Shown one piece after another: positions 1 to 44,959 of a stretch of 44,959 bases of DNA. A model generated the notes under the pieces. It saw nothing but the letters and a program-made list of their open reading frames with translations, did not search any database and was not told the origin of the DNA. Made by a program: the position numbers and the translations under genes. The stretch is from Candidatus Levyibacteriota bacterium. Lineage in GTDB: Bacteria > Patescibacteriota > Microgenomatia > Levybacterales > UBA12049. Location: NCBI GenBank assembly GCA_029260905.1, contig JAJDCH010000004.1, positions 1-44,959 of the forward strand, read 5' to 3'. Numbering within the stretch: position 1 is the first letter of the stretch; each line of letters starts with the position of its first letter.

Positions 1-219
1 GGAATGGGTTATGTCGCCCTATCCCGTGTCAGAACGCTAAATGGCATAAAACTGCTTGGTATTAATTCAACCGCGCTGATGGTAAATAAAGGCGTACTAC
101 ATCTAGACCAAGAGCTACAACAGCTTTCCAAAAAAGAAGAAGAGGGACTTGCCAAATTAGATCAAAAAACAAAACAAAAACGACAAAAATACTTTATCAA
201 GGACATACTATCCTTGTAG
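1..219 (+). CDS. C-terminal fragment of a PIF1/RecD-like superfamily 1 helicase (5' end outside window)
   Basis: GYVALSRVRTLNGIKLLGIN motif typical of the C-terminus of PIF1/UvrD-like helicases; ORF is open at the window edge. Confidence 0.7.
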   Translation, partial: GMGYVALSRVRTLNGIKLLGINSTALMVNKGVLHLDQELQQLSKKEEEGLAKLDQKTKQKRQKYFIKDILSL

Positions 220-227
220 TCCTCGCT

Positions 228-2468
228 TTATCCCAGCTCTACGAGCGATTTAAAGAACTGCGCAGACCAACGAAAAACATTATTGTCCCTAACCAAATCT
301 CTCATTCTTCTCATTCTTCTTTTCTGTTCAGAGACTTTCATAGTAATTGCCTCATAAATAGCATCAGACGTCGCTTCTGCATTGTATGGATTAATAATCA
401 GCGCATCAATCAACTCACGGGATGCACCAGTAAAGTGGCTAAGAATTAGTACTCCTTTTTCATCATTACGAGAAGCAACAAATTCCTTTGCAACCAGGTT
501 CATACCATCATGAAGCGGTGTCACAAGGCAGACATCAGCTGCTCGATAAAGAGGGTATATCACATCATGTCCGTGATGTTTGTTAAGAAAAACTACTGGT
601 TTCCATCCGTTTTTCTTAAAACTATTATTAATTCTATCTACCTCCTGTTGCACTTTCTGATTAAAATCTTGATATTCCTTGATCGAAGTCCTGCTTGGCG
701 CTGATAATTGAAGAAAAGTAAAATCGCCTATAAATTCTTTATGGTTTGTTAAAAAGATCTCAACTGCTTTTAACCTCTCAAGAATTCCTTTTGTATAATC
801 CAGTCTATCTACACCAAGTGCAAGATATTTTGAATTTATTCCCAAACTTTTTAGAACCCTTTTACTTTCTTCATCTTCTGCTACTAGTTCTTCTTTTTCA
901 ACTTTATCTTTTGAAAAAGCAATACTGATAGGGAATGGCTTGATATGAGTAGTGTGACCAGATTTTGTAACTGCGAACTCTTCAAGATCAATCAGAGACT
1001 CAAGCTCACGACCTACAGTTGTAATGAAATTATTACAATGAAGCTGAGTATGAAAACCAATTATGTCAGCACCAAGCATCCCGTCAATAAGTTCTTTTCT
1101 CCACGGACAAATACTAAATGCTTCAGGATTTGGCCAAGGAATATGCCAAAACATCCCAATTGTCACATCTTTTCTTTTCTCACGAATCAAACGGGGGAGA
1201 AGTGAAAAATGAAAATCTTGTATGAATACAATCGGATTTTTTTCTTTTTTAATCTCTTGAAGAACTGTTTTTGCGAATTTCTCATTCACGTTTTTATACT
1301 CTTCCCAATTTTCTTTTCTAAAAATAGGCCTCACGTGTGTCATATGACAAAGAGGCCAAAGGCCTTCATTGGAAAACCCAAGATAAAAACCTTTTTCCTC
1401 TTCTTCAGTCAACCAAACTCGCCTCAAAGTATATTTGGGATCATTTGGCGGAACAGCAATTCTATCATTTGAATCAACAACTTCCCTGTCTGCATCACCT
1501 GATCCAGTTGCAATCCAGGTTCCTCCTGTTGCCTGCATAATCGGCTCAACCGCTGTTGCCATCCCGCTTGCTGGTGTATGATATGTTATTTTTGTGCCGT
1601 CTTTGGTATGAACATATGGCTCTCTATTTGAAACAACAAATATTTTTCTATTTTTTACCACATCACCCATAAAGGCGGTCAGCCTTTCAGACGTCCAAGG
1701 TGAGTCAAGTTTCTCAAGCTGAACCCTTGCATGCGCGGTTACCGCCATTCTCGCCTCAATCAGATTTTTTTGCATATCTGCGACTTCCTTAAAAAGTGGC
1801 CTAAAAATAGGATTGTTAATAATTCCTTTATTTTTATAACTAACGCCCTTTTTATTTACCTTGAGAGAAGTCATAAAATTGCTAATTGGCGCAAAGATTA
1901 TCCAGCGAAGAACCAAAAATATAGCAAGGGAAACAAGCGCAGCCTGAGTTGAAAGTCTAATAAGATTATCTTTCCAGATATCAGTGAGTCTGGTGTCAAT
2001 ATAACCTGCATTTTGAACAACTATCAATGATCCCACAACACTTTTCTTATCAGCATCATGAAGCGGTGATGCAAAAACATACATCTTCATATTTTCAACA
2101 GTTACAAAACTTCCATTTGCCGCACCCTCATCCATAACATCAACAGCCACCTGTTCTGCCTCAGATATCTTTTTGGGAAGTGCAGATGAAACAGCTACGA
2201 TTGTTCCTTTGTTGTCAGTAATTGCAAGACCAGCAATTCTCTGATTATCAACAAATCTTTCAACAACATCCTGAAGATATATATCTGATTTGTTAATAAA
2301 ATTTGGCTCAACTGCCTCTTTTAAACTTCCTGCAAGAAGAGATGACCTATACTGAATGTCTGATTCCAGTCTTTTTTCTTCATTCTCAACCTGAGAATAG
2401 GTAAAAGAAACAGTAATAAGACTAACTATAAAAACTATTGCTAAAATTGCGGCAAAAATTTGTTTCAT
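228..2468 (-). CDS. otsA: Trehalose-6-phosphate synthase (GT20) with N-terminal two-TM extracytoplasmic sensor-like region
   Basis: GT20 motifs ([58 protein letters not shown]); TM helices near aa 5-25 and 170-195. Confidence 0.9.
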
Positions 2469-2574
2469 CTGAAATTATATTTTATCATACCCAATCACCA
2501 CCACCTACCAAATTGACTCCCAACTCTTTATTCTTACACAAACATTACAAAAAAAAGATTATGATAAATTTCTA

Positions 2575-3027
2575 GTGAACAAAATTTTTAGGTTCGTATC
2601 AGCCATTCTTATCTGCCAGGCAGCAGGTATATTGGGATCTTTCTTTACAATCAATTCTGTAAGCACTTGGTATGCTGATATTAATAAACCTTTTTTCAAT
2701 CCACCTTCGTTCGTATTTGGACCCGTCTGGACAATTCTCTATTTAATGATGGGAATATCTCTTTTCCTTGCATGGGAGAAAAAAATAAATCTTAAATGGT
2801 TCTTTATTCAACTCGTTCTAAATTCTCTCTGGAGCATAATATTTTTTGGCCTGCAAAACCCATTACTTGCTTTTATTGAAATAATATTTCTTTGGATTGC
2901 AATAATTTTTACCATCAAAAGCTTTTGGAAGAAAGCAAGAACATCTGCATATCTTCTTATTCCCTATTTTTTTTGGGTAACCTTTGCTTCCATTCTCAAT
3001 CTCTCAATAGTTATTCTAAATCTATAA
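2575..3027 (+). CDS. TspO/MBR family tryptophan-rich sensory protein
   Basis: WYADINKPFFNPPSFVFGPVWTILYLMMGISLFLAW is the TspO signature; GTG start. Confidence 0.9.
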   Translation: MNKIFRFVSAILICQAAGILGSFFTINSVSTWYADINKPFFNPPSFVFGPVWTILYLMMGISLFLAWEKKINLKWFFIQLVLNSLWSIIFFGLQNPLLAFIEIIFLWIAIIFTIKSFWKKARTSAYLLIPYFFWVTFASILNLSIVILNL

Positions 3028-3049
3028 TAAAATCTGCTATAATCTAACA

Positions 3050-4147
3050 TTGTTTATGTTTCTAGCACTTTTTTATATAATCTCGCTTCTTTTTCTATTT
3101 TATATTCTTGCCAAAATCTGTGATGAATATTTTGTAAAGAGTCTTGACATGATCTCCAACAAATTTAAACTCCCAGAAGATGTGGCAGGTGCGACATTTA
3201 TGGCAATAGGCACAAGTGCTCCAGAATTTTTTACCTCAGTCATAGCCCTCACCAAGGTTGGTTCTGAAAACATAGGTGCTGGTACAATCGTTGGATCTGC
3301 AATTTTTAACATACTTGTAATTGTTGGAGGAGCAGCAATTGTTTCAACTGCATTTCTCTCTTGGCGTCCTGTTCTTAGGGATATGCTTTTTTATTCAATC
3401 GCAATAGTAATTCTTCTTTTTACATTTAGAGACGGTGTCATAAACATGGCTGAAGCATTTTCATATCTTGTTGCTTATGGATTTTATATTTTTATTCTTG
3501 TGAATTGGAAGAACTGGTTTCCTGAAAAAAAGAAATTTAGACAACCAGAAGAGATTGTTAAATCAATGAAAGAAGAAGATAAATATCTTTCAAAAAATAA
3601 AAATTTTTTCTCAAAAATTCTTTTAGCAATTGATGAGTTGCTTTCCATTTTCTTTCCTGATCTTAACAAAAAACCAAACCTCTACTGGGTAACATTTATA
3701 ATTTCAATTTTGTTTATAATTGCTGCAAGCTATGGACTTGTTGAAGCAGGGATTGGACTTGCAAAAATACTTGGGATCCCCGAAGTAATAATCGCACTTA
3801 CAATATTAGCTGGTGGCACATCTGTGCCAGATCTTATTTCTTCTCTCATTGTTGCAAAAAAGGGAAGGGGTGACATGGCTGTTAGCAATGCAGTTGGAAG
3901 CAATTCATTTGATATTATGATTGGTTTGGGCCTTCCATGGTTTGTATTTATTTTATTAACAGGAAAACCAATCACAGTCGCAACAGAAAACTTAACCTCA
4001 TCTATAATTCTTCTTTTCTTTACAGTAATATCAATTCTTTTTGTTTTGTCTGTTCAAAGATTCAAACTTGGTCGCAAATCCGGCTATTTTCTCATCGTGC
4101 TTTATGTTTGCTATCTGCTTTTTGCTATTTTTTCTGCATTTAAATAA
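3050..4147 (+). CDS. Calcium/sodium antiporter (CaCA family, YrbG-like)
   Basis: Two alpha-repeats, GATFMAIGTSAPEFFTS and ALTILAGGTSVPDLISS / NAVGSNSFDIMIGLGLPW; TTG or ATG (3056) start. Confidence 0.9.
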   Translation: MFMFLALFYIISLLFLFYILAKICDEYFVKSLDMISNKFKLPEDVAGATFMAIGTSAPEFFTSVIALTKVGSENIGAGTIVGSAIFNILVIVGGAAIVSTAFLSWRPVLRDMLFYSIAIVILLFTFRDGVINMAEAFSYLVAYGFYIFILVNWKNWFPEKKKFRQPEEIVKSMKEEDKYLSKNKNFFSKILLAIDELLSIFFPDLNKKPNLYWVTFIISILFIIAASYGLVEAGIGLAKILGIPEVIIALTILAGGTSVPDLISSLIVAKKGRGDMAVSNAVGSNSFDIMIGLGLPWFVFILLTGKPITVATENLTSSIILLFFTVISILFVLSVQRFKLGRKSGYFLIVLYVCYLLFAIFSAFK

Positions 4148-4192
4148 AGCCCCAGCTAGCTTTCTGCCACGATATATGGTAAAATAGGTTTC

Positions 4193-4462
4193 TTGAGCAA
4201 GCAAGCAATAGTTAAATGTGCCCAGTGTGGATCACCGTTAATACTGGTCAAACAAGTAACGCGGGTGGTTGAAGGTGCAAGATTTCCACAAACCTCCTCA
4301 GTCTATAAATGCTCCAATAAAGAATGTCAGTCTCAACGCGAAAAGGATACAGAAAAAAGAAAAAAACTTCAGGAAGAGCGAACAAAAGCTCAAGAAGATA
4401 GAATCAAACAAAAAGCAATTGATAAAAAAGAAAAAGCTGCAAAATTTATCAACGACAAATAA
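4193..4462 (+). CDS. Small zinc-ribbon-like hypothetical protein with charged coiled tail
   Basis: CAQCG...CSNKEC Cys pairs; TTG start with TAAAAT -10 box 7 nt upstream. Confidence 0.6.
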   Translation: MSKQAIVKCAQCGSPLILVKQVTRVVEGARFPQTSSVYKCSNKECQSQREKDTEKRKKLQEERTKAQEDRIKQKAIDKKEKAAKFINDK

Positions 4463-4754
4463 TCACTTCTCCGATTTGTATTTTCTTTTTTAAGACTATG
4501 CCACTTGGCAACTCTAAAATCTTGTCAAAAATCGGATTCCAGAAAAACATATTATTTGGTCTAAGATCTTTTTTTAATTTAACTACTTTATTTTCATTAT
4601 CCAATACCAGAACATCGATCGGGAAAGATAATCCAAAAGTATGAATCCCAAAACGAGTGCGGAAAAAAACCGAGTAAGGCTTTTTCTTACCAATCAGACC
4701 CCAAATTTTTGCAAAACCAGATAATTTTTGCACTCTTAAGCTGAACACAAACAT
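4449..4754 (-). CDS. DUF192 family protein
   Basis: FGIHTFGLSFPIDVLVLDNENKVVKLKKDLRPN...ILELPSG pattern of DUF192. Confidence 0.8.
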   Translation of the reverse strand: MFVFSLRVQKLSGFAKIWGLIGKKKPYSVFFRTRFGIHTFGLSFPIDVLVLDNENKVVKLKKDLRPNNMFFWNPIFDKILELPSGIVLKKKIQIGEVIICR

Positions 4755-4797
4755 ATTATAATATAATTACGCTGGGAATATTTTGAGGATTAACTTG

Positions 4798-4868
4798 AGC
4801 GGGTAAGGGGAATCGGACCCCTGTAACCTGATTGGCAACCAGGTGTACTACCATTGTACTATACCCGC
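4798..4868 (-). tRNA. tRNA-Gly(GCC)
   Basis: Cloverleaf on minus strand GCGGGTATAG...CCTGG-TTGCCAA-TCAGG...TACCCGC; anticodon GCC; no encoded CCA. Confidence 0.93.
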
Positions 4869-4971
4869 AGTTATCGACTAACTACTAAATGTATTTCTGA
4901 GTATATCAAAAACCTGGCTTTTCCTCAATATTTGGAACAGGGATGAATTGTACTATAATAAGTATTGATTT

Positions 4972-5583
4972 ATGACTACAACAATTTATCTAATCCGACA
5001 CGGCCATGTCTACAATCCCCAAAATATTATCTATGGCAGATTGCCAGGCTTTAAACTTTCCGAAGAAGGAATAAAAGAAATAGAGCAAACAGCAAGTTTT
5101 CTTGCTGACAAAAACATCAAGGCTATTTATTCAAGCCCTGTTTATCGAACTAGACAATCAGCAAAAATAATAAAAGAAAAATTAAAACTTAATGAAATTA
5201 AAATCTCCCAAGAGCTCTTTGAAGTAAAAACCTCACTAGATGGCCTAAGCGCTTCTGAGTTTGATGTAGTAAACACTGACTACTACTCGCAACCAATTAT
5301 TAAAAAGGGGGATGAAACAATTGAAAAAGTTGCCAAGAGAATGCAAAAATCTATCTCAAAAATACTTGGCAAACATAAAGGTCAATCCGTTGCTGCTTTC
5401 TCACACGGTGATCCTATTATGATTCTCTGGGCAGCACTTGAAAAAAGACCACTTGAATTCTTCTCAATAAGAAATCACGACCATGTTAAGTACCTCAATA
5501 CAGCCGGAGTGCTAAAAATTACAAAATCAGAAAAAGAGGAATTAAGAGTTGGAATTGCTTTTGTTCCTGTGATAAAGCATTAA
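4972..5583 (+). CDS. Histidine phosphatase (phosphoglycerate mutase-like) family protein
   Basis: IYLIRHGHVYNP RHG motif, SSPVYRTRQSA, FSHGDPI. Confidence 0.9.
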   Translation: MTTTIYLIRHGHVYNPQNIIYGRLPGFKLSEEGIKEIEQTASFLADKNIKAIYSSPVYRTRQSAKIIKEKLKLNEIKISQELFEVKTSLDGLSASEFDVVNTDYYSQPIIKKGDETIEKVAKRMQKSISKILGKHKGQSVAAFSHGDPIMILWAALEKRPLEFFSIRNHDHVKYLNTAGVLKITKSEKEELRVGIAFVPVIKH

Positions 5584-6299
5584 ATAATGCCTTGTGCTTC
5601 CATTTTTCTTGCGCAACCAGGAAATTGAGTAAAAATACTTGACCTCTGAAGAAGCCTTTGAACAGCATCAATCTGAACCTCAATAGGTGCCAAATCTGCT
5701 CTTTCATAACCTGTTCCCATACTCTTCCATGTTCCATAAGAGAACTGGAAAGCACCATAGTAACCATTACCAGTATTTTTTGCTGGATCCATACCAGCCT
5801 CACAGTTTCCAAGATAGGTAATCTGGTCCATTGTAAGAGACTGTGGTGAATTTGTATTAGCAATAGGCGCTTTAACCGGTATTTCAGCAACTACATTCTC
5901 AACAACCTGTACTGTTGGAACAGGGGCTATCTTTTCCTGTTTTACAGCAAGTATCGCATCTTTTGATGCTTGATCAAGCCTTGCTTGAAGTTCTGGTTTA
6001 AGAGCCTCGGGCTCATCTGAACCTCCCTCTTTAAGTTTAAGAAGCTGGTTTGCTTCAATCAACTCAGGATTTTCAATCCAATCATTATCATTCCACAAAG
6101 TTGTCCAGAAGTCCTCAGCTCCATATTGCAAATTTGCAATAGATGTAAGAGATTCTCCAGGTTGCACAATATGACCACTAAGCAGACTCTCTGGCATTAC
6201 CCTTGAGAACTGTACTGCTGGCGACACCGATTGATGCGTTGGATAAGCTGTTGGTAGGATTGCTGATGCAAGAACACCTGCAATTAAAAAATTAATCAT
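5580..6299 (-). CDS. Secreted LysM + resuscitation-promoting-factor/transglycosylase-like cell wall protein
   Basis: Signal peptide; LysM (HIVQPGESLTSIANLQYG); C-terminal CEAGMDPAKNTGNGYYGAFQFSYGTWKSMG transglycosylase-like domain. Confidence 0.85.
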   Translation of the reverse strand: MINFLIAGVLASAILPTAYPTHQSVSPAVQFSRVMPESLLSGHIVQPGESLTSIANLQYGAEDFWTTLWNDNDWIENPELIEANQLLKLKEGGSDEPEALKPELQARLDQASKDAILAVKQEKIAPVPTVQVVENVVAEIPVKAPIANTNSPQSLTMDQITYLGNCEAGMDPAKNTGNGYYGAFQFSYGTWKSMGTGYERADLAPIEVQIDAVQRLLQRSSIFTQFPGCARKMEAQGII

Positions 6300-6352
6300 A
6301 ATATTGTTGGGCGATCAAATACTATAAGATATTTAATCGTTCACAAAAGGGA

Positions 6353-6381
6353 ATTATAAACTAATTTTCAACACTTGTCAA
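6353..6381 (-). promoter_or_regulatory. Consensus sigma70-type promoter TTGACA-17-TATAAT driving the LysM/Rpf-like gene
   Basis: Minus strand TTGACA (6381-6376), 17-nt spacer, TATAAT (6358-6353); predicted TSS about 6346. Confidence 0.85.
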
Positions 6382-6529
6382 GTACTATAGTTTAACACAA
6401 TAAGGCTACATAAGAATAAAATAAATATCCTATAAAAATTATTGGGGCTTAAAAGGTTGAATCAGTTTCCTCCTAACCTAAATATGCTCAACAGATAAAT
6501 GCAGAAAATTTGAATCTCATTGTAAATTG

Positions 6530-6602
6530 TGCTGAGGGTCAGAGTCGAACTGACATGGCCTGTTCTTCAGACAGGTGCCTTGACCACCTTGGCTACCTCA
6601 GC
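6530..6602 (-). tRNA. tRNA-Phe(GAA)
   Basis: Minus strand GCTGAGG...CCTGT-CTGAAGA-ACAGG...CCTCAGCA; anticodon GAA. Confidence 0.93.
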
Positions 6603-6609
6603 AAAAATG

Positions 6610-6682
6610 TGGACGATGCAGGATTCGAACCCGCGACATCTTCAGTGTAAATGAAGCGCTCTACCAACTGAGCTAATCGTCC
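6610..6682 (-). tRNA. tRNA-Val(TAC)
   Basis: Minus strand GGACGATTAGCTCAGTTGGTAGAGCGCTTCA-TTTACAC-TGAAG...GGTTCGAATCC; anticodon TAC. Confidence 0.95.
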
Positions 6683-6808
6683 ATAGCTAATCGTGCAGTA
6701 TGCACTATTATAATTGATATTTATACTATGATCAAGGACAAGGCAAATACATAAACCACCTTTTGTAAAAAATAATTTTCAGAAGCCAGGACAAAAAAAA
6801 CTAAATGA

Positions 6809-8305
6809 TCACAAAACAAAATTATCAACATCTTTGGGGATCCAATATTTAATTTTATTCTCTGGCAAATGCATAATCCTATTGGGGCTCAGACCTTGTA
6901 CAAATTCTTCTGTATGGCTTACAAAAAGCATCGCTCCTTTATAGGTTTTTAGTGCCTCAAGAATTGTTCTTTGAGAGAGCATGTCAAGATACGTTGTCGG
7001 CTCATCAAGAATCAATAAATTATAATTCTGAAGCATTAACATGGCTATAGAGAGTCTTGTCTTCTCGCCTCCTGAAAGGGTTCCGATTTTTTGGTAAAGC
7101 TTGGGGCGAGGGAAATTAAATGAAGCAAAAATGGGTAAAATCTGAGTCAATGGCAAGCCACACTTTTCTTCAATCATTTCCATAATCGTTTTACTCATGT
7201 CAAAAGTCTCAAATTCTTGTGAATAGTATCCTATGTGAAGGGCTGGATCTTTGACAATTTCGCCACTGTCTGGTTGCAGTCGACTCATGAGTATTTTGAT
7301 AAATGTACTCTTTCCAGCACCGTTTGGACCATACAAAGCAATTCTCTCCCCACGCCCAATGGAAAGTGAAACATCTGAAAAAATTTTACTATCCTCAAAA
7401 CTTATAGATAAATCTTTTACTTGAAGCGGAATCTCGCTTGTGTGTTTTGGTTCTGGCAAGCTAAATTTAATCCCGCGGATTTCCTTTGGCAATTCTGGCA
7501 ATTTGTCTTTAATCCTATCAATCCTATTCTGCACACTTGCGCGAGCTCTTGCGCCTTTTTCAGTTGACCCGCTCGCCATCTTCAGCAAGCTTTTTTTCAT
7601 TCGATTTATTTCTTTTTGATCATTTTCAAATTTTTTCAAAAGCATAGCGTCATTGTTACTTTTTAGCTTTATATACTTAGAGTAATTTCCTTTATATTCC
7701 TCGATCTTCTTGGTAGTCGGATTTACTGCAAGAATCTTGTCTATATGCTGATCAAGCAGATTAATATCGTGAGAAATGACAATCAAGGTATGTGGATATT
7801 CACTTAGAAATTCCATAATAAAACGTTTTCCCTCTGTATCAAGAAAGTTTGTTGGCTCATCAAGAAGCAATATGTCAGGCTCTTGAATTATTGCTCGAAG
7901 TAAAGCAAGTTTGGTTCTTTGTCCACCACTAAGTATCTTAGGCAAAGTATTTAAATCTTCGTTAACCTCAAGTGATTCAAGCATTACCATCAGCTCCCAT
8001 GCCTCTTTTTTCATTTCAGGATCAATATAGCTCTGGATATCAACTGCCGACTCAAGTAGGGGATCATGCTTAACTTCTTGTGGGACATAACCGATCTTTC
8101 CTTGAACCTGTAATTTACCTGTGGATGCTTCATCTTCCCCTAGAAGCAACTTAAATAGCGTGGATTTCCCAGCACCATTTGGTCCGACAAGCCCAATTAG
8201 TTCTCCCTTTGCAACTGAAAAGCTGGAATCTACATAAACTTCCTGACGCGAATAACCATAAGAAATATTTTTAGCAACAATCATAATTTTGAGGGAAAGA
8301 ATCAA
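6809..8305 (-). CDS. ABC-F family ATP-binding protein (start probably at the internal MIVAKN, about 8283)
   Basis: Two ABC domains: GPNGAGKST x2, LSGGQRTKLALLRA, LSGGEKTRLSIAML, LLLDEPTNFLD, LILDEPTTYLD. Confidence 0.92.
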   Translation of the reverse strand: MILSLKIMIVAKNISYGYSRQEVYVDSSFSVAKGELIGLVGPNGAGKSTLFKLLLGEDEASTGKLQVQGKIGYVPQEVKHDPLLESAVDIQSYIDPEMKKEAWELMVMLESLEVNEDLNTLPKILSGGQRTKLALLRAIIQEPDILLLDEPTNFLDTEGKRFIMEFLSEYPHTLIVISHDINLLDQHIDKILAVNPTTKKIEEYKGNYSKYIKLKSNNDAMLLKKFENDQKEINRMKKSLLKMASGSTEKGARARASVQNRIDRIKDKLPELPKEIRGIKFSLPEPKHTSEIPLQVKDLSISFEDSKIFSDVSLSIGRGERIALYGPNGAGKSTFIKILMSRLQPDSGEIVKDPALHIGYYSQEFETFDMSKTIMEMIEEKCGLPLTQILPIFASFNFPRPKLYQKIGTLSGGEKTRLSIAMLMLQNYNLLILDEPTTYLDMLSQRTILEALKTYKGAMLFVSHTEEFVQGLSPNRIMHLPENKIKYWIPKDVDNFVL

Positions 8306-8505
8306 TTGAATTCGCTTTTTGAAGCTAGTTTACCTAAAACAAAAACTTTTCTTTCAACACCACCAATTATAACAGATTTTATATTTTCAAAAAAATTAAG
8401 ACCATGCTCTTGACAGACTATTAAATAAGAAATTAGTAAGAAAACAGTATGTGATTAGAAAATAATATTGACAAATCAACATTATTTGTTATATATTCTG
8501 GAAAC

Positions 8506-9321
8506 ATGAAACACTTTCTATTTATAATATCTTTTTTTGTCGCAATATTTTTCTTCGGATTAAGTGCTGAAAAAGCTGAAGCATATACCTGTGGAAGCAA
8601 TAGCAACTGCCATGGTGAAGAACTTACAAAATGCGGAAGCAATAGTAGGTGTAGTGGACCAAATCTTACCAATTGTGGCAGTAACAGCACCTGTTCAGGT
8701 CCCAAATTAGAAAAGTGCGGAAGTAGTAGTACATGCAGCGGTCAGGCTCTAAACAAATGTGGAAGCAATAGCAACTGCATGATAAAGTCTTCAAACCACA
8801 ACAACTCAAGCTACCATTCAAAAACAATACAACGCGAACAAGAAAAAGAACAAAGAAGAATTGAAAGGGAAAAACAAAAAGTGGAGAGAGAAAGAAAAAG
8901 AGCAGAGAGAAAAGCTGAAAGCGAAAAAAGGAAAAAGGAAAGACTTGCTAAAAGACGAGAAAATTGTCTAGAAAAAGGAAAGTATTGGAATGGTTCTAAA
9001 AACAGATGCGAAAGACACTCATCAAATAATAACACAAGCTACAGAGAAAGAAATGACAATAACTGCTATTGGTTCCATTGCCCGGACAATTCAAAAAACG
9101 GCTACGACCGTGATTACGATAGAAATAATAATGGAGGGTACAGCTATAATGATGGCAGAGATGGCGGTCGCGGAGGAGACGGAGGTAATGGTGGCAACGG
9201 AGGTAATGGTGGCAACGGTGGGAATGGTGGCAACGGAGGCAATGGCGGTAATGGTGGCAACGGAGGCAATGGCGGTAATGGGGGTAATGCTTACTTCGTA
9301 GACTATAGATTCCACAAATAA
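8506..9321 (+). CDS. Secreted repeat protein: 5x 14-aa Cys repeats, charged coiled region, C-terminal (GGN)12 tract
   Basis: Signal peptide MKHFLFIISFFVAIFFFGLSAEKAEA; CGSNSxC(SG)xxLxK repeats; GGN repeats. No family recognised. Confidence 0.85.
   Translation: MKHFLFIISFFVAIFFFGLSAEKAEAYTCGSNSNCHGEELTKCGSNSRCSGPNLTNCGSNSTCSGPKLEKCGSSSTCSGQALNKCGSNSNCMIKSSNHNNSSYHSKTIQREQEKEQRRIEREKQKVERERKRAERKAESEKRKKERLAKRRENCLEKGKYWNGSKNRCERHSSNNNTSYRERNDNNCYWFHCPDNSKNGYDRDYDRNNNGGYSYNDGRDGGRGGDGGNGGNGGNGGNGGNGGNGGNGGNGGNGGNGGNGGNAYFVDYRFHK
8590..8778 (+). repeat. Tandem 42-bp (14-aa) Cys-rich repeats, 4 full plus 1 partial
   Basis: CGSNSNCHGEELTK/CGSNSRCSGPNLTN/CGSNSTCSGPKLEK/CGSSSTCSGQALNK/CGSNSNC. Confidence 0.9.
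9181..9288 (+). repeat. 9-bp tandem repeat encoding (Gly-Gly-Asn)x12
   Basis: GGAGGTAATGGTGGCAAC... 108 bp = 12 x 9 bp with synonymous variation. Confidence 0.95.
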
Positions 9322-9419
9322 AAATCTCTTAAAACTTCTCGATCTATTTTAAAATTAAGTACATTTGCTGATGTAGCGCCCCTTAACGTGGTTAAAAATG
9401 AGGTAAACGACTTAGCCGG

Positions 9420-9502
9420 TGCGGACGAGAGGAGTTGAACCTCCACACCCTTTCGGGCACTACCACCTCAAGGTAGCGTGTATACCATTTCACCACGTCC
9501 GC
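9420..9502 (-). tRNA. tRNA-Leu(GAG)
   Basis: Minus strand GCGGACG...CTACC-TTGAGGT-GGTAG, long variable arm, CGTCCGCA; anticodon GAG. Confidence 0.93.
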
Positions 9503-9599
9503 AGATTAACTGAAAACTTAATACTCAAAACTCTAGCAATCATAAAGTGTTTTAAGTTATTAGTTTTTAAGTTCTTTGTTGTTTCGCTTTGCGAAACTG

Positions 9600-9682
9600 T
9601 ACCCAGGAGAGGATTTGAACCTCCACGCCCTTGCGGGCACTGACACCTGAAGCCAGCGTGTATACCGTTTCACCACCTGGGC
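9600..9682 (-). tRNA. tRNA-Leu(CAG)
   Basis: Minus strand GCCCAGG...CTGGC-TTCAGGT-GTCAG, long variable arm, CCTGGGTA; anticodon CAG. Confidence 0.92.
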
Positions 9683-9762
9683 TTTTTTCAGGTGTTTGAC
9701 AATTTTATCAAATGAGGGATGACTTGACAATTACCAGGTATTTTGACAATATAAAGGGACTT

Positions 9763-10326
9763 ATGAGGAAGTTCTTATTTGCCCTGACTTTCTTATCAGT
9801 AGTACCATTTGGATTTCTACTGGTTCTTATCATCTCACTCTCCATTTACAATCAAAATCCACAAATTTCATACCAGAGAAACGTAGCCTACGCAGCACTT
9901 CCCACAGCTCAAAATGCCATATCAGCAACAATCATTGAAGATGAAGGTAAAGTAGAGAGAATAAGGCAGTTTATGGCCAAATATAAATCAGGGCTTGAGC
10001 CATACGCAGCAGATGTAGTTGCTAGTGCTGAGCAGTACGGACTTGATGAGAGACTGATTGTTGCTATTGCTATGAAAGAATCAACTCTTTGCAAAACAAT
10101 ACCAGAAGGATCGCACAACTGTTGGGGATTTGGAATATATGGGGGGAAAGTAACTACATTTTCTGACTATAGAGAGGGTATATATATAGTATCCAAGGCC
10201 CTGGGAACTCGCTACAAAGACAAACATGGACTAATTACACCTGAAGACATCATGTCTATGTACACGCCATCTAGTGACGGATCCTGGGCTCGTGATGTAA
10301 ACCATTTCATGGAACAAATGAAATAG
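9763..10326 (+). CDS. Membrane-anchored glucosaminidase/lytic transglycosylase-like protein (track ORF begins at 9712)
   Basis: TM segment then AEQYGLDERLIVAIAMKESTLCK...NCWGFGIYGG...FSDYREGIYIVSKAL; TTGACA-17-CAATAT (9724-9752) favours the 9763 start. Confidence 0.75.
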   Translation: MRKFLFALTFLSVVPFGFLLVLIISLSIYNQNPQISYQRNVAYAALPTAQNAISATIIEDEGKVERIRQFMAKYKSGLEPYAADVVASAEQYGLDERLIVAIAMKESTLCKTIPEGSHNCWGFGIYGGKVTTFSDYREGIYIVSKALGTRYKDKHGLITPEDIMSMYTPSSDGSWARDVNHFMEQMK

Positions 10327-10341
10327 CCTATAATTTACCAC

Positions 10342-10370
10342 TTGACAAACTCATAGTAATTTGCTATAAT
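10342..10370 (+). promoter_or_regulatory. Perfect consensus promoter TTGACA-17-TATAAT
   Basis: TTGACA 10342-10347, spacer 17 nt, TATAAT 10365-10370. Confidence 0.85.
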
Positions 10371-10380
10371 GCTAAATAGG

Positions 10381-10422
10381 TCCTAAGGCAAGTGCCCAAA
10401 ACACTTGCGTTAGGATTTTTTT
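10381..10422 (+). terminator. Intrinsic terminator hairpin + T7 immediately after the promoter
   Basis: TCCTAAgGCAAGTG-CCCAAAA-CACTTGCgTTAGGA (13 bp with one G.G mismatch) then TTTTTTT. Confidence 0.85.
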
Positions 10423-10575
10423 ATGGGAAAATACTTCTATTTCTTCAAAGAGAATCAAAAAACCCTTTTCATTTCAATCCAAATCTTTTATAATACAAAT
10501 CAAGCGGACAAAATCTTTGTCAAAATCTGAAATCCAAACTAAAAAAAGACAAAGATTGAAATCAAATCATGACAA

Positions 10576-10659
10576 GCGGACGTGGTGAAATTGGTAGACA
10601 CGCAAGTTTTAGGAACTTGTGCCCGTAAGGGCTTGGGGGTTCAAGTCCCTTCGTCCGCA
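10576..10659 (+). tRNA. tRNA-Leu(TAG)
   Basis: GCGGACG...CAAGT-TTTAGGA-ACTTG, variable arm, GGTTCAAGTCC...CGTCCGCA; anticodon TAG. Confidence 0.94.
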
Positions 10660-10676
10660 CAAAATAAATAAATTAT

Positions 10677-11513
10677 ATGACAGACAAAACAACAATTGAA
10701 AAACAAAAAGACGGTACAATAAAAATCACGATTACACTTCCTCAATCAGATATTAAAAAATCTTGGGAGCAAGTGATAGGCGAGATGGCAAAAAACGCCA
10801 CAGTTCCAGGCTTCAGGAAAGGACAGGCTCCATCACATCTTGTAGCAGATAAGCTAAATACTGATCAAGTACGTGAAGAGGTTATCAAAAAGCTCCTACC
10901 TGCTGCATATACCAAAGCAGTAACTGAAAACAAACTAAAACCAATCATGAATCCAAAAATTCACGTCGAGAAATTAACAGAAGGTGAAGATTGGGTATTT
11001 CATGCGCTAACTACTGAGATGCCTGAGGTCAAAATAGGTGATTACAAAGATAAAGTAAAAACAATAACTGCAAAGAGCAAAATCTTACTTCCAGGAAAAG
11101 AGGAACCAAAAAAACCAAGCCTGCAGGAGATAATTGCAGCTGTTCTGAGCGTTTCTGATGCAACAATTCCATCAGTTCTTATTGAGCAAGAGGCTGATAG
11201 GCTTCTCTCCAAGTTGCTTGACGATGTCAAAAGGCTTGGCTTGTCGCTTGATCAATATCTTGCTTCAACCAAAAGAACAGCTGAAGATTTACGCGCTGAA
11301 TATGCAAAAAAGGCAGCTGAAGACATAAAACTAGAATTCGTACTTGCCAAAATCTCAGAACAGGAAAAAATAATAATCAGTGACAAAGAAATTGAAGAAG
11401 CTATACAAAAAGCCAAATCACCAGAAGAAAAACAAAACCTTGAGCAGAATAAATACACGCTCGCAGGAATTCTTAGACAACAAAAGACACTTGATTTTCT
11501 TATGGGATTATGA
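10677..11513 (+). CDS. tig: Trigger factor lacking the PPIase (FKBP) domain
   Basis: Ribosome-binding motif VPGFRKGQAPSHLV, N-terminal TF domain, then directly helical C-terminal domain; only 278 aa. Confidence 0.85.
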   Translation: MTDKTTIEKQKDGTIKITITLPQSDIKKSWEQVIGEMAKNATVPGFRKGQAPSHLVADKLNTDQVREEVIKKLLPAAYTKAVTENKLKPIMNPKIHVEKLTEGEDWVFHALTTEMPEVKIGDYKDKVKTITAKSKILLPGKEEPKKPSLQEIIAAVLSVSDATIPSVLIEQEADRLLSKLLDDVKRLGLSLDQYLASTKRTAEDLRAEYAKKAAEDIKLEFVLAKISEQEKIIISDKEIEEAIQKAKSPEEKQNLEQNKYTLAGILRQQKTLDFLMGL

Positions 11514-11528
11514 TAGGATAAGCCCGAT

Positions 11529-12200
11529 ATGGTAGCTAAATCCAAAAAGAAAATAAATCAAGTCAAAAACACCCATGAAACAGAAAAAAGTCTAATGGGG
11601 CAGTTTTCTGACTCTGTCAAAAAGGACCTCGGACAAGGCGCTGTGGATGACTTGTGGGAACAACTCCTTGGAACCAGCCTCAAAAAAGGAAAAGCCCAAG
11701 AAGCACAAACAGCTAATGATGTTGAACAAAACGCGGCCAAATTTGCTGACAAAGGAGACATATTTAGCAAATCAAGCACTGATAGATCTGAAATAAGAAA
11801 AGCAAGCCCTGAGATAGCAGCAGCTATTGATTACCACGGTGAAGTTGCTCGTCAAAGTGAAAACACTTCCAAAAAAGAAGTTCACCAAATGAATACTCAG
11901 ATACAAGAAGTTATGATAGAGCTAAGACAACTCATTAACTCCTCAAAAGTACTTCAGATGGAGTTTGCTGGAATTGCAGTTGAGGACAAACCTCCGGTGG
12001 TTGGAAAATACCATGTTAATTTCTTTGAATGGATGCTTATTGCTATCAGATCTGCAAGAGAAAAAGTTGAAGATTCAGGAGCATGGCTTCAGGCCATGAA
12101 AGGGAAGGGTAAGTCTAAAAACTACTGGGGAATGTTTAAAAAACACGGTACAACATTTGGCCTATCGGGTGAGCGAGCTGTAGCAACTCAGGTCGGATAA
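11529..12200 (+). CDS. Hypothetical protein (possibly a DUF5660-like CPR family)
   Basis: Intact 223-aa ORF; family recollection only. Confidence 0.5.
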   Translation: MVAKSKKKINQVKNTHETEKSLMGQFSDSVKKDLGQGAVDDLWEQLLGTSLKKGKAQEAQTANDVEQNAAKFADKGDIFSKSSTDRSEIRKASPEIAAAIDYHGEVARQSENTSKKEVHQMNTQIQEVMIELRQLINSSKVLQMEFAGIAVEDKPPVVGKYHVNFFEWMLIAIRSAREKVEDSGAWLQAMKGKGKSKNYWGMFKKHGTTFGLSGERAVATQVG

Positions 12201-12207
12201 TAAACAC

Positions 12208-12236
12208 TTGACCAAAAAACACGAGTCTGATACGAT
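12208..12236 (+). promoter_or_regulatory. Promoter TTGACC-17-TACGAT for the ilvA leader
   Basis: TTGACC 12208-12213, 17-nt spacer, TACGAT 12231-12236; predicted TSS at 12243 coincides with the leader ATG. Confidence 0.75.
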
Positions 12237-12242
12237 ATTTTT

Positions 12243-12290
12243 ATGTTAATCAAGAAAGCACAAATTATTATTAACATAATTACTCCTTAA
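12243..12290 (+). CDS. Ile-rich leader peptide MLIKKAQIIINIITP*
   Basis: 6 of 15 codons are Ile (ATC, ATT x4, ATA), immediately upstream of overlapping antiterminator/terminator hairpins and ilvA. Confidence 0.87.
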   Translation: MLIKKAQIIINIITP

Positions 12291-12341
12291 TTGAGAGGTA
12301 TCATAGCATAGTCTTGAAACCTCCCAAGCGGGAGTTTTTTT
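12291..12341 (+). promoter_or_regulatory. Transcription attenuator: alternative antiterminator and terminator hairpins upstream of ilvA
   Basis: Antiterminator 12291-12303/12315-12327 (TTGaGAGGTaTCA with TGaAACCTcCCAA, 11 bp, two mismatches); terminator CTCCC(12321-25)/GGGAG(12330-34) + T7 (12335-12341); mutually exclusive. Confidence 0.85.
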
Positions 12342-12348
12342 ATTTATT

Positions 12349-13593
12349 ATGGATGTATCAGTTAAAACAATTGATAAGGCAAGCCTAAAGCTTAAAAATG
12401 TAGTCAAAAAAACTCCTCTTGAGTTTAACAAAAGACTATCTGAGCGTTATGATGCCAAAATTTATTTTAAGCGTGAAGATCTTCAATCCGTCAGATCCTA
12501 CAAGATAAGAGGCGCATACAACTTAATGTCATCCTTAACCTCACAAGAAATGAAGAAAGGGGTTGTTTGTGCAAGCGCAGGCAATCACGCGCAAGGAGTT
12601 GCTCAATCATCAAAACTTCTCAAGATAAAAGCTACCATCTTTATGCCAATCGTTACACCTCTGCAAAAAATAGGAAGAGTCAAAGATATAGGAAAGGGCT
12701 ATGTTACTGCTCAGCTTGTTGGCAAAACATATGATGAGACATGCAGAGAAGCCAAAAAATTTGCAAAAAAAACTGGCGCAATCTTTGTCCATCCTTTTGA
12801 TGACGAACGCACTATCTCTGGACAGGGAACTATAGGAAAAGAAATTCTAGAACAAGGACCAAAAGACATTGATTATATTATCTGCCCAATAGGAGGCGGT
12901 GGGTTGATATCGGGTATTGGCACTTATTTTAAAAACAAAAACAAAAATACAAAAATAATAGGTGCTGAGCCAGAAGGTGCCCCAGCCATGTATGAATCAA
13001 TAAAAAACAACAAGGTAATAACGCTTAAATCAATTGATACATTTGTTGATGGCGCAGCTGTTGCCACAGTTGGACAAAAATCTTTCACCATCACTTCAAA
13101 AGTGTCTGATCAGATTCTTCTATGTAAAAACGGCAAGATATCAACTGTTATGATTGAGCTGTATCAAAATGAAGGAATCATAGCTGAGCCCGCAGGCGCA
13201 CTTTCAATAGCCGCCCTCAGCCAACTCAGAGATAAAATAAAAGGAAAAACAGTTGTTTGTATTCTAAGCGGAGGAAATAACGACATACTCAGATATCCTG
13301 AAATTATGGAAAAGAGTCTAGTGCACCAAGGACTGAAGCATTATTTTCTAATTCAATTTGCGCAAAAACCTGGACAGCTTAAAACATTTCTTAATAAAGT
13401 CTTGGGGCCAGCTGATGATATTGTACTTTTCGAATACACAAAGAAAAACTCGCGCGAGAAAGGTCCAGCCCTAGTTGGAATTGAGCTTACAAAAAAAGAG
13501 AATCTTCAACCCCTTCTTGAAAAAATGAATAAAGAAGAAATCCGTTATACGATAATAAAAGCAGACGATCCTCTTTACAGCTTTGTACTCTAG
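12349..13593 (+). CDS. ilvA: Threonine ammonia-lyase (dehydratase) with C-terminal ACT-like domain
   Basis: PLP motif [33 protein letters not shown]-terminal regulatory region. Confidence 0.92.
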
Positions 13594-13616
13594 AAAAAAT
13601 AATCTATAATAAATTT

Positions 13617-13988
13617 ATGAAATACATTAAGACAGAATATGCGCCAGCTGCTGTTGGCCCATATTCACAAGCTGTAACATCAGGAAATCTTGTATTTTGC
13701 TCAGGTCAAATAGGCATAGATCCCAAAACTAATAAATTAGTTGAAAAAGATATTAAGATACAAACTCGCCAAGTTATTCAAAATCTAAAAGCTGTTTTAA
13801 CCGAAGCAGGATCAGATCTCACAAAAGTTGTCAAAACAACCTGCTACTTAGCAAGTATTAAAGATTATGCAGAGTTCAACGAGATTTATGCTGAATTTTT
13901 TACTCATAAACCAGCTCGCGCTGCTGTATCCGTTAAAGACATTCCAAAAGACGCCTTAATTGAAATAGAGGCTATAGCAGAGCTATAA
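13617..13988 (+). CDS. ridA: RidA family enamine/imine deaminase
   Basis: [41 protein letters not shown]. Confidence 0.95.
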
Positions 13989-13993
13989 ACTTG

Positions 13994-14070
13994 TGGTGGG
14001 CGCAAGAGGAGTCGAACCTCTGACCTTTACAATGTCAATGTAACGCTCTAACCAACTGAGCTATGCGCCC
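13994..14070 (-). tRNA. tRNA-Val(GAC) with encoded CCA
   Basis: Minus strand GGGCGCATAGCTCAGTTGGTTAGAGCGTTACA-TTGACAT-TGTAA...GCGCCCACCA. Confidence 0.95.
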
Positions 14071-14138
14071 TTATAGATTTTTAATTCTAGCAAAACCCTA
14101 CCTTGAAAACAATCACATAGGGATTTATACTGTTTGAA

Positions 14139-14714
14139 ATGACAAGAAATGATGCATATCAAATTTTGACCAAATATCTGAAGAATAAAAACCTTCTCAA
14201 GCATTCGCTTGCTACTGAGGCCGCAATGAGAGGAATTTACAACTACCTCATACCAGCTGACAAGCAAAATCCAGAAGATAAAGAAAAATGGGGCATTACC
14301 GGTCTTCTACATGATGTTGATTATGAACTGACGATAAATGATGGAGATTTGAACAAACACGGACTCTTAATTTTTGAAAAAGAGGCATCAATCCCTGATA
14401 ACATTGCCCATGCAATAAAATCCCACAATCCATTAACTCAAATTGAACCTCAATCAAACTTAGACTGGGCAATCCGCACATCTGACCAGCTCACAGGGCT
14501 TATCGTTGCAGCAGCACTTGTGCTTCCTGATAAAAAGATAACCAACCTTACTCCAGATTCAATTCTTAAAAGATTTAAAGAAAAATCATTTGCAAAAGGT
14601 GTTGATCGCGAACAAATAATTCTTTGTGAGGAAAAATTAAGTATACCTCTTCCCGAATTTGTAGAAATAGTTCTTGAGGAAATGCAAAAAATTGGGGGAG
14701 AACTCGGACTTTGA
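14139..14714 (+). CDS. HD domain phosphohydrolase
   Basis: HSLATEAAM, GLLHDVDYE, HAIKSHNPLT, RTSDQLTGLI. Confidence 0.85.
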   Translation: MTRNDAYQILTKYLKNKNLLKHSLATEAAMRGIYNYLIPADKQNPEDKEKWGITGLLHDVDYELTINDGDLNKHGLLIFEKEASIPDNIAHAIKSHNPLTQIEPQSNLDWAIRTSDQLTGLIVAAALVLPDKKITNLTPDSILKRFKEKSFAKGVDREQIILCEEKLSIPLPEFVEIVLEEMQKIGGELGL

Positions 14715-14726
14715 TATACTCAGTAT

Positions 14727-14948
14727 ATGAAACAACCTTTTGAAAAATCATCCAAACTTTCCAAAAAAGAAATAATCTTTCATAATTTCCTCGGTGGGAT
14801 TTTCTGGGCGCTTGGTGCTACTGTTGGTCTTGCAGTTATATTTGCTATCGTTGGATTTGTTTCAAAAAACATCGATCTCGTGCCGGTTGTCGGTGAATTT
14901 GTCGCAGATATACTTGATTTTATCGCCAGGCGCAATCCAAGCCTCTAA
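14727..14948 (+). CDS. Small membrane protein (DUF5665-like)
   Basis: 73 aa with a central hydrophobic segment; family recollection only. Confidence 0.6.
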   Translation: MKQPFEKSSKLSKKEIIFHNFLGGIFWALGATVGLAVIFAIVGFVSKNIDLVPVVGEFVADILDFIARRNPSL

Positions 14949-14952
14949 ACTA

Positions 14953-14987
14953 ACTTTATAAAACCTAAAAATTAAGTTATAATCAAA
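14953..14987 (+). repeat. 35-bp direct repeat copy 1 (contains TATAAT -10 box)
   Basis: actttataaaacctaaaaattaagttataatcaaa, identical to 15927-15961. Confidence 0.97.
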
Positions 14988-14999
14988 AGTGAACAAAAA

Positions 15000-15905
15000 A
15001 TGAAGACAAAGTCAAAAAATATCCGAAAAAACAACCTAAAATATTGGATAATTTTTGTAACAGCCATTTCCGTAGCATCAATTATCCTTACTATTGGATA
15101 TCTATATTTTCTACCTAAAGATAACCATTTTTTCTTTTCCGACCCAAAAACAATCTACAACAATAATTTTAACTCAAAAAATTATGCTAATGCAAAAAAT
15201 GATTACGAAAACAGATACGAAAATGTAGAACATGGTTTTTCTTTTACGTATCCATGCAAATGGGGAAATCTACTAGAAAAACGTACGCCAGATGAACTCT
15301 ATGCTGAGCAAGGAAGCCAGATAAAACTTGAATTTTCAAATCTCCAAGAAAAAATGCAATCAGGTGGCTCTTCAAATGACTTTAGCGCCAGTAGGGGAAT
15401 AATATTTATTGACATTAAAGACAGTCAATGGACAGCTCTACAAATTACTTGCTCAAGACACCTTCTCTGTCTAAACGACAAAACCTCAAGTAGTAAAGTG
15501 ATTTCCAGATTGGTTTTTCCAGATAAATTACCGCTAGAACAAAATGAAAATAACCAAATTACAATACCTCAGTTTTTTAATAGCACATTTTATAAAGATG
15601 CATACTTTGACATCTATAACTCAACAATAAGCATTCTCGATTTTAAATATTATTTCCTGGAGGATGAGAAGCAATTTTTAAACGATTTTAATGAGATTTT
15701 TCCAGACTACGTAAAGGTTACAAAAATAATTAACACAAATGTATCTGATCTTGAAACAAATGATGCCCTTGCTTACAATCAGGATATTGAAAAAATGAAA
15801 GAGCTTATAGATAAAAATGAAATCTTGCTACCCTTTGATGCAGTTACCACTCAAAACCTATCTGATTTTGATTCAATGGTGTCATCCTTTAAATTCACCA
15901 ACTAA
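15000..15905 (+). CDS. Membrane-anchored hypothetical protein, PsbP-like segment
   Basis: N-terminal TM helix; YENVEHGFSFTYPCKWG resembles PsbP-like starts; otherwise unknown. Confidence 0.6.
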   Translation: MKTKSKNIRKNNLKYWIIFVTAISVASIILTIGYLYFLPKDNHFFFSDPKTIYNNNFNSKNYANAKNDYENRYENVEHGFSFTYPCKWGNLLEKRTPDELYAEQGSQIKLEFSNLQEKMQSGGSSNDFSASRGIIFIDIKDSQWTALQITCSRHLLCLNDKTSSSKVISRLVFPDKLPLEQNENNQITIPQFFNSTFYKDAYFDIYNSTISILDFKYYFLEDEKQFLNDFNEIFPDYVKVTKIINTNVSDLETNDALAYNQDIEKMKELIDKNEILLPFDAVTTQNLSDFDSMVSSFKFTN

Positions 15906-15926
15906 CCCTCTAGCTTTTAGCTTATT

Positions 15927-15961
15927 ACTTTATAAAACCTAAAAATTAAGTTATAATCAAA
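15927..15961 (+). repeat. 35-bp direct repeat copy 2 (thrS promoter)
   Basis: Identical to 14953-14987. Confidence 0.97.
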
Positions 15962-15964
15962 TCC

Positions 15965-17698
15965 ATGGACAAGAAAAATCTTGAAAATCTTCGTCACTCT
16001 AGCGCGCATCTTCTTGCTGCTGCAATTCTTGAACTTTTTCCTGATACCAAACGAGCGATTGGTCCTGCCATTGAAACAGGATTTTACTATGATTTTGATT
16101 TCGCAAATCCTATCTCAGAGGAAGAATTACCAAAAATTGAGAAAAAAATGACAGAGATACTAAAGACCTGGAAAAATTTTGAAAAAGAAGAAGTGTCAAT
16201 AATAGATGCAAGAAATCAATTTAAAAATGAACCTTACAAACTCGAGCTAATTGAAGAATTTGCCAAAAACAATAAAAATTTGACTATCTACAAATCAGGT
16301 AACTATGAAGATCTCTGCAAAGGAGGCCACTCAGAAAACCCAAGCAAAGAAATTGGCGCGTTTAAACTTCTTTCAATTGCGGGTGCATACTGGAAAGGGA
16401 ACGAGAAAAATAAAATGCTTACACGCATTTACGGCACTGCTTTCCCGAATAAAAAAGAACTTGAGGAATATTTAAATCAATTAGAAGAAGCCAAAAAAAG
16501 AGATCATCGTAAGCTAGGACGTGAACTTGATCTTTTTGTAATATCAGAGCTGGTCGGGGGGGGGCTACCACTTTTTACACCAAAAGGAACACTTTTAAGA
16601 GATCTTCTCTCAGGCTTCTCAGAGTCACTTCAAAAAAGTTATGGATATGAAAAGGTTTGGTCAACTCATATAGCAAAAACTGACTTGTACAAAAAATCAG
16701 GGCATTGGGACAAATTCGGAGATGAGCTTTTCTTGGTAAAAAGTCAGGAAACAGATGATCAATTTATAATGAAGCCAATGAATTGTCCACATCATATTCA
16801 AATCTATAACTCCAAACCAAGATCGTACCGAGATCTTCCAATTAGATACATGGAGACAACAACAGTCTACAGGGATGAAAAAGCAGGAGAGCTACTTGGA
16901 ATCTCAAGGGTTAGGTCTCTTACACAAGACGATGCACATGCTTTCTGTACTATGGATCAAATAGAAAAAGAGTTTGAAAACATTATCTTAATGATTCAAG
17001 AAATGTATGACGCTCTTGACCTAAAATTCAAAGCGCGTCTTTCGTTTAGAAATGATGAAGATAAATATCTAGGTGATAAGAAAAAATGGGTTGAAGCGCA
17101 AAGAATTATTGAAAAAGTGGCAAAAAAACTAAATCTTGAATACTTCATACAAGAAGGTGAAGCTGCTTTTTATGGTCCCAAAATTGATATCATGATAACT
17201 GATTCTCTGGGACGTGAGTGGCAGTGCGCAACTGAGCAGCTTGATTTTGTCCAACCAGAACGTTTTGGCATCACATATGTTGACTCAGACGGAGCAGAAA
17301 AAACACCTGTCATGATTCACAAAGCACTTCTTGGTTCAATTGAAAGATTTCTTTCAGTCTACATAGAACATACTGGCGGGATCTTTCCTGCATGGCTTGC
17401 GCCAATTCAAATTATGCTTCTTCCAATTGCAGATAGACATATAGAATATGCTGAAAAAATTCAAAAACAATTAAAAGAAAAGGGCATAAGGGTAGAACTG
17501 GATTCACGTTCTGAAAGACTTCAAGCCAAAATAAGGGATGCTACTTTACAAAAAGTACCCTATTTAGGTATAATAGGGGATAAAGAGGTTGAGGAGACCT
17601 CTTTATCTGTAAGAAAGAGGAATGGTCAAGACCAGGGGCAAATCCCAGTTGAGACATTTCTCCAAAATTTAAGACAAGAAATTGATAAAAAGATTTAA
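15965..17698 (+). CDS. thrS: Threonyl-tRNA synthetase
   Basis: RHSSAHLLAAAI, MKPMNCPHHIQIYNS, class II aaRS motifs. Confidence 0.97.
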   Translation: MDKKNLENLRHSSAHLLAAAILELFPDTKRAIGPAIETGFYYDFDFANPISEEELPKIEKKMTEILKTWKNFEKEEVSIIDARNQFKNEPYKLELIEEFAKNNKNLTIYKSGNYEDLCKGGHSENPSKEIGAFKLLSIAGAYWKGNEKNKMLTRIYGTAFPNKKELEEYLNQLEEAKKRDHRKLGRELDLFVISELVGGGLPLFTPKGTLLRDLLSGFSESLQKSYGYEKVWSTHIAKTDLYKKSGHWDKFGDELFLVKSQETDDQFIMKPMNCPHHIQIYNSKPRSYRDLPIRYMETTTVYRDEKAGELLGISRVRSLTQDDAHAFCTMDQIEKEFENIILMIQEMYDALDLKFKARLSFRNDEDKYLGDKKKWVEAQRIIEKVAKKLNLEYFIQEGEAAFYGPKIDIMITDSLGREWQCATEQLDFVQPERFGITYVDSDGAEKTPVMIHKALLGSIERFLSVYIEHTGGIFPAWLAPIQIMLLPIADRHIEYAEKIQKQLKEKGIRVELDSRSERLQAKIRDATLQKVPYLGIIGDKEVEETSLSVRKRNGQDQGQIPVETFLQNLRQEIDKKI

Positions 17699-18278
17699 GC
17701 CCAGAAGTAAACAAATATACCGACTCAATCAGCGGATTTTTGCATCAACACTAAGAGTTATTGATGCGGAAGGCAAATTGATAGGAGTTTTGTCAAGACA
17801 AAAAGCTCAAGAACTTGCTAAAGAGCAAGAATTGGATCTGGTTGAAATAGCCCCAAAGGCTCAACCACCAGTTGCAAAGATAATTGATTTTAATAAATTT
17901 CTTTATCAAAAATCAAAAAAGGAAAAAGAGGAGAAAAAACATGCCAAGTCGACTGACACAAAAGAAATAAGACTTGGTCCATTCATGTCTGATAACGATT
18001 TATCAGTAATGATAAGAAGAGGTAGGGAATTTCTTGAAGACGGACATAAGATAAAAATTGTTTTGAAATTCAGAGGAAGACAAATAGTTCATCCAGAATT
18101 CGGACACAAAACGATTGGAAAGCTGGCAGCAGAGTTGTCAGACATTTCAAAAGTTGATAGAGAGGCAAGATTTGAAGGAAGACAGTTGGTTGCTCTCTTG
18201 TCACCTGAAAAAGGGAAAAAACAAAAAGAAGAAATAATTGACAACAAAACAGAAAATAAAGAACAAGAAAGTAAATAA
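17682..18278 (+). CDS. infC: Translation initiation factor IF-3, non-ATG start overlapping thrS
   Basis: YRLNQRIFASTLRVIDAEGKLIGVLS, DLVEIAPKAQPPVAKIIDFNKFLY; frame has no ATG between the upstream in-frame stop (17670) and the conserved N-terminus. Confidence 0.95.
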   Translation: MIKRFKPRSKQIYRLNQRIFASTLRVIDAEGKLIGVLSRQKAQELAKEQELDLVEIAPKAQPPVAKIIDFNKFLYQKSKKEKEEKKHAKSTDTKEIRLGPFMSDNDLSVMIRRGREFLEDGHKIKIVLKFRGRQIVHPEFGHKTIGKLAAELSDISKVDREARFEGRQLVALLSPEKGKKQKEEIIDNKTENKEQESK

Positions 18279-18279
18279 A

Positions 18280-18477
18280 ATGAAAACAAAGAAAAAAGTT
18301 AGAGATTCAGTTGCTAAGCGCTTTAAGGTTACAAAAACCGGAAAAGTGATGTTTGAGCATCAATATGGATCACACAAAAAGATAAATAAGTCAAAAAGCA
18401 GAATTAGACGTCAAAAAGAACCTGGAGTTCTAACTGGAAAATTCGCAAAAAAAATAAAGAAAATGTTATCGAAATAA
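18280..18477 (+). CDS. rpmI: 50S ribosomal protein L35
   Basis: KTKKKVRDSVAKRFKVTKTGKVMFEHQYGSHK; ATG 18280. Confidence 0.95.
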   Translation: MKTKKKVRDSVAKRFKVTKTGKVMFEHQYGSHKKINKSKSRIRRQKEPGVLTGKFAKKIKKMLSK

Positions 18478-18510
18478 TATTTCTTAATTCATAAATCGTA
18501 AATCAAGACT

Positions 18511-18861
18511 ATGAGTAGAATTAAAAGAGGAACAGTATCAAGAAGAAAACACAAAAAGCTTTTGGAGTCAACCAAAGGCTATCGTGGCACAAAATCAAAA
18601 CTTGTTAAAATCGCAAAAGAAGCAAGTCTTCACGCAGCAGCTTATGCTTATCACGGACGAAAACTTAAAAAAAGAGACTTCCGAACTCTATGGATAACCA
18701 GAATTGGTGAAGCAGTTAAAAAAGAAGGTCTTTCTTATAGCGTATTTATCAACAAACTAAAGCAGGCAAAAATAGAAATTGACCGCAAAATATTATCAAG
18801 CATAATAGTTGAAGATCCTGAAGCATTTAAACATATTGTTGAAAGTGCAAAAAAAGTATAA
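18511..18861 (+). CDS. rplT: 50S ribosomal protein L20
   Basis: MSRIKRGTVSRRKHKKLLESTKGYRGTKSKLVKIAKEA...YAYHGRKLKKRDFRTLWITRI. Confidence 0.97.
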   Translation: MSRIKRGTVSRRKHKKLLESTKGYRGTKSKLVKIAKEASLHAAAYAYHGRKLKKRDFRTLWITRIGEAVKKEGLSYSVFINKLKQAKIEIDRKILSSIIVEDPEAFKHIVESAKKV

Positions 18862-18865
18862 TCAA

Positions 18866-18919
18866 ATGAAATCTACAAACAAAAAATCATTTGGGTTTTT
18901 CTTTTATTTTACTCCCTAG
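18866..18919 (+). CDS. Phe-rich leader peptide MKSTNKKSFGFFFYFTP*
   Basis: 17 codons incl. 5 Phe and 1 Tyr, 4 nt after the rplT stop, followed by antiterminator/terminator; same locus position as E. coli pheM. Confidence 0.93.
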   Translation: MKSTNKKSFGFFFYFTP

Positions 18920-18992
18920 CAGGAGGCGTTGGCTTAATTTGTCAACAAAAGGACACCCTTTCCAAGCCTCCTAACATAAGGGAGGTTTTTTT
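18920..18992 (+). promoter_or_regulatory. Transcription attenuator: antiterminator (2:3) and terminator (3:4) hairpins upstream of Phe/Tyr biosynthesis and pheST
   Basis: 2:3 AGGAGGCgTTGG (18921-18932) with CCAAGCCTCCT (18962-18972), 11 bp; 3:4 AAGCCTCCT (18964-18972)-AACATAA-GGGAGGTTT (18980-18988) with T run 18986-18992. Confidence 0.92.
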
Positions 18993-19007
18993 ATATAAAA
19001 TAAATAT

Positions 19008-19292
19008 ATGAAAAAAGAAAATACACTCAAAAAATACAGATTTGAGATTGATAAAATTGATGAAAAAATATTATCTCTTCTGGCAAAACGCATAAATATT
19101 AGTAAAAAAATTGGTGAACACAAACTAAAAAACGGCCTCCCAATTGTTGACAAAAAGAGAAAAAGTGAAATATTTGAAAAACTTCAAAAAACTGCAAGTA
19201 AAAAAACCCTTTCAGATGAATTAGTTAAAAATATTTACAAAATAATTCATGACTCATCAGTTGATCTACAGAAAAACATAAAAAAATTATGA
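19008..19292 (+). CDS. Chorismate mutase (AroQ type)
   Basis: RFEIDKIDEKILSLLAKRINISKKIGEHKLKNGLPIVDKKR. Confidence 0.88.
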   Translation: MKKENTLKKYRFEIDKIDEKILSLLAKRINISKKIGEHKLKNGLPIVDKKRKSEIFEKLQKTASKKTLSDELVKNIYKIIHDSSVDLQKNIKKL

Positions 19293-20611
19293 AAAAAATA
19301 ACAATAATTGGATTTGGGAGATTTGGAAAAACACTCTACAGCCTACTTTGTGATGACTTTGAAGTTACTGTTTATAACAGAAGCATGATAAGCAATGAAG
19401 AAACAGAGAATTTAAAAATTGCAAAAGACCTAGCTGATGCATACAAAAATGATGTTATATTTTTTGCTGTTCCAATTTCTGCTTTTGAAAAAGTAATATC
19501 AAATCATAAAAAATATTTTCGCCCCAGACATCTACTGATCGATGTTCTTGGCGTAAAATCATTCCCACAAAAAATTTTTGAAAAATACCTCACTGGCCTT
19601 AAAACTCAAGCTATTCTCACTCACCCAATATTTGGGCCAGATAGTGCCGATAAAGACTTTTCTGGACTTCCAATCGTCATGAATAGACATACATCAAGTT
19701 CAGAAAATTTTATATTTTGGAAAAATTTTTTTCAAAGAAAAGGCTTAAGGGTTGTTGAGATGGATCCAATTGAACACGACAAGATGGATGCTTATTCTCA
19801 CGGTCTTACACATTTTATCGGAAGACTGCTTAAAGAATTTGAGATGAAACCTACACCGATTGACACACTTGGCGCAAAAAGACTTCAGACAGTGATTGAA
19901 CAAACCTGTGGTGATAGCTGGGAACTTTTTTCTGATATGCAGCACTATAATAAATTTGCAGAAGAGATGCGAATCAAGCTTGTCAAATCATACGACAAGC
20001 TTTCTCAAAAACTTTTGGGCAATCAAGCAAACCCAGGCTTTGTCACAATCGGCATTCAAGGAGGCAGAGGAAGTTTTAATGAAGAAGCAATATTAGAATA
20101 TATTAAAAGAAAAAATATTAAAAAATACATAATCAAATACCTTCATACCAGTAAAGGTGTTCTCAAAGATCTTGTAACTGGAAAGGTGGATTTTGGTCAA
20201 TTCGCCACTCACAATTCAACAGGGGGAATGGTACTTGAAAGCATTGAGGCGCTTGCTAGATATAGATGTAAAATAGTTGAAGAATTTGAAATAATTATTT
20301 CTCATGCCCTTATGATAAGAACAGATGCAAAAATATCAGATATTACAAGCATAATGACTCATCCACAAGTGCTAGCGCAGTGCAAAAAAAATCTGGCTAA
20401 AAAATATCCAAGTTTTGAAAAAACATCAGGAAAAGGAAAATTGATAGATCATGCTCTTGTTGCCAAAAAATTAGGCGAAAAAAAACTTCCCAAACATATA
20501 GCAACTATGGGAAGCAAAATCCTGGCTGATATTTATGGACTAAAAATAGCTGAAGAAGATCTTCAAGATCTCAAGCAGAATTATACAAGTTTCTTAATTG
20601 TTGAAAGGTAA
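19289..20611 (+). CDS. Fused prephenate dehydrogenase (TyrA) - prephenate dehydratase (PDT) protein
   Basis: N-term GFGRFGKTLYSLL Rossmann motif, THPIFGPDSA, SHGLTHFIGR; C-term GGRGSFNEEAI, HNSTGGMVLESIEAL, MTHPQVLAQCKKNL, NYTSFLIV. Confidence 0.88.
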   Translation: MKKITIIGFGRFGKTLYSLLCDDFEVTVYNRSMISNEETENLKIAKDLADAYKNDVIFFAVPISAFEKVISNHKKYFRPRHLLIDVLGVKSFPQKIFEKYLTGLKTQAILTHPIFGPDSADKDFSGLPIVMNRHTSSSENFIFWKNFFQRKGLRVVEMDPIEHDKMDAYSHGLTHFIGRLLKEFEMKPTPIDTLGAKRLQTVIEQTCGDSWELFSDMQHYNKFAEEMRIKLVKSYDKLSQKLLGNQANPGFVTIGIQGGRGSFNEEAILEYIKRKNIKKYIIKYLHTSKGVLKDLVTGKVDFGQFATHNSTGGMVLESIEALARYRCKIVEEFEIIISHALMIRTDAKISDITSIMTHPQVLAQCKKNLAKKYPSFEKTSGKGKLIDHALVAKKLGEKKLPKHIATMGSKILADIYGLKIAEEDLQDLKQNYTSFLIVER

Positions 20612-20629
20612 CTATGCTAAAATAAAATT

Positions 20630-21658
20630 ATGGAACACGAATTGTTAACAATTAAAAATAATGCGCTTTCATTGATACTTGATGCTGCTGATAGAAAAGA
20701 GCTTGATGAAATTAAACTCCAATTCCTGGGTCGCTCTGGAGAGCTGACAAAAGCCTTAAAGGGATTGTCCAAGCTTAAAAAAGAAGACAGACCCAAAATA
20801 GGAGTAGTTGCCAATGACGTAAAGACGATAATTGAGGATGCAATCTCACAAAGAGAACAGGCATTGGGAAAAGTTCAAAAAAAATCAATAAATATTGATG
20901 TCACAGAACCCGGGACAAAACCTGCTCTTGGCTCCCTTCATCTTGTGACCCAGGCCATGCGTGAGATAACCAAAATTTTTGAAAGCATAGGATTTCAAAG
21001 AGTCCGTTATCCTGAAATAGAATGGGATTGGTACGCATTTGAGGCACTCAATTTTCCTGAAAATCATCCAGCCCGAGATGACTGGGAAACATTTTTTATT
21101 GATCAAAAAAAAAGTGACAAATACGGACCAGTTGTTCTAACGCCCCACACATCAAGTGGCCAGATTAGACAACTTGAAAAAGGCAAGCTACCTGTTAAGA
21201 TGCTGAATATTGCCAAGTGCTATAGACGCCAGTCTGACGTCTCGCATACTCCGATGTTTCACCAATTCGAGACTCTGGTTGTTGGTGAAAATATATCTAT
21301 TTCAGATCTCAAGGGAACGCTTGATTATTTTGTAAAATCATATTTTGGCCAAAACAGAAAATCAAGAATAAGACCATATCATTTTCAGTTCACTGAACCA
21401 TCATTTGAGACAGATGTTTCATGTGGAGTTTGTAATGGGCGTGGCTGCAAACTTTGCAAAGAAGGCTGGCTAGAAATAGGAGGAGCTGGAATGGTCCATC
21501 CAAATGTTTTGAAAAACTGTGGGTTTGATCCTGAAAAATACACAGGCTTTGCATCAGGTTGGGGGGTAGAGAGAGTTCTTATGATGAAAGATGGAATTCA
21601 AATTGATGATCTGAGAACGCTTTATGGCAATGATTTAGATTTTTTGAAACAGTTTTGA
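20630..21658 (+). CDS. pheS: Phenylalanyl-tRNA synthetase alpha subunit
   Basis: FLGRSGELTKALKGL, HPARDDWETFFI, HTSSGQIRQLE, GFASGWGVERVLMMKDGI. Confidence 0.97.
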   Translation: MEHELLTIKNNALSLILDAADRKELDEIKLQFLGRSGELTKALKGLSKLKKEDRPKIGVVANDVKTIIEDAISQREQALGKVQKKSINIDVTEPGTKPALGSLHLVTQAMREITKIFESIGFQRVRYPEIEWDWYAFEALNFPENHPARDDWETFFIDQKKSDKYGPVVLTPHTSSGQIRQLEKGKLPVKMLNIAKCYRRQSDVSHTPMFHQFETLVVGENISISDLKGTLDYFVKSYFGQNRKSRIRPYHFQFTEPSFETDVSCGVCNGRGCKLCKEGWLEIGGAGMVHPNVLKNCGFDPEKYTGFASGWGVERVLMMKDGIQIDDLRTLYGNDLDFLKQF

Positions 21659-21659
21659 T

Positions 21660-23615
21660 ATGAATATACAAATACTAGATAGCTTCCTAAGAGAACATTT
21701 GAAGACAAAGGCAACTCCTAAGCAAATTGCCGAGCTTCTCTCGCTTTCAAGTGTTTCTGTTGAAAGACTTGAAAAATACAAAGATGATTATCTTTATGAT
21801 ATCGAGGTGACAACCAATAGACCAGATTTAATGTCTGCAGTTGGTCTTGCAAGAGAAACAGCAACAGTTCTAAAACATAACAAAATTGATGCGGAATTTA
21901 TTCCAGTCAAAATAGCTGAACCAACAAATATAAAAAAACTTGAATCAGTAAATATAAAAAATAACCCAGAACTCGTTAAGAGAATTTGTGCTGTTGTGAT
22001 GGAGGTGCAAATAAAAGATTCTCCCCAGAAAATAAAAGACAGACTTGAATCATCAGGAATAAGAAGCCTTAACAACCTAGTTGATATAACCAACTACGTT
22101 ATGCGCATAATCGGTCACCCAACACACGTTTTTGATTTTGATTTAATTCCTACCAAAACACTTGAGATTCGAGAATCAAGAAGTGGTGAAAAGATACAGA
22201 CTCTTGATGGGAAAAGCCATGAGCTAAAAGGCGGAGATATAGTCGCAGATGATGGATTGGGACACATCATAGATCTTCTTGGTGTAATGGGACTTGAAAA
22301 CAGCTCAAGTAATAACAACACAAAAAGAATTTTATTTTTCGTAAACAACAACAATCCTGAAAAAATAAGAAAAACCTCAATGACACATGGGATAAGAACT
22401 GAGGCAGCAATTCTTAATGAAAAAGGTATAAGCTCAAACTATGCAAGAGATGCGCTATTATACGGTATAAAACTTTATGAAGAACTAGCTGATGGAAAAG
22501 TAATATCAGATCTAATTGATATAAATAACAAAAAATCTGAAACAAAATCAATTACCGTAAGTCTTTTAAAAATAAATTCAGTAATTGGAATTAATATCCC
22601 TGCAAAAACTTCAATCCAGATCCTAAAAGATTTGGAATTTGAAGTAAAAGAAGATAGTGAAAAACTGACTGTAACACCACCGCATTTCAGAGAAAAAGAT
22701 ATAGAGAATGAAGAAGACATAATTGAAGAAATTGCAAGAATTTATGGATATCACAATATACCAAATAAACTCCCAAACATCCATTCAGGAGAAATACTAA
22801 GTCTTGAAGAGAGCGAATTTTATTTTGAAGACCATATACGTGATGCGCTGAGATACTGGGGACTAAATGAAGTCTATACTTACCCGATGGTCTCTGAAAA
22901 TTTATATGAAGGAGATCTATCAGATGCAGTTACTATCAAAAATCCTTTGAACGAAGAATTTGTTTATATGCGAAAAACCCTTATCCCAAGTCTTTTAAAA
23001 GTTGCAAAAGAAAATAAAACCCATGAAAATATATCTATTTTTGAAATTGCAAATATTTATGAAAAAAACGGAGACAATCTTCCTAAAGAAATATTAAAAC
23101 TTGCAGGAATCATAAAAAAGAAAAAGCTATCTTTCTACAAAGTCAAAGGGCTGGTTGAACAACTTCTTATAGATCTAGGAATTAAAAAAATTGATTTCAA
23201 AAAATCAGCTGAGGGAATGGGTGCTGATATCTATATAGACAAGGAGATGATTGGATATATAGAAATACTAGATACGGAGACTATTGATTTTGAAATAGAT
23301 TTTGAAAAAATTCTAAAATATGCAACTCTCAAAAAAACGTACAAACCAGTTAGTAAATTTCCACCAGTTATTGAGGATTTATCAATCATCGCACCAGAGG
23401 ATATCTCAACAGGCTCACTTATTGACACTATTAAAAACCAGAGCGAGTTGGTATCAAAAGTAACCCTACTTGATAAATATCAAAACACAAGAACCTTCCA
23501 CATAATTTATCAGAGCGATAAAAGAAATATGACAATAAAAGAGGTGGGGGAGTTGCGGGAAAAAATCTTAAAAGAATTAAAAAGCAAACACAACGCAAGC
23601 CTTAAAAAACAATAA
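21660..23615 (+). CDS. pheT: Phenylalanyl-tRNA synthetase beta subunit (short form, no N-terminal EMAP domain)
   Basis: YDIEVTTNRPDLMSAVGLARE, LVDITNYVMRIIGHPTHVFDFD, EEDIIEEIARIYGYHNIP. Confidence 0.95.
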   Translation: MNIQILDSFLREHLKTKATPKQIAELLSLSSVSVERLEKYKDDYLYDIEVTTNRPDLMSAVGLARETATVLKHNKIDAEFIPVKIAEPTNIKKLESVNIKNNPELVKRICAVVMEVQIKDSPQKIKDRLESSGIRSLNNLVDITNYVMRIIGHPTHVFDFDLIPTKTLEIRESRSGEKIQTLDGKSHELKGGDIVADDGLGHIIDLLGVMGLENSSSNNNTKRILFFVNNNNPEKIRKTSMTHGIRTEAAILNEKGISSNYARDALLYGIKLYEELADGKVISDLIDINNKKSETKSITVSLLKINSVIGINIPAKTSIQILKDLEFEVKEDSEKLTVTPPHFREKDIENEEDIIEEIARIYGYHNIPNKLPNIHSGEILSLEESEFYFEDHIRDALRYWGLNEVYTYPMVSENLYEGDLSDAVTIKNPLNEEFVYMRKTLIPSLLKVAKENKTHENISIFEIANIYEKNGDNLPKEILKLAGIIKKKKLSFYKVKGLVEQLLIDLGIKKIDFKKSAEGMGADIYIDKEMIGYIEILDTETIDFEIDFEKILKYATLKKTYKPVSKFPPVIEDLSIIAPEDISTGSLIDTIKNQSELVSKVTLLDKYQNTRTFHIIYQSDKRNMTIKEVGELREKILKELKSKHNASLKKQ

Positions 23616-23616
23616 A

Positions 23617-24057
23617 ATGCTTTATTTTGCCTACGGATCAAATCTAAATCATAGACAAATGAAAAATAGGTGTCCAAGCCTTAAATTTATCGGAATTGCC
23701 AAACTAGAAAGATACAAGCTTCAGTTTGACGGATTTTCTGATAACTGGGGAGGGTCTGGCGCAAGCATAGTCAAATCCAACAATGGTCATTTTGTTTGGG
23801 GCGCTCTTTATGAATTTAACGAGGAAAATGAAATAATTTTCTTGGATGAATGCGAGGGACTAAAACTAAAACACTACAAACGCGAACTCCTTGAAATAAC
23901 TGATTCAATGAATAATTCTCAATTAGCCTGGGTTTATGTAAGAACGAAAAAAGAAATGCTAGGTAAACCAAGCCAAAAATATCTAGATACTATCTTGGCA
24001 GGAATAAAAGACTGTAAAATTCCAAAGGAATATGTAAAAATAATATGCCAGATTTAA
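23617..24057 (+). CDS. Gamma-glutamylcyclotransferase-like (AIG2/GGCT) family protein
   Basis: LYFAYGSNLNHRQMKNRCPS, VWGALYEFNEENEIIFLDECEG. Confidence 0.88.
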   Translation: MLYFAYGSNLNHRQMKNRCPSLKFIGIAKLERYKLQFDGFSDNWGGSGASIVKSNNGHFVWGALYEFNEENEIIFLDECEGLKLKHYKRELLEITDSMNNSQLAWVYVRTKKEMLGKPSQKYLDTILAGIKDCKIPKEYVKIICQI

Positions 24058-24314
24058 AAAACTTAGAAAAAGAAATTAAAAAGATAAAAGAAAGAAACAA
24101 AAAAGTTGAAATAAATAAAGCCTGGGAGACAAGTTTTTCCAGAAGAATATTATTATTTTTACTAACCTATCTAATTGCAGGTTTTACATTTGCAAAAATC
24201 CAAAATCCAGATCCATGGAAAAACGCGCTTATTCCTTCACTTGGTTTTTATCTTTCAACTCTTACAATTCCCACAGCTAAGAAAATTTGGATGAAATATA
24301 TCTACAGCTCTTAA
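24045..24314 (+). CDS. Small two-TM hypothetical membrane protein
   Basis: Two hydrophobic segments, shares stop-codon bases with convergent PBP gene. Confidence 0.6.
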   Translation: MPDLKNLEKEIKKIKERNKKVEINKAWETSFSRRILLFLLTYLIAGFTFAKIQNPDPWKNALIPSLGFYLSTLTIPTAKKIWMKYIYSS

Positions 24315-26632
24315 GGCAATGGTGTAGGCGTTGGGGTAGGGGTAGTTGAATCACCCTCTACCTCTTTTTTGTCCTCAGGCGTTGGAGTTGGATCCTGACT
24401 CTGATTTTCTTTTTCTTCAGTCAGCTCACCTGGTGGATTCCACAATTTATCATCTTTATGATTTGCCTCAATCCAAGCATTGATTGCTTCCTGCCAACGA
24501 TTTCGCCCATCAGCTGATACAAAATCAATCTCCTTAAATACATAATAATTTTGTCCATCTTTACTTCTATAAATAGGCGACTCTGACTTTGGCTCTGTTC
24601 CTTTGACAAAATATTCTGATCTAACAGGTACATCAGCATGTGGGAGACCTCCTGCAAATCCATCTATCTGAACAGCAATAACTCCTTCTGGCTTTTCAAA
24701 TTGTTCATCCTTCTTATCATTCAAAGCCTCTTTCATAATCTTATTCCAGATCGGACTAGCACCAGTCACACCACTGGCAATAGCTGGATTCATGGGAGAA
24801 TTATCATTGTTTCCGACCCACACACCAACAACAAAAGATGGGGTATAACCAATAGTCCAGTTATCCCTTTTTTCGTCTGTAGTACCTGTCTTAACAGAGA
24901 CAGTCTTACCTGGAATATTAAGAACTGAGCTAGATCCAAACGCATCAACTCTTGCATTGTTATCAAGCAAGATGTGTGAAATTATAAATGCCACATCTTC
25001 TGACAAAACTTTTTTACCATTTGTTTTTTTGTGCTCAAAAAGAATTTTTCCCTTAGAATCAGTTACTTTTAATATAGCAACAGGATCCTGCCTGACACCC
25101 TTGTTGGCAAGAACGCCATATGCTGTTACTTCATCTAAAAGCGTGACTTCTCGCCCTCCAAGAACCAAAGACAAGCCGACATCTGCCTTATTTTCTTTTG
25201 TTGGTTCCCAATTCTCAATACCCATGTCGTAAGCTTTTTTCATAACAGAATCGATACCTGTCATTGCAAGTATCTTAACTGCTGGAATATTGAGAGAATT
25301 ACCAAGCGCAAATCTTACCTGAACAGGTCCCCTAAATTTCCCATCATAATTAACAGGCTTGTACGGAGGTTGCCCCGTATTAATAGCTCCTGTATCAAAT
25401 TCTGTGTTTACATCCATCAAAAGCGTAGATGCTGTATAGCCTTTTTCAAGAGCTGCTGCATAAACAATCGGCTTTAAAGATGATCCAGGCTGTCTCTCAC
25501 CCTGAACTGCGACATTGAAATTCCCATCACCAACGCGATCAAAATAATCTTTACTTCCAACCATTGCTAAAATCTCACCAGTCTTGGGATCCATCACAAC
25601 AGCAGAACCATTTCCCACCTTATGCTTTTCTAACGCTTCTACTTCTTTTTTTACTATTTCTTCAGCTTTTTCTTGAAGATCATAATCAAGAGAAGTTGTC
25701 ACCTGAAGCCCTCCGGTTGTTAGTGCAGACTCACCAAACTGCTCTCCCAAAAGCTCTCTCACATACATAACAAAATGAGCAGCCTTTATTGCTTCATCCC
25801 GGTCTGAAAATTTATAATTTTCAATTCTTTCTAAGGCCTTGTCTGCTTCATCTTGAGCTATATACTTGTTAACAACCATTTGCTTGAGAACCGCCTGAGT
25901 CCTCCCAATATATGCCTTACCAGCGAATGGAGCATACCGACTAGGAGATTGAGGAAGACCTGCTAAAAATGCAGATTCTGCGAGATCTAATTGTTTTGCT
26001 TTTTTACCAAAATATTGCTGGCTTGCTGCCTCTACACCAATTGCCGTGCCACCATAGGGGATATTATTTAAATACATTTCCAAAATTTCATCTTTACTAT
26101 AACGCTGATTGACTTGAACTGCCAGAATAAGCTCTTTTATTTTTCTTGGAAGTGTTCGCTCGCTTGTAAGAAGCACGTTTTTTACAAGTTGCTGACTGAT
26201 AGTCGAACCACCTGTCAGCCCTCGCCCGATTAAGACATCACGAATCACGCGGATATATGCGATTGGTGAGAAACCGCTGTTGGCATAAAAATCTTCATCC
26301 TCAACAGCAATTGTTGCCTCCTGAAGTTCGATTGGAATATCATCAAGATTTATATAGCTTCTGTTTTCATCCTGAAAAACAGAGTAAAGAAGATCACCAT
26401 CTTTGTCGTAAATGCGTGTCGCATCTTTTACCTGAGAGAGAACAAGGGTACCAGGAGTAGGAAGATCACGGGAATACCAAAGAAAAAGTCCTATGATCCC
26501 AACAATTCCTGCAATCAAACCATAAAGACCAAACCTCAACAGCTTATTCAGAGTCATATCTGAAAGCTTAAATTTAAAAGGAAGTTTTCCTGACAAACGG
26601 CTTCTTCTTCGCCGCCTTAATCCAAAATCCAT
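24311..26632 (-). CDS. Class A penicillin-binding protein (PBP1A-like, GT51 + transpeptidase)
   Basis: GGSTISQQLVKN, EMYLNNIPYGG, RQPGSSLKPIVY, SVKTGTTDEKRDNWTIGYTP; C-terminal PTPTPTPLP tail. Confidence 0.95.
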   Translation of the reverse strand: MDFGLRRRRRSRLSGKLPFKFKLSDMTLNKLLRFGLYGLIAGIVGIIGLFLWYSRDLPTPGTLVLSQVKDATRIYDKDGDLLYSVFQDENRSYINLDDIPIELQEATIAVEDEDFYANSGFSPIAYIRVIRDVLIGRGLTGGSTISQQLVKNVLLTSERTLPRKIKELILAVQVNQRYSKDEILEMYLNNIPYGGTAIGVEAASQQYFGKKAKQLDLAESAFLAGLPQSPSRYAPFAGKAYIGRTQAVLKQMVVNKYIAQDEADKALERIENYKFSDRDEAIKAAHFVMYVRELLGEQFGESALTTGGLQVTTSLDYDLQEKAEEIVKKEVEALEKHKVGNGSAVVMDPKTGEILAMVGSKDYFDRVGDGNFNVAVQGERQPGSSLKPIVYAAALEKGYTASTLLMDVNTEFDTGAINTGQPPYKPVNYDGKFRGPVQVRFALGNSLNIPAVKILAMTGIDSVMKKAYDMGIENWEPTKENKADVGLSLVLGGREVTLLDEVTAYGVLANKGVRQDPVAILKVTDSKGKILFEHKKTNGKKVLSEDVAFIISHILLDNNARVDAFGSSSVLNIPGKTVSVKTGTTDEKRDNWTIGYTPSFVVGVWVGNNDNSPMNPAIASGVTGASPIWNKIMKEALNDKKDEQFEKPEGVIAVQIDGFAGGLPHADVPVRSEYFVKGTEPKSESPIYRSKDGQNYYVFKEIDFVSADGRNRWQEAINAWIEANHKDDKLWNPPGELTEEKENQSQDPTPTPEDKKEVEGDSTTPTPTPTPLP

Positions 26633-26670
26633 AGGAGTAATTAACTATTATAGCAAATTTTTAAATAAAA

Positions 26671-27180
26671 CTATACCGTAGTTAACTCTCCAGGAGTGGG
26701 TGCTGATGAGGTTTTTTCAAAAAGTTTTTTGTCCAATGCATCTAACTGATCTCTCTTTCCCACAAAATATTTCTGAATTTTTTCAATATTAGTTATTGGA
26801 TCACCCTGCTTAGAGACTTCTCTTTCCGTAGCCGATAATTCTCCAATAAGCAATCTCAAATCCCTATCTGAATACGGCAATCCACTTTCTCCCGAATCTT
26901 GTATTAGTCTCATTGCAGTCAAAACAGGATATGGCCGCTTTTTTAGTTGATTAACCAATTCTTCACCAGCAGCTTCCCTTCTTTCTTGATCCGAATTCTT
27001 AACTATATTAGATTCATCTGTGGGCACATACATTCTCACTATATCTAGATTCTCTTCAACAAGCTTTCTAATGGTTTCGCCTTCATCATTCTCAGACTCA
27101 TAACCACTTTTGTTTATATATTCTTTGATAACACTATCAAGTGAGTTTTTATATGGTTCGTTTTCTGTAGTCTCAGACAT
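26671..27180 (-). CDS. Hypothetical acidic protein
   Basis: Intact 169-aa ORF, no family recognised. Confidence 0.55.
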   Translation of the reverse strand: MSETTENEPYKNSLDSVIKEYINKSGYESENDEGETIRKLVEENLDIVRMYVPTDESNIVKNSDQERREAAGEELVNQLKKRPYPVLTAMRLIQDSGESGLPYSDRDLRLLIGELSATEREVSKQGDPITNIEKIQKYFVGKRDQLDALDKKLFEKTSSAPTPGELTTV

Positions 27181-27248
27181 ATAAATATATTATCACAGAA
27201 ACACCATCCCAGCAACAAAAACTTTGCTTATGCTATACTAATTTTATT

Positions 27249-28433
27249 ATGGACAAGGTTGAAGAAATTTTGACTCGAGGAGTTGATAAAATTTACCCGA
27301 CATCAAAAGAACTGGAAAAGACACTAAGATCTGGAAAAAAACTCAAACTCTATCAGGGATTTGACCCAACGGGAACAAGGCTTCACATCGGACACATGGT
27401 AGGCTTTCGTAAACTCAGGCAGTGGCAGGATTTGGGACATCATGTGATATTTCTAATCGGGGATGGTACGGGTCAAGCAGGCGATCCATCAGGCAAACTA
27501 ACAGCACGAGATAAATTCATGACACGGGAGGAACTGCGAGATAATGCAAAAGAATATGTCATGCAGGCAAAAAAAATTGTTCGCTTTGAAGGCAATAATC
27601 CTGTTGAAATACTCTATAACGGAGACTGGCTAAACAAACTCAACCTTCAGGATATATTGGAGATTGCTGGAAACTTTTCACTTCAGCAGTTATCAGAAAG
27701 GGATCTTTTTCAGGAAAGAATAAAAAAAGAAGAAACAGTAAACCTGCGTGAGTTTTTGTACCCACTACTTCAAGGCTATGACTCTGTTGCAATGGATGTG
27801 GATCTAGAGATAGGCGGTACAGACCAAACATTCAATATGCTCGCAGGTCGCACACTTATGAAACAAATGAAAAATAAAGACAAATTCGTTATGACCACTC
27901 CGCTTCTTACAGATAATGAAGGTAAAAAAATTGGCAAGACAGAAGGAAATGTAATAGGTCTCACCGACGAGCCAAGTGAGCTTTTTGGCGAAATAATGGC
28001 GCTGGGGGATGATGTAATAGTAAAAGGGCTTGAGTATCTCACAGATGTCCCAATGGATGAGATTAAAAATATCGAAAATGAAATTCAAAATGGCAAAAAT
28101 CCGATCGAGTACAAAAAGAAGCTTGCTTTTGAAGTCGTAAAACAATTAAATGATGAGGTGCTGGCGAACTCCGCACAAAAAAACTTTGGCAAGATATTTG
28201 GGGGAGGAGAAAATCCTGAGGATATAAAAATAGAAATAGTAACAGCAGGAACCGCCTCTCATGTTTTATTTCAAACCAATCTTGCATCAAGCAAATCTGA
28301 GGCCAAGCGCTTAATTGAACAAGGCGGCGTTAGCCTCAATGACAAAAAGATTACAAACCCCGATATGAAAATAGAAGAGGGGATACTCAAAAAAGGCAAA
28401 AGGGAATTTAGGAAAATAATAATCAAAAAATAA
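27249..28433 (+). CDS. tyrS: Tyrosyl-tRNA synthetase
   Basis: GFDPTGTRLHIGHMVGFRKL, DVDLEIGGTDQTFNMLAGR, KIGKTEGN, C-terminal S4 domain. Confidence 0.96.
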   Translation: MDKVEEILTRGVDKIYPTSKELEKTLRSGKKLKLYQGFDPTGTRLHIGHMVGFRKLRQWQDLGHHVIFLIGDGTGQAGDPSGKLTARDKFMTREELRDNAKEYVMQAKKIVRFEGNNPVEILYNGDWLNKLNLQDILEIAGNFSLQQLSERDLFQERIKKEETVNLREFLYPLLQGYDSVAMDVDLEIGGTDQTFNMLAGRTLMKQMKNKDKFVMTTPLLTDNEGKKIGKTEGNVIGLTDEPSELFGEIMALGDDVIVKGLEYLTDVPMDEIKNIENEIQNGKNPIEYKKKLAFEVVKQLNDEVLANSAQKNFGKIFGGGENPEDIKIEIVTAGTASHVLFQTNLASSKSEAKRLIEQGGVSLNDKKITNPDMKIEEGILKKGKREFRKIIIKK

Positions 28434-28485
28434 ACCCTTGATACTTAATACTTACTACTTTATACTTAATATCTGATACAAATAT

Positions 28486-28593
28486 ATGAGAAATATGTTT
28501 AAAAAACACAGCATTTTCTGGAAAATAATTGTTATCCTTGTTGCGCTCTCGCTAATTGCTGTTTCATTCCTACCATACCTCACATTAATTTAA
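28486..28593 (+). CDS. Small single-TM protein MRNMFKKHSIFWKIIVILVALSLIAVSFLPYLTLI*
   Basis: 35-aa ORF below track cutoff, basic N-terminus + hydrophobic helix. Confidence 0.45.
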   Translation: MRNMFKKHSIFWKIIVILVALSLIAVSFLPYLTLI

Positions 28594-28631
28594 TAAACAG
28601 ACATCTTCCTTGATGCGATATAATAGGAATC

Positions 28632-30689
28632 ATGAATCTCAAATCTTTAGTAACAGATGGCAATCGTTCACTAAAAATGTATGCAGGACGACTCGAAAAA
28701 CTTGGCATCATAAAACTTGAAGACTTTCTTTTTCATCTCCCATTCAGATACGAGGACTATTCGCTAATTTCAAAAATTGCTGAGATTCAGCCTGGTGAGA
28801 CTGTCACAATCAAGGGTAAAATTATTGAAATCAAAAACCAGTACTTAAGAGGTGGTAGAATAAAAACTTTCCAAAATGCAATTATGGAAGATGAAACGGG
28901 ACAGATAAAATTAACATGGTTTAACCAACCATTTATAATCAAGAATCTACCTGTTGGGACACAAGTATCTATATCGGGCACGGTTGAAGGTTCTGGAAAA
29001 ATACTTAAAATAAAATCTCCCAAGTACGAAGCGCTCTACAACGAGCAAACCAAATCGCTTCACACAGGAAGACTCATCCCTATTTATCCTGAGACAAAAG
29101 GTATCAGTTCCAAATGGCTCAGACGTCAAATCCATAACATTCTCACACAATTTTCAAACGAGATCAAAGAATATATGCCAATTGAAATAATAAATAGAAA
29201 TCGGTTTCCAGATTTCAAAACAGCAATCAACTCAGTCCATTTCCCTAAAGATCTTTTAGATGCAGAAAAAGGGCGAAAAAGACTTAGTTTTGATGAGCTA
29301 TTTCTTATGCAACTTGCAGCTCAGATAAGACGCCAAAAATGGAATAAACAAAAAAAAGGAAATCTCTTGGAAGCTAAAAAATTTGAAAAAAAAATAAATA
29401 CACTTATTGATTCTCTTCCATTTGAACTCACTAATTCCCAAAACAGGGCAGTAGGTCAAATATTTCATGATCTCTCATCCTCAAAACCTATGAACAGACT
29501 TCTTCAGGGAGACGTCGGTTCAGGAAAAACAGTTGTCTCGGCAATTGCCATGTATTTAACATATCTAAACGGATACCAATCCGTGCTTATGGCGCCAACT
29601 GAGATACTGGCAGAGCAACATTTCGCAACAATTGATAAGCTTCTCAAACCTCTTGGGATCCAGGTCGGAATTGTAACAGGAAGCAAAAAAACGAAAATTA
29701 AGGATAAGGAATTAGGAATATCTAAAAACGCCTTTGATGTTCTGATTGGTACCCATGCTGTACTTCAAAAAAACATAAAATTTGACAATCTTGGCCTTGT
29801 TGTTATTGATGAACAACAAAGATTTGGGGTTGCCCAGCGCGGTCTTATACGTGAGAAAGGCAAAAACCCTCATCTTCTGACAATGACAGCAACACCCATT
29901 CCAAGAACTGTTGCTCTTACTTTATATGGAGACCTTGATCTTTCATATCTTTCTGACATGCCAATGGGTAGAAAAATTATCAAAACCTGGGTTGTGCCTC
30001 CGCAAAAAAGAGAGAACGCATATGAATGGATAAAAAAACAAATTAAAGAAACTAAGTCACAGGCATTTATAATCTGTCCGTTCATTGAAGAATCAGAAAC
30101 AATGACTACAATCAAGGCAGCAACTGTTGAATTCGAAAAACTCAGAAAAGATATTTATCCAGATCTCAAGCTCGGCCTTCTCCATGGCAAACTCAAATCA
30201 AAAGAAAAACAAGATGTGCTTGAGAAATTCAGAAAAGAAGAATTCGATATTCTTGTGGCAACACCAGTTGTTGAGGTTGGAATTGACATACCAAATGCAA
30301 CTATTATCATGATTGAAGCATCAGAAAGATTTGGACTTGCTCAACTTCATCAAATGCGAGGTCGTGTTGGCAGGGGAGATAAACAATCTTACTGCCTCTT
30401 ATTTACAGATAACTTTATAGCACAAAGTTCAAAAAGATTAAAAGGCATGGAGACGCTTTACTCTGGAGCAGAACTAGCTGAGCTTGACCTTCACCTTAGA
30501 GGTCCTGGAAATATGTACGGCACAGCTCAACATGGAGTTCCAAAAATGAAAGCAGCGAACTTCTCAGATACTGAACTTATTCAAAAAGCAAAAATTGAAG
30601 CTGATAGAATCCAGTCGAAAATCACTTATTATCCTGTCCTAAACCAGAAAATTGAGGCTATTTCTAGCGAAAATATCTCACCTGACTAA
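28632..30689 (+). CDS. recG: ATP-dependent DNA helicase RecG
   Basis: LLQGDVGSGKTVVSAIAMY, APTEILAEQH, VIDEQQRFGVAQR, TMTATPIPRTVAL, LAQLHQMRGRVGRG. Confidence 0.97.
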   Translation: MNLKSLVTDGNRSLKMYAGRLEKLGIIKLEDFLFHLPFRYEDYSLISKIAEIQPGETVTIKGKIIEIKNQYLRGGRIKTFQNAIMEDETGQIKLTWFNQPFIIKNLPVGTQVSISGTVEGSGKILKIKSPKYEALYNEQTKSLHTGRLIPIYPETKGISSKWLRRQIHNILTQFSNEIKEYMPIEIINRNRFPDFKTAINSVHFPKDLLDAEKGRKRLSFDELFLMQLAAQIRRQKWNKQKKGNLLEAKKFEKKINTLIDSLPFELTNSQNRAVGQIFHDLSSSKPMNRLLQGDVGSGKTVVSAIAMYLTYLNGYQSVLMAPTEILAEQHFATIDKLLKPLGIQVGIVTGSKKTKIKDKELGISKNAFDVLIGTHAVLQKNIKFDNLGLVVIDEQQRFGVAQRGLIREKGKNPHLLTMTATPIPRTVALTLYGDLDLSYLSDMPMGRKIIKTWVVPPQKRENAYEWIKKQIKETKSQAFIICPFIEESETMTTIKAATVEFEKLRKDIYPDLKLGLLHGKLKSKEKQDVLEKFRKEEFDILVATPVVEVGIDIPNATIIMIEASERFGLAQLHQMRGRVGRGDKQSYCLLFTDNFIAQSSKRLKGMETLYSGAELAELDLHLRGPGNMYGTAQHGVPKMKAANFSDTELIQKAKIEADRIQSKITYYPVLNQKIEAISSENISPD

Positions 30690-30728
30690 TACTTGACAAG
30701 GAATAAAATATTGACTAAGCTTTATGCA

Positions 30729-31394
30729 ATGCTCAAAAAAATTGCAATAATTATACTAACATTGTTTTTCGTCTTTACTCCAGTCGCATCAGCTCAGGGC
30801 AATAACTTTTCAACCTCACCAGCAACAACACAACGCACAGAACTCAAAGAAAAAATAAAAGAACAAAGAGACTTAGCAAAAGAAAAATTCAAAACCAGAC
30901 GCGAAGAATTTAAAGAAAAATTAAATGAGATATCAGATCAAAAAAAACAAGCTATTATCACAAGGGTTGATGCAAGACTTGCATCAGTCAATGAAAAAAC
31001 AACAGACAAACTAACTCAAGCACTTATCAGACTTGATGAAGTTCTTGCAAAACTATCTGATCAAACAGCAACTGCAAAAGCCAATGGAAAAGATACTACC
31101 AAAACAGATGCAGCAATTATAGATGCAGAAAAGACAATTGAAGTTGCAAAAACGGCAGTTCAAGCTCAAGCAGGCAAAGAATACATTGCAACAATTACTG
31201 ATGAAACAGGCCTAGGAGAAGCGATATCAAGTGTAACCAAACAGCTAAGAGCTGATCTAAAAGTGGTATTTGATGCAGCAAGAGAAGCAAAAAGATCAGT
31301 AAGAAATGTTGCAATTGAATTAAGATCTCTAAATAAAATAGGAGCAGATCAAGAACAAGCAACGCAATCGGCAACAATCTCACCATCAATTTGA
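30729..31394 (+). CDS. Secreted coiled-coil hypothetical protein (true start ATG 30729)
   Basis: Signal peptide MLKKIAIIILTLFFVFTPVASAQ; promoter TTGACA-17-TAAGCT predicts TSS 30728. Confidence 0.7.
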   Translation: MLKKIAIIILTLFFVFTPVASAQGNNFSTSPATTQRTELKEKIKEQRDLAKEKFKTRREEFKEKLNEISDQKKQAIITRVDARLASVNEKTTDKLTQALIRLDEVLAKLSDQTATAKANGKDTTKTDAAIIDAEKTIEVAKTAVQAQAGKEYIATITDETGLGEAISSVTKQLRADLKVVFDAAREAKRSVRNVAIELRSLNKIGADQEQATQSATISPSI

Positions 31395-31401
31395 TAAAAT
31401 T

Positions 31402-31887
31402 ATGGACAACAACGAAGACAAAAAAACAGACCAAACACCACCCATTCCTACACCAAAGAGAGATTCTTCTGATGATTTAAAAGAAGAAATTGAAAAATCA
31501 ATTGAGCAAAAATTGGATTCACAGCCTCAAGAAACACTAGGCACAACACCTCATCCTTCATCAAGCAACAATCAACCATCTGTAAATATCGATGAACCAG
31601 ATCCTGAAGAAAAACAAACTGATTCTGTGCACAAAAGCAAAGCAACCATGATAATTGCAATAATTACTGTCATTTTAATTGCTGGAGCAATATTTTTCTT
31701 CATGATGAGTAGTAGCTCAGCAATACCCGAAGAACAACCTACTCCTCTTCCAACTGCAGCGCCAACTCAAACAATGGAAACATCTCCAACACCTTCAACA
31801 ATTGAAGAAGAAATTGATTCAATTGATGTCGAAGATCAAACTCCAACAGATTTTCAGGAAATCCAAACAGATATAGATAGCCTCTAA
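31402..31887 (+). CDS. Single-TM, Pro/Thr-rich hypothetical membrane protein
   Basis: TM segment ATMIIAIITVILIAGAIFFFMM flanked by low-complexity PTP/EEE regions. Confidence 0.65.
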   Translation: MDNNEDKKTDQTPPIPTPKRDSSDDLKEEIEKSIEQKLDSQPQETLGTTPHPSSSNNQPSVNIDEPDPEEKQTDSVHKSKATMIIAIITVILIAGAIFFFMMSSSSAIPEEQPTPLPTAAPTQTMETSPTPSTIEEEIDSIDVEDQTPTDFQEIQTDIDSL

Positions 31888-31931
31888 ATCTTTACCTTGC
31901 AACCTAAAAAGAAATAAGGTAAAATACAGAC

Positions 31932-32102
31932 ATGCCACATGAACCAAAGAAACGCCATTCAAGAGCTCGTCAAGGAAAAAGACGACACGCTATTAAATTT
32001 GTGCCTGTTCAGTCAGTAAGTTGCGCAAACTGTGGCATATCAATAGTGCCTCACAGCATTTGCTCAAGTTGCGGACACTACAAAGGCCAAAGTTATAAAT
32101 GA
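31932..32102 (+). CDS. rpmF: 50S ribosomal protein L32 (missed by ORF track, 56 aa)
   Basis: MPHEPKKRHSRARQGKRRHAIKFVPVQSVSCANCGISIVPHSICSSCGHYKGQSYK*; two CxxC zinc pairs; stop overlaps nusB start. Confidence 0.95.
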   Translation: MPHEPKKRHSRARQGKRRHAIKFVPVQSVSCANCGISIVPHSICSSCGHYKGQSYK

Positions 32103-32446
32103 AAACTTCTCAGGATCCAAGACACCTTCGAAGACAAACACTTATTCAGGAATTATTCAAAATAGATTTTATCGAGCAAAAAATAAGTAGTGATGCCAAA
32201 AAAATAATGGAGAATAGCAAGCTTCTGGATGAAAAAATAAATAAAGCTGCACCTGATTTCCCTATCAATAAAATAAACAAAATTGACCTTGCAATTCTAA
32301 GACTTGCTGCATATGAACTTCTCATTGACAGCAAAGCACCCCAAAATGTTGTCATAGATGAGGCAGTTGAGCTTGCAAAAGAATATGGGGGAGATAAGAG
32401 TCCATCTTTTGTAAACGGAGTATTGGGACATATCACAAATACATGA
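32099..32446 (+). CDS. nusB: Transcription antitermination factor NusB
   Basis: RRQTLIQELFKIDF...INKIDLAILRLAAYELLID...NVVIDEAVELAKEYGGDKSPSFVNGVLG. Confidence 0.95.
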   Translation: MKTSQDPRHLRRQTLIQELFKIDFIEQKISSDAKKIMENSKLLDEKINKAAPDFPINKINKIDLAILRLAAYELLIDSKAPQNVVIDEAVELAKEYGGDKSPSFVNGVLGHITNT

Positions 32447-33120
32447 TTCAATTACCCACATTCAAAAATCCAAAAATGGAAGAGCTTGCTTTTACGCATA
32501 GATCTTATCTTAATGAAAGCAAGATGAAAGAATCAAACGAAAGACTTGAGTTCTTGGGAGATAGTATTCTTTCATATGTTGTTTCAAATCACCTTTACAA
32601 AAATTATCCCTTCTACGATGAAGGAATATTAACAAACCTCAGATCACTTGTTGTTAATACAAAAAGTCTTGCAAAAATAGCAAAAGAGCTCAATTTCGGA
32701 AAAAGACTTCTCCTCTCACGTGGCGAGGAAGATTCAGGAGGTCGGGATAATAAATCTCTTCTTGCAAATACATACGAGTCATTTGTTGGCGCGCTATACA
32801 TCGATCAAGGCATTGACGCGGCATCTGATTTCATAGAAAAAACAATAATTCCAACAATCGCAGAATATGATAGTAAAAAAGTTTTTAAAGATCCAAAAAG
32901 TCTACTTCAAGAATATGTCCAGTCAAGAAAGAAAAACTCTCCCGAATACAGAGTGCTTGAAGAAGAAGGACCACCACATAATCGAATTTTTACCATTGGT
33001 GCGTTTGTTGATCAGGAAAAAGCAGGCCAAGGAACAGGAAAATCAAAACAATCAGCTGAAGAAAAAGCAGCTGCAGAAGCATTAGACTATTTTAAGAAAA
33101 AAACAAATCCTACTGGTTGA
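32443..33120 (+). CDS. rnc: Ribonuclease III
   Basis: NERLEFLGDSILSYVVS, ANTYESFVGALYIDQG, C-terminal dsRBD. Confidence 0.97.
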   Translation: MIQLPTFKNPKMEELAFTHRSYLNESKMKESNERLEFLGDSILSYVVSNHLYKNYPFYDEGILTNLRSLVVNTKSLAKIAKELNFGKRLLLSRGEEDSGGRDNKSLLANTYESFVGALYIDQGIDAASDFIEKTIIPTIAEYDSKKVFKDPKSLLQEYVQSRKKNSPEYRVLEEEGPPHNRIFTIGAFVDQEKAGQGTGKSKQSAEEKAAAEALDYFKKKTNPTG

Positions 33121-33152
33121 GTAAAACCTTGTATTTTGGTATAATAAACTTT

Positions 33153-33377
33153 ATGTCACTTGTAATAAGACTAGCTAGAACTGGCAAAAAGGGCGAGCGA
33201 AAATTCCGTGTTGTTGTCAAAGAAAAAAGATCAAAAAGAGATGGGGGATATATTGATCTTCTTGGCTGGTATCAAAAAGGCAAAGAGGGAAGCAAAAAAA
33301 TAGACATGAAGAAATATAGCGAGTGGGTAGTAAAAGGAGCAAAACCCAGCGCAACTGTAGCAGAAATAATTAAATAA
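33153..33377 (+). CDS. rpsP: 30S ribosomal protein S16 (ATG 33153)
   Basis: MSLVIRLARTGKKGERKFRVVVKEKRSKRDGGYIDLLGWY. Confidence 0.95.
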   Translation: MSLVIRLARTGKKGERKFRVVVKEKRSKRDGGYIDLLGWYQKGKEGSKKIDMKKYSEWVVKGAKPSATVAEIIK

Positions 33378-33619
33378 TGAAAGACACCCTACATCAAATA
33401 GTAACCTCTATCGTCGACAATCCAGATGAGGTAAAAATCGAAGAAAATGAAGTTGATGGAATTATAAATCTCGTCATTGCTGTTGCAAAAGAAGATATGG
33501 GCAAGATAATCGGTAAAGAAGGAAAAGTCATAAGAGGAATTCGCAATATCATGAAAATAAAAGCAATGAAAAAAGATGCAAGAATCAATATAACTCTTGC
33601 TGAAATTCCTCAGGAATAA
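33377..33619 (+). CDS. khpA: KH-domain RNA-binding protein KhpA
   Basis: VAKEDMGKIIGKEGKVIRGIRNIMKIKA KH GxxG motif, next to rpsP. Confidence 0.92.
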   Translation: MKDTLHQIVTSIVDNPDEVKIEENEVDGIINLVIAVAKEDMGKIIGKEGKVIRGIRNIMKIKAMKKDARINITLAEIPQE

Positions 33620-34134
33620 TGTTTATTATTGAGTACTTACTCCTAACATCTGCTCTTCTTTTAGCTCTTTTTGCATTTTGTCTTTCAATCTCATTCTTTT
33701 TTGGCGCTCCCTTTGTCGCAACTCCTTGGAAGATAGTAGATGAATTTATAAGAACTTCAAAGCTCAAAAAAACAGACACTGTTATTGATCTAGGATCTGG
33801 CGATGGCAGAATTCTTATTGAATCTGCAAAGATTTGTAAGCTTGCAATTGGATATGAAATAAATCCCTTTCTGATTCTCTGGTGCAAATTTATGGCTTCC
33901 AAACAGAACTTAAGCAAAAAAGTGAACATAAGCTGGCAAAATTATAAAAATGCAAATCTAAAAAATGGAACAGTTATATTTCTCTATAATCTACCTTTTT
34001 TTATTCCTTTTTTGGAACAGAAATTTAAGAGAGAGTTAAAGCGAGGAACAAAAATTATTTGCTACAAATTTCCGCTTAAAAAATTCAGGTTAATTAAAAA
34101 AACAAAAACAGGAATATATATCTACCAAATTTAG
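33619..34134 (+). CDS. Membrane-anchored SAM-dependent methyltransferase-like protein
   Basis: N-terminal TM; DTVIDLGSGDGRILIESAK SAM-binding motif. Confidence 0.78.
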   Translation: MFIIEYLLLTSALLLALFAFCLSISFFFGAPFVATPWKIVDEFIRTSKLKKTDTVIDLGSGDGRILIESAKICKLAIGYEINPFLILWCKFMASKQNLSKKVNISWQNYKNANLKNGTVIFLYNLPFFIPFLEQKFKRELKRGTKIICYKFPLKKFRLIKKTKTGIYIYQI

Positions 34135-34718
34135 TGAACTCCGTAGTAGAGCGGCTCATTTCCTTTTTTCCATTTTATACTACAACCCGTACTTGGTTTT
34201 TGATCTGGACCTACTTCCTGATCTAACAAAACAGCATCGATTGCTAATCTTATATCTCTTCCTGTCACAGGATTTTGATTTCCAGGACGGGAATCATCAA
34301 TCTGACCTCTATAGACTAATTTTAGTTCTTTATCAAAAAGAAATAAATCAGGTGTGCAGACAGCTGTATATAACTTTGCAACATCCTGTGTCTCATCATA
34401 TAAATATGGAAAGGCAAACCCTAATTTTGTAGCCATTTCCTTAAGACTACTTGGTGCATCTTCCGGATAATAATTTGCATCATTGGAGCTTATTCCAACG
34501 ATTCCAAGATCTGAATCTTTATAATCCTTACTTATTTTTGCAATCTCTTTTTCAAAATGCTTCACATAAGGGCAATGTCTGCAAATAAACATAACGAGAA
34601 GTGCTTTTTTATCTTTAAAATCATCAAGCGAAATTGTTTCGTTTGTCACCACATTTTCTAAAGAAAAATCAGGGGCTATGGTTCCAAGTGGCATCATGGT
34701 TGATGAAGCAAGTGACAT
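34131..34718 (-). CDS. Thioredoxin/AhpC-TSA-like redoxin family protein
   Basis: GTIAPDFSLENV, LLVMFICRHCPYVKHFEKEI. Confidence 0.88.
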   Translation of the reverse strand: MSLASSTMMPLGTIAPDFSLENVVTNETISLDDFKDKKALLVMFICRHCPYVKHFEKEIAKISKDYKDSDLGIVGISSNDANYYPEDAPSSLKEMATKLGFAFPYLYDETQDVAKLYTAVCTPDLFLFDKELKLVYRGQIDDSRPGNQNPVTGRDIRLAIDAVLLDQEVGPDQKPSTGCSIKWKKGNEPLYYGVH

Positions 34719-34778
34719 ATATTAATTCTAACATATGAAGCAAATGATTCAAACTCATTTTTTTGATACAATACCAAT

Positions 34779-35477
34779 ATGAAAATTACAATTTTAACTC
34801 TTTTTCCTCAGATGTTTACAGGTCCATTTGACCACTCGATTGTAAAAAAAGCAAACGAGAAAAAATTAATCAATATTGAATTTATAAATATTCGCGATTT
34901 CGGTATAGGCAATCATAAGATAGTTGATGATACAGAATATGGTGGGGGAATAGGGATGGTTATGAAAGTTGACGTCATACATGCTGCGATTAAAAAGATA
35001 AAGCTAGAAAAGCAAAATTCAAAACTGAAGCAAAAAATTATTTTATTAAGCGCAACAGGAAAAAAATATAATCAAAAAAAAGCAGTTGAATTATCAAAAC
35101 ATGATCATCTAATTCTTATCTGCGGACATTATGAAGGGATAGACGAACGAATAAAAAAATATATAGATGAGGAAATTTCAATTGGTGATTTTATCTTAAC
35201 TGGTGGAGAAATTCCAGCAATGCTAATAGCTGATAGTGTCACGCGACTAATAGAAGGCGTTCTTCCAAAGGGCGCGACAGAGGAAGAGTCATTTTCTGAA
35301 ATAGATGGAAATACACATTTGGAGTATCCTCATTATACAAAACCACAAATTTATGAGAATGAAAACGTGCCAGAAGTTCTTCTCTCAGGAAACCATAAAG
35401 AAATAAAAAAATGGAGAAAAGAAAAAGCACTAATTGCTACAAAGAAACTAAGACCTGATCTTCTAAAAGAGAAGTAG
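34779..35477 (+). CDS. trmD: tRNA (guanine-37-N1)-methyltransferase
   Basis: MKITILTLFPQMFTGPFDHSIVKKA, DDTEYGGGIGMVMK, HYEGIDERI, SIGDFILTGGEIPAM. Confidence 0.97.
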   Translation: MKITILTLFPQMFTGPFDHSIVKKANEKKLINIEFINIRDFGIGNHKIVDDTEYGGGIGMVMKVDVIHAAIKKIKLEKQNSKLKQKIILLSATGKKYNQKKAVELSKHDHLILICGHYEGIDERIKKYIDEEISIGDFILTGGEIPAMLIADSVTRLIEGVLPKGATEEESFSEIDGNTHLEYPHYTKPQIYENENVPEVLLSGNHKEIKKWRKEKALIATKKLRPDLLKEK

Positions 35478-35478
35478 A

Positions 35479-36234
35479 CTATTCACTTTCCCCAAAAAGT
35501 GGAACGGCTGATACTGAGCCACTCGGGGTTATTCCCAAATCGGGAGCGCTTTGATTCCATCCAGAAAGCCTTTGGAGAAATTCTTTTTCGCCATCACTTA
35601 CAGGAGCCAGGGGCTCTGCTTCGCTGAGTGCTATCTCAGGTAAATCTTTGTAGTAAAACTGTATCTTCACAGTGAGCGAGTCTACATTTCCGTCAATACT
35701 TGTCACGCTTGATAAAGGAAGTCTTTGTGATAACTCTTCAAGAAATTTTTTTTCTTGATCAAGACTACCAGATATTGTAACAACAATATCCACTGCTTCC
35801 TGATTACTAGCCAAGATCACTTTATCTGGACTGTTTTCGTCCGTTTTTATCTCACCAACTTGAAAATTAAAATCATTAAGACCTACGCCTGATGCAATTG
35901 ATGCACTACTTAAAGCATTTATAATTGTACTGAAACTTCTATTTCCTGGAAGCGCAGATACAGCTGATCTAAACTGACTATCCAAAATGCCTTTATCGAG
36001 ATTATTAATAAAATTAATATTATTTCTAATAGTTGATATTCTTTCTCTAGTAGCAATAACTTCTGCTCTTATAGAGAACCACACGTTTAGCTGTGGAAGT
36101 ATTATCTGAAAAATAAGAATTAAACTGACTAGAATAGTAAAAATTATTACAGTTAAGGAATAAAAAGGCGAATCCTTAAAACGGAAATAAAAAAACCTAA
36201 TATCATTTTGTCCTAGAAAAACTTTTCTTCTCAT
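35479..36234 (-). CDS. PilO-like type IV pilus assembly protein
   Basis: N-terminal TM + coiled region, adjacent to PilN/PilM-like genes. Confidence 0.65.
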   Translation of the reverse strand: MRRKVFLGQNDIRFFYFRFKDSPFYSLTVIIFTILVSLILIFQIILPQLNVWFSIRAEVIATRERISTIRNNINFINNLDKGILDSQFRSAVSALPGNRSFSTIINALSSASIASGVGLNDFNFQVGEIKTDENSPDKVILASNQEAVDIVVTISGSLDQEKKFLEELSQRLPLSSVTSIDGNVDSLTVKIQFYYKDLPEIALSEAEPLAPVSDGEKEFLQRLSGWNQSAPDLGITPSGSVSAVPLFGESE

Positions 36235-36785
36235 AATGATTCAACGCTTATTGTCAGAAGATATGACTCGCTACTTGTTGTTAGATTATTAATTGAAACT
36301 TTGGAAAACTCCTTCCTGTCAGTTACAGCAGATATTATTTGATCAAGAAAAGTATTAAGAAGAGAAAGCGATCTGCTTGAAACTGTAACAGATATCAGCT
36401 CGTCACTTATATCAATCGAGGTCACCGAGACACCAACAGGCATCTTGGCTTGAAGCTTTTCAATCTCTGAATGAAAATTTGAACGCTCATCAATAATAGA
36501 TTTTGCTACTGAAAGTCTTTCCTTAATTATAAAAAGCTTTGCAATATCTGCCTTTTTCTCAACCAAGTTGTTCTTTAAATTTTCTTCTTCTTGTTTTAAT
36601 TGGGGAAGAGGAGAAAGAGCAATAAGAATAAATATAACAATAGATATTGCTGAAACAGAAAAAAGCATCAGAACTGCAATCGTCCTTAAAAATTTTTGTT
36701 TTTTAAAAACAAGAGGAACGTTTCCTTCTCTTTTGTCTGTAAGTAAATTTATATTTTTAGCCATATTCTTTAACAGATAAACCAA
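36231..36785 (-). CDS. PilN-like type IV pilus assembly protein
   Basis: NINLLTDKREG N-terminus + TM, overlaps pilM. Confidence 0.75.
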   Translation of the reverse strand: MVYLLKNMAKNINLLTDKREGNVPLVFKKQKFLRTIAVLMLFSVSAISIVIFILIALSPLPQLKQEEENLKNNLVEKKADIAKLFIIKERLSVAKSIIDERSNFHSEIEKLQAKMPVGVSVTSIDISDELISVTVSSRSLSLLNTFLDQIISAVTDRKEFSKVSINNLTTSSESYLLTISVESL

Positions 36786-37791
36786 TCGCTACACTATACG
36801 ATGGGCCATTTAATTCTATGTCTTTGGGAACGTTTTTAATTCCCAGAATTTTCCATGGATTTGCAATTTCTGTTTCTATCCCAATGTTTCTTACAAAATA
36901 AACATCAACACCAGGAAGAGCTGCGCTCCCACCAGTCAGAAGAATTTGCGAGATCGGGGACTGATCTCTATATTTTTCATTATAAAATGTGATGGCCTTT
37001 TTAACTTCATTAAGAATCGATGCAAATATCGGTTCTATTGCCTTTGAGACCTTTATATTTGTATCTCTACTGCTCAGCCCATAATTCTTTTTGTACTCCT
37101 CAGCCTGTTCTGTACTAAACCCAAAATCAGAGGAAATTGCACGTGTCAGCGCGACACCTCCAAGCGGAAATGAATAATTAAAAATAATAATTCCGGATTT
37201 TATAATACAAAGCGACGTACTCATAGCGCCAACATTTATTATAAGTGTCGGCAACGTACTCTCGTTTTTTGAAACACCCCTTATTGCAGAAAGTGTTTCA
37301 GGTTCAATTGATACAACATTTAAACGCGCAAGCTGCAATATATCCTGGTATCTCTTAACAAGTAGTTTTGGCGCTGCAACAAGAAGAACCTGCATCTTCT
37401 CAGTTGTCTTAACATCCTTTGGTGATTCAAGAATTGTAAAATCAATATTCATCGTATCAAGTGGTGCTGGTATATATTGCTCAGCTTCCCAATAAATAGC
37501 ATTTGATAATTCTTTATCAGAAAGTGGTGGCATCTCGATAACTTTTGTAAAAATATGAGAATCTGGCAATGCGATATTTACATTTCCCGTTGAAATTTTT
37601 GCATCATTAACAAGCTTATTAATGACTTGTGCTAATTCTTCATGATCAAAAGGAGATTCAGATTGTATGCCTGGACTTGGAGATGCAACAGAAGCAGATG
37701 CTTTATAGCTAAAGCTGTCACCATCGCTCTCAAGCCAAACAGCTTTTATAGAAGTGCTTCCTATGTCTAGTCCAAATGCGTTACTTTTCAT
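36757..37791 (-). CDS. pilM: Type IV pilus assembly ATPase-fold protein PilM
   Basis: FGLDIGSTSIKAVWL, YWEAEQYIPAPLD, ILLTGGSAALPGV. Confidence 0.92.
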   Translation of the reverse strand: MKSNAFGLDIGSTSIKAVWLESDGDSFSYKASASVASPSPGIQSESPFDHEELAQVINKLVNDAKISTGNVNIALPDSHIFTKVIEMPPLSDKELSNAIYWEAEQYIPAPLDTMNIDFTILESPKDVKTTEKMQVLLVAAPKLLVKRYQDILQLARLNVVSIEPETLSAIRGVSKNESTLPTLIINVGAMSTSLCIIKSGIIIFNYSFPLGGVALTRAISSDFGFSTEQAEEYKKNYGLSSRDTNIKVSKAIEPIFASILNEVKKAITFYNEKYRDQSPISQILLTGGSAALPGVDVYFVRNIGIETEIANPWKILGIKNVPKDIELNGPSYSVAIGLSVKEYG

Positions 37792-38576
37792 TATGGTAAA
37801 AATAATATAAAAGGAAAAAGTTCTGTCGGAAGCTTGGGATAACCCCTAAAACTAATAATCTTACGCTGGGTTTGATCAGATGTGCCAATTGATGTAATAA
37901 CATCTCCTTGAGATGGAAGATCTGTATCTGAACTGATGGCAAAAGAAGTTGGAGCATAAAGTGGAATAATACGCGCCAAAAGCCCTTGTGTGATATTTAT
38001 TGTTTTTTTATAAGCAAATTCCCGACCTGAAATGGTATCAGCAGATACATCGGGTATATCAAAGTTATTATTTAATCTTCTACCTGAACAGGAATCAAAA
38101 ACATGGTGAGTTAAAATAGGAGCAGATTTGGATCCAGCAATAACCACAATCTCAACAGCAGGAGAAGTATTTACAGATGCTATTGAATCACAAACATCCC
38201 CATCTGACCCCCAATAAAATGTAACATTGGCAGAAGTAGGACTAGAATAATCAGGAAAACTTGAAAGCCAAAGATCAACTGTGCTGTCTTTTAAAACAGC
38301 TGATCCGTTATTCAACAAAAACTCAGACCCCTCAAGCTTGGAAACTGTTGATTCGTAAATTGCACTATTTGACAAAGTTCCAGCTCCTTCTGCATCGTTA
38401 AGTGCTAGCTCTATTCCTGCCTCAGCAGCTGAAAACGCACGCTTGGAATCCTCGTCTTCTGTTGCAACTCTTATATTATTAATTGCCCTTGTTGCGACTG
38501 ATAAACCAACCGTTAATGAAACCACCATTACCAATACTACTATTAAAAGCGTCTGACCTTTTTCAAATTCAATCAT
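37791..38576 (-). CDS. PilX-like minor pilin/assembly protein
   Basis: KGQTLLIVVLVMVVSLTVGLSVATRAINNIRVATEDEDSKRAFSAAEAGIE. Confidence 0.72.
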   Translation of the reverse strand: MIEFEKGQTLLIVVLVMVVSLTVGLSVATRAINNIRVATEDEDSKRAFSAAEAGIELALNDAEGAGTLSNSAIYESTVSKLEGSEFLLNNGSAVLKDSTVDLWLSSFPDYSSPTSANVTFYWGSDGDVCDSIASVNTSPAVEIVVIAGSKSAPILTHHVFDSCSGRRLNNNFDIPDVSADTISGREFAYKKTINITQGLLARIIPLYAPTSFAISSDTDLPSQGDVITSIGTSDQTQRKIISFRGYPKLPTELFPFILFLP

Positions 38577-38628
38577 GCTTATTTAATCGTATCAGGCTGC
38601 AAAGGCGGGTGTCAACAAAAATCAACTT

Positions 38629-39156
38629 TTACTCAACAACATTTCGAAGAAGAATCGTTGTTTGAAAAGTCCTCGAATTTGTATTTTCAACCAATCCGTT
38701 ATCAGCAATGTGTGTAAGCGTGAAAAAAACAGAAATTGATGGGGGATCAACCAATGATTTCTGGGTACAAATAAAGTAACACTCAGCAACCTTCACTGAG
38801 CTCTTATCAACTAACGATTCTCCATTAAGCATAATGTCTGTTGGCTCATCCATTTTGCAAAGGATGGTTGATTCAGTATTGTCTGAAAAAGAGGTAATAG
38901 TAACCTTCTCTTCGTGAGTCGGTGGATTCATCTGACACGTTTCTACATCAGGAAAGATAAGTGTTTTTGAATATCGTATATGATTGGCAATCTGAGTCAG
39001 AGCAACATCTCCGCTCCTACTAACAGTTTCAAGCGCATCAGACTTACTACTTCCGCGAAGAGTTACAAAAAGAATTGAAGACATCACACCTCCTATGACA
39101 GCAAAAAGAGCAATTGTGATAACTAATTCTATGAGAGTAAAACCTTTATTTTTCAT
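38629..39156 (-). CDS. Type IV prepilin-like protein
   Basis: KNKGFTLIELVITIALFAVIGGVMSS class III signal peptide. Confidence 0.88.
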   Translation of the reverse strand: MKNKGFTLIELVITIALFAVIGGVMSSILFVTLRGSSKSDALETVSRSGDVALTQIANHIRYSKTLIFPDVETCQMNPPTHEEKVTITSFSDNTESTILCKMDEPTDIMLNGESLVDKSSVKVAECYFICTQKSLVDPPSISVFFTLTHIADNGLVENTNSRTFQTTILLRNVVE

Positions 39157-39160
39157 CTTT

Positions 39161-39616
39161 TCAAAGCTGTTTAATAGGATTCACAACAGACATACACGTA
39201 ACTAATTTACTTTCATGACAAAGAGCTCCTTGGGGTCTGCATTTACCTGAAGTGTAGGCTGTTGTAACAGTTACACGGGAAACATCTACAGCACAAGCTG
39301 GCGACTGCTCAACCCCAACTGAACGCATAAATACTCCTTCTATATTTTCCCCAGAACACTCACCAGCCTGCAAACGATTGTCTTCACCAATACAAAATGC
39401 TCCTGATTTTGTTGCAAATTCCTCATAATCACTATTTCTAATTTCTCTTACAATTTCCATTCCTTCCTCAGAATAGTCCGTCGCAAGACTTTGAAGCTGA
39501 GTAAATTGATTATTACTAAGCGCAGTTGTCACAGTTGTTGCGATACCAGTTACAACAATTGCTATCACACTTAAAGCAATTACTACCTCTACCAATGACT
39601 GTCCCTGCATTTTCAT
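39161..39616 (-). CDS. PilV-like prepilin
   Basis: MKMQGQSLVEVVIALSVIAIVVTGIATT. Confidence 0.8.
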   Translation of the reverse strand: MKMQGQSLVEVVIALSVIAIVVTGIATTVTTALSNNQFTQLQSLATDYSEEGMEIVREIRNSDYEEFATKSGAFCIGEDNRLQAGECSGENIEGVFMRSVGVEQSPACAVDVSRVTVTTAYTSGKCRPQGALCHESKLVTCMSVVNPIKQL

Positions 39617-40107
39617 TCTATTGAAACTCCTCCATTACTACCAAGACTTATTGCTTGCATTTTATCTCCTTTGTAGCCCGAGAGCTTAATTGAACCAACA
39701 GGAACTACGCTTCCTTTTGAAACATTGAAAAAGAAAGAAAAATTATTTCCAAACCCTGAATCAACAAATTCAATATGATTAGGAAGAACGTGTCTTTCTA
39801 TCTCAAAATCAGACCCCTCACAAACCCCAAATAAAGCGTATGAGGACTCAGCAATCTTTATATCAACTCTATAGCCCTCAAGAATCTTATTTACTCCCGT
39901 CCCAGCATCTAGACATTCTGGAGGTTTTGTCTGTGTCACGGCTCTGCTTCTAGCAAGACTCAAAACTCTGACAACATCAATACTTGCACTTCTGAAAGCC
40001 TGCTCTTCATTAAAAGAATTGAAAGATGCAACTCCAAAAATTGTCAAAAAACCAACAATTGTAAAAACAGCAAGAAGCTCAATTAATGTGAATCCTTTAT
40101 TTATCAT
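39613..40107 (-). CDS. GspH/FimT-like prepilin
   Basis: NKGFTLIELLAVFTIVGFLTIFG. Confidence 0.85.
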   Translation of the reverse strand: MINKGFTLIELLAVFTIVGFLTIFGVASFNSFNEEQAFRSASIDVVRVLSLARSRAVTQTKPPECLDAGTGVNKILEGYRVDIKIAESSYALFGVCEGSDFEIERHVLPNHIEFVDSGFGNNFSFFFNVSKGSVVPVGSIKLSGYKGDKMQAISLGSNGGVSIE

Positions 40108-40119
40108 TTCTTAACTTGA

Positions 40120-40563
40120 TTAGGGATTTGTAACAGTATATGACCACCTGTCACCAGTACAGGTATTTACAGTATCTTTCTGAAGATCGTTTGCATTTTC
40201 AATACAAGCCCTAAGGCAATAAGCCGCTGTACATGGTGGGATTGAAGCAGGCGTTGTGTACTCATACCCTTCTGTTAAATCAGAAGGATCACAAGGCATT
40301 TTTTGTAAATAAACCGCAGAACCACCAGTAATTGGCATACCACAGCCAGGAAGACTCACAGGATATGAACCATTATCAGCTCTAAATAAATCAAGCGCTG
40401 ATTGAATCTGAGACAAATCAGATTTTCTTTTGGAATCCCTGGCCTTTTGCCTTATTTCAATATAGTTGACCATAGAAACAACAGATAAAATACCAATTAT
40501 GGCTATAACTATTAAAAGCTCAATCAGCGTAAATCCTTTTCTAATTCCCAATTCCTTATTCAT
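40120..40563 (-). CDS. GspG-like prepilin
   Basis: RKGFTLIELLIVIAIIGILSVVSMVNY, KARDSKRKSDLSQIQSALDLFRADNGSYP. Confidence 0.9.
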   Translation of the reverse strand: MNKELGIRKGFTLIELLIVIAIIGILSVVSMVNYIEIRQKARDSKRKSDLSQIQSALDLFRADNGSYPVSLPGCGMPITGGSAVYLQKMPCDPSDLTEGYEYTTPASIPPCTAAYCLRACIENANDLQKDTVNTCTGDRWSYTVTNP

Positions 40564-40579
40564 AATTTATGATAACTCT

Positions 40580-41044
40580 TTATGGTGTTACATTTGGACT
40601 GGACACACCATAATTGCATATTTTGCCACAAGCAGTCTCGCTTAGACTATTTGCAGAAAGACTGACACACGCAGCTCCTGCATTACAAGCTCCTGAATCA
40701 ACTGACCGCTCAAGACTTGCATAAAGATAATAACTCTGTCCATCAGCTGACAAATAATAAACATAAACAGTTTCAGGATCTTTGGGATCATTTGGTACTT
40801 TTGTCATATAAGGACTAAAGCTTCCCCCAAATGAAACTGTAGGTGGATAGCTTCCGTTATCAGAATAGTATGACTCAAGCGCATTTTGAATTTGAGAAAG
40901 ATCATTTTTCCTGCTTGAATCATGCGCTTTTGCAAGCTGCTCAAGAGGATTGAGGATGAAAAGAACTGATGCCGCCAGAACCCCAATTACAGCCATCACA
41001 ATTAAAAGCTCAATCAGCGTAAATCCACGGACAGAAAACTTCAT
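40580..41044 (-). CDS. GspG-like prepilin
   Basis: VRGFTLIELLIVMAVIGVLAASVLFILNP, RKNDLSQIQNALESYYSDNGSYPP. Confidence 0.9.
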   Translation of the reverse strand: MKFSVRGFTLIELLIVMAVIGVLAASVLFILNPLEQLAKAHDSSRKNDLSQIQNALESYYSDNGSYPPTVSFGGSFSPYMTKVPNDPKDPETVYVYYLSADGQSYYLYASLERSVDSGACNAGAACVSLSANSLSETACGKICNYGVSSPNVTP

Positions 41045-41113
41045 CTTATATTAATTATCAACTTTATATGGTCTTTTTTCAACCCCCTTGATGCATATTG
41101 TATAATAAGGCCT

Positions 41114-41818
41114 ATGACAAGTTTTATAATCTGCTCAACGGATAAGAAAAAGCGCGTTGAATTTGCAAAGGATTTTTTTGAGAAAAAAAATATTGATAGA
41201 TTTGATATAACCCTTATTCAAAAAGAAGAAGATTCCAAAAATCTGCAAACAATTGGTGTACAAGATGTCAAAAAAATACAGGGAAAAATTTTTCTCAAAC
41301 CACTTCACTCCAAAGAAAAAGCTGTGATCATAGAAGATGCAGATCTTTTGACAATTGAAGCGCAAAACGCGCTTCTCAAGGCCCTTGAAGAGCCGCCAGC
41401 CAACACCTACATCATGCTTGGCGCAGAATCTTCAGAAAAACTTCTACCAACCCTACTTTCACGCTGTCAAATGATAAAACTTAAAACGCCAATTCCTTTT
41501 CTTAGCAAAGAAGAACTAGAAGAATTAACAGATTTTGCTTCAAATCTAAACAAAATGGCAATAGGGGACAGGCTCAAAAAAGCAGAAATCCTTGCCAAAA
41601 ATAAAGATGAAGCTATAATCTGGATTGAAAAACTAATTCTTGTTTTACGCGAACAAATGCTGGTAAATTTTTCCCACAAAAAAAATGCAGCAATGGAACA
41701 ATTAGACAATGGAACAATTAGACAACTCCAATCCCTTCATACACTTCTCAAAACAACCAATGTCAACCCCAGATTCGCCATCGAAAACACGCTGCTCTCC
41801 TTAATTCCTAATTCCTAA
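41114..41818 (+). CDS. holB: DNA polymerase III delta' subunit-like protein
   Basis: VIIEDADLLTIEAQNALLKALEEPPANTYIMLGAESSEKLLPTLLSRCQ. Confidence 0.85.
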   Translation: MTSFIICSTDKKKRVEFAKDFFEKKNIDRFDITLIQKEEDSKNLQTIGVQDVKKIQGKIFLKPLHSKEKAVIIEDADLLTIEAQNALLKALEEPPANTYIMLGAESSEKLLPTLLSRCQMIKLKTPIPFLSKEELEELTDFASNLNKMAIGDRLKKAEILAKNKDEAIIWIEKLILVLREQMLVNFSHKKNAAMEQLDNGTIRQLQSLHTLLKTTNVNPRFAIENTLLSLIPNS

Positions 41819-41905
41819 TTCCTAATTCCTAATTCCTAATTCCTAATTCCTAATTCCTAATTCCTAATTCCTAATTCCTAATTCCTAATTCCTAATTCCT
41901 AATTC
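41803..41905. repeat. 7-bp tandem repeat (AATTCCT)x14.7, perfect
   Basis: 103 bp uninterrupted aattcctaattcct...; covers the holB stop codon and most of the holB-rarA intergenic region. Confidence 0.98.
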
Positions 41906-41929
41906 AACTATGCTACAATACCCCTATCT

Positions 41930-43132
41930 ATGAACCTCGCATATCGCATGAGGCCTCAAAATTTTGACGAATTTATTGGTCAGTCAGATCTAGTGGGAAA
42001 AGACAAAATTTTGCGGAAAATGATTGAGACAGGCAGTATCTCATCGATGATTTTCTGGGGACCACCAGGATCGGGCAAAACAACTCTTGCCCATATCATC
42101 GCCCACTCGGTCAATGCCGATTTTCACCACCTCTCAGCAGTCGAAACAGGCAAAGCTGATCTGATGAAAATAGTTGATGAAGCAAAAAGAGCAAAAGGTA
42201 AAGCAAAAAGAATCATTCTTTTTGTGGATGAAATTCACCGCTGGAGCAAATCCCAACAAGACGCCCTCCTTCCATACGTTGAATCAGGTCTGATAACCTT
42301 GATTGGCGCGACAACTGAAAATCCCTCTTTTGAAGTGATCTCAGCTCTTCTATCAAGATCCCGTGTTTTTGTGCTCAAAAGTCTGGATGCAGAAGATCTT
42401 GAAAAAATAATAAACTCTGCTTTGCAGAATAAGGATAGGGGGCTAGGGTCTTTTAAAAAAACTATTTCTCAAGAAGCCAAGGATCTACTTATCCGCTTCT
42501 CAGGAGGCGATGCAAGAATTATGCTAAATGCACTAGAAATAGCAGTCACTACCTACAAAGAAAAAAATATCAAGCCAGAAACAATCAAAGAGGTATTTCA
42601 GACCCGCAGTGCTGGAATATATGATAAAAAAGCTGATGAGCACTACAACATCATCAGCGCCTTTATCAAATCCATGCGTGGATCAGATGTAGATGCTGCG
42701 CTTTATTATCTGGTACGGATGCTTGAAAATGGCGAAGATCCCAAATTTATAGCAAGAAGAATGATTATTTTCGCATCAGAGGATATAGGCATGGCAGATC
42801 GGGGAGCGTTGATACAAGCAAACGAGGCATTTGAGGCGGTACAGAAAATCGGCATGCCTGAGGCGCAGCTAATTCTGGCCCATATCGTGATTTATTTGAG
42901 TAGCGCCAAAAAAAGCAGAGCTGTCCCCAATGCGCTTATGAGTGCCAAAAAAGCAGTTTATGACTATCCCAATGAACCGGTGCCAATGCATTTAAGAAAC
43001 GCTCCGACCAAGCTCATGAAAAATCTGGGATATGCTAGAGATTATAAATGGGGAAAAGATTATGTGGGACCCAATAAAGAATTATCCTTCCTGCCCGAGA
43101 AATTAAAAGGTAAAAAGTTTTTTAATTCTTGA
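41930..43132 (+). CDS. rarA: Replication-associated recombination protein A (RarA/MgsA AAA+ ATPase)
   Basis: [66 protein letters not shown]. Confidence 0.96.
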
Positions 43133-43969
43133 AAAAAATCCTTCTTTTTCAGGTTTTTCAAACCTCTCCATTACCTTTCTTATCTCAGGTATTGCATCTT
43201 CCGTGGCTTTTTCACCTGCTTTTATTATTTCCCCAGCCTTTTTCGCATCAAAAAAATAATTCCAACCAACGAGACTCTTCACAAGAGTATCAGGTGAGAT
43301 AACAAAATCAGCATTTTTGAGCGATTGAAAAGTCAGATTGTGCCTGAGAATATTTACAGAATAAGCAGGAATTCCGGTCAATGGAGGCAGGCTCTCAACA
43401 GGCTTGTAAAAATAGCTCGGCTCCACATTAACAGCTATCACAATATCTGCTCCCATTTTACGGACAACAGACACAGGTACGGGATTGGATAGGCCACCGT
43501 CTGCAAGTATTTTACTTTCATATTCAACCGGACGGAATACAGCAGGAACAGAAATACTTGCCCTGACCACTTTTGCCAAATCACCTGAGTCCAAAACAAC
43601 TTCCTCCGCGGTATTAAAGTCAGTAGCAACAGCAGAGAAGGGAATACGGAGCGCTTCAAACTTTTTCTTACCGAGGAGATCAGCAATCAATTTCTCAAAC
43701 TTATTTCCCTTGATGAGGCCTCCCCTGAGACTGGGGTCAAAAAGCGCAAAACCTTTTCTTCGGTTCATACTGAGGACGAACTCTTCAAGCTCGGAAAAAG
43801 TAGGGTGGGCAGCATAATAAGCACCAATTAATGCACCTATACTTGATCCCGCAATAAAATCTATGTTTATACCCGCTTTTTCAAGAGCTTTAAGAACACC
43901 AATGTGCGCCAAGCCCTTCGCACCACCTGAGCCCAGCGCCAGACCTATTTTAGGAAAACTCTCACTCAT
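43103..43969 (-). CDS. Patatin-like phospholipase (start MSESFPK favoured over track 43984)
   Basis: LALGSGGAKGLAHIGVLKAL, GSSIGALIGAYYA GxSxG, DGGLSNPVPV; TATAAT ends 6 nt before ATG 43969. Confidence 0.92.
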   Translation of the reverse strand: MSESFPKIGLALGSGGAKGLAHIGVLKALEKAGINIDFIAGSSIGALIGAYYAAHPTFSELEEFVLSMNRRKGFALFDPSLRGGLIKGNKFEKLIADLLGKKKFEALRIPFSAVATDFNTAEEVVLDSGDLAKVVRASISVPAVFRPVEYESKILADGGLSNPVPVSVVRKMGADIVIAVNVEPSYFYKPVESLPPLTGIPAYSVNILRHNLTFQSLKNADFVISPDTLVKSLVGWNYFFDAKKAGEIIKAGEKATEDAIPEIRKVMERFEKPEKEGFFSRIKKLFTF

Positions 43970-43988
43970 GGGGATATTATACAAGTTT

Positions 43989-44468
43989 TTATGTTAATTT
44001 TTGACCTCTAAAAACTTCAACTGGGGGATTAGATCTTCCTTCAAACACAAACCCACACTGCAGACCCAATTCTCCAACTTTTTTACCTAAGTTGCCTTCA
44101 AATTCATTCTCAACAATACTTTTATACTCCCTTTTTAATTGATCATTATCCATATTGTGTGCATTAACTCTTCTTCTTAATCTTCTTCCTAAAGTGATTC
44201 CTTTTGCTACATCGTCTTTATTGCACGAATACATCTGAAAAATTGCATCTGCATAGGCATTGTCTTCATGGTCTTCATCTAGAAATGGTGGTTTTTCTGT
44301 TGATTTCCAGACTAATCTTGAAACATCTTTAGTCCAAACCCTAAGATGATCCATTGAGGAATTAAATTTTTCCGGATGCTTCACTCTTTCCAAAAGAAAT
44401 AAATCCACAACTAATCCCGCACTTGGATGCTCATGACCAGGATAGGAATATCTCGCTTTTTCTGCCAT
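43989..44468 (-). CDS. Hypothetical protein
   Basis: Intact 159-aa ORF with TATAAT upstream; no family recognised. Confidence 0.55.
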   Translation of the reverse strand: MAEKARYSYPGHEHPSAGLVVDLFLLERVKHPEKFNSSMDHLRVWTKDVSRLVWKSTEKPPFLDEDHEDNAYADAIFQMYSCNKDDVAKGITLGRRLRRRVNAHNMDNDQLKREYKSIVENEFEGNLGKKVGELGLQCGFVFEGRSNPPVEVFRGQKLT

Positions 44469-44569
44469 GTTGATGCGATTATAGCACTAAATCCCATGGA
44501 GTCAAGGTTTTTTTACAATAAATCCTATAGCATTGATTATTTTAACTTTTGTGTTATAATTTTTCAATT

Positions 44570-44959
44570 ATGAAAGATGTACTTCGCGGAGAAGAAGAAC
44601 TCTCGGTGAAAAAATTAACAAGGATAGCTAGTAGGCTTTTCGTTCAGGCAAGTATGGAATATCCTGCGTCAGTCCCATGCATAGCAGCCGATATTGCCAA
44701 CAAATGTCGTGGACAGTCTTATTATCCATTGAGATTGTGGGGTGCCTTAAAAGAAGATTATAAAAAGATTAAAGATCTAACCGTTATAGCCAATAGACTG
44801 CACGAGAATTCCGTTAAAAAAATAAAAGTATTTACTCCCTATCGTATGGGGGGCGTCATGGAACAAGTTTTTTCTCAAGCCCAACAAATGTCTTATGCCG
44901 GCGAAGAAGATCTTAAAAAGTTTTTATCTTCTTATCAGCCCGGAGTAGAGTCTCATTTG
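44570..44959 (+). CDS. Hypothetical protein, 3'-truncated by window end
   Basis: Open ORF MKDVLRGEEELSVKKLTRIASRLFVQ... to window edge, TATAAT 44555-44560. Confidence 0.6.
   Translation, partial: MKDVLRGEEELSVKKLTRIASRLFVQASMEYPASVPCIAADIANKCRGQSYYPLRLWGALKEDYKKIKDLTVIANRLHENSVKKIKVFTPYRMGGVMEQVFSQAQQMSYAGEEDLKKFLSSYQPGVESHL

What the first reader, a model, noticed from the sequence alone, without database searches (positions are those of the whole stretch)
18866..18992. Unannotated Phe(/Tyr) leader-peptide attenuator between rplT and the aroQ-tyrA/pheA-pheST genes
Seen in sequence: 4 nt after the rplT stop there is a 17-codon ORF, MKSTNKKSFGFFFYFTP*, with 5 Phe codons and one Tyr codon just before its stop. 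Segment 2 (AGGAGGCgTTGG, 18921-18932) starts 2 nt after the stop codon and can pair with segment 3 (CCAAGCCTCCT, 18962-18972). Segment 3 also forms the 5' arm of an intrinsic terminator (AAGCCTCCT-AACATAA-GGGAGGTTT, then T to 18992). The two hairpins are mutually exclusive. A ribosome stalled on the Phe codons leaves segment 2 free (antitermination), while one that reaches the stop codon covers segment 2 (termination). Established knowledge, from memory: E. coli pheL ([15 protein letters not shown]) and pheM ([14 protein letters not shown]) work this way. This is strong evidence for classical amino-acid attenuation in a CPR-type genome, where I know of no description.
Basis: partly seen in the sequence, partly recalled or inferred. 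Interest (0 to 1): 0.97.

Follow-up and report, generated by a model that had tools for sequence, protein, structure and literature searches.

The report
Phe-sensing leader-peptide attenuator in CPR
A tiny phenylalanine-rich gene, followed by RNA that can fold in two mutually exclusive ways, probably lets these ultrasmall uncultured bacteria switch on aromatic amino-acid genes when phenylalanine runs short; near-identical switches recur in about half of the sampled genomes of this bacterial class, where we found no earlier report of such control.

Summary
A 17-codon ORF (5 Phe, 1 Tyr) follows rplT. Segment 2 pairs with segment 3, and segment 3 is also the 5' arm of an intrinsic terminator. The genome is a Levybacteria-type Patescibacterium. 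Downstream lie chorismate mutase, prephenate dehydrogenase/dehydratase and pheST.

Comparative evidence supports classical ribosome-mediated attenuation. The same layout follows rplT in 24 of 56 relatives and recurs elsewhere: a covariance model hits 170/374 genomes of the class, but 0 of 172 genomes outside Patescibacteria at the same cut-off. Of 94 elements examined, 80 carry at least 4 aromatic codons just before segment 2 (6.2 in shuffles). Both stems covary. Downstream genes are mostly DAHP synthase, shikimate enzymes, chorismate mutase, PheRS or TyrRS. A second copy in this genome heads a shikimate operon. E. coli pheM sits at the same place, and models cross-recognise it weakly.

Unexpected: most relatives' leader ORFs start 5-14 nt after a strong -10 box and lack Shine-Dalgarno motifs, so they are probably leaderless; not so for the window copy. 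Other leaders are Ile-, Leu- or Thr-rich before thrS or citramalate synthase.

No expression data exist; the mechanism is inferred. It is a known mechanism in a phylum for which I found no report.

The parts
18866..18919 (+). leader peptide ORF MKSTNKKSFGFFFYFTP* (5 Phe, 1 Tyr codons)
   Evidence: conserved as aromatic-rich ORF in relatives
18911..18917 (+). segment 1 (ACTCCCT), can pair with segment 2 when no ribosome is present
   Evidence: fold of 18905-18935; weak covariation in relatives
18921..18932 (+). segment 2, 5' arm of the antiterminator (AGGAGGCGTTGG)
18962..18972 (+). segment 3 (CCAAGCCTCCT), shared by antiterminator and terminator
18964..18992 (+). intrinsic terminator, stem 18964-18972/18980-18988 and T-run to 18992
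18511..18861 (+). rplT (ribosomal protein L20), directly upstream gene; thrS 15965 and infC 17682 further up
   Evidence: Pfam PF00453, PF00587, PF00707
19008..19292 (+). chorismate mutase type II, first regulated gene
   Evidence: Pfam PF01817, E 7.6e-23
19289..20611 (+). prephenate dehydrogenase-prephenate dehydratase fusion
   Evidence: Pfam PF02153, PF00800
20630..21658 (+). pheS, phenylalanyl-tRNA synthetase alpha
   Evidence: Pfam PF01409
21660..23615 (+). pheT, phenylalanyl-tRNA synthetase beta
   Evidence: Pfam PF03483, PF03484, PF17759, PF03147

Best explanation
A ribosome-mediated transcription attenuator that senses charged tRNA-Phe (and tRNA-Tyr). RNA polymerase leaving rplT transcribes the leader ORF while a ribosome translates it. 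With little charged tRNA-Phe, the ribosome stalls on the FGFFFYF run; its leading edge ends at or before about 18920 even at the last Phe codon, so segment 2 (18921-18932) is free, pairs with segment 3 and prevents the terminator, and CM, PDH-PDT and pheST are transcribed. With enough charged tRNA the ribosome reaches the stop codon, covers segment 2, and the 3:4 terminator forms. Shown: sequence, conservation, covariation, codon placement and gene context. Inferred: translation, stalling and the change in termination.
For: Exact anatomy. Conserved aromatic ORF after rplT in 24 of 56 relatives with rplT. 80/94 elements have at least 4 aromatic codons in the 12 before segment 2 against 6.2 shuffled; the last aromatic codon ends a median 10 nt before segment 2, IQR 7-11, which fits a stalled ribosome just clearing it. 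Alignment-free swap test of 2:3 pairing, z = -13.3, 0/5000 permutations; the leader-versus-segment-3 control shows nothing. 3:4: all 7 pairs show changes on both sides, 0/500 shuffles on every measure; 2:3: all 7 pairs with changes on both sides. Antiterminator more stable than terminator in 87/94. 65/81 aromatic leaders have an aromatic-pathway, PheRS or TyrRS gene within 3.5 kb. Second copy in the same genome, leader MKNIQQLVKIWFYFTS, heads PfkB-aroB-aroA-aroK-aroE-aroD-aroC and a Trp/Tyr-type tRNA synthetase. Same gene order as E. coli pheM.
Against: No RNA-seq, ribosome profiling or reporter data. Element not found after rplT in 32 of 56 relatives, some of which keep only a plain terminator. 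16 of 81 aromatic leaders have no recognised aromatic gene within 3.5 kb. The model used to find distant elements was trained on aromatic-rich ones, which favours that class; 2:3 pairing slips in register, so column-wise support is weaker (77% of cells paired). When both hairpins are free to form, the window's predicted minimum-energy fold from 18917 on contains the terminator, so antitermination must be kinetic. The window leader has neither a Shine-Dalgarno motif nor an adjacent promoter, so its initiation must rest on coupling to rplT or on another route.
Confidence: 0.9

Rival explanations
1. An ordinary rplT terminator with a T-rich stretch upstream that happens to read as a Phe-rich ORF.
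For: Some relatives have only a plain terminator after rplT (L041, L049, L056, L058), and T-rich DNA reads as Phe by chance more often than average.
Against: Aromatic density exceeds dinucleotide shuffles (80/94 against 6.2); 37 in-frame Trp codons are not explained by T-richness; segment 2 covaries with segment 3; elements precede aromatic genes away from rplT.
Confidence: 0.03
2. A switch between the same two hairpins driven by something other than leader translation: a T-box-like tRNA contact, a metabolite aptamer or an RNA-binding protein.
For: The two alternative hairpins exist whatever drives them; the segment 2-3 loop is long (about 20-60 nt) and of unknown role.
Against: No T-box or riboswitch match in Rfam; the loop is not conserved; leader residues change to Ile, Leu or Thr in elements before thrS or citramalate synthase, as codon sensing predicts.
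Confidence: 0.04
3. The leader ORF is translated and acts mainly by translational coupling or as a functional small protein, with little transcription attenuation.
For: In the window the ORF starts 4 nt after the rplT stop and has no own initiation signal.
Against: A terminator with a T-run and a covarying antiterminator follows; the N-terminal half of the peptide is not conserved, only the aromatic run and the bases of segment 1.
Confidence: 0.03

Closest known systems
E. coli pheM attenuator of pheST-ihfA
   Same: Gene order thrS-infC-rpmI-rplT-leader-pheST; peptide end FFFYFST against FFFYFTP; segment 2 AGGAGGC, segment 3 AGCCTCC, GGAGG in segment 4 and T-run in both. The Patescibacteria-only model R1 finds pheM at 31.9 bits, E 1.3e-5 in 6.5 kb.
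   Different: Here chorismate mutase and PDH-PDT lie between leader and pheST; the leader abuts rplT without its own Shine-Dalgarno motif; relatives use the element at many other aromatic operons and add Trp codons.
Rfam RF01859 Phe_leader (pheL/pheM type)
   Same: Full-length match to the window element, model 1-125; 53 of 82 order members ring at E <= 0.01, the best hits lying on the same loci as R1.
   Different: No match reaches the gathering score of 55 bits (window 34.3, best relative 51.7).
Cysteine-rich leaderless-type uORFs proposed as attenuators in mycobacteria (PMC4633059)
   Same: Short ORF rich in the sensed amino acid upstream of the regulated genes, in a group with many leaderless transcripts.
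   Different: Different amino acid and phylum; the source calls its cis-regulatory role speculative.
Histidine leader peptides of Bacilli hisS/hisZ (PMC2965389)
   Same: Amino-acid leader peptide with terminator in front of an aminoacyl-tRNA synthetase gene, outside Proteobacteria and Actinobacteria.
   Different: Histidine, Firmicutes; single gene families rather than a pathway-wide set.

Membership tests
Ribosome-mediated leader-peptide transcription attenuator | short ORF rich in codons of the amino acid made or used by the downstream genes | tested here: met
   5 Phe, 1 Tyr; downstream CM, PDH-PDT, PheRS
Ribosome-mediated leader-peptide transcription attenuator | intrinsic terminator between leader and first gene | tested here: met
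Ribosome-mediated leader-peptide transcription attenuator | antiterminator mutually exclusive with the terminator and conserved by covariation | tested here: met
Ribosome-mediated leader-peptide transcription attenuator | stalled ribosome leaves segment 2 free; ribosome at stop covers it | tested here: met
   by geometry only: last aromatic codon ends 10 nt before segment 2 in the window; median 10, IQR 7-11
Ribosome-mediated leader-peptide transcription attenuator | leader is translated and termination responds to charged tRNA | not testable with these tools
   needs an experiment
Rfam RF01859 Phe_leader | bit score at or above gathering threshold 55 | tested here: not met
   34.3 bits in the window; 0 of 82 genomes of the order above it
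E. coli pheM (common descent) | same place in the thrS-infC-rpmI-rplT-pheST order | tested here: met
E. coli pheM (common descent) | unbroken presence in intermediate lineages | tested here: inconclusive
   R1 full-length hits absent from 29 non-Patescibacteria genomes at E <= 0.01; 3 weak hits in 143 Gammaproteobacteria at E <= 0.01, which on inspection look like unrelated terminators; R1 is not tuned to pheM
T-box | T-box covariance model match | tested here: not met
   no match

The most novel reading that the evidence does not exclude
Microgenomatia, and at least some other Patescibacteria, run a genome-wide set of attenuators whose leader peptides are mostly translated from leaderless mRNAs, each tuned to its operon (Phe/Tyr/Trp before shikimate, chorismate-branch, PheRS and TyrRS genes; Ile, Leu or Thr before thrS and citramalate synthase). 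The copy after rplT could be the same ancient element as E. coli pheM.
Probability: 0.5. Interest if true: 0.85.

Novelty: new member of a known kind. Interest (0 to 1): 0.72.

Why it matters
Gene regulation in Patescibacteria is close to unknown. A review of the phylum (PMC11665869) does not mention attenuation and calls the mechanisms of differentiation unknown. Here is a concrete, sequence-readable regulatory code found in roughly half of the sampled genomes of a class: it says which amino acid each operon senses, suggests that these small-genome cells monitor their own aromatic amino-acid supply instead of merely taking it from hosts, and gives a way to assign function to unknown genes in the attenuated operons. 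It implies that transcription and translation are coupled in these cells. It also reopens the question whether the pheM attenuator is older than assumed or evolved twice at the same place.

Tried and rejected
Plain-terminator and chance-ORF reading: rejected. Riboswitch or T-box: no Rfam match. R1 hit at G000 C2:15446-15527: no plausible leader ORF, taken as a generic terminator. Weak Gammaproteobacteria hits of R1 (L293-L295): unrelated terminators. Search for pheM-like ORFs after rplT in the 80 named loci: only L072 (Levybacteria) and L075 (same contig position as a genome of the same class) had a convincing one. A single covariance model of all three segments was not built, since pairs 2:3 and 3:4 conflict; the alignment-free swap test was used instead.

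Full report
OBSERVATION. The finding is exact. rplT ends at 18861; the ORF 18866-18919 encodes MKSTNKKSFGFFFYFTP; segment 2 is 18921-18932, segment 3 is 18962-18972, the terminator is 18964-18988 with a T-run to 18992. The only slip is that one base, not two, separates the stop codon from segment 2. The genes are thrS, infC, rplT, then chorismate mutase, a prephenate dehydrogenase-dehydratase fusion, pheS and pheT. The region folds better than 199 of 200 shuffles.

WHERE IT COMES FROM. The window is a 45-kb contig of a 954-kb, 17-contig genome. The closest named rplT loci are Candidatus Levybacteria (70% identity), that is Microgenomatia, Patescibacteria.

RELATIVES OF THE SAME LOCUS. Of 60 relatives 56 have rplT. 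In 24 of these an aromatic-rich short ORF, or in one case (L046) the same run without a listed start, lies between rplT and a terminator: for example MQKPGKTFWFYFTFA, MRKHQLNFWFYYYFTS, MNSRINNSFWFYFTSPTGRLVSA, MKQFNNRKITFWFYFTS. pheS follows in many; DAHP synthase follows in others (L038, L040, L047, L059, L063, read from the sequence). Others lack the element and go straight to pheS or keep a plain terminator. The ORF has Trp codons (TGG) in frame in place of Phe or Tyr in many relatives, which T-richness does not explain.

BEYOND rplT. A covariance model R1 built from 23 rplT-adjacent elements hits 68 of 82 genomes of the order at E <= 0.01 and 170 of 374 of the class at E <= 1e-4. In a phylum sample 14 of the listed hits are outside the class, and several of these have clear leaders: MNASNNNWFYFYFFSA before chorismate mutase, a Leu-rich leader before a LeuA-like gene (these downstream identities are read from sequence, not from a family search). 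In 29 genomes outside Patescibacteria reached through named loci, none matches at E <= 1e-4, nor do any of 143 Gammaproteobacteria. So R1 is specific.

THE SWITCH. For 94 elements I located the terminator by structure and asked whether the region upstream pairs better with its own segment 3 than with that of other elements. It does: mean -15.6 against -12.3 kcal/mol, z = -13.3, 0 of 5000 permutations; pairing of the leader region with segment 3 shows no such preference. On an 84-sequence alignment the 3:4 stem has 95% of cells paired and changes on both sides at all 7 pairs, 0 of 500 shuffles as good; that alignment was fitted to this stem. The 2:3 stem, which the model does not contain, also shows changes on both sides at all 7 pairs and exceeds shuffles and slides, though with 77% of cells paired because its register slips. 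Segment 1:2 support is weak. The antiterminator is the more stable hairpin in 87 of 94; in the window -21.8 against -11.2 kcal/mol. If the whole stretch from 18917 to 18992 is folded at once the window prefers a fold with the terminator by a small margin, so the switch has to work by order of synthesis, as in the known systems.

THE LEADER. Eighty of 94 elements have at least 4 aromatic codons in the 12 codons before segment 2; dinucleotide shuffles give 6.2. The last aromatic codon ends a median of 10 nt before segment 2 (IQR 7-11). Taking a ribosome that covers about 15 nt from the P-site codon onward (established knowledge), a ribosome stalled at the last aromatic codon just clears segment 2. 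The stop codon is either just before segment 2 or some 14-28 nt into or past it; in both cases a terminating ribosome hides segment 2. The conserved peptide is only the run and its end, a run of F, Y and W followed by T-S or T-P.

WHAT IT CONTROLS. Of 81 aromatic leaders 65 have a DAHP synthase, AroA, AroB, dehydroquinase, chorismate mutase, prephenate enzyme, PheRS or TyrRS gene within 3.5 kb downstream; the nearest recognised gene is DAHP synthase in 27 and PheS in 22 (families). The window's own genome has a second copy, leader MKNIQQLVKIWFYFTS, at the head of a PfkB-kinase, aroB, aroA, aroK, aroE, aroD, aroC and Trp/Tyr-type tRNA synthetase operon. The same architecture with Ile-, Leu- or Thr-rich leaders precedes thrS and a citramalate synthase that meets its NCBIfam cut-off: MANQFISTTTTIS before thrS, MNKQNRSIIEIIASQEGGVLA before citramalate synthase. 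Matching of leader residues to gene function is the strongest sign of codon sensing.

HOW TRANSLATION MAY START. Of 79 leader ATGs, 41 have a TTGACA/TATAAT-type promoter (10 of 12 matches or more) whose -10 box ends 5-14 nt upstream, against 0.33 in shuffles (maximum 3 in 200 rounds); at 9 or more matches, 60 against 2.6. Shine-Dalgarno-like motifs precede only 2 of 79 leader ATGs but 23 of 79 first downstream ORFs, whose starts are uncertain. With a start site about 7 nt after the -10 box (established knowledge) these transcripts would begin at or within a few bases of the AUG: leaderless leader peptides. The window copy is an exception. It abuts rplT with no such promoter (best -10 is 59 nt upstream), so it is probably read from the rplT transcript and translated by coupling, or from that weak promoter. 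This is inference.

COMPARISON. E. coli has thrS-infC-rpmI-rplT-pheM-pheS-pheT. Its pheM reads [14 protein letters not shown] and is followed by AGGAGGC, AGCCTCC, GGAGGC and a T-run, close to the window. R1 finds pheM as its only hit in that 6.5 kb (31.9 bits, E 1.3e-5; about 0.009 if scaled to the whole chromosome), and Rfam Phe_leader finds the window element below its cut-off. Whether this is common descent, transfer or convergence is open: GGAGG/CCTCC stems and Phe runs could be found twice, but the same operon place twice is less likely. It does not meet Rfam's threshold and is not filed as a Phe_leader member. It works like one.

LITERATURE. In the held library no paper joins Patescibacteria with attenuation and leader peptide; papers joining Candidate Phyla Radiation with leader peptide concern other things, as far as read, and the Patescibacteria review has no mention of attenuation. 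Subscription papers are not covered. Leader peptides had been reported outside Proteobacteria and Actinobacteria in Bacilli (PMC2965389).

LIMITS. Everything is sequence-based. R1 was trained on aromatic elements. Genomes are mostly draft metagenome assemblies. Relatedness inflates counts in the shuffle tests, but not in the swap test, where relatives make the contrast smaller.

Noticed in passing
L194 (G026 C35:4021-4103), L189 (G072 C1:256219-256319 and 257947-258037), L185 (G017 C38:18085-18194 and 19207-19298), L198, L200: Same attenuator layout with Thr-, Ile- or Leu-rich leaders before thrS, citramalate synthase or unknown genes; G017 C38 has three such elements in series (Leu, Ile, Phe).
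   Followed up: partly
L305:8179-9108 (G000 C3) and L231:2571-3524: A PfkB-family sugar kinase heads shikimate operons behind the aromatic leader, although a shikimate kinase is also present; a fructose-bisphosphate aldolase (L231) and a PEP-mutase/methylisocitrate-lyase-like gene (L246) occur likewise. Possible unknown role in precursor supply.
   Followed up: partly
L195:669-1589: Protein containing IIAGPCS, looking like a DAHP synthase, directly behind an aromatic leader and before chorismate mutase, yet without any Pfam or NCBIfam match at E 1e-5.
   Followed up: no
L191, L199, L190, L043, L045 between terminator and pheS: Short, variable, unannotated ORFs (about 70-105 aa, some with AAGGAGGTGA upstream) often sit between the terminator and pheS.
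   Followed up: no
L218, L219, L239, L240, L243: In one family the aromatic leader precedes a non-discriminating aspartyl-tRNA synthetase gene, for which no aromatic link is evident.
   Followed up: partly
window 6529-6602: tRNA-Phe (GAA) lies in the same contig as the attenuator, about 12 kb away, on the other strand.
   Followed up: no
window 8506-9321: Predicted protein with N-terminal CGSNS/CSGP repeats and a long Gly-Gly-Asn repeat tail.
   Followed up: no
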